Below are positions 1 through 38,664 of a DNA stretch of 38,664 bases, piece by piece. The notes under the pieces are model-generated. The model was not told the DNA's origin and did not search any database. It saw nothing but the letters and a program-made list of their open reading frames with translations. A program made the translations under genes and the position numbers. How positions within the stretch are numbered: position 1 is the first letter of the stretch; every line of letters starts with the position of its first letter. The stretch is from a virus. The stretch covers positions 1 through 38,664 of the IMG/VR virus record IMGVR_UViG_3300034107_000516; one strand, given 5' to 3'.

Positions 1-127
1 ACCCAGTCGGCTACCGTCCGAATTACTGGCTCATGAACCGCCGGTCCGCTTACCAGCTCCAAGTGAGTCGGTCCGCTTCCAGCGTTCAGAACGGTGTCAA
101 AACCTCAAGCGGTTCTGAGATCTTTGC
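1..127. repeat. terminal direct repeat, left copy
   Basis: These 127 bases are identical to the last 127 bases of the window. The repeat lies inside the major capsid gene, whose frame is continuous when the copies are merged. This is the usual signature of a circular or circularly permuted genome cut at an arbitrary point by an assembler. 127 is also a common assembly word length, so a biological terminal repeat is less likely. The implied unit is 38,537 bp. Confidence 0.97.
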
Positions 128-206
128 CCCTCTGCCTACTGAGTCGAACGGCATCCCGATCGTCATCACCGATTCCATCCTCAACGACGAAGCTCTGACC
201 GCTTAA
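1..206 (+). CDS. major capsid protein, C-terminal part (wraps from window end)
   Basis: This is the last 67 codons of the major capsid protein that starts at 37802. The first complete codon here begins at base 3 and the stop TAA is at 204-206. Position 1 is equivalent to 38538, and the frame computed from the start at 37802 reaches this stop after exactly 313 codons. The segment contains the sequence YWLMNRRSAY followed by a stretch ending in ILNDEALTA, the form seen at the C-terminus of HK97-fold capsid proteins, where the last beta strands of the A domain and the second half of the P domain are completed. A decoration-like gene follows 19 bases later. Confidence 0.93.
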   Translation, partial: PVGYRPNYWLMNRRSAYQLQVSRSASSVQNGVKTSSGSEIFAPLPTESNGIPIVITDSILNDEALTA

Positions 207-225
207 TCTTTAAAGAATTACTACA

Positions 226-633
226 ATGGCTAACGAATTTTCTCGAAACATTCAAGACGCAACGCTTAGCGTTACGGCCACCATCCCGGCCACAGCAACC
301 GATGCGTTTACCGCTGATATTGACCTCGGCACCAACAGCAAAGGTTTCCTTCCCGAAGAGCATGAGCTAGAAATTGCTTTCCCTGCTTTTACGGTGGGTC
401 AGCTTGCTAACGGCGCAACCGTCACGGCGCTTGTGCTGAACGGCGCTGCTGCCTCTCCGACCGGCACTGCTCTTGGAATTTCACGAGTTGTGACCGGCGC
501 GGGTGGTGCTGGGGCTCCAGCCACTAGCTTCCGCGTTCGCTTGCCGGCTGGTACACTTGAGTTCCTGCGGGTCAAGTTTACCACATCGGCTGCTAATGCC
601 GGTGGCACTGCCTCCGTCAAGCTGCTGACCTAA
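226..633 (+). CDS. probable head decoration protein
   Basis: A 135-aa protein rich in Ala, Thr and Gly, predicted to be mostly beta. It has no signal peptide or membrane segment. It directly follows the major capsid gene and is the last gene before a strong terminator, so capsid and this protein can be made in large equal amounts. The C-terminal half contains LEFLRVKFTTSA and ends ASVKLLT, typical of a beta-strand-rich surface protein. Position and composition suggest a capsid decoration or head-stabilising protein that binds the outside of the shell. No family signature was recognised, so the function rests on synteny. The ATG at 226 has no Shine-Dalgarno sequence. Confidence 0.6.
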   Translation: MANEFSRNIQDATLSVTATIPATATDAFTADIDLGTNSKGFLPEEHELEIAFPAFTVGQLANGATVTALVLNGAAASPTGTALGISRVVTGAGGAGAPATSFRVRLPAGTLEFLRVKFTTSAANAGGTASVKLLT

Positions 634-663
634 TTTTGGTGTAGTGTGTCGTTATCATCGTGG

Positions 664-701
664 GCGGCTGACAGGGTTCTATCCTTGTCAGCCGCTTTTT
701 T
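664..701 (+). terminator. strong rho-independent terminator after the capsid/decoration pair
   Basis: A perfect 10-bp stem, GCGGCTGACA (664-673) with TGTCAGCCGC (686-695), closes a 12-nt loop and is followed by six T residues (696-701). The loop can pair further with a one-base bulge. It lies only two bases before the next start codon (704). It would limit readthrough from the abundant capsid message into the connector and tail genes, setting a lower level for them. Confidence 0.9.
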
Positions 702-703
702 GT

Positions 704-1063
704 ATGACCTACGCTCAACGCATCGCTTTAGCCCACGGACGCATCCGCACCAAGTTTGGGACGGTATCAGACACGGCCATGCTCTACGTCTGGCACAATG
801 GCGCGCAGGTCAGGTGCTACGAATCAACAGGGCGGACGCAACGCAATTTACTTGCATCAATAGTCGTCAAGGACGAGACGCTGACGGTCAATGCGACAAA
901 AGCAGAATTTACGACCGTACCGCAAACTGGTGACGAAATCAAGTTTGGCACCACGATGGCGACCGCAGCTACCCTGCGCATCGACAGTATCCAGACGAAT
1001 ACGATCCGGCCTTTTTATGCGCTGGACCTTATTGACCCGAACAAAGCGACCACAGCAGAATGA
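704..1063 (+). CDS. putative head-tail connector / head completion protein
   Basis: A 119-aa soluble protein beginning MTYAQRIALAHGRI. An in-frame start 60 bases upstream lies before the terminator hairpin, so the ATG at 704, just after the T-tract, is the sensible start. The sequence after residue 20 looks beta-rich, with alternating hydrophobic residues, and ends near ALDLIDPNKATTAE. It sits between decoration and a gp10-like gene, where phages usually encode small head-completion or stopper proteins that cap the portal. No diagnostic motif was seen, so the role is by position. Its stop overlaps the next start (ATGA at 1060-1063), indicating translational coupling. Confidence 0.5.
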   Translation: MTYAQRIALAHGRIRTKFGTVSDTAMLYVWHNGAQVRCYESTGRTQRNLLASIVVKDETLTVNATKAEFTTVPQTGDEIKFGTTMATAATLRIDSIQTNTIRPFYALDLIDPNKATTAE

Positions 1064-1689
1064 GTGTTTCCCTAACCGTTGAGACCCGCGAGTTGCAGCG
1101 TGTGTTGTCCGGCTACGCGCGCAGCAAGATGAAAACCGATGCCGATGTGGTTAACAAAGCCATGCGCTACTGGGTGCCGTTTGCCGCCAAGCGCGTTATC
1201 GACAAGACGCCAGGAGGAAGCAAGATTTTGCAAGAACTTCTGGCTCCGGCAAGGGGACGCTACAAAGCCAAGAAGGCAAAGTCGAAATATAATAACACGG
1301 CAGCGGCGGCAATTTTCATTTGGCGACTCAAGAAAAGGGGAATGCCGATTCCGGTTGATTTAACCGATCGCCTTGACCGCTTTGTGGGAGCGCGTCAGAA
1401 CTCTGCACAATTCCTGCGTGCTGGCTTTATCCCGGCTTACAGGCAGTTTGGTGTGCCCAATCGCAAGGCTGGCACCCAGCGGTATTTTAAGAGCAGAAGT
1501 CTTGGCAAAAAGGCCGTTCCTTCCGCTTTTTTCAAAGTGGTGGCATTTGTCACTAATGCGCGGGAAGGAGCGCACGCAATTGCTCCGACAGCTTTTCAGG
1601 AAAGTATTCGCGAGGTTGAAAACATCTTCATCAAGTTTATGAATGAGGATCTGAATAAGGTCGGCAGGAAGTGGGGACTTAATCCATGA
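1060..1689 (+). CDS. HK97 gp10-like neck / tail component protein
   Basis: A 209-aa basic protein. The N-terminus has alternating charged helices (ELQRVLSGYARSKM) and the segment from residue 36 reads WVPFAAKRVIDKTP. That resembles HK97 gp10-like tail-component proteins, in which an N-terminal helix is followed by a conserved region reading roughly A..V...TP. The middle is Arg/Lys-rich. It is coupled to both neighbours by four-base overlaps (1060-1063 and 1686-1689), so it belongs to the connector operon. It probably sits at the head-tail junction or in tail completion. Family assignment is by resemblance and gene order only. Confidence 0.5.
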   Translation: MSVSLTVETRELQRVLSGYARSKMKTDADVVNKAMRYWVPFAAKRVIDKTPGGSKILQELLAPARGRYKAKKAKSKYNNTAAAAIFIWRLKKRGMPIPVDLTDRLDRFVGARQNSAQFLRAGFIPAYRQFGVPNRKAGTQRYFKSRSLGKKAVPSAFFKVVAFVTNAREGAHAIAPTAFQESIREVENIFIKFMNEDLNKVGRKWGLNP

Positions 1690-2171
1690 CAACTTATCCA
1701 ATCAATCCATCTGAGCGCGTACAGCGGCGCATCTGCTCAATCCTGACGGCGGAGCTTTTACCATTACCGGCGTTCACCGGTTTTGTGGTGCGTGATGAAA
1801 GGGTGTTTCAACAGGAGAAGTATCCATTTTTTTCAGTGCAGACGACGGAGAACAAAGAAGTTTTCCCCGGCATTAATGTCTGGAACGTCGCGTTCACTAT
1901 TGCGATGCTGGAAGATCGGCAAGAAGCCAACACCACGCTTGGCGTTGATCCTCGGCCAAGGCATGAGTTGCGCGCTGAGAACGTCTCGGCTCTTCTGTTT
2001 GGCGTATGGGATGGCCTTTCTTTGCCGCAGGCTATTAATGCAATCGTCGATGGCAACGGCGTGACAGTGCTTAAGATGACCGGTACCAATCAAGCCAATG
2101 GAACGATGAGTGAGGATGAGATCTCAACAGAGTACTCATTCACTTTGTCCTGCACCTCGACCCAGCAGTAA
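1686..2171 (+). CDS. putative tail completion / tail terminator protein
   Basis: A 161-aa acidic protein with an N-terminal helix (INPSERVQRRICSILTAELL), a beta-rich core (FPGINVWNVAFTIAMLEDRQE), and a threonine-rich end. This length and helix-then-sheet pattern is typical of gpU-like tail terminators, which form a ring that stops tail-tube polymerisation. It lies between the gp10-like gene and the putative tail tube gene, the expected place. It starts inside the end of the preceding gene (ATGA overlap). No conserved catalytic or binding motif is visible, so the call is by position. Confidence 0.5.
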   Translation: MTTYPINPSERVQRRICSILTAELLPLPAFTGFVVRDERVFQQEKYPFFSVQTTENKEVFPGINVWNVAFTIAMLEDRQEANTTLGVDPRPRHELRAENVSALLFGVWDGLSLPQAINAIVDGNGVTVLKMTGTNQANGTMSEDEISTEYSFTLSCTSTQQ

Positions 2172-2194
2172 TGATTGACACGTAGGCCAATAAT

Positions 2195-2608
2195 ATGGCC
2201 GCCGTCGAAGCAATCATCCAATACGGGAACATCCCATCGTCTGCGTTAGGCTTGAAAAACGAGTCTAATGCTACGACTCCAGAACTCCTTGTGCAATCGC
2301 TTACGATTAGCGCAACCCGCGAGGAAAAGGAGTACCGAAACGCAGACGGTAACGTCTTTGCTTTGCAGTACCGTAACCCAACCATCAGCTTTGCTTTTGA
2401 CGGGTATATCACGACCAAGAGCGGCGACAACCTTGCCAATAAGTCTCCCGGTGAGACCGTTGCGGCGTTGGCCAACTTCACCAGCGACACTTTCGGCTTT
2501 ATCCCCACCGATGGCATCATGGTTTACATGGACCCAAGCCGCTCCGAGACCAACGAAGAAATTGCGAAAACGACCTTTACAGTTAAGCAATATCCGTTTG
2601 TGTCCTAG
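2195..2608 (+). CDS. probable major tail tube protein
   Basis: A 137-aa protein with two sets of beta strands (ELLVQSLTISATREEKEY; ALQYRNPTISFAFDGYI), as expected for the simple tail-tube fold shared by siphovirus major tail proteins. It lies just upstream of the chaperone and tape-measure genes. It follows a 23-base gap instead of an overlap, and that gap carries TTGACA exactly 20 nt before the ATG, possibly an independent expression signal for an abundant structural protein. No Ig-like C-terminal domain is present. Confidence 0.6.
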   Translation: MAAVEAIIQYGNIPSSALGLKNESNATTPELLVQSLTISATREEKEYRNADGNVFALQYRNPTISFAFDGYITTKSGDNLANKSPGETVAALANFTSDTFGFIPTDGIMVYMDPSRSETNEEIAKTTFTVKQYPFVS

Positions 2609-2610
2609 GC

Positions 2611-3015
2611 ATGACGGATTCTTGGATTGTTTGCACTGATTTGGATATTGCGGCTGCATTTGGGACCATCGGCGTCCCAATGCGGCCAGACGTGCAGTTT
2701 GTGGCGGAAAGCGGCAAAGAGCACGTGTTCATGTATTTGGCGACCGAGAGTGTCACGAATCCCAACTTTAAGACGGGAGCGTTGATGAAGATGCTCAAGG
2801 ATGGACGGCTAGAGAAAGAAGATCCAGAGCACCCGCTGCTTTATGCGATTACTGCCGTCAAAAACCGGCACGCCATCACAAAGGCAGTCAGAGACACGGA
2901 GCGGCTAGTGCTGATCAACGTCAAAGGTAGCAAACGCACGGCCTACGTGCGGGAAAATATCACAGGCGACGGGCTTGCAATGGCGGAGAGATTCTTGCAT
3001 ACTGGGCGACTATGA
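2611..3015 (+). CDS. unknown tail-cluster protein
   Basis: A 134-aa soluble protein of mixed alpha/beta character. It contains an acidic/basic helix (LMKMLKDGRLEKEDPEHPL) and a C-terminal segment with several arginines (TAYVRENITGDGLAMAERFL). It lies between the putative tube gene and the chaperone gene, and its stop overlaps the next start (ATGA, 3012-3015). I do not recognise the family. The position suits a tail-assembly accessory protein or a companion of the chaperone. Confidence 0.4.
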   Translation: MTDSWIVCTDLDIAAAFGTIGVPMRPDVQFVAESGKEHVFMYLATESVTNPNFKTGALMKMLKDGRLEKEDPEHPLLYAITAVKNRHAITKAVRDTERLVLINVKGSKRTAYVRENITGDGLAMAERFLHTGRL

Positions 3016-3461
3016 TCGCAGAAAAAGAGATTTCGGTTTTGGATTTACCAAGCGAAGAAGTTGAAAGCAAGAAGCGCGAAGACGCTTTTGCAAATACTGG
3101 CTACGTTTGGAACAAAGAGCCATTCACGGGTCTAACCTCGGCCAGAAAAGATCTTTGGGTTTCGATCTGCCACAAGGCTGGATTCGTTTCTCTTTCGCAG
3201 TGCTTTGATGATGTGTCCTTGTTTACGCCCTTGGCTAAAGCAATGCTCTTTGTCTGCATCATGCCAAAGAAAGAGCTGAAGCGACTGCGGGCGTTTGGCA
3301 TGGATGCGATGCTGGATGCGTTTGAGGACTGGTGCGACAACAACGTGCCAATCAGGCTTGAGAGCGATGCCATCTCTATTGGTATTCAGCTCCTAAATGA
3401 TTCCTCGGTAAATCAGGCAGAAATCTTGCCGCCTGAAGGCCCAGGCGTGGGAAAGCGTTAG
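3012..3461 (+). CDS. tail assembly chaperone, short form (gpG-like)
   Basis: A 149-aa helical protein that includes LAKAMLFVCIMPKKELKRL. It ends at TAG 3459-3461, six bases after a G GGA AAG slippery heptamer. It precedes the tape-measure gene, as gpG does in lambda. In this family the short form coats the tape measure and the frameshifted long form recruits tube subunits. Expression is coupled to the upstream gene by an ATGA overlap. Sequence similarity to lambda G is not visible by eye; the assignment rests on position, size and the frameshift architecture. Confidence 0.8.
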   Translation: MIAEKEISVLDLPSEEVESKKREDAFANTGYVWNKEPFTGLTSARKDLWVSICHKAGFVSLSQCFDDVSLFTPLAKAMLFVCIMPKKELKRLRAFGMDAMLDAFEDWCDNNVPIRLESDAISIGIQLLNDSSVNQAEILPPEGPGVGKR

Positions 3462-3694
3462 CGTATCCTGTTTCCTCGGCCTACTACGTCGCACTCGTCC
3501 ACCAGAACACAGGGCTCGACGAAGACGCTATTCTGTGGGACCTCCCGCTAACGCGCGGCATGGCATACATGCACGTTGCGTTCATCTTGCAAGGAAGCGA
3601 AACGATTTGGCCTAGTAATGGGATACCATCTCCAGAAATGCAGCAAGTCCATGAGTTGCTAAAAAACAGACCATGGCGTAAGCTTGACATCTGA
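3012..3694 (+). CDS. tail assembly chaperone, -1 frameshift product (gpGT-like)
   Basis: A shift of -1 at 3449-3455 moves the ribosome out of the short chaperone frame just before its stop. Translation then continues from GCG at 3455 for 79 more codons to TGA at 3692-3694, giving a 227-aa protein. The extension reads as genuine protein (ALAYPVSSAYYVALVHQ near its start, WRKLDI at its end) and has no start codon of its own near the junction. The slippery heptamer is the one known from lambda G/GT. The extension ends 10 bases before the tape-measure ATG. In known systems only a few percent of ribosomes shift. Confidence 0.88.
3449..3455 (+). promoter_or_regulatory. programmed -1 frameshift slippery site
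   Basis: The heptamer G GGA AAG is in the correct register: the zero-frame codons are GGA (3450-3452) and AAG (3453-3455). Both tRNAs can re-pair after a one-base slip, to GGG and AAA. The zero-frame stop follows two codons later. Confidence 0.88.
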
Positions 3695-3704
3695 CAATCA
3701 AGCA

Positions 3705-5594
3705 ATGGCCGCCACTCTATCCGCACAGCTCACGCTCAACTCTGCACAGTTTCAGGGTGGATTGAATCGCGCCGTTATATCTGCCAATGCGGCGGTCAGT
3801 CAGATGTCGGCTCAGTTCAATGGGCTGAGGAATGTGGCAGGACTAGGAGCCATTGGCGGCGTCTTGATGCAGGTCGGGCAGAAAGTTTTAGAGGCGACAA
3901 TCAACTTTGAAAAATACCACCGGCAACTGACCATCGTTACCGGGGGCGCGGCTGCTGCGTCTGCAAAACTCAAGGAATTACAGATCGTCGCTACGCTGCC
4001 GGGGCTTAGCATGGAATCCGCCGTTTATGGGCAGGTGCGGCTTCAAACGATGGGGTACACGGCGGCTGAGGCTACTGGGCACGTTAAAGCTTTAGGGGCA
4101 ACTGTTTCAGCTTTTGGGGGAGGAGGAGAAGAGATGAAGGGCATTTTAACGGCCTTCTCTCAGATCAGCTCCAAAGGGAAGGTGATGGCTGAGGAAATCA
4201 ATCAGATTGCAGAACGCCTTCCAACCGTCCGCCGCCTGATGACGGAAGCTTTTGGAACCTCCAACACAGAAGAGCTTCAGAAGATGGGCATTTCTGCTAG
4301 ACAATTTACTGATGCGATTCTGAACGGAATGCAGAACGCGCAGCCTGTGGTGGCCGGGGTTGCAGAGGAAATAGCAAAATTCAAAGTTACAATGGATTCA
4401 ATCTTTGCCGATGAAAGCGGCGGATTGAAAGGAATTATCACATTTTTTAATGGAGCTTTATCAGGGCTTCAGGCGCTTCACACGGAAGCGATTAACATGT
4501 TTACGTTCTTTGCCACAAACAAAGACGCTCTAGCAAACCTTAAAGAGGTTCAGGCTTTCAACGCCAAGATGGACACAAAGCTTGCCGACGCGCGAGCCAA
4601 AAAAGACAAAGAAGAGGCTGAATCCGTAGAAGAGAAAAAGAAACAAGAAGCGGATCTGAAAAAGCAAAGAGAGGCCAACGAAAAAGCCGCGTCACAGCGA
4701 GTGACTCAAACAGGCTTGGCTGTTGCAAGTGCTGGCACGGATGAAGCAAAACTAGCAGAGGTCAATGCTGAGATCAAAAGGCTGAACATTGCCGACGATC
4801 AGTTGACCCTAATGAAAAAGCTTGAGGATGCCCAACAAGGACGCATCAAGCTGACCGACCTTGAGTTGCAAAAACTGCAAACGTACATCGGATACCTCGG
4901 GCAACGCAAGAGTCTTGAGGATTCTATTGCTGCTGAGGATGAAAGAGTAAAGGCAGAAGCTGCCGCTGATGCCCTTGAAGAAAAAAACCGTCGCGAACGC
5001 CTTGCGACGATGACGCAAAGTGTGCGCGAGAAAGGCGAGGCGGTTGGGTTTGGCCGCAAAACGGAAGATGAGCAAGCTGCTGCTTTAAAAAAGGCGCTTG
5101 GCGGGAAGACGCTGGAAGACGTAATGCACAACATAAACTCGGCTAAGGCTGAGGGGCGCGAATTGGACGAAGCTGCCATTCAAGACCTTGAAAGGCAGAT
5201 CGACCTCTTAAAAGATTTAGATGCTGCTGAAGCCAGCCTGAATAAGCAAAAAGACACTGCGCAAAAAGAAGTTGATAAAGAGATGGTTAATAATGCCATG
5301 GAACGCGCTGGAATGGGCCGTGCAGAACGGGTAAAAGCCATGCGAGACAAGAACGATATGGACCGGCAAAAGAACAAGGCCGAACGAGATTTGACTAGAA
5401 AACTGATGCGCGACCCGAACGAGGTTTTGCAAAAGGCATTTGATGAAAAAACACCTTTCGGAGTTGATGAGAGAAATCTGAGAAAAGGCTTAGCAAGAGA
5501 AGAAGCTAGAAGACTTATGAATAACCAATTTCCTGATCCAGCACAATCTCTTGACCTGATCAGGAAAAGACTGGACGCCTTAGCCGCCGCCTAA
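3705..5594 (+). CDS. tail tape measure protein
   Basis: A 629-aa protein. The N-terminal third is alanine/glycine-rich (residues about 8-200, including QFQGGLNRAVISANAAVSQM and later EEMKGILTAFSQISSKGKVM), in the style of the tape-measure N-terminal domain family. The rest is a long highly charged Lys/Glu coiled coil (about residues 290-600). Its length would specify a tail of roughly 90-95 nm at the usual 1.5 Å per residue. An upstream in-frame TTG (3684) is possible, but the ATG at 3705 leaves room for the preceding stop and lies 21 nt after TTGACA. No lysozyme or peptidase domain and no strong membrane segments were seen. Confidence 0.88.
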   Translation: MAATLSAQLTLNSAQFQGGLNRAVISANAAVSQMSAQFNGLRNVAGLGAIGGVLMQVGQKVLEATINFEKYHRQLTIVTGGAAAASAKLKELQIVATLPGLSMESAVYGQVRLQTMGYTAAEATGHVKALGATVSAFGGGGEEMKGILTAFSQISSKGKVMAEEINQIAERLPTVRRLMTEAFGTSNTEELQKMGISARQFTDAILNGMQNAQPVVAGVAEEIAKFKVTMDSIFADESGGLKGIITFFNGALSGLQALHTEAINMFTFFATNKDALANLKEVQAFNAKMDTKLADARAKKDKEEAESVEEKKKQEADLKKQREANEKAASQRVTQTGLAVASAGTDEAKLAEVNAEIKRLNIADDQLTLMKKLEDAQQGRIKLTDLELQKLQTYIGYLGQRKSLEDSIAAEDERVKAEAAADALEEKNRRERLATMTQSVREKGEAVGFGRKTEDEQAAALKKALGGKTLEDVMHNINSAKAEGRELDEAAIQDLERQIDLLKDLDAAEASLNKQKDTAQKEVDKEMVNNAMERAGMGRAERVKAMRDKNDMDRQKNKAERDLTRKLMRDPNEVLQKAFDEKTPFGVDERNLRKGLAREEARRLMNNQFPDPAQSLDLIRKRLDALAAA

Positions 5595-5596
5595 TT

Positions 5597-6238
5597 ATGC
5601 CTACATCTGTAATCACTTACGGCATCGCTCTTGGCGCTGACCCGCGCCTAGCAGAAAACGGCATCTCTCTTTCCGTGTCCGAAAGCGGATGGGATACCAT
5701 GAAGTTGAAGTATTTCGGTCGCACTGATTCGCCAGCAACGTATGCCGCGACGCACTTTGCCACCGGAGCACAGCCAGCACTGTATCCAAACATGTACTTC
5801 AACGGCGTCAGCATCACGCAGGAGGGGTCAAACATCTACTCATTCGATGTGCAGGCGGCGGGCTTGCTCGGCGCGCAGGCGGTGAAGCGCACGGTGTCGA
5901 GCAAGATCCAGAGCTACAAGAGCGGACTAGGCACAGTGCCGGGCACGGGCAATACGGGCGAGATCCAAGGGCAATACATCAACCTTTCCTGCACTTTTCA
6001 TCAAGTCACTGAGTTTTTCCCAAGTACGAACACACGACCCGAGAACGCTATTGCACTTGGGCCGCTGCCACCGTATCCGACTAATCCGTTCACAACACTG
6101 CCGACAACTCCAGTCTATAATTATCCGTTTGGCTGGATTCAGGACGGACTAGAGATCGAGACGATCAACGGGGACGGCGTTAGCATTTACCTTGTAAAAC
6201 AGAGCATGGTCTACATTTACGAGTGGATGCCAGGTTGA
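5597..6238 (+). CDS. distal tail protein, unassigned
   Basis: A 213-aa beta-rich protein starting two bases after the tape-measure stop. The N-terminus (SVITYGIALGADPRLAENGI) and the repeated aromatic/Gly turns suggest a compact tail-tip protein. The central stretch is Pro/Thr-rich (residues about 150-185), like a flexible linker. In siphoviruses this position holds the distal tail protein or the first baseplate protein. No family motif was recognised. It is followed one base later by the first glycine-rich gene, so it may be the platform on which those proteins sit. Confidence 0.5.
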   Translation: MPTSVITYGIALGADPRLAENGISLSVSESGWDTMKLKYFGRTDSPATYAATHFATGAQPALYPNMYFNGVSITQEGSNIYSFDVQAAGLLGAQAVKRTVSSKIQSYKSGLGTVPGTGNTGEIQGQYINLSCTFHQVTEFFPSTNTRPENAIALGPLPPYPTNPFTTLPTTPVYNYPFGWIQDGLEIETINGDGVSIYLVKQSMVYIYEWMPG

Positions 6239-6239
6239 T

Positions 6240-7118
6240 ATGCTGCCAGAACTTCCAGTTATCGACCCGAAGGTCAACGGCGGACGGTCGGGCTTCCTGC
6301 TCAACCGTCTAGTCGATCGCATCAAAATGCAACGACTACTCAGCTCGGAGACGGTCATCATTACCGAAACCAAGGACGGGCAGATTATCGACCGCCTTGG
6401 CTCCGGCGGGGTGGCAGCTCCTTTCGCTCTAGGCTTCGCTGTGTCGCTCGACGGAACCAATGTGGTCGTCGCACCCGGTAAGCTGCTCTACCCGCTCTGG
6501 GGTGCCATTCTGGGCGACAATCCAACTCCGGGCGACTGGCAGAAGGAAGTGAACTACATCGGCGGCACGCTGACTAGCACGGTGACACAAGTTTGGCTTA
6601 GCGTGCTGTGGTCGGAAAGCGATACGACGACGACCGGGCCGCTCGGCACAACCACCTACAACATTTCAGGTGCAAAAGGCGGTCGAGGCGGCGGAGGTGG
6701 TGGTGGCGGTGCAGACAGCGGAGTGTACCCAGATATTGTAGGAAGAGATGGGTCCGGCGGGGACAGCGGAGATTTCACCGGGATTGGCGGGCAAGGTGGT
6801 ATTGTCGAGGATATTATCACAACCCCTCCAACTAGGGTGACCTCGCTCGGCAATAGTTACGGTGCAAGCGGCGGAGCTGGCGGCTACGGCGGCGCCGGGG
6901 GTGAGGGCGGAAGCGTTACCTTCACACGCGCGACCAAGGCAACCGCTCAGATTCGGAAGTGGTCGATTAACGGCATCTCAATCCACACGGCGAAAGGCGC
7001 ATCGAGCGAAGCACTCTCGTGGATTCAACTGGCGACCATTAGCGGCACCAGCATCACGCAGCACGTAGCGGGCACGATCTCGATAACACCACCGGCCATC
7101 ACATTCATTCCCGCCTAA
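6240..7118 (+). CDS. glycine-rich tail adhesin-like protein, paralogue 1 of 3
   Basis: A 292-aa protein in three parts. The N-terminal part (1-140) begins MLPELPVIDPKV and contains LVDRIKMQRLL. The Gly-rich middle (about 142-225) has runs of GG and eight consecutive glycines. The C-terminal beta part (226-292) contains ATAQIRKWSINGISIHT. The next two genes share all three parts. Glycine-rich blocks of this kind form polyglycine-II sandwiches in the receptor-binding tips of some T4-like phages (gp38). Here that is inference from composition. Location after the distal tail gene supports a host-contact role. It ends with TAATG, sharing a base with the next start. Confidence 0.6.
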   Translation: MLPELPVIDPKVNGGRSGFLLNRLVDRIKMQRLLSSETVIITETKDGQIIDRLGSGGVAAPFALGFAVSLDGTNVVVAPGKLLYPLWGAILGDNPTPGDWQKEVNYIGGTLTSTVTQVWLSVLWSESDTTTTGPLGTTTYNISGAKGGRGGGGGGGGADSGVYPDIVGRDGSGGDSGDFTGIGGQGGIVEDIITTPPTRVTSLGNSYGASGGAGGYGGAGGEGGSVTFTRATKATAQIRKWSINGISIHTAKGASSEALSWIQLATISGTSITQHVAGTISITPPAITFIPA

Positions 7119-8017
7119 TGCTGCCGGACATTCCAAACTTCAATTTTGGCGACGTTTACGTTCTGACCGGCAAAACGCTGGAGAAGATCGTGCGGCGCAT
7201 CAAAATGCAAACGCCGATTGAGGGCGCCAACATGCGGTTAGAGGAAACGAATGCTGGCATCCTCCTGCACGCTGACCGACAAGCAGAGGTAGCCCCCACG
7301 GTCGCTATCAATCACGACTTCAAGGCATCACTACCATCTACCAACGCGCTCGACATTACGGTGGGCCGGGTCATCGGCACCACATGGGGAACGCCAACCA
7401 TGAGCAACCCTCTGCCGACTGACTGGCTGGCGGAGCAGTTTACTGTCGGGCCGTCTACGCTGGCTGTGGCGGACGGACAAAGCGTGTGGCTGCGCATCCA
7501 GCTTTCGCAAACCGATGTAAACATGAGCGGCGCGTTGTCGGCTATAGGCGCGGCAAATTTGTCGGTAACGACCGGGGGCGGCGGTGCGGGTGGTGACGCT
7601 GGGGGTGGCGGCGCCGGGGGAGATGGCACGGCTGGCTATGCTGGCAATACTGGTGAATCAGCTTCTGGGCAAACCGCCGGATCTCCCGGCTATTATACGC
7701 CTGGAGGAGTTAATTCTACATCAAACTCCGAATCAGGAACACCAGCAGAAGGCGGAGATGGGGGCAACGGGGCAGACGGCGGAAACGGGCAGACAAAATC
7801 GTTTAATCACTACACGAATCTTTCAATGGTGTTCCGCCGCTGGCAGATCACGTCGGCCAGTTTTGAGGTTCACACAAATAAGCCGACAGCCTCGCCAGCC
7901 ACAAACATTTACGTCCGCATTGCCTCACAAACGGGCGGCGTGATCACTCAATATCATGCGGGCTCGTACCACGTAACGCTGCCAGCAACTACCTTTATCA
8001 GCTCTCTTGTTTCCTGA
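7118..8017 (+). CDS. glycine-rich tail adhesin-like protein, paralogue 2 of 3
   Basis: A 299-aa paralogue of the preceding gene. It begins MLPDIPNFNFGDVYVL, contains LEKIVRRIKMQTPI (compare LVDRIKMQ in paralogue 1), then a Gly/Ser/Ala-rich middle (about 150-225). A C-terminal domain with VFRRWQITSASFEVHT corresponds to IRKWSINGISIHT in paralogue 1. The Gly region has different motif spacing from its sisters, so the paralogues have diverged mainly in the part likely to face the host. Its 3' end overlaps the next gene by 11 bases. Confidence 0.6.
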   Translation: MLPDIPNFNFGDVYVLTGKTLEKIVRRIKMQTPIEGANMRLEETNAGILLHADRQAEVAPTVAINHDFKASLPSTNALDITVGRVIGTTWGTPTMSNPLPTDWLAEQFTVGPSTLAVADGQSVWLRIQLSQTDVNMSGALSAIGAANLSVTTGGGGAGGDAGGGGAGGDGTAGYAGNTGESASGQTAGSPGYYTPGGVNSTSNSESGTPAEGGDGGNGADGGNGQTKSFNHYTNLSMVFRRWQITSASFEVHTNKPTASPATNIYVRIASQTGGVITQYHAGSYHVTLPATTFISSLVS

Positions 8018-8882
8018 TTTTCCCAACTTTTTTGGCAATCTGCACTATTTCCTGAAAGGGAAAACGCTGGCGTTGTTTCGTAAAGCCATCTATGAGCAGA
8101 TGCCGATTGCTGGTAACGGTGTCACGCTGCAAGAGACGGAGGACGGCATCATCGTCTCAAGTAAGCAGGGCCGGGCAACCGCTACGGCCAGCGTGATTGA
8201 TTTCACCGGCGTCTTATCTGGCGACGACGTTATCATTCAAGGTGGCAAAGTGCTCGGCGTCTTATGGAGCACCTACATGCCAAACGATCCCAGCAGCGGC
8301 GGGTGGACTGAATCGGTGGCGACGGTAGCCGGAGCAACGCTGGCTGTAGCAAGCGGCTTTTCTATCTGGCTTCAGATCGGAATTACGCCATCAACAAGTC
8401 AAGTGGTCGGAGCACTTTCAACTGCGGATCAAGAAACGCTGACCATCGTCGGCGGCACAGGCGGTGGTGGTGGCGGCGGTGGTGGTGGCGGATGCGGAGG
8501 CAAGACAACAGGCGGCGAAGGCGCCAATGGCGTTGCTGGCGGCAATGGATCAAGCGGATCTCCTGGGACTGGAGGTGCCGGAGGTGCTGGAGGAACAAAC
8601 TCGCTACCTTCAGAACCCAAAAATGCAGGAGATGGGGGGCAAGGCGGGTACGGTGAAGGCGGCGAGGAGGGCTTGCTTGTGCAATTCTTAAACTACACGA
8701 AGGCTGCCGCAAATATCCGCAAATGGACGGTATCGAGTGCGTCGCTCGTGGTGTCGGCCAGCAAGCCTTCTTCTAGTGCGACAACCGCTAATCTCCGGCT
8801 TCTAACCCGATCCGGATCGACCATCACGCACCACCAAGTCGGCAGCGTGTTTATCAGCCTGCCGACTGTGACCTACATCTAA
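8007..8882 (+). CDS. glycine-rich tail adhesin-like protein, paralogue 3 of 3 (TTG start)
   Basis: A 291-aa third paralogue. The start is TTG at 8007: translated from there it begins MFPDFPNFFGN, which lines up with MLPDIPNF and MLPELPV in its sisters, so this rare start codon is supported by homology. The middle (about 150-225) contains a run of ten glycines followed by Cys, encoded by GGT/GGC triplet repeats (about 8459-8500) that could expand or shrink in frame. The C-terminus (ANIRKWTVSSASLVV) matches the shared final domain. It lies in the same tail-tip cluster and starts within the previous gene. Confidence 0.6.
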   Translation: MFPDFPNFFGNLHYFLKGKTLALFRKAIYEQMPIAGNGVTLQETEDGIIVSSKQGRATATASVIDFTGVLSGDDVIIQGGKVLGVLWSTYMPNDPSSGGWTESVATVAGATLAVASGFSIWLQIGITPSTSQVVGALSTADQETLTIVGGTGGGGGGGGGGGCGGKTTGGEGANGVAGGNGSSGSPGTGGAGGAGGTNSLPSEPKNAGDGGQGGYGEGGEEGLLVQFLNYTKAAANIRKWTVSSASLVVSASKPSSSATTANLRLLTRSGSTITHHQVGSVFISLPTVTYI

Positions 8883-8904
8883 GATTGACATCCATCGTGT
8901 TTTC

Positions 8905-9657
8905 ATGCCGAACATCTTCGCGTTGACGCTTAAAGCGCAAAACAGTTTTCCGGGCAACTCGGTCATCCCCTCCGCAACTCAGCAAGTGCCGGACTTGATC
9001 GTTCGTGAGGAAGATCTGATATCGGGAGTGTTTGAGGTGTTTGGAAATAGCACAACCTCCACCAACTCTCTGGCCACCAGCGGGACGACGGTCAACTCAG
9101 TGCTGGCCGGTGGAAGTGCAATTGCTCTGACTAATCCAATCACCAACGCAACTCTGGCGTTCAACTATTGGCGCGGGCTTTATATCACCGTGACCCGCCG
9201 CGACCCCGCAGTTGCGCCGACATCCGTTCGTCCAACTGCAACGTCCACAACTTCGCTGGCTATTGAGGTTGCATCTAAGAGCTTTACTGTGGCAGCGGGA
9301 CTTGGCTACATCGTCGGACAGCGGGTGCGCGCTACTTCGGCGGCAAACGCTGCAAACTTCATGGAAGGCGTTGTCAGTAGCTACAGCTCGACCACGCTGG
9401 CGGTTGCGGTGGACACGATTGGCGGCACTGGATCTCCGGCAGACTGGACCATCACCGGCCTCATCTGCGCGCAAATCCAGAGCAACGGGTTTGGCGGGGT
9501 GGTGACAAACACCACGGTGCCATTGCCGATTTATGAGGGCGGCTCATTCATCTACAGCACGCCGACCGGAAGGAAATCGGCAACCTCCCAAACGCTGACC
9601 GTTCTTCTTAACGGAACAAACGGTCTCAACGTCAACATCTTGGTTCTAGGCTCATAA
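8905..9657 (+). CDS. tail-associated protein with inserted fibre module
   Basis: A 250-aa protein. The outer parts are paralogous to the next gene: both start MP..F.L and share QNSF, a PIT motif followed by a hydrophobic strand, and an EG-S-F...QTLT ending. Between them, about residues 95-190, is an extra module with FTVAAGLGYIVGQRVR and ADWTITG. This is a Ser/Thr/Val-rich module that I recognise as common in phage tail fibres. The gap before the gene carries TTGACA 20 nt upstream of the ATG. The likely role is structural, at the tail tip or fibre base; the exact role is unknown. Confidence 0.5.
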   Translation: MPNIFALTLKAQNSFPGNSVIPSATQQVPDLIVREEDLISGVFEVFGNSTTSTNSLATSGTTVNSVLAGGSAIALTNPITNATLAFNYWRGLYITVTRRDPAVAPTSVRPTATSTTSLAIEVASKSFTVAAGLGYIVGQRVRATSAANAANFMEGVVSSYSSTTLAVAVDTIGGTGSPADWTITGLICAQIQSNGFGGVVTNTTVPLPIYEGGSFIYSTPTGRKSATSQTLTVLLNGTNGLNVNILVLGS

Positions 9658-9661
9658 TCTC

Positions 9662-10159
9662 ATGCCATCCACATTCAAACTTTCCACGATTCTCCAGAAC
9701 TCGTTTTCTGGCAGTTCAACTCGTGCTGCGATTAAACACGCAATCCCGGACATTAACGCCAGCCTGACCGATGCGTGGAGTGTTGCGGCTGAGTTTACCG
9801 GGACAGGGTCGAACGTAATTGGCATTGTTGCTGGACCGCCGCTTCGCATTCAAGTGGGCGGAGTGACCCAAATTGATCCAATCACACGGGCGCAGATTGC
9901 AGTTGCCAAGGTTAAAGGTTTTATCGTTTACGTTGGGAGAGCAAGTGGATCACCTACAGGCAACGTGACATTAACAACTGCTGGTTTTGGGAGCACGACA
10001 ATCACCTCAACAGTTCTTCCTGAGGGTAGCGTTTTTGCAGTGCATCTGCCGATTGCGTTGGCAGCGGTTGCGGCTCAAACCTTGACGATTAACCTTACTA
10101 GTACTACAAACTATAAGGTGAGCGTAGTGGCTTACGGTGAGTCTGAAGCTGGAGTATAA
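9662..10159 (+). CDS. tail-associated protein, short paralogue
   Basis: A 165-aa Thr/Ala/Val-rich beta protein, the short form of the preceding gene without the inserted fibre module. Shared positions include QNSFSGSS near the N-terminus, PITRAQIAVAKVKG in the middle and AAQTLTINLTS near the C-terminus. No signal peptide or membrane segment was seen. It is the last gene before the tRNA-like element. The pair looks like a tandem duplication followed by domain gain or loss. Confidence 0.5.
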   Translation: MPSTFKLSTILQNSFSGSSTRAAIKHAIPDINASLTDAWSVAAEFTGTGSNVIGIVAGPPLRIQVGGVTQIDPITRAQIAVAKVKGFIVYVGRASGSPTGNVTLTTAGFGSTTITSTVLPEGSVFAVHLPIALAAVAAQTLTINLTSTTNYKVSVVAYGESEAGV

Positions 10160-10169
10160 CCCCCTCCCT

Positions 10170-10235
10170 TGCTGCGCTCGGTAGCGTGCGAAATCATAGT
10201 ATCGCACATCGGTTCGACTCCGATTGCAGCAGCCA
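10170..10235 (+). tRNA. tRNA-like element with aberrant D and anticodon arms (possible degenerate tRNA)
   Basis: The 66-nt segment has a 7-bp acceptor stem (10170-10176 with 10225-10231, one G-U pair), discriminator G and an encoded CCA (10233-10235). The T arm is perfect: stem ATCGG/CCGAT with loop TTCGACT (10208-10224). The D arm is too short (a GGTAG is present but only about ten bases separate the acceptor from the anticodon stem). The anticodon stem GTGCGA/TCGCAC encloses ten bases and leaves no variable loop, so no anticodon can be assigned with confidence. It may be a decayed tRNA, a tRNA mimic or a relic of an attachment site. Confidence 0.45.
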
Positions 10236-10260
10236 TTGACAGGCGGAATGCGATCAAGAC

Positions 10261-10560
10261 ATGGAACCATCTGTCACGCGCGAACAACTTCAAGATCTTG
10301 AGTCTAAACTCAAAATCCTCGACTTAGTAGTCAAGCTAGGGTGGGCGCTGCTAGTCGGCGCTTTTCTGTTGGGCACATGGGTAGCGGCGATCCAGATTGC
10401 GATTAACAGGCAGACGGAATCGCTTAGGGATGTGCGGGAAGCGATTGGTGCGACGAACACCACAGTCCGCAGTCTGGAAATCAAAGACTCAGCAGACACG
10501 CAACTGCTCCGGTCAATAGTCGAGAAGCTCGACAAAATTGACAACAAGCTCAATCCGTAA
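10261..10560 (+). CDS. small membrane protein, holin-like
   Basis: A 99-aa protein with one clear transmembrane segment (about residues 26-48, LGWALLVGAFLLGTWVAAI). It is preceded by a short charged helix and followed by a polar, probably coiled-coil tail ending DKIDNKLNP. It is the first gene of the lysis cluster. Such single-span proteins occur as holins, antiholins or pinholins; membership of a named family was not recognised. TTGACA lies 25 nt upstream of the ATG. It ends TAATG, sharing an A with the next start. Confidence 0.55.
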   Translation: MEPSVTREQLQDLESKLKILDLVVKLGWALLVGAFLLGTWVAAIQIAINRQTESLRDVREAIGATNTTVRSLEIKDSADTQLLRSIVEKLDKIDNKLNP

Positions 10561-10907
10561 TGCGCACGCTCGGTCATCCAATTTTTGGCAAACGGCCAGA
10601 AGTCCGGCGCGCAGAAGATCTTGCAGGGCGTCCGGTCATCAAATCAAACCCCATTCACCGCGCGACCATGAAATGGCTTTCCAATAAGATCCTTCCATTC
10701 CTACTAAACTGGAAAACGACGCTCGCCGGGGTGGCTCTTGTTTTGCACGGATTGGGCGCTGTGGTCGATGCACTGCTGCGCGTGACTGATGGGGTGCCTT
10801 TAACGCTGGAAGGGCTGCAACTGGCAACTGGCGAGATCATAGCGGGTGCTGGATTGATTGCTGCGCGGGACGCTAACAAATCAAGCCAAGATTCAAAAGT
10901 GCGATGA
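10560..10907 (+). CDS. probable holin
   Basis: A 115-aa protein with hydrophobic segments at about residues 52-76 (NWKTTLAGVALVLHGLGAVV) and 88-104 (ATGEIIAGAGLIAARDANK). The sequence NWKTTLAG...GLIAARDAN resembles a recurring family of small phage holins that usually begin about 15 residues before NWKTT. That suggests the internal ATG at 10668 (79 aa) may be the main start. The ATG at 10560 is coupled to the previous stop and has TTGACA 22 nt upstream, so two forms are possible. It lies two genes before small membrane proteins and the endolysin. Confidence 0.6.
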   Translation: MRTLGHPIFGKRPEVRRAEDLAGRPVIKSNPIHRATMKWLSNKILPFLLNWKTTLAGVALVLHGLGAVVDALLRVTDGVPLTLEGLQLATGEIIAGAGLIAARDANKSSQDSKVR

Positions 10908-11068
10908 AACCCATTCTCCTTATCCTCGCTCTTGCCTCTTGCTCGTGTGTCAGTATCCAGCAGATGCCAGACGCTTCGCTCTTCCCGGACAAGAGCGAGG
11001 ATTGGCGCGACGGCTTCAAGTCAGGCATGATGGAAGGCTTGCTTTTGTCCGTGACCATTGCTTGGTGA
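10904..11068 (+). CDS. small lipoprotein, possible o-spanin-like
   Basis: A 54-aa protein. Residues 1-12 form a short hydrophobic signal (MKPILLILALAS) followed by C13 and C15 in a lipobox-like context (LALASC). This predicts lipidation and anchoring to the inner leaflet of the outer membrane in a diderm host. The mature part is short and acidic (DKSEDWRDG). It overlaps the holin stop by ATGA (10904-10907). Its size, lipobox and place next to holin and endolysin genes fit an outer-membrane spanin subunit, but a partner inner-membrane spanin is not obvious. Confidence 0.6.
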   Translation: MKPILLILALASCSCVSIQQMPDASLFPDKSEDWRDGFKSGMMEGLLLSVTIAW

Positions 11069-11072
11069 AATT

Positions 11073-11381
11073 ATGAAACTTTTCACATGGTTCAAATCAC
11101 TCTGGCATCGCGACGCGGTAGCCAAAGCCACCGAAACCGCTCGGCTGCTGGTCGCTGGCTTGTCTCATGATCAGTTTCAAGTCATCGTAGACAATGTGAC
11201 GCTGGCCAGCAAGATGCCGGTAAGTGGCATTGATAAGGCTATGCGAGTCCGGGAGATTATCACGTCTCCGCGCTTTACTCTGACGCACAACACACCGCCC
11301 TGGGTGCAGCAGGGTATCGACTTTGCCAGCGTCATCGTGCAGCTCGCGTGGGTCGTAGCCAAACTTACCAAACGCATCTAA
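11073..11381 (+). CDS. unknown protein of the lysis cluster
   Basis: A 102-aa protein starting MKLFTWFKSLWHRDA, four bases after the lipoprotein stop. The N-terminus is amphipathic and aromatic. The middle is soluble (HDQFQVIVDNVTLASKM). The C-terminus has a moderately hydrophobic stretch (GIDFASVIVQLAWVVAKL), so it may associate with the membrane. No family was recognised. A start 15 bases further upstream overlaps the lipoprotein gene and is less likely. It ends TAATG, coupled to the next small gene. Confidence 0.5.
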   Translation: MKLFTWFKSLWHRDAVAKATETARLLVAGLSHDQFQVIVDNVTLASKMPVSGIDKAMRVREIITSPRFTLTHNTPPWVQQGIDFASVIVQLAWVVAKLTKRI

Positions 11382-11482
11382 TGCCAACGCTCCAAGGATT
11401 CCTACACGTTGCGTTCTTTGCTCTCATGATTGTATGCTGGTTTTTCATGCTTGGCTGGATTCTGAGTTCGTTTTCCCCATGA
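11381..11482 (+). CDS. 33-aa single-span membrane peptide
   Basis: A 33-codon gene (MPTLQGFLHV at the start, ILSSFSP at the end) whose central 22 residues are hydrophobic and aromatic (VAFFALMIVCWFFMLGWIL). It is coupled at both ends: TAATG with the preceding stop and ATGA with the endolysin start. That tight packing argues that it is translated. It may be a second holin/antiholin or a regulator of lysis timing. It is far below the usual size cutoff for annotation. Confidence 0.55.
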   Translation: MPTLQGFLHVAFFALMIVCWFFMLGWILSSFSP

Positions 11483-12039
11483 CCAAGCGCGACATCCAGT
11501 TGATGCAGGAAAAGATCGGCGCATATCCCGATGGGGTGTGGGGGCCGATGTCGCGTGCGGCCTGTCAGAAGCACTTGGACCGCTTGCGGCCAGTGCCGGT
11601 TCAATGGCCGATGCAGGATGACCAATCGCTGATTGCTTTCTACGGCCAGCCGGGTGACGAGAGCAATCTGGTCAATCTATCGGTGGCCGACCTCGGCGTG
11701 CACTACGAAAGCCAAGCGGTGAAGACCATCCGCTGCCACACACGGGTGGCGTCGAGCCTGCATCGCGTGCTGACTGCGATCAGCAAAACGCATCCTTACG
11801 TGCTCAAGCAATACGCAGGCTGCTTTAACGACCGCAACATGCGCGGAGGCAGCCGCAAGAGCTTACATGCTTGGGGTGCTGCGATTGACTTGATGGCAGG
11901 ATCAAACGGCAATAACACCGCTTGGCCGACCGACGCATCCATGCCGCTGGAGGTTATGGAGTACTTTGCCGACGAAGGTTGGCTCTCTGCCGGCGCTTAT
12001 TGGGGACGGGATGCCATGCACTTTCAAGCCACACGATGA
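11479..12039 (+). CDS. endolysin, M15-family zinc peptidase with peptidoglycan-binding-like N-terminus
   Basis: A 186-aa protein. Residues 4-33 (IQLMQEKIGAYPDGVWGPMS) resemble the first part of a PG_binding_1 repeat. The C-terminal domain has the M15 zinc signature SLHAWGAAID, giving ligands H130 and D137, and the final H181 in AMHFQATR. M15 phage enzymes cut peptide bonds in the peptidoglycan stem (D-Ala-D-Ala or L-Ala-D-Glu). There is no signal peptide, so it depends on the holin for release. The start at 11479 overlaps the membrane-peptide stop; an in-frame ATG 45 bases upstream lies wholly within that gene and is less likely. Confidence 0.88.
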   Translation: MTKRDIQLMQEKIGAYPDGVWGPMSRAACQKHLDRLRPVPVQWPMQDDQSLIAFYGQPGDESNLVNLSVADLGVHYESQAVKTIRCHTRVASSLHRVLTAISKTHPYVLKQYAGCFNDRNMRGGSRKSLHAWGAAIDLMAGSNGNNTAWPTDASMPLEVMEYFADEGWLSAGAYWGRDAMHFQATR

Positions 12040-12596
12040 CTCGCACAATATCTCTCTCTGAATCGACCGCTGACCTCGGGATGCTGCCGGTGTTCTCGAC
12101 GACTCCGCTCCTGATCACGGGCGCCGTGCCAGCCGCTCCAGCAATGTCGCAGTGGGTGCTGGAGTTGTGGAAGCGCCAGAACGATGCACGCGAGCCGGGA
12201 GCGACTCCGCTGGCATCATCGGCTGGCTTTGTGGCCGGGGGCGCCGTCACGTTCATCCTGACCGCCGCACAGATGAATCTCGTGCTCTCGGACGAGATCA
12301 ACAGCAACAACTACTGGCTCGCCATCGGCGGCCTCGACTCCAACGGATTCCCTTACCTGCTGCGCTCCGGCAATCTGGAGATTATTCCGTCCGGTCTGTC
12401 GCTGACGCCTACTACCACCATCGCGTTCTCGGTCGTTAATGAGGTAGTGTCCTTCGCATATAACGGAGCAATTTACCGCTTCGATGCGGTGACCGACACG
12501 CCACCCGGACCGATTGACGGGGAGGTCACAGTTATTGATGGGATGATCGTCGTCACCGTTGATGGTGTCAGTTATTCCGTCCCTGCTGTTTCCTAA
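12036..12596 (+). CDS. unknown fibre-associated protein
   Basis: A 186-aa protein beginning MTRTISLSESTADLGMLPVF. It has a beta-rich core with SNNYWLAIGGLD and a C-terminal segment PPGPIDGEVTVIDGMIVVTV that looks like a short beta sandwich or fibre-attachment tail. It sits between endolysin and the large beta-helix fibre and is coupled to both (ATGA at 12036-12039, TAATG at 12594-12598). It probably assists or forms part of the fibre. No family was recognised. Confidence 0.45.
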   Translation: MTRTISLSESTADLGMLPVFSTTPLLITGAVPAAPAMSQWVLELWKRQNDAREPGATPLASSAGFVAGGAVTFILTAAQMNLVLSDEINSNNYWLAIGGLDSNGFPYLLRSGNLEIIPSGLSLTPTTTIAFSVVNEVVSFAYNGAIYRFDAVTDTPPGPIDGEVTVIDGMIVVTVDGVSYSVPAVS

Positions 12597-15500
12597 TGAG
12601 CGCCGTTACCACGCCAACCAATGTTTCCCTGATCCAACGCGACGCTTCCGGCGACAATCAATGGATTGATCTGCTGGGGAGCGCCAATCCCGGAAAAGCA
12701 ATTGGGTTCAATGACTCTGGCGCGCTAACCGCCATCTCGACGTTTGGCATCCAGTACGTCAAGACTTGGGCGCAGTTGCAAGCGGCACTGGCGGCTGCTG
12801 GCGTTGCTGGCGGCGGTACGATCTTTATTGATGGCACGATCATCATTCCGCCAAATACGGTTTCGCCATTTGGCGGAGCGGGTGGACTCAACATCACCGT
12901 TCCAAACGTCGTCATCACGGGGCACGCCAACGGCAAGTCCGTGTTGAAACTGCAAACCGGTGTCACGTTTACAAGCCAGACTTACAGTGTAGTCAATATC
13001 AATGCGAATAACGTTCTCATTGAAAACATCACGATTGAAGGGACAGTCGTCAATGTGACCGTTGGAGGAGTATCAAGCCAGCGGAACGCTATTGGCATTC
13101 ACTTTGGTGGAGGGGTACCAGTCGGTGGAGTTTCTCCCGGTATCTCAGACACCACGATCAGAAACGTCCACATCTTTAATACATTCAGAGCGATGTGGCA
13201 CAGCGGCGGGCCGGGATCACCGATTCAGCGCAACCTCAGCATTGTTGGGAACAAGATCAGAACATCGGGTGCTGGCGTTTACCTTGAATGGTCAGTGGAT
13301 GGCGTTCTGATTTCGGAGAACTCAATCGTGGGGGATGGTGCAGTTTATGACGGAACCAAGTTTTCGGTGGAGAATTGCATCTGGGTGGGAGAAGGCATTG
13401 GCAATTGCCGCATTGTTGGTAACAACTGCTCGGATCACCAGCGAATGGGCATTGAGGTGTTCTGGCCGTTCAAGAACACCATTGCCAACAACGCGCAGGT
13501 TTCGCGCGGCAAGAACAGTGCGAGCGTTGTGGTTGCAAATAACACGATTTCAAACACTGGCTCGATGGGCATCTCGTTCGCTGGCGCTCGAAACTCAGTG
13601 GTCGCCAACAATACAATCGTCGATTCCGTCTTTTGCGGGCTTGAGATCGTGGGAGACGATCGGAACACCCAGACGCAAAAACCAGACCGCATCGTGAATG
13701 CTTTGGTGATTGGCAATACGGTTAAAAACGTGCGGGCCACACCACGTCGAAACAAGACAACGGCTCCGGCAGATCCTTGGCTGTATGGATATTCTCCGAT
13801 CGCGCTTGACCCAACAAACTGCACTCTCCCGTCGCAGTCGTTCAGCAACCGTGTTCCCCTTACTGGGACCGCTCAGTTCGGCACAGGCCCACACAGCTTT
13901 ACGTTCACCACTCCGCGGGTTTATCCGGAATTTGCCGTTAACAAGCAAGTTCTGTTAAGCCGGTCAGATGGTCGATTTATGATCGGCACAGTCACGATCA
14001 ATAATGGCGTGACCATTACGGTCAACGTCACATCTCTTAGCGGCAGTCCTGATGGAGCGTTCGGCACATACACGTTATGTCCTTACGGCCTTCATACAAT
14101 TTCGATTCCATCATTAAATTTGGAATGGTCTGGCAATAATTTCATGCAGAACAGCCTGCCAGTTGCGACGCTTGAAGGCACTGCTATTTTGTTGCGCAAC
14201 CCATCTACTGCATCGGCTGACCAGTACATGAACGCAACCGTTGTCTCTTACACGCAGGGCGCGACAACGGCGGTTATATCCATCGGGGACACCGGGGCCG
14301 CCTTTGATCAGAACACATCGTGGATTGCGATGACGGCTCAGATGATCGTCGGCTTATCGATTGATCAAATCTTCGGATGTAAAGCAATCGGGAACACGGT
14401 GGACATCGTTCTTGACTCCAGCTCATCGGTCAAACTTGGATGTCAGATCCAGTTCTGTGAGGACGTGACGTTTGAAGGAAACACCATTGCACGAGGAGGG
14501 CAGCGGTACTTGTTCGTCAACAATTCCAACCGCGTTTTTGTGCGAGGCAACACGTTCAAGGCCGGAACCGTCTCAATGGTGCGAGACGCAACAAATTTCA
14601 ACATCACCGTGTTGGGTGAAGATACGGTTTTCCCAGAGAATATTGTTAGCACTAACCCCCAAGCATGGCCGTGTTCGCTGTACGCAATCTTTACAAGCAG
14701 CTCGCCGGGATATAACGCCAGCCTTCCGTACAACAACTGTCGGATCATCTTCAAGGATAACAGCGTTATCCCAACGGCAAACAATGCCCTCAAGACGCTG
14801 ACCAATGGTGCGGCTATTTTCTCGGATCAATACTCGCGGCCAGAATCGACCTTTGGGCCAGCGGTAGTTCTGAAAAACAACTGGGTGGGGGAGGGATATA
14901 CCGATGTGGTCAACTGGCCGATCCCAGTGCTAGACTACTCGCAGAAGTGGAGCAATAACGGCCAGAATTTTACAGGCTACCGGTTCCATATTGATACGTT
15001 TCAGTCTGGCTCTTCGTCTCGCTTGTTTGATATTGCTGCCGGTGACGCGACGTATCTTTATCTTCGTACATGGAGTTCAATTACGTCAAACACTCTGGTA
15101 ATAGGTGCTCCAAATAAAGGATTTTCAGTTACCGTTGTTCAAATTATTGGAGGCGTTCCAACACGGGTTCCAGATCCGGCTTTCGCATTGGCTGCCGTTC
15201 CGGTAGGCACGTTTGTTCGATGCACGGCTTTGAACTCATCCAATGTGGTTCAGGGCTTTATTGAAGGGCGTGTTGAGACTTACAACGCTGGCACGGTCGC
15301 CTTTAGTATGCTGGCGACGTATGCAGAAGGGACTCCGGGGACGTACACAAACTGGAGCATTCAATTCGACACCAGCGCCTTGTTCGTGGACAAGGCTTCC
15401 AAGCTCAACCTCCGCTCTGACGTAGTGCTTGACTATCACACCGGCACAAAGATCGGAACGGCGGCGACGCAGAAACTTGGGTTCTGGGGAAAAGGTGCAG

Positions 15501-15607
15501 AGGTGCAACCCGCAGCGGTGGCCGATGCAACGGACGCCGGGACGACGCAGACGCAGCTCAATGCCCTTCTCGCTCGCCTTCGGTCAGTTGGCATCATCGC
15601 ATCCTAA
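12596..15607 (+). CDS. large tail fibre/tailspike with parallel beta-helix
   Basis: A 1003-aa protein. Residues about 50-400 form a pectate-lyase-like right-handed beta-helix: regular rungs rich in N, V, I, G (NVLIENITIEG, NSVVANNTIV, NALVIGNTVKN). Such helices in tailspikes often bind or cleave host polysaccharide, but no catalytic residues can be assigned by eye. Beyond it are segments resembling the fibre module seen in the 8905 gene (about residues 440-500, 525-590 and 850-925). The C-terminus (ATDAGTTQTQLNALLARLRS) is a short helix common at phage fibre ends. It follows the lysis genes, an unusual but known arrangement. Confidence 0.78.
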   Translation: MSAVTTPTNVSLIQRDASGDNQWIDLLGSANPGKAIGFNDSGALTAISTFGIQYVKTWAQLQAALAAAGVAGGGTIFIDGTIIIPPNTVSPFGGAGGLNITVPNVVITGHANGKSVLKLQTGVTFTSQTYSVVNINANNVLIENITIEGTVVNVTVGGVSSQRNAIGIHFGGGVPVGGVSPGISDTTIRNVHIFNTFRAMWHSGGPGSPIQRNLSIVGNKIRTSGAGVYLEWSVDGVLISENSIVGDGAVYDGTKFSVENCIWVGEGIGNCRIVGNNCSDHQRMGIEVFWPFKNTIANNAQVSRGKNSASVVVANNTISNTGSMGISFAGARNSVVANNTIVDSVFCGLEIVGDDRNTQTQKPDRIVNALVIGNTVKNVRATPRRNKTTAPADPWLYGYSPIALDPTNCTLPSQSFSNRVPLTGTAQFGTGPHSFTFTTPRVYPEFAVNKQVLLSRSDGRFMIGTVTINNGVTITVNVTSLSGSPDGAFGTYTLCPYGLHTISIPSLNLEWSGNNFMQNSLPVATLEGTAILLRNPSTASADQYMNATVVSYTQGATTAVISIGDTGAAFDQNTSWIAMTAQMIVGLSIDQIFGCKAIGNTVDIVLDSSSSVKLGCQIQFCEDVTFEGNTIARGGQRYLFVNNSNRVFVRGNTFKAGTVSMVRDATNFNITVLGEDTVFPENIVSTNPQAWPCSLYAIFTSSSPGYNASLPYNNCRIIFKDNSVIPTANNALKTLTNGAAIFSDQYSRPESTFGPAVVLKNNWVGEGYTDVVNWPIPVLDYSQKWSNNGQNFTGYRFHIDTFQSGSSSRLFDIAAGDATYLYLRTWSSITSNTLVIGAPNKGFSVTVVQIIGGVPTRVPDPAFALAAVPVGTFVRCTALNSSNVVQGFIEGRVETYNAGTVAFSMLATYAEGTPGTYTNWSIQFDTSALFVDKASKLNLRSDVVLDYHTGTKIGTAATQKLGFWGKGAEVQPAAVADATDAGTTQTQLNALLARLRSVGIIAS

Positions 15608-15634
15608 GATTGACATCTAATCAGCAATTAAGCC

Positions 15635-15883
15635 ATGGCCACACTGTACTCACAAACTCTTGCTCCGGGCATTACGAGCACCACCATTGCCGTCGTCCAG
15701 GGCACAATCGTCGGCGTCGAGGTGAGCCAGCCGGTGTACGTGCTGGCCGCTAATGGTGCGATCCTTGCCGAAACGGAAGCGAAGGATGCGATCAACATCA
15801 TCCCGACCAACTCGCCGATTACGGTGAAGGCGAAGGAGCTGAATACCGCATCGAGCGTGGTCACGGTGACGGGGCAAGTTTAA
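15635..15883 (+). CDS. small beta-rich structural protein, unknown
   Basis: An 82-aa protein made almost entirely of beta-forming residues, ending VVTVTGQV, with little charge. It follows the big fibre gene after a 27-base gap containing CTAAGATTGACATC, a 14-base string also present before the 8905 gene; TTGACA is 25 nt from this ATG. It resembles small phage proteins that decorate fibres or heads. No family was recognised. Confidence 0.45.
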   Translation: MATLYSQTLAPGITSTTIAVVQGTIVGVEVSQPVYVLAANGAILAETEAKDAINIIPTNSPITVKAKELNTASSVVTVTGQV

Positions 15884-15886
15884 AGC

Positions 15887-16096
15887 ATGACCTCCAGCAT
15901 CACATCATTCATCGCTCCGGCGCTCCCGGTGCAGATTCCGGTGGCGTACTCGCCGACCGATGAGCTGCTGATGATGATTGGTGCGACGCTTGGAGGTGCG
16001 GCACCACCAGCACCCACCTATCACGTTGTCATCGGGCTTGATCCGGGCGACCACGTTCTTGTGGGTAGCGGTGGCGACAAGGTAAATTACGTTTAA
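15887..16096 (+). CDS. small unknown protein of the fibre cluster
   Basis: A 69-aa protein, proline- and alanine-rich in the middle (GGAAPPAPTYHVVIG), ending in a short beta hairpin (GDHVLVGSGGDKVNYV). It lies three bases after one gene and five bases before the second fibre. It may be an adaptor or a fragment of a fibre stalk. The proline-rich segment at residues 38-45 looks like a linker. Nothing in it permits a functional call. Confidence 0.4.
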   Translation: MTSSITSFIAPALPVQIPVAYSPTDELLMMIGATLGGAAPPAPTYHVVIGLDPGDHVLVGSGGDKVNYV

Positions 16097-16101
16097 ATTT
16101 T

Positions 16102-17325
16102 ATGGCTAACCTAAATCTTTCTCAGTTTACAGAAAAGACGTTCGTCGCGGATGCCGACTGGACATTCGTCTGGGATACGGCGGGCGCGATCTCGAAGAAG
16201 GTGAGTCGGAATAATTGGCTCAATAGCGGGACGCTTGCAGGCGCATCGGCTCCGATCACGGTCAGTCAAACGTGGAATGATGCGGCGGTAGCGTTCACGG
16301 CGTTGAAAGTGAATGCGGTCAGCACGGCGAGCGCGACCGGCTCATTGCTTTTGGATTTGCAGGTGGGTGGGACGAGTAAGTTCAGTGTTGAAAAAAACGT
16401 TAATGTTATATTTAGAAACAACGCTATTTTGTTTGAAGCATTTGGAGCTGGAACAAGTGCTATTCAGTATATAGGTCAAGAACAGCTAGTTGTTAGTCGT
16501 GGAATAGATGGGTCAAAGCGTGTTTTATTAAATAACGCTGGCGTTTTTGTTGGGAGTAATTCTGCATTTGGATTTGCTTCAACTAACGAAGCTAATGCTA
16601 CCGCAGACACCATCCTCCTCCGCGACGGAGCCGCCAACACCCTAGCCCTCCGCAACGGAGCGGCGGCGCAGACGTTCAGGGTTTACAACACGTACACGGA
16701 TGCGAGCAATTATGAGCGTGGAGTTTTTGGTTGGGCCAGCAACGAATTAAATATAGCTACCGGGAAAAGCGGGTCAGGTCTTTCTAGAAATATTTTACTA
16801 GCTGCCGAAGGAGCTTTGAAAATTTATACTGCTAATTCAACTTATGGATGGCAATTTACAACTGCGGGACATTTCTTTTTTAATTCGGACAACTCCTCCG
16901 ACATCGGAGCGAGCGGTGCGAACAGGCCGAGGAATGTTTATGTAGGGAGTAGAATAACTTGCGCTGACTTTTTGTTGGGTTCTTCGGCGTATTTTACAGC
17001 AACTGCAAATGGTAGACTATTACTACAAAATAGCAGTGCAACCGATTTTGACCGCTTACAACTAGGAGGCACCGCCGACACTTTCCCCGCCATTGCACGC
17101 GATGGCGCAGGCATCAAGTTCACGGGCGCAGCGGCAGGCTTAACGTCGCACATCAAGGTGCCTGCGGTTGCGGTCACGTCGCTTCCCTCCGCAGCCACCG
17201 CTGGCGTTGGTGCTCGCGCTTTCGTGAACGATGCGCTTGCTCCGGTTTTTGGAAGTGCGGTAGCCAATGGAGGTTCTGCCAAAGTCCCGGTATATAGCGA
17301 CGGCTCCGCTTGGTACGTCGGCTAA
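16102..17325 (+). CDS. tail fibre protein
   Basis: A 407-aa fibre. The N-terminus (NLNLSQFTEKTFVADADWT) is probably the attachment end. The middle contains ADTILLRDGAANTLALRNG and a strand reading FRVYNTYTDASNYERG, then SDIGASGANRPRNVYVGS. These are repeat motifs I recognise from many phage and metagenomic fibres. The last 60 residues (AATAGVGARAFVNDA...VPVYSDGSAWYVG) form the usual C-terminal tip. AT-rich blocks (about 16385-16600 and 16735-17040) alternate with GC-rich conserved motifs, suggesting mosaic assembly by recombination. No catalytic motif was seen. Confidence 0.72.
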   Translation: MANLNLSQFTEKTFVADADWTFVWDTAGAISKKVSRNNWLNSGTLAGASAPITVSQTWNDAAVAFTALKVNAVSTASATGSLLLDLQVGGTSKFSVEKNVNVIFRNNAILFEAFGAGTSAIQYIGQEQLVVSRGIDGSKRVLLNNAGVFVGSNSAFGFASTNEANATADTILLRDGAANTLALRNGAAAQTFRVYNTYTDASNYERGVFGWASNELNIATGKSGSGLSRNILLAAEGALKIYTANSTYGWQFTTAGHFFFNSDNSSDIGASGANRPRNVYVGSRITCADFLLGSSAYFTATANGRLLLQNSSATDFDRLQLGGTADTFPAIARDGAGIKFTGAAAGLTSHIKVPAVAVTSLPSAATAGVGARAFVNDALAPVFGSAVANGGSAKVPVYSDGSAWYVG

Positions 17326-17343
17326 CCCAACACACATTTTACC

Positions 17344-17661
17344 ATGCCAATCGAACCTGAATCACCAATCGTCGTCCCCGCCGTTCCTGAGAAAACTTAC
17401 ACGGAGCAGTGGGTCTATAACCTAGTCGTCCATGCGCCGACTCTCACGACCGGCAACGTGCGCATTGAACTACTCCCCTACGATCCCACCACGCAGGAGA
17501 TCGGACCCGGCACGCTGAATCAGCCGGTCTACACCGATCAGCTCTGGGAAGCCATCAACGAGGTGCCAGAAGTGGCCGTCGCGTTTCAGGCCGTGATTGA
17601 TTGCGTCGCTCCCCTGCGCACGTGGATCGAGGCTCAGGCCGCGCTTCCGCCTGCGGAGTAA
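17344..17661 (+). CDS. unknown protein following the fibre
   Basis: A 105-aa acidic, proline-rich protein (N-terminus MPIEPESPIVVPAVPEKTYT; C-terminus LRTWIEAQAALPPAE). It has beta-strand-like segments (VRIELLPYDPTTQEI) and a helix (LWEAINEVPEVAVAFQAVI). It is probably a fibre-associated or chaperone-like protein. Its leader (CCAACACACATTTTACC) is C/A-rich and lacks a Shine-Dalgarno sequence. It is followed by a 16-bp perfect palindrome. Confidence 0.45.
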   Translation: MPIEPESPIVVPAVPEKTYTEQWVYNLVVHAPTLTTGNVRIELLPYDPTTQEIGPGTLNQPVYTDQLWEAINEVPEVAVAFQAVIDCVAPLRTWIEAQAALPPAE

Positions 17662-17666
17662 CCATT

Positions 17667-17682
17667 TTGCTGACGTCAGCAA
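17667..17682. repeat. 16-bp perfect palindrome
   Basis: TTGCTGACGTCAGCAA is a perfect, loopless palindrome in the short gap after the 105-aa gene stop. It could be an operator or a protein-binding site; with no loop and no T-tract it is a poor rho-independent terminator. Confidence 0.55.
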
Positions 17683-17726
17683 TATGGTCTTGATTCCCCT
17701 CCTTGCCGCTTCATCCTAGGCGCTCT

Positions 17727-17924
17727 ATGGAACCAAAAGCCACTCTCACGCTGACCGAAAAAGAAGCGGTCGCACTCTCGAACCTCATGGACGTAGCGGT
17801 CAAGGCCGCTGGCATCCAGTCCGCCGCAACCGCCGCGCATCTGCACCAGAAGCTCTTTCATGCGTGCGAGATCTTCCGCAAGGATGAACCGGCACCACTA
17901 GTTGATGCTGAGGTGGTGAGCTAG
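17727..17924 (+). CDS. small helical protein, unknown
   Basis: A 65-aa protein starting MEPKATLTLTEKEAVALSNL. It is largely alpha-helical (VALSNLMDVAVKAAG; AATAAHLHQKLFHACEIF) with an acidic C-terminus. A start 24 bases upstream exists, but MEPKATL begins a natural beta/helix boundary. It is the last gene before the late terminator. Size and helix content are compatible with a small regulatory or assembly protein, but no family was recognised. Confidence 0.45.
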   Translation: MEPKATLTLTEKEAVALSNLMDVAVKAAGIQSAATAAHLHQKLFHACEIFRKDEPAPLVDAEVVS

Positions 17925-17973
17925 AAATCTCTTCCGCTCGGAGCCGCTACCGGGGCCGCATCCGGGTGAAGCG

Positions 17974-18008
17974 ACCCGCATCTCTTTCACGAGGGATGCG
18001 GGTTTTTT
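17974..18008 (+). terminator. rho-independent terminator closing the late operon
   Basis: A 9-bp perfect stem, ACCCGCATC (17974-17982) with GATGCGGGT (17995-18003), a 12-nt loop, and a T-tract at 18003-18008. It separates the late structural block from the early promoter at 18030. Confidence 0.9.
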
Positions 18009-18029
18009 ATGTGTTTTGATCTTTTTGTG

Positions 18030-18057
18030 TTGACGGCGTGGGCAAGTCGTCTACAAC
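18030..18057 (+). promoter_or_regulatory. sigma70-like early promoter
   Basis: TTGACG (18030-18035), 16-bp spacer, TACAAC (18052-18057), preceded by a T-rich stretch. The first gene's ATG starts only 7 bases after the -10 box, so the predicted transcript is leaderless or nearly so. An imperfect dyad (GTTGACG ... CGTCtaCAAC) spans the core promoter and could be an operator. Confidence 0.7.
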
Positions 18058-18064
18058 TGACCAC

Positions 18065-18202
18065 ATGCAGAACGACGCATTCTTAACCCTCCGCATCACG
18101 CAAGAGCTGCGGGACAAGCTCAGGGCCGCCGCCGCCGAGGTCAACATGCCGCTCTCGGTGTTTCTGCGCATCGTCCTATCCCGCATCGTTAAACAACCAT
18201 AA
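18065..18202 (+). CDS. ribbon-helix-helix DNA-binding protein (Arc/CopG-like)
   Basis: A 45-aa protein reading LTLRITQELRDKLRAAAAEV, then PLSVFLRIVLSRIV. A short beta strand (residues 6-11), a first helix and a second helix with the pattern typical of RHH repressors are all present, at the minimal size for the fold. It is the first gene after the early promoter, with an almost leaderless message. The C-terminus (KQP) is encoded by the C/A-rich leader of the next gene. It probably dimerises and represses its own or another phage promoter; the operator is unknown. Confidence 0.72.
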   Translation: MQNDAFLTLRITQELRDKLRAAAAEVNMPLSVFLRIVLSRIVKQP

Positions 18203-18237
18203 CGCGACCAAAAACAACCAAACGCAACCATAACGAT

Positions 18238-18420
18238 ATGAAGCCACAACCACCAACCAAAGACCACTGGCGTCAAGTGTACGAGGCCGCCGCTAACCGC
18301 CGCATGATGCAGGAAGAAGAGTACCAGAAGGGCGACGGTCTAGGCGGATGCCTCTGCATTCTAGTCGTCACAGTGCTGGCCATCCTTGTCTACAGCGCGC
18401 TCTTTTTTGCTTGGATATGA
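18238..18420 (+). CDS. small tail-anchored membrane protein
   Basis: A 60-aa protein with a polar N-terminal half (KDHWRQVYEAAANRRMMQEE) and a C-terminal transmembrane segment (CLCILVVTVLAILVYSALFF) ending WI. This is a tail-anchored topology. Its leader is C/A-rich with AACAACCAAACGCAACC and no Shine-Dalgarno sequence. The stop overlaps the next start (ATGA). Early membrane peptides in phages sometimes alter the host envelope or block superinfection; nothing in the sequence proves this here. Confidence 0.5.
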   Translation: MKPQPPTKDHWRQVYEAAANRRMMQEEEYQKGDGLGGCLCILVVTVLAILVYSALFFAWI

Positions 18421-18581
18421 GGAAGCCGACAATCAGCATCCGTTACCGGGTCGTCGTCTTGACCGTCGATGGCAAGATCCTGACCAAAGAATATCAAGCC
18501 AAGTCCTACGCCGAAGCACGCAAGAAGGCGGACATGGCAATGGATATTGACCGCATCTTGCAGGTCACAGTTTTAGATTAA
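18417..18581 (+). CDS. 54-aa protein, single beta-alpha-beta module
   Basis: The sequence has a strand (ISIRYRVVVLTVDGKILTKE), a helix (SYAEARKKADMAMD) and a final strand (RILQVTVLD). The same pattern occurs twice in the next gene, where YAITMKMTSGAEIRLVYKA is followed by SERSAVAAAHRK and ELIKVEQVEQ. The two genes therefore look related by duplication. No function was recognised. An upstream in-frame start lies inside the preceding gene; ATG at 18417 gives the standard ATGA coupling. Confidence 0.5.
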   Translation: MRKPTISIRYRVVVLTVDGKILTKEYQAKSYAEARKKADMAMDIDRILQVTVLD

Positions 18582-18592
18582 CGAACACCACT

Positions 18593-18952
18593 ATGAAGCA
18601 CTACGCAATTACGATGAAAATGACCAGCGGCGCCGAGATCCGGCTGGTCTACAAAGCACTGTCAGAGCGATCGGCAGTCGCAGCCGCACACCGCAAGCTG
18701 GACTTTCAAGAGCTGATCAAGGTCGAACAGGTCGAGCAGCCAACGGACATCATAAAGACCAACCGCCGCTTTTGGGTCATTCAGTGTAAGGACATGCACG
18801 GTAGCAAGGTGGAGTTGTACTCGACCAGTCCGAATCAGAACACAGTCCGCAACAAGATGCTGAGCCATCCCAAGTGCGAAAGCATCATCCGCATTGATGA
18901 GGTTTGCGAGAGCGAATATCTAAAGCGCAGTGCTAAGAAAACTTTGGTCTAA
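18593..18952 (+). CDS. two-module protein related to its neighbour
   Basis: A 119-aa protein. The N-terminal half (1-50) and C-terminal half (58-110, from RFWVIQCKDMHGSKVELYST through VRNKMLSH to SIIRIDEV) have the same strand-strand-helix-strand plan as the 54-aa protein upstream. It is thus an internal duplication, three copies of one module across two genes. The fold could resemble small RNA- or DNA-binding domains, but this is speculative. The leader ACGAACACCACT has no Shine-Dalgarno sequence. The next 303 bases carry no convincing gene. Confidence 0.5.
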   Translation: MKHYAITMKMTSGAEIRLVYKALSERSAVAAAHRKLDFQELIKVEQVEQPTDIIKTNRRFWVIQCKDMHGSKVELYSTSPNQNTVRNKMLSHPKCESIIRIDEVCESEYLKRSAKKTLV

Positions 18953-19063
18953 TCGGCGAGAGGACCTTAACGCCAAGGGGGAAGATCAACCTCCTATATT
19001 GAGAGCGACCCGGCGCTCTGGCTATCCGCCGACCGGGAATAATTTTGGGAACGCTTGGAATTT

Positions 19064-19204
19064 GGCAGGGCAAGGCGCGGCTCGGCGTGGCGGGGCTCGG
19101 CTCGGCGTGGCATGGCTGGGCTTGGCTTGGCAAGGCATGGATTATGGCAGGGCGGGGCCGGGCTTGGCCCGGCAAGGCTCGGCCCGGCTTGGCAAGAGCA
19201 CGGC
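19064..19204 (+). repeat. GGC pentanucleotide array (25 GGC triplets at exact 5-bp spacing)
   Basis: GGC occurs at 19064, 19069, 19074 and so on to 19134 (15 in phase). After one imperfect unit (GGA at 19139) and a 2-base shift it resumes at 19146, 19151 and so on to 19191 (10 in phase), with one last at 19202. Flanking bases vary, so the unit is NGGCN. It occupies much of the 303-base gap 18953-19255, in which I see no credible gene. Upstream in the same gap is a small hairpin (AGAGCG/CGCTCT near 19002-19019). Within the array, 19157-19173 forms a 7-bp hairpin. Function unknown. Confidence 0.9.
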
Positions 19205-19255
19205 AAGGAACAAGGGCGGGCACATCCGCAAGAACAACAAAACAACAACAACAAC

Positions 19256-19474
19256 ATGGACAGCGAATCACTACATTCCAACGCACTTATGAACTATGCC
19301 GGGCTTTTGTACTCGGCCTACATGCGCGAAGCACGCGCGCACCACAACATGACCACGCCAACCTGGGCGGATTTCGTTTGCGATCCGCTCAACAAGATTA
19401 GCGTCTTTTGCTGGGTCGAGGTGGCACGGGTTGCACTGAAGATCGAAACGGAGGTGCGAGATGCGCAGTTATGA
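19256..19474 (+). CDS. small unknown early protein
   Basis: A 72-aa protein starting MDSESLHSNALMNYAGLLYS. It is mainly helical with one hydrophobic stretch (ISVFCWVEVARVALKI). The frame stays open through the GGC array upstream, but the translation there is low-complexity, so the ATG at 19256 after an AAC-repeat leader is preferred. That leader is one of the clearest C/A-only leaders in the genome. It overlaps the next gene by ATGA. Confidence 0.5.
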   Translation: MDSESLHSNALMNYAGLLYSAYMREARAHHNMTTPTWADFVCDPLNKISVFCWVEVARVALKIETEVRDAQL

Positions 19475-19650
19475 GCGACGAGCCAAAATTCCAGAGGTGC
19501 AGCAACTGCGTGAACTTTTGGAAGACCACCACTTGTCCCGCCGGTCGATGCACTGTCCCGCTTCCTTGGTGGGCCGAGCACGCGCTGGAGCCGCTGACCC
19601 GAAAAGGCGATGAGGAAGAGTTCTGCGAATGCTTTGAGCCAAAACCATAA
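19471..19650 (+). CDS. cysteine-rich small protein, possible zinc-binding
   Basis: A 59-aa protein with seven cysteines: CSNC near the N-terminus, C and C in TTCPAGRCTVPL, and CEC before the C-terminus (FCECFEP). The spacing CxxC...CxxxxC suggests a zinc ribbon or knuckle. Such small phage proteins are often linked to nucleic-acid or protein binding. No named family was recognised. The final PKP is encoded by the C/A-rich leader of the next gene (CCAAAACCATAACC). Confidence 0.5.
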   Translation: MSDEPKFQRCSNCVNFWKTTTCPAGRCTVPLPWWAEHALEPLTRKGDEEEFCECFEPKP

Positions 19651-19652
19651 CC

Positions 19653-19886
19653 ATGGCCACCCACTACCTAATCAATGCCGAGGGCAAGATCGACGGCATC
19701 ATGATGCTGGCGAACATCTACCAGTTCAAGGGCTTTACCTTTGAATCACACCGCTACCTCGGGCCTCAAAGGCTGAAAAAAAACTTTGACCCGGCTTCCC
19801 GCATGGGCCGCAAGTTCTTTCAGGTTTGCGACGAATGGAACAAGCTCACGCCGGAAGAGAAACTCAAAACCCAAATTAGAGGATGA
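19653..19886 (+). CDS. unknown early protein
   Basis: A 77-aa basic protein. N-terminal segment MATHYLINAEGKIDG, a middle stretch FKGFTFESHRYLGP, and a C-terminal helix WNKLTPEEKLKTQIR. It is soluble with no recognisable domain. The compact beta-then-helix plan suggests a small binding protein. It overlaps the next gene by ATGA. The start follows an ACC leader without a Shine-Dalgarno sequence. Confidence 0.45.
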   Translation: MATHYLINAEGKIDGIMMLANIYQFKGFTFESHRYLGPQRLKKNFDPASRMGRKFFQVCDEWNKLTPEEKLKTQIRG

Positions 19887-20077
19887 CCACACCAACACCA
19901 CGCACTGATGCCGTCTGGGATGCAAACACCGACATTGAAGGCTGCATCACCAACATTGAGCCGATCTATGTGGAGATGACTAAGATGGAGGAGGAAATCA
20001 ATTATCTGCGCTTCCGGCTGCTCGTGTTGCAATGCAAGACGGCCCCAGCGACGACGCAGAAATACGCACTCAACTAG
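19883..20077 (+). CDS. unknown early protein with C-terminal coiled coil
   Basis: A 64-aa protein. The start MTTPTPRTDAVWDANTD resembles a common phage small-protein N-terminus (TPRTDA), often followed by a helix as here (VEMTKMEEEINYLRFRLLVL). The heptad-like leucines suggest a coiled coil. No catalytic motif was seen. It starts inside the end of its neighbour (ATGA). The function of TPRTDA-type proteins is not known to me. Confidence 0.5.
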   Translation: MTTPTPRTDAVWDANTDIEGCITNIEPIYVEMTKMEEEINYLRFRLLVLQCKTAPATTQKYALN

Positions 20078-20079
20078 CC

Positions 20080-20298
20080 ATGATCACAAGACAAGCACTT
20101 CTCGACCTGCTGCTGCAACAGCAGGAGACCATCAACCTGTTGCGGGATACGGCGCGGCACAACTACCGGGAGGACTCTAAAGCTATTAACTTGATTAAGG
20201 CGTGGGGAATTTACTGGAAGAAGCGCGCCGAGAAAGCCGAGGACGAGCTGATCGACCTCAAACTGTTTGGAAAAACACAACCGCATGAAAATCTCTGA
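20080..20298 (+). CDS. unknown helical early protein
   Basis: A 72-aa protein, almost entirely helical, with a leucine/glutamine-rich start (QALLDLLLQQQETINLL) and a charged second helix (WKKRAEKAEDELIDLKLF). Probably a coiled-coil oligomer. It overlaps the next gene by 14 bases. No family was recognised. The leader CACTCAACTAGCC again lacks a Shine-Dalgarno sequence. Confidence 0.45.
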   Translation: MITRQALLDLLLQQQETINLLRDTARHNYREDSKAINLIKAWGIYWKKRAEKAEDELIDLKLFGKTQPHENL

Positions 20299-20476
20299 AC
20301 TCATCTCAAAATTGGAACAGCTCAAGACCGACCACGACGACCTTGATGTCTGTTATGTAGACCATTCGGACGGTTGCTGGTGCGACGTAAACGAAGTTGT
20401 ACCCAGCTATCCATATAAACCTTTGACTTGGGTTGAGGATTCATCACAACCTGCTTGCCACATCACTTTGAAATAA
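20285..20476 (+). CDS. unknown early protein
   Basis: A 63-aa protein starting MKISELISKLEQLKTDHDDL, a pattern seen in small phage proteins (a helix of the form ELIxxLxxLxxxHxDLxV followed by strands). It continues VCYVDHSDGCWCDVNEVV, giving a beta hairpin with three cysteines. The function of this type is unknown to me. The start lies inside the preceding gene; an upstream in-frame start adds only six residues. Confidence 0.5.
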   Translation: MKISELISKLEQLKTDHDDLDVCYVDHSDGCWCDVNEVVPSYPYKPLTWVEDSSQPACHITLK

Positions 20477-20477
20477 T

Positions 20478-20825
20478 ATGGCCACAACCAAAATGAACTA
20501 CTACCACGAAACCACGCACATCCGACCACGAGTTTATTGCGCCGACGGAATCTCTTTGAGCATTCAAGCGAGCGAGTACGCTTATTGCCACCCAAGACAA
20601 CGATATAACCGTCATTGGACTACTTATAACTCCGTCGAGGTCGGTTACATTTGGGATAAGGAATCAAAGCCTTTTTTGCCTCCAGCTCTTTGGAGAGAGT
20701 ATCAAAGCGGTGATGACGAAATTTGGGCGTACGTACCTGTCTCCGTAGTCGAAGAATTTGTACAAGCGCACGGCGGAGAAGTCGAAGCGCCGCTTGATCC
20801 TTTTTTAGAGAAAATCATCGAGTAA
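20478..20825 (+). CDS. unknown early protein
   Basis: A 115-aa protein. It contains RVYCADGISLSIQASEYAYC and an acidic C-terminal region (VEEFVQAHGGEVEAPLDPF). The first part looks beta-rich with a C...H...C set that might bind metal, but the spacing fits no family I know. Base composition in the middle is a little more AT-rich than in its neighbours. ATG is one base after the previous stop. Confidence 0.45.
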   Translation: MATTKMNYYHETTHIRPRVYCADGISLSIQASEYAYCHPRQRYNRHWTTYNSVEVGYIWDKESKPFLPPALWREYQSGDDEIWAYVPVSVVEEFVQAHGGEVEAPLDPFLEKIIE

Positions 20826-20831
20826 ACAACC

Positions 20832-21125
20832 ATGACCACAACCAAAACACCTCAAGAGCTGGCCGCATACCTTCGCAAAGCAAACGCTTGGCGGCGCAGC
20901 GATACTGATGAGCCGATGCCTGATCCGACTGAGCTTGGTAAAGCGATAGATCAAGTGATTGCTATTTTGGAAGAGCAGGCGCACCCCCAGCGAATTGCTC
21001 GCTCCGAGTGCTGCGGAGCGCGCGCCGTCACTTTCAAGCCGGGATCAACCCAATGGTATGTATGCCCTCATTGTTGCGAGCCGTGCGACGTATATTATCA
21101 CGACAGTAAACCAACACAACCATGA
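20832..21125 (+). CDS. zinc-ribbon phage protein
   Basis: A 97-aa protein. The N-terminal helices (TPQELAAYLRKANAWRRSDT; PDPTELGKAIDQVIAI) are of a type seen in accessory phage proteins. The C-terminal 35 residues hold CCGARA and CPHCCEPC, a CxxC-type ribbon likely to bind zinc. Exact function unknown. Its leader (TAAACAACC) is C/A-rich and the ATG is followed by ACCACAACC, so both sides of the start are C/A-rich. The last residues (KPTQP) are encoded by the next gene's leader. Confidence 0.5.
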   Translation: MTTTKTPQELAAYLRKANAWRRSDTDEPMPDPTELGKAIDQVIAILEEQAHPQRIARSECCGARAVTFKPGSTQWYVCPHCCEPCDVYYHDSKPTQP

Positions 21126-21817
21126 CCACCACCACCACCTACAACGCAATTGTCGCCATCGACAAACAAGGCCGCATCGGACGCAACGGCAAACTTCCAT
21201 GGAGCAGTCCAGCAGACATGCGGCACTTTGCCAGCAGGACAAAGCACTCGACTGTTCTGATGGGCCGCAAGACTTTCGACTCACTTCCTAAAGTGCTGGA
21301 CTATCGCACTCATGTTGTAATTAGCAGAGATCATCGACCGGATTTTATATCAGAGTCAGGGCATTATGTCTTTTTTCGCAACTCGTCTGAAGTCGCACAA
21401 GCACTATGCGAAAGCATAACCGGCGACGTCTGGGTCATCGGTGGCGCGCAGATCTACAAACAATTTCTGCCGCTTTGCCAGTCCATAGTGGTCACGCACA
21501 TCAACTCTAGCTGCGACATGCGGCACGATTCGGACGTGTTCATGCCGGAGTGGCAGGATCAGTTTCCGCACGCTGAAACGCAACTAGACGAGACTTTGCA
21601 GATCTGGCGGTACTGGCGCACGCAAAGCGTGGAAAGCAAGATCATCGAGCAGATCCGCGCACGGCAGGCAGCCGGCGCTTTGAAGTACGGAACCACGATG
21701 CGAAGGGACGATTTAAGCGTGGGCGACTGGCTGCAACACGCTAAAGAAGAAATGTTGGATGCTGCAATTTACTTGCAGAAGCTGCAAGACGTTCAGGCTC
21801 AGTTAAAGACAGACTAG
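21122..21817 (+). CDS. dihydrofolate reductase fused to a MazG-like domain
   Basis: A 231-aa protein. Residues 7-165 match DHFR (NADPH-dependent reduction of dihydrofolate): catalytic acid D32 in LPWSSPADMRHF, LMGRKTFDS near 46-54, and the nucleotide-binding VIGGAQIYKQFLP at 105-117. Residues 173-218 (from KIIEQIRARQAAGALKYG to HAKEEMLDAAIYL) resemble phage MazG-like / dATP-dGTP diphosphohydrolase-type helices with the EExxD metal-binding motif E209, E210, D213. Length excludes a plain DHFR of about 160 aa. Both halves point to nucleotide-pool control. I found no thymidylate synthase gene. Confidence 0.88.
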   Translation: MTTTTTYNAIVAIDKQGRIGRNGKLPWSSPADMRHFASRTKHSTVLMGRKTFDSLPKVLDYRTHVVISRDHRPDFISESGHYVFFRNSSEVAQALCESITGDVWVIGGAQIYKQFLPLCQSIVVTHINSSCDMRHDSDVFMPEWQDQFPHAETQLDETLQIWRYWRTQSVESKIIEQIRARQAAGALKYGTTMRRDDLSVGDWLQHAKEEMLDAAIYLQKLQDVQAQLKTD

Positions 21818-21819
21818 GA

Positions 21820-21863
21820 CAAGCTAAAATCAAGCTAAAATCAAGCTAAGGACAAGCTAAAAT
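21820..21863 (+). repeat. four tandem 11-bp iteron-like repeats
   Basis: CAAGCTAAAAT occurs at 21820, 21831 and 21853, with CAAGCTAAGGA at 21842: four units at exactly 11-bp spacing, close to one helical turn. They begin two bases after the DHFR stop. The rest of the 97-base gap is C/A-rich leader for the next gene. Possible protein-binding array or replication origin element. Confidence 0.85.
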
Positions 21864-21914
21864 TTCCCTCCTGATAAACAACACAACACCAGAACCAGAA
21901 CCAAGAACAAAACT

Positions 21915-22196
21915 ATGGCTATTAAAAAGAAATTTGAAGACGGCGGATGCGCATTTCCTAAACCAACAGTCTATGCGCCTGGTTATTCAGAAATAGAATA
22001 TGGAAGCTATGGTATGACTTTGCGTGATTATTTTGCATCTCAAGCCATGGGCCATTTTCTAAATATAGACACTGATCATTGTGCTCTAAATAAAGATTCT
22101 TGCAAAGAACCTCAGTTCAAAAAGTCATTATCTTTACGTGCTCGCACTGCTTACGCTTACGCGGATGCAATGATAGCCGAAAAAAACAAATCTTAG
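21915..22196 (+). CDS. conserved phage protein (DGG-AFP / TLRDYF type)
   Basis: A 93-aa protein with KKFEDGGCAFPKP near the start, MTLRDYFASQAMGHFL in the middle and ARTAYAYADAMIAEK at the end. I recognise this as the pattern of a widespread small phage protein of unknown function. The gene is noticeably richer in A and T than its neighbours and uses AT-rich codons, suggesting recent acquisition. The leader contains ACAACACAACACC and CCAAGAAC. Confidence 0.6.
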   Translation: MAIKKKFEDGGCAFPKPTVYAPGYSEIEYGSYGMTLRDYFASQAMGHFLNIDTDHCALNKDSCKEPQFKKSLSLRARTAYAYADAMIAEKNKS

Positions 22197-22222
22197 CGAT
22201 AGAACAACACGACACCAAAACC

Positions 22223-23140
22223 ATGAAACTCAACATTACGCGCGGCAAGATCGCGCGACCACAAAAGATCGTCATCTACGCACCAGAAGGCATCGGCAAG
22301 ACCACCCTAGCCGCTGCTTGTCCTGACCCGCTCATTATCGACCTAGAGCAAGGCAGCCACCATCTGGACTGCGCTAGAGTGGAGCCGACCAGCTACGCAC
22401 AAACGTGCGACATCGTGAAGGAGCTGGCGCAGGGCAGCGACTTCTCGACCGTCATCATCGACACAATCGACTGGCTAGAAGAAAAGATGCTGGAGCACGT
22501 GTGCAAGGCCAACAACAAAGCCAGCGTGGAGGATTTTGGATATGGCAAGGGCTACATCGTCGCAGCCGAGGAGATGGTAAAGTTCCTGACGCTTCTCGAC
22601 AAGCTGGCTGTGAAGTCGAACGTCATCCTCCTGGCGCACAGCGAAGTCAAAAGGCAGGAGCTGCCAGATCATCCGCCGTTCGACCGTTATCAACTCAAGC
22701 TGGCAAAACAGATCGCTCCAGTCGTCAAGGAGTGGGCTGATGCCATTCTGTTCGGTTCCTTTAAGCTGGCAATCCGCGAATCCGATGGCCGGGCCAAGGG
22801 CGTGGCAGCCCGGGAGCGGACACTGCGATGCGCGCACTCAGCCACCGCCGACGCGAAAAACCGACACGGGCTGCAAGATGTCGAACCGTGGGACATCGCC
22901 ACGATCCGCAAGATTCTGAAATCATCTGTGCCGACAGAACCAGCACAACCCGTGGCGCCGCAGCTTTCGTTTGTGGAGACATTCTTGCCATACCGCGACA
23001 AGGTCGTGGATTTTCTGATCCTTCGGAAAGAACTGAAAGAAGGCCAAGGGCTTTATGAGGTTTCAGAAGCATACCAAGCGCGGGTCATGAGCAACGTGGA
23101 AGCATTTAAGCAGGCCGTTGGCTTGGAGGTGGCGTCATGA
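22223..23140 (+). CDS. Sak4-like AAA ATPase (recombination)
   Basis: A 305-aa protein. Walker A APEGIGKTT (20-28), Walker B TVIIDTIDW (76-84), and RecA-like features further on (VILLAHSEVKR). The C-terminal 60 residues are helical and variable. Proteins of this form (AAA_24) are ATPases related to RecA, some of which (Sak4) anneal or pair single strands with the help of a phage SSB. It is the first gene of a block with nuclease, SSB and helicase genes. A start 123 bases upstream overlaps the previous gene; the ATG at 22223 follows a CACCAAAACC leader. Confidence 0.78.
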   Translation: MKLNITRGKIARPQKIVIYAPEGIGKTTLAAACPDPLIIDLEQGSHHLDCARVEPTSYAQTCDIVKELAQGSDFSTVIIDTIDWLEEKMLEHVCKANNKASVEDFGYGKGYIVAAEEMVKFLTLLDKLAVKSNVILLAHSEVKRQELPDHPPFDRYQLKLAKQIAPVVKEWADAILFGSFKLAIRESDGRAKGVAARERTLRCAHSATADAKNRHGLQDVEPWDIATIRKILKSSVPTEPAQPVAPQLSFVETFLPYRDKVVDFLILRKELKEGQGLYEVSEAYQARVMSNVEAFKQAVGLEVAS

Positions 23141-24174
23141 TTAGGCCATCAAGTTTGCCAAAGCTCGCGGAATGCGTGCGCTTTGAAGGCATGGCGGGCG
23201 CGGGGCCGGCTGCGGAGCGAGGCAATACGCTCGACAAGCTCTATCGTGAGGTGCTGGGCGGAGTGGCTGCTCTCGATCCAAACGACGAAGAGCACAAGGG
23301 GATCTCCTGGGCGGTCGATATGACCCGCATCCTAGCCAACAAACAAGCGGATGATGTCGGACCTGAGATCTTTACCACGGAAAGCATTCTCTGGAAGGAG
23401 GACGACTTGCGCGTCGAGGCGCTTGGGATGCGCGGAACCGCTGATTGCGCATTGCCGCACGCTCGGACATCCATCGACCTCAAGACCGGACAGGAGCGCA
23501 ACTACCTAGAGCAGCAGGCGCTGTATGCGCTGGGTTTTATGGCTCGATACGGTGTAAAAGAATGGACAGTCGTTTTGTTGTACTCGGATCTGCGGCTGAT
23601 GATGAAGTACAAATTCACACAATACTGGGCGGAGACTATGATTCGCCACTTGATGGCGAAAGTGCACGACCCGGTGGCGGTCGCCACACCATGCGAATAC
23701 TGCAACTGGTGCGCGAAAAAGTACACCTGCGCGGAACGACTGGAAACGGTCGCGTTCTGGGCGGGCAAAGATCCGGCAACCATCTACTGGCAAGTCGAAA
23801 TGAACGACCCAGTGAAGCTGGCGCAGTTCATCAATCTGTGCTCGCTCATCACGAGCAAGGACGGACTTGAGGACTACGCACGCGGACTTGCACGCGACAA
23901 GCTCAATACAGGCGAGGACGTGCCGGGCTTTGTGCTGCGCAATCGGCGAGGGCGCGAATATGTAGAGCCGGAGACCGTCGCCATCCACGCGGAACAACTC
24001 GGGATTGCCAACATCCTCGCGGCGTATGGCAGTCTATCCGCCGAGAAGTTCAAGGGGCTATGGGAGACCGCACTAAGCGGCGTGCCATTCCCAACGGACG
24101 AAATCAAATCTGGGCCGAGTTCACAATTTGTGGCCAGCCAACCAAAACCAAAAACCAAACCATTGAAGTCATGA
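23137..24174 (+). CDS. PD-(D/E)XK nuclease, Cas4/RecB-like
   Basis: A 345-aa protein. The nuclease core has D103 in RGTADCAL, D114 and K116 in SIDLKTGQ, and Q127/Y130 in LEQQALYALG, the order usual for RecB/Cas4-type exonucleases. C13 together with C186, C189, C192 and C198 (CEYCNWCAKKYTC) could hold a 4Fe-4S cluster as in Cas4/AddB. It probably trims duplex DNA 5'-3' to make single strands for the neighbouring annealing proteins. Overlaps both neighbours by ATGA. DUF2800 is a likely family label. Confidence 0.8.
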   Translation: MIRPSSLPKLAECVRFEGMAGAGPAAERGNTLDKLYREVLGGVAALDPNDEEHKGISWAVDMTRILANKQADDVGPEIFTTESILWKEDDLRVEALGMRGTADCALPHARTSIDLKTGQERNYLEQQALYALGFMARYGVKEWTVVLLYSDLRLMMKYKFTQYWAETMIRHLMAKVHDPVAVATPCEYCNWCAKKYTCAERLETVAFWAGKDPATIYWQVEMNDPVKLAQFINLCSLITSKDGLEDYARGLARDKLNTGEDVPGFVLRNRRGREYVEPETVAIHAEQLGIANILAAYGSLSAEKFKGLWETALSGVPFPTDEIKSGPSSQFVASQPKPKTKPLKS

Positions 24175-24593
24175 AATACACAGCAGGCGTACCCAAAGAA
24201 CCAGAGTACAAGATCCTTGAACCGGGCGATTACGATTTTGTCGTGAACGATGCGGTCGAGAAAAAGAGCAAATCAGGCAACGACATGATTGAGCTAAAGC
24301 TCACAGTCGGCACGCATCCAAACGGGAAAGGCGTTTACGACTACCTCGTTTTTGATGGCAAGAACGAATGGAAGCTCGACAGCTTCCTGCACTCGATTCA
24401 ACGTCACCCAGGCGTGGGCGTCGAAATGGACATCGACCCTATGGATTTTGTCGGAGAGAAGGGCCGCGTAAAGATCAAGGTTGAACTCTACAACGGCAAC
24501 AAGTCAAACAAGGTACAGGGGTACTTGTTCGACAAAGACGCAAAGCAGAAGCCAATGGAGGCGACCAGCGGCGCCGACACAATCCCATTCTAA
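24171..24593 (+). CDS. single-strand DNA-binding-like protein
   Basis: A 140-aa protein. N-terminal strands (EYKILEPGDYDFVVNDAVEK) and an OB-like strand pattern are followed by GKGVYDYLVFDGKNEWKL, and the C-terminus ends in SGADTIPF. That end resembles the acidic-hydrophobic tail of bacterial SSB (DDDIPF), used to recruit repair proteins. Resemblance to DUF669-type phage proteins is also possible. Located between nuclease and helicase, it fits the SSB needed by a Sak4-like annealer. The tail is the strongest evidence; overall family is uncertain. Confidence 0.65.
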   Translation: MKYTAGVPKEPEYKILEPGDYDFVVNDAVEKKSKSGNDMIELKLTVGTHPNGKGVYDYLVFDGKNEWKLDSFLHSIQRHPGVGVEMDIDPMDFVGEKGRVKIKVELYNGNKSNKVQGYLFDKDAKQKPMEATSGADTIPF

Positions 24594-24594
24594 A

Positions 24595-26100
24595 GTGAAG
24601 CTCCGCGACTATCAGCAGGAAGCACTCACTGCAATCCACGAGGGATTTAAATCTCGACAACGGCTCTTGGCAGTGCTTCCTACTGGAGCCGGAAAGACAA
24701 TTCTCTTCGCACACATTGCGGCAAGTCATACACCGCACAGGACGCTTGTTCTGGCTCATCGCGAAGAGCTGCTAACGCAAGCAATCGACAAGATCCATCG
24801 AGCTACCGGACTGGTGGCGGAGATGGAGAAAGCCAGCCACCACGCATCAATGAATGCGCAGGTGGTGGTTGCAAGCGTTCAGACCATGATGGGACGCAAA
24901 GACCGCTGGCCTAAAGATCACTTTGGGCTGGTGGTAGTGGATGAGGCGCATCATGTGCTCAGCGATTCCTACCAGGCTGTAGTGTCGCACTTTCACAACC
25001 ACGCAAAGATTCTGGGCGTCACCGCTACGCCGGACCGAGGAGACAAGCGCAATCTAGGCGCTTATTTTGAGGAGATCGCATATGAGGTCGGGCTGGCTCG
25101 ACTTGTTCGGGATGGCTATTTGTCACGGATCAAGGTCAAAAAGCTGCCGGTCACGGTCGATCTGCGGACAGTCGCCAAGCTGGCCGGCGATTACAAAGTG
25201 GCGGATCTCGGTCATGCACTCAGTCCGCGATTGTGGGATGTGGCTAAGGCCATCGCATCGGAGACGCAGGACAGAAAGACGATCGTGTTCTTGCCGCTGG
25301 TGGAAATGGCGCGCGACTTTTCCGTGATGCTCAACAAGTGCGGCGTTACATCGCAAGCGGTCGCAGGAGTGGACAGCACAGACGATCGACATGGCGCGCT
25401 GGCATGGTTCGCAAATGCGCCAAAAGGCACGGCGCTTTGCAACGCTATGCTTCTGACGGAAGGCTTTGACCAGCCTGACGTGGACTGTATCGCAATCCTC
25501 CGCCCGACGCAGGTGCGGGCGCTTTTTGCGCAAATGGTGGGGCGTGGCACGCGCATCCACCCAGGCAAAGATGATCTTCTGCTTCTCGATTTCCTTTGGC
25601 AAACCGACCAGCACAAGCTCATCACGATTTCGCGGCTGATTGCGAAGTCACCCGATGATGTCGCTGCCATCGAAACGGCAATTGAGGCAGGGGACGAGGT
25701 GTTCCAATCCGCCGAGGATGTCGAGACGCAGCGACTCAAGAAGCTACTCAAAACGCTGGATGCGGTCAAAGAGCGACCCGCCCAAACTTACGATGCGGTG
25801 GAAATGGCCTACGCTCTGGATGACGAGGAGCTGCTTACTTATGAACCGACCATGGAGTGGCATCACAAAGAAGTCAGCGAAGCGCAGACCAACATCCTGA
25901 TCCGCGCAGGCTTTGACCCAGGGTCTGTAACGTGCCGAGGTCACGCATCCAAGATCCTCGACAAGCTGGCCATCCGGCGGGCGGCTAACCTCGCAACGCC
26001 AAAACAAGTGCGGTTGCTGAAACGCTTGGGGCACCCGTCACCACAGACAGCAACATTTACTCAAGCAGGCGCCTTTATCTCTCAAAAATTCGGACGATGA
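24595..26100 (+). CDS. SF2 DEAD/DEAH-box helicase
   Basis: A 501-aa protein starting with GTG at 24595 (MKLRDYQQEAL), one base after the SSB-like stop. Q-motif-like RDYQQ (4-8), Walker A LPTGAGKT (28-35), DEAH (116-119), TATP (143-146) and the C-terminal helicase motif QMVGRGTR (about 315-322) show a complete SF2 core. After about residue 360 comes a helical extension of roughly 140 residues. The family is similar to phage-encoded restriction-type and RecQ-like helicases. Role: strand separation during replication or recombination. The stop overlaps the primase start by ATGA. Confidence 0.9.
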   Translation: MKLRDYQQEALTAIHEGFKSRQRLLAVLPTGAGKTILFAHIAASHTPHRTLVLAHREELLTQAIDKIHRATGLVAEMEKASHHASMNAQVVVASVQTMMGRKDRWPKDHFGLVVVDEAHHVLSDSYQAVVSHFHNHAKILGVTATPDRGDKRNLGAYFEEIAYEVGLARLVRDGYLSRIKVKKLPVTVDLRTVAKLAGDYKVADLGHALSPRLWDVAKAIASETQDRKTIVFLPLVEMARDFSVMLNKCGVTSQAVAGVDSTDDRHGALAWFANAPKGTALCNAMLLTEGFDQPDVDCIAILRPTQVRALFAQMVGRGTRIHPGKDDLLLLDFLWQTDQHKLITISRLIAKSPDDVAAIETAIEAGDEVFQSAEDVETQRLKKLLKTLDAVKERPAQTYDAVEMAYALDDEELLTYEPTMEWHHKEVSEAQTNILIRAGFDPGSVTCRGHASKILDKLAIRRAANLATPKQVRLLKRLGHPSPQTATFTQAGAFISQKFGR

Positions 26101-28013
26101 AATACACACCACGACTACACGTAGACACCATAGAGACGAGGCTTCCAGAAGCCGTCCACGCATATTTGCAACATGGCGCCGCTCAGGGGCAGCGGAACGC
26201 AACGCTTTACTCGATGGCTCAGCAATTCTTTGCTGCCGGCATCCCACAGGCTGAGGCGCAGAACAAACTACTACCTCGTGCGCTGGCCGATGGGCTGAGG
26301 GAGGCTGAATCAATCACGGCGATCATGAGCGGCTACAAAAGCACGGTCGTCACCGATCCGATCAAGTCGAGGCGCACAGTTTCGCATTCGGTGGCGTCGG
26401 CAATGGTGCACAAGGACGATTTTATTCAGGCGTTACAGGCCGCATTCCTACCCGACGAGCTGGTCGCTGTGTGCGATGCACGTTGGCAGGAGGACAGATG
26501 GGTGCCAGACGCTGCGATGATTAAGACCCGCACGCAGTGGGAGAAGCATCACGCGAAACGTCCCATTGACCTTGTGTGCTCGACCGGCGGCGGCGCTTAT
26601 ATCGGAATCAATCCGCTCTCGACGTTACAGGGCGGGCGTAAAAATGACAACATACACGCTTACCGTCATGTGCTTGCAGAGTTTGATGATGGCGATCCGG
26701 AGGAACAACGGCGCACGCTGGAAACCTCGGGGCTGCCAATCACGCTGATCGTGACGAGCGGCAAAAGATCAATCCATGGGTGGATCAGGGTGGACGCTGC
26801 AAACAAACAAGAATGGGACGAGCGGCGCGACCAGATATTTACTCAGCTCAAGTGCGACCCAAAGAACAACGACCCGGCGCGGGTCAGTCGCTGTCCAGGA
26901 GTGCTCCGCGAAGTGGATGGCGTGCGGGTACTACAGGCGCTGCTGGCCACACAGATTGGGCCGGGCGAGTGGCCGGAACCTAACCCGCTGCCGAAGCTGC
27001 TGAACGTAAAAACGCTGCGCCAGAGCGTGGCATTCGGGGACGGGCTGCCGGATCTGATCACCGGGCTGCTCAGCGTGCGCTCCAAAATGATGATTGCGGG
27101 GCCGTCCAAAGCGCGGAAATCATGGACGCTGCTGGACCTAGCCATCTCAATATCGTCGGGCGCGCCGTGGCTCGGGCTGCCATGCGCTCAAGGAAAGGTT
27201 ATCTTTATCGACGGCGAGCTCCACAAAGAGCAGATCCTTGACCGCTTGATGACGGTCAGCGAATCGCGATTGCTGCCGGAAGACGTGTGGTCGGACAACC
27301 TGATGATCTGGCCAATGCGCGGGCAGATGCGGGAAGTGACCGAGCTGATGCACGCGCTCATGGATACGCTGCTCAAAGAGCGCCCGCTGGCCATCATCCT
27401 CGATCCGATTTACAAACTCCTGGGCGATCGGGACGAGAACGCAGCGGGAGAGATCAATTCGCTGCTGAACGAGCTGGAGCAGGTCGCTCGGAATGTGGGC
27501 TGCTGCATATTGTACTCGCACCACTTTGCGAAGGGCGACAGCTCTGAGAAGTCGCCAATCGACCGCGCGTCTGGTTCTGGTGTGTGGGCGCGTGATCCTG
27601 ATGCGATGGTCTTTTTCACTCCGCCGCCTAGGCCGAAGAAAGGAGAGGCACCGTCGGCCTACGATTTTGACGTGAACTTGGTCGCTCGTGGACATCCGCC
27701 GACCGATCCTTTCGCTGTGAAGTGGAACGTGGGGCACTTTGAGCGCCAAGGCACGGGCGCGCTTTATAAGCTGAAACGCAATGATCTTGCATTAAGTAAA
27801 AGCCCATCGCTTGCGTCAGCGGCGATTCTCATTTTGCGCGAAATGCCGCTGCTGTCAGAACCCGCAGTGATGGAGTACATGAAATCAACGCTTGATGTGA
27901 GCTTTGATGAGGTAAAGAAAATCTGGGCCGAGGTCAAGAAGCCGCATCATGGCAGCGTGGTTCTCAACCCAGATTCGGGTATGTGGATGGGCGTCGCTAA
28001 TCGTCCGTTTTGA
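26097..28013 (+). CDS. bifunctional primase-helicase, PrimPol-like plus RepA-type ATPase
   Basis: A 638-aa protein. Residues about 150-290 resemble archaeo-eukaryotic primase/PrimPol cores: EFDDGD at 195-200 and SGKRSIHGWIRVD at 221-233. The C-terminal half is a RepA/AAA_25-type hexameric helicase: Walker A GPSKARKS (335-342), strand KVIFIDGE, Walker B IILDP (433-437) and SHHFAKG at 474-480. The last 110 residues are a linker plus winged-helix-like segment (MEYMKSTLDVSFDEVKKIW). This is the main replication initiator of the phage. Its stop abuts a convergent minus-strand stop. Confidence 0.82.
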   Translation: MKYTPRLHVDTIETRLPEAVHAYLQHGAAQGQRNATLYSMAQQFFAAGIPQAEAQNKLLPRALADGLREAESITAIMSGYKSTVVTDPIKSRRTVSHSVASAMVHKDDFIQALQAAFLPDELVAVCDARWQEDRWVPDAAMIKTRTQWEKHHAKRPIDLVCSTGGGAYIGINPLSTLQGGRKNDNIHAYRHVLAEFDDGDPEEQRRTLETSGLPITLIVTSGKRSIHGWIRVDAANKQEWDERRDQIFTQLKCDPKNNDPARVSRCPGVLREVDGVRVLQALLATQIGPGEWPEPNPLPKLLNVKTLRQSVAFGDGLPDLITGLLSVRSKMMIAGPSKARKSWTLLDLAISISSGAPWLGLPCAQGKVIFIDGELHKEQILDRLMTVSESRLLPEDVWSDNLMIWPMRGQMREVTELMHALMDTLLKERPLAIILDPIYKLLGDRDENAAGEINSLLNELEQVARNVGCCILYSHHFAKGDSSEKSPIDRASGSGVWARDPDAMVFFTPPPRPKKGEAPSAYDFDVNLVARGHPPTDPFAVKWNVGHFERQGTGALYKLKRNDLALSKSPSLASAAILILREMPLLSEPAVMEYMKSTLDVSFDEVKKIWAEVKKPHHGSVVLNPDSGMWMGVANRPF

Positions 28014-28406
28014 TTACAGGCCGTAGGATTCCTTAAGATACTTAAAACGAGCCTTGGCTGCTTCCAGTGTTTGGGCTCGCTCTTCTTCGGGGGTCAAGAC
28101 TGGTTCTTCTGGCTCTGACTCGTGGTCGGGCTCATCCGCTTTTTCTGATTTTGGAGTTTCCGTGCCTCCGTTTTGCCAGTGAAAAAACCCGATCTTCCAA
28201 TCTCCTTGCCATCGTCCCTTGTAACAGGTCACGTACTGAGCATGGCGGGCGGAACTAAAAACCGCATCGGCCAACTTGGCGTCGATTTTAAACTGTTCAC
28301 ACATCCATTGGATCACTTCGCTTTCGCCAAGGCGCTTGTGTTTAAGGGCAGGCATTTGGCACATTCCAGTCCAATAATGATGGTACTTTGGTGGTCTACG
28401 ATTCAT
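28014..28406 (-). CDS. unknown minus-strand protein
   Basis: A 130-aa protein. N-terminal half basic and aromatic (RRPPKYHHYWTGMCQ; WQGDWKIGFFHW), C-terminal half very acidic (EPDHESEPEEPVLTPEEE) and ending in a helix. It may bind nucleic acid through the basic part. It is convergent with the primase gene with no bases between the stops. The leader, read on minus, is C/A-only (AACCAACAAAAACAAAAACC) next to its ATG, like the plus-strand early genes. A weak TTGACT/GATTAT pair about 130 bases upstream could be its promoter. Confidence 0.5.
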   Translation of the reverse strand: MNRRPPKYHHYWTGMCQMPALKHKRLGESEVIQWMCEQFKIDAKLADAVFSSARHAQYVTCYKGRWQGDWKIGFFHWQNGGTETPKSEKADEPDHESEPEEPVLTPEEERAQTLEAAKARFKYLKESYGL

Positions 28407-28732
28407 GGTTTTTGTTTTTGTTGGTTTCTTGTCTGGGGGTATAGCACTTGCACTCTATTACCCCGCTGTGGGGACAGTGTATGCTCGTCAGGATTACCGC
28501 TTCGACACGAGAATAATCGCACGGGGCACATTATTAGTCAAGGCAATAATCGCTCCGGTGAGCTTTTTCGAATAGCTCGGGATGAATATATGTCGCTCCG
28601 GTGTAAATGCTTTCGGGGAGAATAAGAATACGTAGTATAGGCGGCGTTCACAAACGCGCCGTCTATCGACGCCAGTGGACGCCACCCGTTTGGCGCGGGA
28701 TGATTAAAAGCCGCTAAAAAGAACACGTAATA
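28407..28732. other. gene-poor divergent intergenic region
   Basis: This 326-base gap separates a minus gene from a plus gene. It holds the C/A-rich minus leader and GT-rich complement near 28407-28440. Near 28643-28664 is a GC-rich hairpin (GGCGGCGTT...AACGCGCC with one bulge). Only a weak minus promoter candidate was seen (TTGACT near 28540), and no convincing promoter for the plus gene. A plus ORF of 56 codons at 28405-28575 exists but starts in the complement of the leader and was not accepted. Confidence 0.5.
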
Positions 28733-29179
28733 ATGAAATCAAACAACTCTCACAATGCGGATCACGAAGCTCGCAAAGCGGAAATGATGAAACGCGCACA
28801 GATGGCCATAGACGGGCGTCGAGGTGCGGTTGGCTGTGGACATACCGAAGAGGTGGTAAAACCCGCTACAAAGGCCGTTTCCGCGCAAAAGAAAGCTATT
28901 CTAAGCGGCGAAGCTCAACGCACACACAATGCGGAGTTTTTGGGCGCCGGGTCGAGGACTCGGAAAGTGCTTATTCAAACCAGACCGCGAAACCACGGCG
29001 GACGAGAATGGACTGATGTATCACATCCTGAGACACTGTGCGGAATTGCTGAAATGATGGAGTGGGTGAACACTAATGGTCAAAAGCGCAATCACTATCG
29101 CATCATTGAGCGGATGGAGACAACTCTGCTCGCGGCGGCGGAGATGATGCCAAAGCACAAAAAAACCCGGCCAGTCTAA
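28733..29179 (+). CDS. unknown basic protein
   Basis: A 148-aa protein. N-terminus polar with His and Asn (SNNSHNADHEARKAEMMKRA), then helices, a patch GAGSRTRKVLIQTRPRNHGG that looks nucleic-acid binding, and a C-terminal helix with LAAAEMMPKHKK. No domain was recognised. It is the only plus-strand gene inside the minus-rich control region. Its stop codon lies inside the stem-loop of the terminator at 29166-29193. Confidence 0.45.
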   Translation: MKSNNSHNADHEARKAEMMKRAQMAIDGRRGAVGCGHTEEVVKPATKAVSAQKKAILSGEAQRTHNAEFLGAGSRTRKVLIQTRPRNHGGREWTDVSHPETLCGIAEMMEWVNTNGQKRNHYRIIERMETTLLAAAEMMPKHKKTRPV

Positions 29180-29193
29180 AAAGACTGACCGGG
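29159..29193 (-). terminator. bidirectional-type terminator, best on the minus strand
   Basis: The stem CCCGG-C-CAGTC (29166-29176) pairs with GACTG-A-CCGGG (29183-29193), with one mismatch and a 6-nt loop. Read on minus, it is followed by seven T residues (complement of A at 29159-29165), which suits the minus genes coming from 29495. On plus the 3' side (CTCCCCTTT) is poor. The plus gene's stop TAA (29177-29179) sits in the loop. Confidence 0.8.
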
Positions 29194-29222
29194 CTCCCCT
29201 TTATCAGTTGCCCCCATTTTCC

Positions 29223-29495
29223 TTAGCGAGGGAATAACGCACCGTCGGGCTCGGTGTCAAGAGCGATGCGCGGCAGTAGTTCGCTATCCTCGGTGTCCTG
29301 CTGGATCTGACGCGCTGGCCGCGACGGGCGGTCAGGCGGAGGAGCAATGAAGATCGGAGTATCGCTGGCCGGCGTATCGTAGGGGTGGAGAAACACGGTG
29401 GGCTGGCGGTCGGTGAGGCGGGCTTCTAGGGAGACGATCCAAGTGAAGCTGGAGGCTTGGGTGACGAGAAGGGTGATGAGAATGATGTTTTTCAT
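29223..29495 (-). CDS. small exported protein
   Basis: A 90-aa protein. The N-terminal stretch MKNIILITLLVTQASSFTWI is a plausible signal peptide or signal anchor. The rest is proline/Asp-rich (PTVFLHPYDTPASDTP; PPPDRPSRPARQ) and looks unfolded. Possibly periplasmic or membrane-attached. The leader read on minus is C/A-rich (CCACCACCCACCACCAACAC). It lies in a region with minus genes headed by promoter 29744-29771 and may be a lysogenic-conversion-type or immunity-related gene; this is inference only. Confidence 0.5.
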   Translation of the reverse strand: MKNIILITLLVTQASSFTWIVSLEARLTDRQPTVFLHPYDTPASDTPIFIAPPPDRPSRPARQIQQDTEDSELLPRIALDTEPDGALFPR

Positions 29496-29553
29496 ATTGG
29501 GGTGTTGGTGGTGGGTGGTGGAAGAAGTGGGAGGGAATGGGAGGGGTTGGCGA

Positions 29554-29697
29554 TTATTTGATTGAGATCAATTTCCAGTTGCCATTAAAAAGGGAATACA
29601 TGTAAAGGCGAAAATCGGCATCTGATGCAAACTGATCTGAATCAGTAAACCACCGATCAAGAATTGGCTGGTAGGTTTGGAATGTGTAGGTTTTCAT
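29554..29697 (-). CDS. 47-aa unknown protein
   Basis: The sequence starts MKTYTFQTYQPILDRW, continues SDQFASDADFRLYMYSL and ends GNWKLISIK. The open frame extends upstream to a GTG, but that codon overlaps the -10 box, so the ATG at 29697 is the only reasonable start. It is preceded by a C/A-rich leader (GCAACCAATCAATCAAT). Aromatic-rich, probably a compact beta/alpha fold. No family was recognised. Transcribed from the 29744-29771 promoter, which shares an operator-like sequence with the repressor's promoter. Confidence 0.45.
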   Translation of the reverse strand: MKTYTFQTYQPILDRWFTDSDQFASDADFRLYMYSLFNGNWKLISIK

Positions 29698-29743
29698 ATT
29701 GATTGATTGGTTGCGCCTGCCGTGATTGGCGGGCTGTGTTGTC

Positions 29744-29771
29744 ACTATACACTAACAGGGGATACCGTCAA
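29744..29771 (-). promoter_or_regulatory. minus-strand promoter with operator-like sequence
   Basis: On minus: TTGACG (29771-29766), 16-bp spacer, TATAGT (29749-29744), with an A-rich upstream stretch. About 24 of 31 positions match the repressor promoter at 29998-30025, including the spacer (ATCC-CTGT-AG-GTA). Both may be bound by the same repressor. The predicted leader is about 40 nt. Confidence 0.75.
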
Positions 29772-29775
29772 CACA

Positions 29776-29988
29776 TTATTTAATCTTTTTCGCATTTTTT
29801 ATTAGTGCATCAATGAGTAGTAGTTGAACCCAGACGGGCGGCTCGCTTGCGTGTTGTTCGTACTTCTGGAGCATCCTCAATGGCATCTCAGGGATGAGTC
29901 GAGCGCACTGCGATTGGCTTAGTCCATACTTGCGACGGATGGCAATGAGCGTTTGTCCTAGTGTCTCGGTGGTGGGGGTGTTGGTCAT
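29776..29988 (-). CDS. small XRE-type HTH regulator, probable repressor
   Basis: A 70-aa protein. It contains a classical HTH pattern, LGQTLIAIRRKYGLSQSQCA followed by RLIPEMPLRMLQKYEQH, and a C-terminal helix (VWVQLLLIDALIK). This is the minimal single-domain size of XRE/Cro-like regulators. It is transcribed leftward from a promoter only 9 bases upstream of its ATG, with a palindrome in the spacer, suggesting autoregulation. Being next to the AT-rich control region supports a switch role, although no integrase was found. Confidence 0.75.
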   Translation of the reverse strand: MTNTPTTETLGQTLIAIRRKYGLSQSQCARLIPEMPLRMLQKYEQHASEPPVWVQLLLIDALIKNAKKIK

Positions 29989-29997
29989 GAGATGGTG

Positions 29998-30025
29998 ACT
30001 GTACTCTGACAGAGGATGCGGTCAA
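29998..30025 (-). promoter_or_regulatory. repressor promoter with internal palindrome, near-leaderless
   Basis: On minus: TTGACC (30025-30020), 16-bp spacer, TACAGT (30003-29998). The spacer contains the 11-bp palindrome CTCTGTCAGAG. The ATG (29988) lies 9 bases after the -10 box, so the message should have a leader of zero to a few bases. Confidence 0.78.
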
Positions 30026-30240
30026 TTGAGGTTTGGAAAAATTGAAAATGGGACCTGATGAATTTTGTAACTGCGAGGTTTGGTTTGGACTGGCTGATCG
30101 AATAGAGTTGTTACGTGTTTCGCGTAAAAAGTTTTAGGCGCATTACAGGCGACAGTGTTGCGATAAGAAGCGAAGTAAAAGGAACAATAAGGCGTTATTA
30201 TATCTCTTATTTTCATTATTTTTTTACACTTTTGCTCAAA

Positions 30241-30330
30241 ACTGTTCATTTGACTACTTTTTGACCATTTGGTGTTCAGTTGAACACTGTTCAAACGACC
30301 ACCCCCAATAAGAAAACTACTGTTCAAACG
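30241..30330. repeat. TGTTCA repeat cluster (possible operator or iterons)
   Basis: TGTTCA occurs at 30243, 30273, 30288 and 30321, and TGAACA at 30281. The 14-bp perfect dyad TGTTCA-GT-TGAACA is at 30273-30286. The 12-mer ACTGTTCAAACG is repeated at 30286 and 30319, 33 bp apart. It adjoins the AT-rich block. Confidence 0.7.
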
Positions 30331-30371
30331 GTCCGGGACAGGTTTCCGCCTCGCGCGCATTATTTTTAATC

Positions 30372-30412
30372 ATGCAAGTTTTTTGCATTTGTTTTACGCA
30401 AACTATTTGCGT
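30372..30412. promoter_or_regulatory. two matched 17-bp dyads upstream of the plus operon
   Basis: ATGCAA-N5-TTGCAT (30372-30388) and ACGCAA-N5-TTGCGT (30396-30412) have identical geometry A(T/C)GCAA-N5-TTGC(A/G)T, with starts 24 bp apart. They end one base before the ATG at 30414. Likely binding sites for a dimeric regulator of the rightward operon. Confidence 0.75.
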
Positions 30413-30502
30413 TATGGCCGGTTCTCGCCACTTTGACGCATCGACACCGACCACCCAGTTTTTCAGGTAGCCGCGCCCGAGTACGTCGAGGCGCCCGAGG
30501 AC

Positions 30503-30937
30503 GTGCTCGCCGAGCGCATCGTCCGGCGGTGGCGGCAACATGCGGATCTGAGCCGAGCGCAGGCCATCGACATCGTAAAGGCGGAGTACGTGCGTTTTCA
30601 GATCGAACGGGAGGCTCGTGACCTCGACCATTACAGCTACGCTAAGGGGATCTCGGCAGTGCTGGCCTACATCGCCGACTCGGCAACCCCGATGGTCGAG
30701 CTGGATGCGGTCGCGTATTGCTACGGGCTGATTGGCCGTGCGGAAGAGTCGATGGACCAGATCGCCAAGCGCCACCGGATCAGCAAACAGGCATTTTCTA
30801 AAAAGGTCGAGAAGACGCTGGAGAGCTTCCATCTCAAACCCAAGCACGGGATGCGGCCACAACCGCAAAGGAAGATTTACGAATCGGTTCACCATGCGAA
30901 ATGGGAGCACATCGAACAAGACGCACCCAAACAATGA
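30503..30937 (+). CDS. HTH regulator, possible late activator, with apparent N-terminal frameshift
   Basis: A 144-aa protein from GTG 30503. Residues about 82-108 (ESMDQIAKRHRISKQAFSKK) form a sigma-region-4-like HTH. It precedes the packaging genes, a place where phages often carry a late-transcription activator. Upstream in frame, codons 30437-30502 read as protein (VFQVAAPEYVEAPED) but contain no ATG. An ATG at 30414 in another frame gives MAGSRHFDASTPTTQFF, then a stop. A -1 shift or one missing T in the GTTTTTC run at 30458-30464 would join the two. The true start is therefore uncertain. Confidence 0.6.
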   Translation: MLAERIVRRWRQHADLSRAQAIDIVKAEYVRFQIEREARDLDHYSYAKGISAVLAYIADSATPMVELDAVAYCYGLIGRAEESMDQIAKRHRISKQAFSKKVEKTLESFHLKPKHGMRPQPQRKIYESVHHAKWEHIEQDAPKQ

Positions 30938-31413
30938 CCAGTTACATCACAATTGACCCAGGCGTGAACGGCGGGATCGCGTGGGACACTGCGCAGCTCG
31001 CATCTTGCATGGGCATGCCAGGTAGCGACACCGAGACAGTGGAAGAAATTGAGAGGCTTGCTGAAATGGACGACGTACTTCGCCGGATACGGCCCGGCAT
31101 CAAGTGCATCATCGAGGACGTTCCCAAGTTCGTAGGAAAAGCACTGCCGGGCTCGACCATCTTCCCGCTCGCGTTCAACTGCGGATTGATTCGCGGGATT
31201 GCGGTCTCATTGCGGATGCCGGTTATCCTAGTCAGGCCGCAAGACTGGCAGAAGCACTTTCGACTTGGCACCAAAAAGGACACCAGCGGAACGACCGAAT
31301 GGAAGAACCGCTTAAAGGCGGAGGCGCAACGCAGGTACCCACATCTCAAAGTCACACTTAAAACAGCGGACGCACTTCTGCTCCTAGCCTACGCACAAGA
31401 AAAACAACTTTAA
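30934..31413 (+). CDS. RuvC-like Holliday-junction resolvase / RNase H-fold nuclease
   Basis: A 159-aa protein beginning MTSYITIDPGVNGGIAWD. Acidic metal ligands can be placed at D8 (IDPG), E61 (IIEDVP) and D146 (TADALLLLAYA), the layout of RuvC-type enzymes that cut four-way junctions. No clear fourth ligand is visible. Size matches RuvC. Probable role: resolving branched replication or recombination DNA before packaging by the neighbouring terminase. ATGA overlap with the upstream gene; a longer reading adds only frame-shared residues of that gene. Confidence 0.82.
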   Translation: MTSYITIDPGVNGGIAWDTAQLASCMGMPGSDTETVEEIERLAEMDDVLRRIRPGIKCIIEDVPKFVGKALPGSTIFPLAFNCGLIRGIAVSLRMPVILVRPQDWQKHFRLGTKKDTSGTTEWKNRLKAEAQRRYPHLKVTLKTADALLLLAYAQEKQL

Positions 31414-31418
31414 TCACT

Positions 31419-31619
31419 ATGTTTACACCAATCCAACTAGAACCCAAAAAGAACGTCGCGCGTTTCAAAAACATGCAGGTCGGCGAGGTGCGTGAGTTTG
31501 GCACATACACAAAAGCTCAAGCGGTATCAATGCTGCGCGCTCGCATGAAGAAGCACGTGCACGAGATCTACACGCTCGACACCTCATCGGTCCCATTGAA
31601 ATTCCGCCGCGACGCCTGA
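31419..31619 (+). CDS. unknown small protein
   Basis: A 66-aa basic protein beginning MFTPIQLEPKKNVARFKNMQ and ending PLKFRRDA, with a helix SMLRARMKKHVH. The pattern VGEVREFGTYTKAQA could be a small beta-then-helix DNA- or RNA-binding fold. It sits between the resolvase and a 188-aa unknown gene. No family was recognised. The stop is three bases before the next ATG. Confidence 0.45.
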   Translation: MFTPIQLEPKKNVARFKNMQVGEVREFGTYTKAQAVSMLRARMKKHVHEIYTLDTSSVPLKFRRDA

Positions 31620-31622
31620 GCT

Positions 31623-32189
31623 ATGCAACTAGCATTACCAAACTTTGACACCTTCAGCATAAAGGAGCTGGAGGACTTCGCCGCCGCCGAGCTTTCAATG
31701 ATGCGGGAAGAGGCACAGACGGCATCGACAATCAGCCAGACCGCATTTCAGCGCGCGTGGAAGGTGGGCAAAGCGTGCGTAAAACTCAAGGAAGGAGTAG
31801 ACGAGGACGAATGGGAAGCCTACGCGACCCAGGCAGTGGGAGCCGGGGACTACTATGCGGTGTACCGCTGTATGCGACTGGCTCGAATGTCACCGGACAA
31901 GCCTCCGCTGCAAAAGACAGGGAGTAGCCAGTACAAACAACTCCAGATTGCGATGGGGCTTGAGTCCGCGCCTAAGACGACGCCGCGCAAGACGGACGTG
32001 CTCAAGTTCCAGAACCTGATGGCATCGCTCGGCTGCATCAAGCGGTGGTGGCGTGAGGGGCACGTCATCGAAACGCTCGATGCAGAGATGATCGCCGAGA
32101 TCCTAGAGGACATGCAATTTTTACAAGAAATCTATGAGACACTCCAAAAGCAGATTCCCGAAGCCACCGACACCTCCGCAAGTGGATAG
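31623..32189 (+). CDS. unknown helical protein
   Basis: A 188-aa mostly helical protein with a glutamate-rich start (IKELEDFAAAELSMMREEAQ), a middle containing WKVGKACVKLKEGVDEDEW and GDYYAVYRCMRLARM, and a C-terminal helix (MIAEILEDMQFLQEIYETLQ). The general layout (short helices, a YY or RxxR patch) recalls DUF3102-like phage/plasmid proteins, but this is a weak resemblance. The start ATG follows TGAGCT. Confidence 0.45.
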   Translation: MQLALPNFDTFSIKELEDFAAAELSMMREEAQTASTISQTAFQRAWKVGKACVKLKEGVDEDEWEAYATQAVGAGDYYAVYRCMRLARMSPDKPPLQKTGSSQYKQLQIAMGLESAPKTTPRKTDVLKFQNLMASLGCIKRWWREGHVIETLDAEMIAEILEDMQFLQEIYETLQKQIPEATDTSASG

Positions 32190-32196
32190 AGAGATC

Positions 32197-32391
32197 ATGC
32201 TGGGAGAGGTGCCGAAGCGCATTCAGCAAACCATGGACGTGTCACGGGAAACGGTCGCTGATTCGCAAGAGCGGCTCGGCGACACCGGTGTGCTGCTGCG
32301 TGAGTGGATCGAATGGTGCGAGAGCACTGGTCGCGCGGCACACGCTGCGGATCTGATCGAGCGAAGCCGTGCGGAGATGCGCAATCAATAA
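32197..32391 (+). CDS. small unknown protein upstream of terminase
   Basis: A 64-aa protein MLGEVPKRIQQTMDVSRETV followed by two helices with WIEWCESTGRAAHAAD. The frame is open to an earlier ATG at 32134 (85 aa), which would overlap the previous gene by 56 bases; the ATG at 32197, seven bases after that stop, gives a shorter protein without the overlap. It is helix-rich and may act with terminase. No family was recognised. Confidence 0.45.
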   Translation: MLGEVPKRIQQTMDVSRETVADSQERLGDTGVLLREWIEWCESTGRAAHAADLIERSRAEMRNQ

Positions 32392-32395
32392 CAGC

Positions 32396-33100
32396 ATGGA
32401 TGCAATCACCGCCGAGGACACCCAGAAAAAGCTTCAAGACCTGCTCGCGCGGGTCGCTGCCGGCCATCCATTGTCTTATGCGGAAAGCGAGTTCCTGAAG
32501 GGGCGCACCATTCAGCCGAAATATCAAACGCTTGGCGATGTCGCTGCCTTCTTCTCGATCTCAACACCGGGATTGAGACGATGGGAAGAGAAGTATCCCG
32601 AGGCTTTTGCAAAAGGGCCGAACGGCTACGATCTCGAAAAGATCAAAACCGCAAGGCAGCAGTTCTTGGCCAGCGGCAAGTATACGCGGCTAAACGACGG
32701 AGACACGATAAATGTCGAAGGAGTGCAAGATGTTGCATCGCTTAAGGCGCGCAAGATTCATCTGGAATGTCAGAAGCTCGCCACTCAGATCGAGATTCTA
32801 CAGTCGAAATACGTGTCCGTTGATGAGGTTCTGGCGCAGGTCCGGGCGGTGATGTATGCGATCAAGGAGAAGATCAAACGCGTCCCTCCTGAAATGGCTT
32901 ACGAGGTGAGCGGAGTTTCACCGGCGGAAGCGGAAGAGCGCCTGTTTGCCTGCATCGACAAAATCCTGCGGGAGATGGAGCACGAAGATTACGTCAAGAT
33001 CGAGGAGCAGTTAAAGGCGAAGAAGGTGGATGTTGAAATGATGGAAGTCGAGATCGCGCCGGCTGAGCCAGTGAAACGAGGGAGACCGCGCAAGAGCTAA
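32396..33100 (+). CDS. terminase small subunit
   Basis: A 234-aa protein. N-terminal winged-helix/HTH region (residues about 35-70, YQTLGDVAAFFSISTPGLRR), a charged helical middle (QVRAVMYAIKEKIKRVPPEM) and a C-terminal acidic then basic tail (VKRGRPRKS). This organisation matches Nu1-type small terminase subunits that recognise packaging sites on the phage DNA. It immediately precedes the large subunit (TAATG). A start 27 bases upstream overlaps the previous gene and is less likely. Confidence 0.8.
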   Translation: MDAITAEDTQKKLQDLLARVAAGHPLSYAESEFLKGRTIQPKYQTLGDVAAFFSISTPGLRRWEEKYPEAFAKGPNGYDLEKIKTARQQFLASGKYTRLNDGDTINVEGVQDVASLKARKIHLECQKLATQIEILQSKYVSVDEVLAQVRAVMYAIKEKIKRVPPEMAYEVSGVSPAEAEERLFACIDKILREMEHEDYVKIEEQLKAKKVDVEMMEVEIAPAEPVKRGRPRKS

Positions 33101-34908
33101 TGGCATTCTCGATTTACTCACTGATGGCGGAGGTTTGGCGGCCAACGCCGAAGCTACCGGTGGACGAGTGGCTGCGCACGCACGTGCGGTTCGAGCGCGG
33201 GCCGATTCTCGGGTCGTTTGACGTGCGAAACTCGCCATGGATTAAAGCGCCGCTTGAAGAGCTGCGGAATCACGAGACCCGCGAAATCATCTGCGCGTGC
33301 TCGGTGCAGAGCGCTAAGACCGCGCTGGCTGAGGGCGCCATGTTGTACCTAATCGCCGAGGAAGGCGGCGACATGTGTTTGTATTTACAGACCGACGAGC
33401 ACGCGGACGAATTTCTAGACACCCGGTTCAAGCATCGCATTCTGGACTGTAAGCCGGTCAGAGCAATGCTCAACAAGGGAGACAAGAGCATTCAAAAGCG
33501 AACGGTGGCATTTGCTCACATGACCCAGTATGTGATGGGTGCCAGCAACATCCACAACCTCCAGTCCAAGGCTGCGCGCTACGTCATCGGAGACGAAGCC
33601 GCCTACTGGACGCACGGCCACATCGACGAGTCACGCAAACGGACAACCTCGTTTGACGCGCGCAACTCCAAGCGCATCTACGTATCGACGCCGATGAACA
33701 ACAGCGGTGAGTTCTACGAGAGCTTTACCGCCGGCTCATGCAGCGAGTGGCACGTCGCTTGTCCTGCCTGCGGCGAAAAGTGGCCGATGGTGTTGGGTCA
33801 ACTCAAATGGGACGGCGAAGGCGCCAAGCTCGCGGACGGCAAGTACGACCTCGCGCGCATCAAAAACACGGTGCGTTACGAGTGTCCCTCGTGTAAAGTC
33901 CACCTAAAGGACGAGCCGCAAGTCCGCCGACAGATTGCGAACAGCGGGTTCTATCAGAATCAGAACTCGGCGCCTGACCCGCGCGTTAAATCATACCACT
34001 GGAACGCGCTGACCGTGCCATGGGTCGCATGGGACACTATCGCCAGCGAGTTTCTCAAGGCCGAACACGCGCGGAAGCTGGGTGATTACTCGCCGTTGGC
34101 GGAGTTTGTGCGCAAACGACTCGGCGAGTTCTGGGACATGCGCGAATTTCAGAGCGAAGAGGTCAATTTGTCGGGCGGATTCGCGATGGAGGAGCCGTGG
34201 GACCAAGAGTTCAGGCGTTACATGACGGTGGACGTGCAGCGCGACTATTTCCGCGTCATCGTGCGGTTGTGGGCACAAAACGGCGAATCTAGGCTCTTTT
34301 ATGCTGGTGAGCTGCATACTTGGGCGCAACTGGCCGACCTACAGAAAAGATTGGAGATCACCGACAGGCGCGTGTTCGTCGATTGCGGGTTTGAACGGTA
34401 TCAAGGGGAGGTTTACCGGCAATGCGCGGCCAATAATTGGATTGCGCTCAAGGGAGACAAGGCGCAGTTCTTCACGTGGACGCTGCTAGACAAGCGGACA
34501 GGCCGGAGCCGGTCGGTCAAACGACCTTATTCGCAGATTCAGCACGTTGATTCCGGTGTAGGGCTTGCTCGATCCAAGATGCGCAACGCTCGACAGGCCG
34601 ACTTGTGCGACCGTATCGTGTGGTCAAGCGACTACATCAAGCTGGTGTTGCATCGGCTGCGCGCAGGCCAGGGCGCATCGTGGCAGATCGCGCACAATGC
34701 CCCCAAATGGTACTTTAAGGAGATCCAGAACGAGGTCTTTGTCACCGAGAAGGACAAACGGACTGGCAAGAACAAGACTTTTTTCAAAAAGCTAGGCGAG
34801 AACCACTCTTTCGATGCGGAGGCAATGCAGGTCTTAGCCGCTTGCATCGAAAAAATCATCGGTCAGGCCGAAATCATCACAAACGACGTGGAGGCTGTCA
34901 ACGCTTGA
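33100..34908 (+). CDS. terminase large subunit, GpA-type
   Basis: A 602-aa motor-nuclease. Adenine/Walker A-like SVQSAKT (68-74), Walker B RYVIGDEAAY (160-169), coupling STP (196-198), a zinc-finger-like pair CPAC (221-224) and CPSC (about 265), then the nuclease domain with acidic residues in MTVDVQRDYF, VFVDCGFE and HSFDAEAMQ. This is the lambda GpA-type architecture, with ATP-driven DNA translocation and cutting of concatemers. The stop lies within a short inverted repeat (CTGTCAA-CGC-TTGACAG, 34895-34911). Confidence 0.93.
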   Translation: MAFSIYSLMAEVWRPTPKLPVDEWLRTHVRFERGPILGSFDVRNSPWIKAPLEELRNHETREIICACSVQSAKTALAEGAMLYLIAEEGGDMCLYLQTDEHADEFLDTRFKHRILDCKPVRAMLNKGDKSIQKRTVAFAHMTQYVMGASNIHNLQSKAARYVIGDEAAYWTHGHIDESRKRTTSFDARNSKRIYVSTPMNNSGEFYESFTAGSCSEWHVACPACGEKWPMVLGQLKWDGEGAKLADGKYDLARIKNTVRYECPSCKVHLKDEPQVRRQIANSGFYQNQNSAPDPRVKSYHWNALTVPWVAWDTIASEFLKAEHARKLGDYSPLAEFVRKRLGEFWDMREFQSEEVNLSGGFAMEEPWDQEFRRYMTVDVQRDYFRVIVRLWAQNGESRLFYAGELHTWAQLADLQKRLEITDRRVFVDCGFERYQGEVYRQCAANNWIALKGDKAQFFTWTLLDKRTGRSRSVKRPYSQIQHVDSGVGLARSKMRNARQADLCDRIVWSSDYIKLVLHRLRAGQGASWQIAHNAPKWYFKEIQNEVFVTEKDKRTGKNKTFFKKLGENHSFDAEAMQVLAACIEKIIGQAEIITNDVEAVNA

Positions 34909-34924
34909 CAGGCTAAGTGACTTT

Positions 34925-35200
34925 ATGGGCGGACCTTCGATTTTACGTTACGCGTCGCTGCAATATTGCGAAACGCTTTACGATCAGTGCTTATCGGCGC
35001 TGACCGAAGGACAAGGCACCATCGTGATTAGCACATCGGGCGGCGGCGAGTCTGAGACCCGCGCATCTGGATCGGACGGCGGCATTCCCGTCATGGCTTT
35101 GATGCGGGCTGTAATGCGGAGAATGCACCAGCTCGACCCAGTCAAGTACCCGCTCATCTCCAACCGCCTCAAACCTGACTTTTCAACCTTTCCGCTATGA
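34925..35200 (+). CDS. small protein at the gpW-like position
   Basis: A 91-aa protein with an N-terminal helix (RYASLQYCETLYDQCLSA), a Gly/Ser-rich segment (ISTSGGGESETRASGSDGG), and a C-terminal helix (MALMRAVMRRMHQLDPVKY). It lies between terminase and portal, where lambda has the head-tail joining protein W, but it lacks clear homology and is longer. TTGACA is 20 nt upstream of the ATG. The stop overlaps the portal start by ATGA. Confidence 0.5.
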   Translation: MGGPSILRYASLQYCETLYDQCLSALTEGQGTIVISTSGGGESETRASGSDGGIPVMALMRAVMRRMHQLDPVKYPLISNRLKPDFSTFPL

Positions 35201-36855
35201 GTTTTATCGAGCAAACTATCAGGTTTTTCAGTCCGGCAACCGCTTTGCAACGCCAGCGCGCGAAAGCGCAGCTTGAGGCGGGCGATAAAGTTGGCTACTG
35301 GCGCGTCGGGGCGCAGTCATCGACCAATCGTCGGGCGAGCGGACAAACGCTGGATCAACCAGATTCCAGCCGCAACCACACCGACCGGGTGACGCTGATC
35401 AGGGAGGCGCGGTGGCTGGAAGAGAACAGCAGTGTGGTGAAGTCGATCCTGCGCAAATACCGCACCTTTTCAGTGGGCCGATTGCAGTACGTGCCGCGCA
35501 CCAGCTCCGAAGAGGCAAATAAAGCGATCACGGCCTACGTCGAGCGATGGATGGCGAGCTGCGATCTGACCCGTCGCCATCACTTTCGGGTGCTGGCCGG
35601 GCTGGGCGTTACCAGCATGAAGCGTGACGGCGACATTGGCTACATCGTGAGCGAAGTGCCAATGACGCCGCTGGACGAGATGTTGAAGATCAGTCCGATC
35701 CGGCTACAGGCCATCGAGGCTGACCGCATCGGCTCGATTCCTAACCGCAACGGGACGGACACCAAACCATTTAAGCCGCTCAAAAGGGGCGAGCAGGACT
35801 TTTCCGGCGTTGTTATCGACGCGATGGGCAGGCCGATTCGTTACCGGATCTACAATCGCAGCACGACCGGCGAAAGCATGATGCCAGCTTTAGAGGTGCC
35901 AGCGCAGGAGTTCTTGCACTTGTTCGACCCCACCCGGTTAGACTCTTATCGGGGCTTTTCGGCGTTCGATGCTGCAATCACCGACATCAAAGATCTTCAG
36001 GAGATCCTCGCGTGCGAAAAGATTTCCGTGAAGTACCTTTCATCAATCAGCGGCGTCATTAACAATGCGGATGGCAGCGCGGATCAAGATGTATCGCTGG
36101 ACACGACGCACAGCGATTACATGAGCGATGCGGATCGCATGAAAAAGGTTGAGCCGGGCGCCATCCAATACCTTGCAGAGGGTGAATCGTTCAACCCCGT
36201 TGATTTCAACCGCCCGTCGCCGACCTTTAACGGGTTCTTGGACACGCTTGTCCGCTCGACCGGGCTGACTGTCGGGCTGCCGTTCGGCTTCATCTATTCT
36301 TGGGCGGGACAAGGGACAGCGGTAAGAATGGAAGCGGCACAGGCTGCGAGGGAGTTTGAGATGACTCAGCTAACGTTGGAAGAGAAGTTCCTTTATCCGA
36401 TCGTGATGCGCGTCATCGCTCGCGGCATCCAGCTTGGGCACTTGCCAGCCGTGGCTGACTTTGATGCGGGCGAATGGCGCTTCCCTGCAAAGGTCACAGC
36501 CGACATCGGGCGCGAATCAAAGGCGCTCATCGACGAGACCATGGCCGGGATTATCAGCAAAACGCAGATCGCGGCGGATCGCGGTGAAGATCGCAACATC
36601 ATTCGCAGCCTGCTGCGCGCGGAGGCCATGGAGCTGGTCGAAGACGCCAAGATGGTGCAGGCCGCGTCTGACGGTGTGCTGGATCTGCCAACCGCCATCT
36701 ACATGCTGGAGCGGCGGGCTCCGAACGCGCCGGCTATCCCGGCGCCAGTGGCTGCACCTGCGGAGGACGTGCCAGAGATTGAGGACGAAGAATCACCAGA
36801 GGACGAAGCCGAGGACATTGCTGAGGACGAGGCAGAGGCTGGCAGCACTGATTGA
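35197..36855 (+). CDS. portal protein, lambda type
   Basis: A 552-aa protein. The N-terminal clip/stem begins MSFIEQTIRFFSPATALQRQ and contains SSVVKSILRKYRTFSVGRLQ, then a wing/stem region and a long C-terminal crown ending in an acidic tail (EDEESPEDEAEDIAEDEAEA). It resembles lambda GpB-type portals, which form the 12-mer ring at the capsid vertex through which DNA is pumped. Order after terminase fits. TGA is part of a TTGACA before the protease gene. No cleavage site was assigned. Confidence 0.87.
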   Translation: MSFIEQTIRFFSPATALQRQRAKAQLEAGDKVGYWRVGAQSSTNRRASGQTLDQPDSSRNHTDRVTLIREARWLEENSSVVKSILRKYRTFSVGRLQYVPRTSSEEANKAITAYVERWMASCDLTRRHHFRVLAGLGVTSMKRDGDIGYIVSEVPMTPLDEMLKISPIRLQAIEADRIGSIPNRNGTDTKPFKPLKRGEQDFSGVVIDAMGRPIRYRIYNRSTTGESMMPALEVPAQEFLHLFDPTRLDSYRGFSAFDAAITDIKDLQEILACEKISVKYLSSISGVINNADGSADQDVSLDTTHSDYMSDADRMKKVEPGAIQYLAEGESFNPVDFNRPSPTFNGFLDTLVRSTGLTVGLPFGFIYSWAGQGTAVRMEAAQAAREFEMTQLTLEEKFLYPIVMRVIARGIQLGHLPAVADFDAGEWRFPAKVTADIGRESKALIDETMAGIISKTQIAADRGEDRNIIRSLLRAEAMELVEDAKMVQAASDGVLDLPTAIYMLERRAPNAPAIPAPVAAPAEDVPEIEDEESPEDEAEDIAEDEAEAGSTD

Positions 36856-36871
36856 CATAGGTGCGGCCAGT

Positions 36872-37783
36872 ATGCCAGTCACCGAAGAGATTCAGACATT
36901 CGCCGCGTTTCAGGGCAAGGTTTCAGGAAACACCATCATGGGTGTTTCGCTGATTCAGGAAGGGCCGGCGCTGGGCCATGGCGTTTATGTGGACAAGCGT
37001 TCATTGAACAAGTTTAAGTCGCTGGCCATCGAAAAAGGCCGGGTGAAGGCAAAGCTTAATCACTTCTCCAGTGTCGAGGACACGGTTGGCTATTATGAGA
37101 ATTTCCGGGTGAGCAAAGGCAAGCTGCTTGCCGATCTGACTTTGTTCGACGCTCACAGCGGAAAGGAGATGTTGCTGGAGATGATCAATGAAATTCCATC
37201 CGCTTTTGGCGTCTCCTTGATGTTTGCAGCGGATGCGCCAGAGTTGGACAAGGAAAGCGGAAACTACATGACCCGCCCACGCGGTTTATACTCGGCAGAT
37301 TTTGTGGACACACCCGCAGCCAATGCTGACGGCGTGTTCTCGGCTGATCAGATTGACAGCGAAGAAAATGATATGCCTACCGATTCAGTGGCGCCTGCGC
37401 CGGAACCTCAAGTCGATTTTTCCGCCATTATCGCGGAACAGTTTGCCGCGTTTACTGCTAAGTTCGATGCGGTGGCTACGCAATTCGCCGAAGACAATGC
37501 CAAGGTCTTGGCTGAATGCGAACAACTCAAGGCCGACCTGAAAGCGTTGCAATCCGGCAACAGCGACATCGAGTTGCAAGCTCGCCTCGCCGCCGCCGCT
37601 CCCGCTCCTGCTGCTTTTGCCGCTCCTATCAACGAGCCAGAAGTCAAAGTTCCAGCGATCTCCTACCACGAAGCCAAGAATCAAGCCATCGGAACGGCCA
37701 CCGGCCTTGATCGACTGAAAGCGGTTCGTGCGTTCACCGAAAAATTCCCAACCGAGGCCGCATACGTCTCGGCCAACTCATAA
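36872..37783 (+). CDS. prohead protease fused to a scaffold domain
   Basis: A 303-aa protein. The N-terminal region (1-165) resembles head-maturation proteases of the S78/assemblin type: candidate H64 (KLNHFSS) and S115 (SAFGVSLMF) would serve as catalytic residues. Residues 170-235 form a proline/alanine spacer followed by a coiled coil (EDNAKVLAECEQLKADLKAL), a scaffold-like tail. An internal ATG at 37373 would produce a scaffold-only protein, as lambda Nu3 lies within C. TTGACA sits exactly 20 nt before both starts (36852 and 37353). Confidence 0.82.
   Translation: MPVTEEIQTFAAFQGKVSGNTIMGVSLIQEGPALGHGVYVDKRSLNKFKSLAIEKGRVKAKLNHFSSVEDTVGYYENFRVSKGKLLADLTLFDAHSGKEMLLEMINEIPSAFGVSLMFAADAPELDKESGNYMTRPRGLYSADFVDTPAANADGVFSADQIDSEENDMPTDSVAPAPEPQVDFSAIIAEQFAAFTAKFDAVATQFAEDNAKVLAECEQLKADLKALQSGNSDIELQARLAAAAPAPAAFAAPINEPEVKVPAISYHEAKNQAIGTATGLDRLKAVRAFTEKFPTEAAYVSANS
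37373..37783 (+). CDS. scaffold protein from internal start within the protease gene (predicted)
   Basis: In-frame ATG at 37373, codon 168 of the protease gene, would produce a 136-aa protein starting MPTDSVAPAPEPQVD and containing the coiled coil. TTGACA at 37353-37358 is 20 nt upstream, the same distance as for several true starts. This mirrors lambda C/Nu3 nesting. No direct proof of use. Confidence 0.6.
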   Translation: MPTDSVAPAPEPQVDFSAIIAEQFAAFTAKFDAVATQFAEDNAKVLAECEQLKADLKALQSGNSDIELQARLAAAAPAPAAFAAPINEPEVKVPAISYHEAKNQAIGTATGLDRLKAVRAFTEKFPTEAAYVSANS

Positions 37784-37801
37784 CAACTTTCTTCTAAGAC
37801 C

Positions 37802-38664
37802 ATGCCACAAGCCAATCTTCTCGACATTGCAAAGCTCAACGGCTCCGACACCATTGTCGGGCTGATTGAAGAAACGCTGACCTACGCTCCCGAGGTTCAG
37901 ATCATGCCAGCGCGCACCATTCGCGGCACCTCGTACAAGATCGCATCGCGCGTCACGTATCCCGGTGTTGGCTTTCGCGCCGCCAACGAAGGCTCGACCC
38001 CGACGAAATCGGAGTTCGAGAGCCAGCTCATTGAGTGCTATATCCTCAGCGGCGCCGTTCAGGCCGACGTTGCGGTGGCTCGCGCTTATGAGGACGGTGA
38101 ACAGGCTTGGAAAGACGTTGAGTCTGTCGGCGTCATGCGCCAAGCGATGATTGAGCTGGGCTCACAAGTCATCTACGGCACCAGCGTTGACTCCAAAGGC
38201 TTCCCCGGCTTGCAGGCGATTCATACCGCCTTCAACGCTGGATTGGTTGTGGACGCTGGCGGAACCACCGGTGGAACCGCTTCCTCGGTTTACGGCATCA
38301 ACACCGACACCCAGGGCGTTCAACTCGTGTTCGGCGCTGGCACTACTTTCGAGCTTGGTGAATGGCGTATCGAAAACGTGGGCACCTCATCGGTGTATCC
38401 TGCGCACGTTGCCAACTTGACCGCGTGGGTCGGGATGCAGGTCGGCAGCAAGTACAGCGTTGGCCGCCTCAAAGATGCGACCGCTGAGTCGGGCGCCGGC
38501 GTCACCGATGCCAAACTAGCTGAGTTGCTCAGTAAATACCCAGTCGGCTACCGTCCGAATTACTGGCTCATGAACCGCCGGTCCGCTTACCAGCTCCAAG
38601 TGAGTCGGTCCGCTTCCAGCGTTCAGAACGGTGTCAAAACCTCAAGCGGTTCTGAGATCTTTGC
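37802..38664 (+). CDS. major capsid protein, N-terminal part (HK97 fold), continues at base 1
   Basis: Codons 1-287 of the 313-aa major capsid protein, MPQANLLDIAKLNGSDTIVG. The long N-arm, E-loop-like segment (APEVQIMPARTIRGTSYKI), A-domain strands and spine-helix-like region (EDGEQAWKDVESVGVMRQAM) fit the HK97 capsid fold. It lacks the delta-domain scaffold of HK97 itself, consistent with a separate scaffold gene. The leader (AACAACTTTCTTCTAAGACC) has no Shine-Dalgarno sequence. Confidence 0.95.
   Translation, partial: MPQANLLDIAKLNGSDTIVGLIEETLTYAPEVQIMPARTIRGTSYKIASRVTYPGVGFRAANEGSTPTKSEFESQLIECYILSGAVQADVAVARAYEDGEQAWKDVESVGVMRQAMIELGSQVIYGTSVDSKGFPGLQAIHTAFNAGLVVDAGGTTGGTASSVYGINTDTQGVQLVFGAGTTFELGEWRIENVGTSSVYPAHVANLTAWVGMQVGSKYSVGRLKDATAESGAGVTDAKLAELLSKYPVGYRPNYWLMNRRSAYQLQVSRSASSVQNGVKTSSGSEIF
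38538..38664. repeat. terminal direct repeat, right copy
   Basis: Identical to bases 1-127 (checked base by base). See the left copy; together they indicate a circular unit of 38,537 bp rather than a cut inside unique sequence. Confidence 0.97.

Follow-up and report, generated by a model that had tools for sequence, protein, structure and literature searches.

The array of GGC triplets at positions 19064–19204 of a viral DNA of 38,664 nucleotides (IMG/VR record IMGVR_UViG_3300034107_000516, the whole of which is called the window here) is very probably a vrRNA array with two guides that belongs to a VIPR system of type II, the vipr and vap genes of which are gone from this phage. The type of guide array is already known and it is the orphan state that is unusual. 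VIPR, a CRISPR-like phage weapon, was described only in 2026, and the family definition used here rests on one preprint (PMC13142463). Such a system comprises the phage RAMP protein Vipr together with vrRNAs of 9–16 YNNGG repeats; these RNAs are about 100 nt long, are bound by Vipr and end in a constant, structured 3′ tail. Every constant triplet of the vrRNA is described there as bound by one Vipr subunit and every NN as pairing with DNA, and the vrRNAs are described as reading foreign double-stranded DNA via these NN pairs with a one-base skip. In the window, Vipr subunits would occupy the constant GGC triplets, and the NN pairs would jointly spell a DNA target with one base skipped per pair.

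Format of the array

On the plus strand GGC recurs with a period of five in 15 units from position 19064 and in ten units from position 19146. Recounting confirmed the coordinates, the exact 5-bp spacing and the division into 15 + 10 units with a 2-base slip as given in the sequence-only reading. All 25 cores are intact (75 of 75 core letters are G, G and C), the spacer pairs use all four bases in 11 different dinucleotides and no pentamer unit is copied within the array; the statement that this is not a simple repeat and that the GGC core alone is fixed was correct. The slip itself is a break two bases longer than a unit. A 7-nt separator of the form GGAWTNT precedes guide 1 (GGAATTT), guide 2 (GGATTAT) and most guides of the sibling phages described below. 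In 200 Markov-shuffled windows the longest GGC run with period five had four units, and it had five units when the local G-rich 141 bp were shuffled 5000 times. The phase is therefore better than in shuffled sequence, as the earlier interpretation had required, and the array is far beyond chance. No second array of comparable size occurs elsewhere in the window.

The array is intergenic, as had been noted, and lies between two ORFs of the same strand. The full feature exceeds the span 19064–19204, since a leader and a tail belong to it (Table 1). The strand asymmetry at the array, with a G-rich plus strand, was seen again. The proposed 7-bp hairpin is one possible fold, yet the array region as such folds no better than shuffled sequences (z = -1.0). 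A search of Rfam gave no match for the array, and a consensus search revealed neither a promoter nor a terminator nearby. The 3′ end of the window array is common to the last guide of three siblings (L255, L267 and L256), whereas sibling guides located upstream of vipr carry a 5-bp hairpin of other sequence (GCTGG-...-CCAGC) compared with 4 bp in the window. These 3′ hairpins exceed shuffled sequences in stability only modestly (z from -1.2 to -2). We take the constant 3′ end with its hairpin as the putative 3′ tail of the vrRNA.

Table 1. Parts of the guide array locus and its flanking genes (positions in the window)
Feature	Position	Strand	Remarks
Upstream flanking gene, 119 aa, no assigned function	18593–18952	+	protein 97% identical in L255 and L256; site marker
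Leader, non-coding	18990–19063	+	precedes guide array; ends in first separator GGAATTT (19057–19063)
Guide 1 (vrRNA repeat tract)	19064–19138	+	15 GGCNN units
NN order of guide 1			AG AA GC TC GT GG TC TC GT AT TG TT TT AA AT
Separator GGATTAT ("2-base slip")	19139–19145	+	class GGATTTT / GGAATAT / GGAATCT / GGAATTT preceding other sibling guides
Guide 2	19146–19195	+	10 GGCNN units
NN order of guide 2			AG GG CG TT CC AA TC CC TT AA
3′ end	19196–19229	+	GAGCAC GGCAA GGAACAAGG and small hairpin GCGG-GCACAT-CCGC (19216–19229)
Downstream flanking gene, 72 aa, no assigned function	19256–19474	+	follows the last guide in each of the four phages with an array or a remnant

Assignment to VIPR and distribution of related arrays

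Tandem GGY/NN units, 9–16 per tract and with hypervariable NN, characterize vrRNA repeats in the preprint, and the window displays exactly this arrangement with 15 and 10 units. The earlier reading was also right in considering a structured or protein-bound RNA as a possibility. The wider scan that had been suggested was also productive. Searching IMG/VR for arrays of seven units yielded at least 120 stretches, and similar arrays were found in at least 100 viral contigs. Those listed are mostly diverse-NN arrays with up to 29 units per run, on contigs with 39–76% G+C. When species genomes of bacteria and archaea (about 85,000) were scanned for 12 units, the matches listed included about eight loci in which NN is diverse. 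Most of these cellular matches consist of low-diversity or perfect repeats, often from Actinobacteria, and were set aside. Among the matches listed the element looks mainly viral, and a mobile pentamer repeat of the host, as formerly considered, does not fit with related arrays that sit in viral contigs.

An all-against-all comparison of the ORFs from 129 array loci revealed as dominant neighbour a protein of about 200 aa, the family of which is encoded near 88 of the loci examined. It corresponds to PHROG 4652 of unassigned function and has no Pfam match. The profile of this family matches PDB entry 36pp ("SUSP1 Vipr protein") with E = 4.5e-47. Its member in L255 matches the SUSP1 vipr product (phiSUSP1 ALH47069) with E = 2e-18, and the vap gene of L255 matches SUSP1 vap1 with E = 2e-11. 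In the AlphaFold2 model of L255 Vipr (mean pLDDT 90) the predicted fold resembles Cas7-like subunits of type VII and type III CRISPR systems (Foldseek E = 5e-6), and in the aligned C-terminal G-rich motif G193, G197, R202 and G212 are invariant. A RAMP fold is marked by an RRM core and a G-loop; homology with SUSP1 Vipr and the predicted RAMP/Cas7-like fold identify the neighbour family as Vipr. The SUSP1 locus itself carries the expected GGT arrays. Of 328 arrays located no more than 3 kb from a Vipr gene, 321 have the same orientation as that gene. Where arrays follow vipr, the first of them starts within about 60 nt of the vipr stop codon in about half of the cases.

The site in sibling phages

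Four siblings could be compared with the window at this site, L255 and L256 being reached via the upstream flanking gene and L267 and L270 via another gene. Repeating the search with the upstream flanking gene returned L255 and L256 again and no others. Between the same flanking genes L255 and L267 carry the leader, the upstream guide or guides, vipr (222 aa), a vap1 homologue and five downstream guides. Their Vipr proteins are 100% identical at a dS of 0.22, whereas their guides have no NN string in common. Between the leader and the 3′ end the window contains only two guides in about 130 bp compared with 1.6 kb in L255 and L267. In L256 the end of the leader is gone and only one guide of eight units is left, two of them without GGC, and L270 has no array at the site. 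These five phages form a series from the full system to the empty site. The leader is almost invariant in the window, L255 and L267, and in L256 up to about position 19040; in contrast, synonymous sites near the leader differ by 23–50%.

It had been proposed to ask whether the array is conserved in relatives while its flanking bases vary. The second part held, since the NN strings of the window guides differ from those of all siblings, but occupancy of the site itself varies. Absence in close relatives, formerly regarded as decisive against the element, is uninformative here because the site is occupied differently among these relatives, by the complete system in some, by a single remnant guide in another, and not at all in a further one.

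Absence of Vipr and completeness of the genome

Three profile searches of the window detected no Vipr, although a very divergent form could escape them. They used PHROG 4652, a profile built here for the family and run with filters off, and a profile from an alignment of 30 sequences, which recovers with E below 1e-57 the Viprs of L255, L267 and SUSP1. A homologue of the L255 vap was likewise not found in the window. Neither vipr nor vap was detected in the genome that carries the guides, in contrast with L255 and L267 where vipr is present at the same site. An exact direct terminal repeat of 127 bp (positions 1–127 and 38538–38664, inside the capsid gene) indicates that the window is probably a complete circular assembly, though cut in the middle of a gene. 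A Sak4-like annealing protein, a primase, a helicase, a terminase and a portal protein are encoded in it. The terminase has its best match among isolates in Verrucomicrobia phage P8625 (24%) and matches of 35% in genomes that belong to the same phylum as a Lentisphaerae MAG, which makes Verrucomicrobiota a plausible host group.

A second contig (L133; 38,159 bp with a 114-bp terminal repeat) contains a GGCNN array of 16 units at 2923–3002 (reverse-complement locus coordinates) behind an HNH-like endonuclease gene. It apparently represents another complete phage genome with an array and without a detected Vipr, while the other array contigs without Vipr are likely fragments. GGCNN arrays were also observed between structural or other genes on contigs in which no Vipr was found (L075 10573–10838, L102 1908–1947 and L064 3618–3667), and in such cases the genes for vrRNA and Vipr may lie far apart.

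Search for guide targets

With the one-base skip applied, the target read by guide 1 would comprise 30 specified bases and that of guide 2 would comprise 20. For neither guide did IMG/VR, the sibling genomes or 388 bacterial genomes drawn from the phylum of the Lentisphaerae MAG reveal a target above chance. The IMG/VR queries comprised units 2–10, 4–12 and 7–15 of guide 1 and units 1–9 of guide 2, and the chance expectation is about one to two matches per scan according to our own estimate of the size of the collection. Partial matches were therefore rejected. Two related contigs (L261 7627–7652 and L262 246–271) agree with 18 of 18 bases of guide 1 units 7–15 but with only one of the remaining 12, and a 352-kb contig (L263 9418–9443) agrees with 19 of 20 bases of guide 2, which is about the chance level. 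A cross-match of 271 guides against the array loci with 0–3 skipped bases gave no excess over shuffled guides in this small and mixed set.

Origin and possible role of the orphan guides

The likeliest and simplest history would be a recombination between the upstream and downstream guide clusters, with loss of vipr and vap. Two intact guides would have been left behind between the leader and the 3′ end known from the siblings. Guide 1 exceeds most sibling guides in length and may have arisen by the joining. Without its own Vipr the phage cannot use its guides alone. If transcribed, as we infer, they would either be a recent relic or be loaded onto a Vipr from another element in the same cell.

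Whether the guides are now useless and will decay as in L256 appears to us an evenly balanced question. Such an inert relic of a recent loss of vipr and vap is consistent with the missing Vipr, with the absence of a target, with the further collapsed site of L256 and with the empty site of L270. However, guides persist in both vipr-less siblings and the window array is at least as regular as those of the Vipr-bearing siblings (0 of 25 irregular cores compared with about 7 of 107 units). These intact cores show no decay but prove no selection. As a loss before the split from L256 (dS about 0.3) would predict many core changes, the relic would have to be young. It is also possible, though rather less than probable in our judgement, that the guides still work in trans and are loaded onto the Vipr of a co-infecting or resident sibling, which they would redirect or titrate as decoys. 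Intact guides with a conserved leader and 3′ end in a phage without vipr point in this direction, as do L133 and the decoy RNAs of solitary CRISPR repeats known in phages (PMC10651486), but a recent deletion explains the same picture. The more general proposal that orphan vrRNA arrays are kept after the loss of vipr because their RNAs load onto a competitor's Vipr, either as decoys and thus as an RNA anti-VIPR or as redirecting guides, is put forward only tentatively and we rather doubt it. If true, arrays-only loci would be a counter-weapon against VIPR or a parasite of it.

Very improbable are the readings as replication origin, R-loop site, DNA-binding array with half-turn spacing or simple repeat expansion, some of which had been offered initially. 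The G-rich strand asymmetry would suit them, but related arrays are strand-locked to vipr, the NN turn over around a fixed core, no unit has been copied, and neither a special fold nor an Rfam match was found. Nothing supports an R-loop replication start, and for half-turn DNA binding the strand-locking and the vrRNA format speak instead for guides. A triplet every 5 nt in RNA is also known from the (G/U)AGNN repeats bound by TRAP. The triplet differs from that of the window, relatives encode a RAMP protein next to their arrays, and a TRAP-like RNA-binding ring was dropped with the recognition of this neighbour as Vipr.

Comparison with known systems

The closest described relative is the type II VIPR of Escherichia phage SUSP1 (PMC13142463, PDB 36pp), which shares with the window the tandem GGY/NN repeats, present in the window as tracts of 10 and 15 units; homologues of its vipr and vap1 are encoded by L255 and L267 at the same site. 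In contrast with SUSP1, vipr and vap are missing from the window, its guides are joined head to tail via the 7-nt GGAWTNT whereas those of SUSP1 each have a long tail, and its core is GGC instead of mostly GGT. With CRISPR RNAs and Class 1 RAMP (Cas7) effectors the window has in common a guide tract in which positions that are not read recur at regular intervals, and the sibling Viprs share a Cas7-like fold as suggested by structure comparison. Unlike CRISPR, the guide information is split into dinucleotides. A CRISPR array is marked by identical repeats of 20–40 bp that alternate with unique spacers and lie beside cas genes; the window has no repeats of this type, and no cas genes were found among the ORFs and families examined. 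Racr RNAs act as anti-CRISPR decoys against CRISPR-Cas (PMC10651486), and by analogy the window could encode a phage-borne guide-like RNA without effector as a possible decoy. It would mimic VIPR guides instead of CRISPR repeats and any decoy activity is putative.

A single site thus presents, among five related phages, the full system with identical Vipr but entirely different guides, an array lacking its protein, one guide in decay and an empty site. This series bears on the speed of guide turnover and on the route of protein loss, and it makes testable whether guides without Vipr are relics, borrowed guides or decoys. At least 120 array loci can also serve as the start of a catalogue of VIPR systems from uncultivated phages.

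Further features of array loci

Adjacent to many Viprs a protein of roughly 160 aa with an FEWDD..YR motif is encoded (PHROG 15946, unassigned), for example in L118 (172–654, reverse-strand reading), L128, L021 and L125 (10913–11434), and it is a candidate accessory (vap) protein. In L117 (468–957) about 89 units are packed in half a kilobase with the recurring NN string CT TC AT AG, which looks like the outcome of tandem duplication of a single guide segment.
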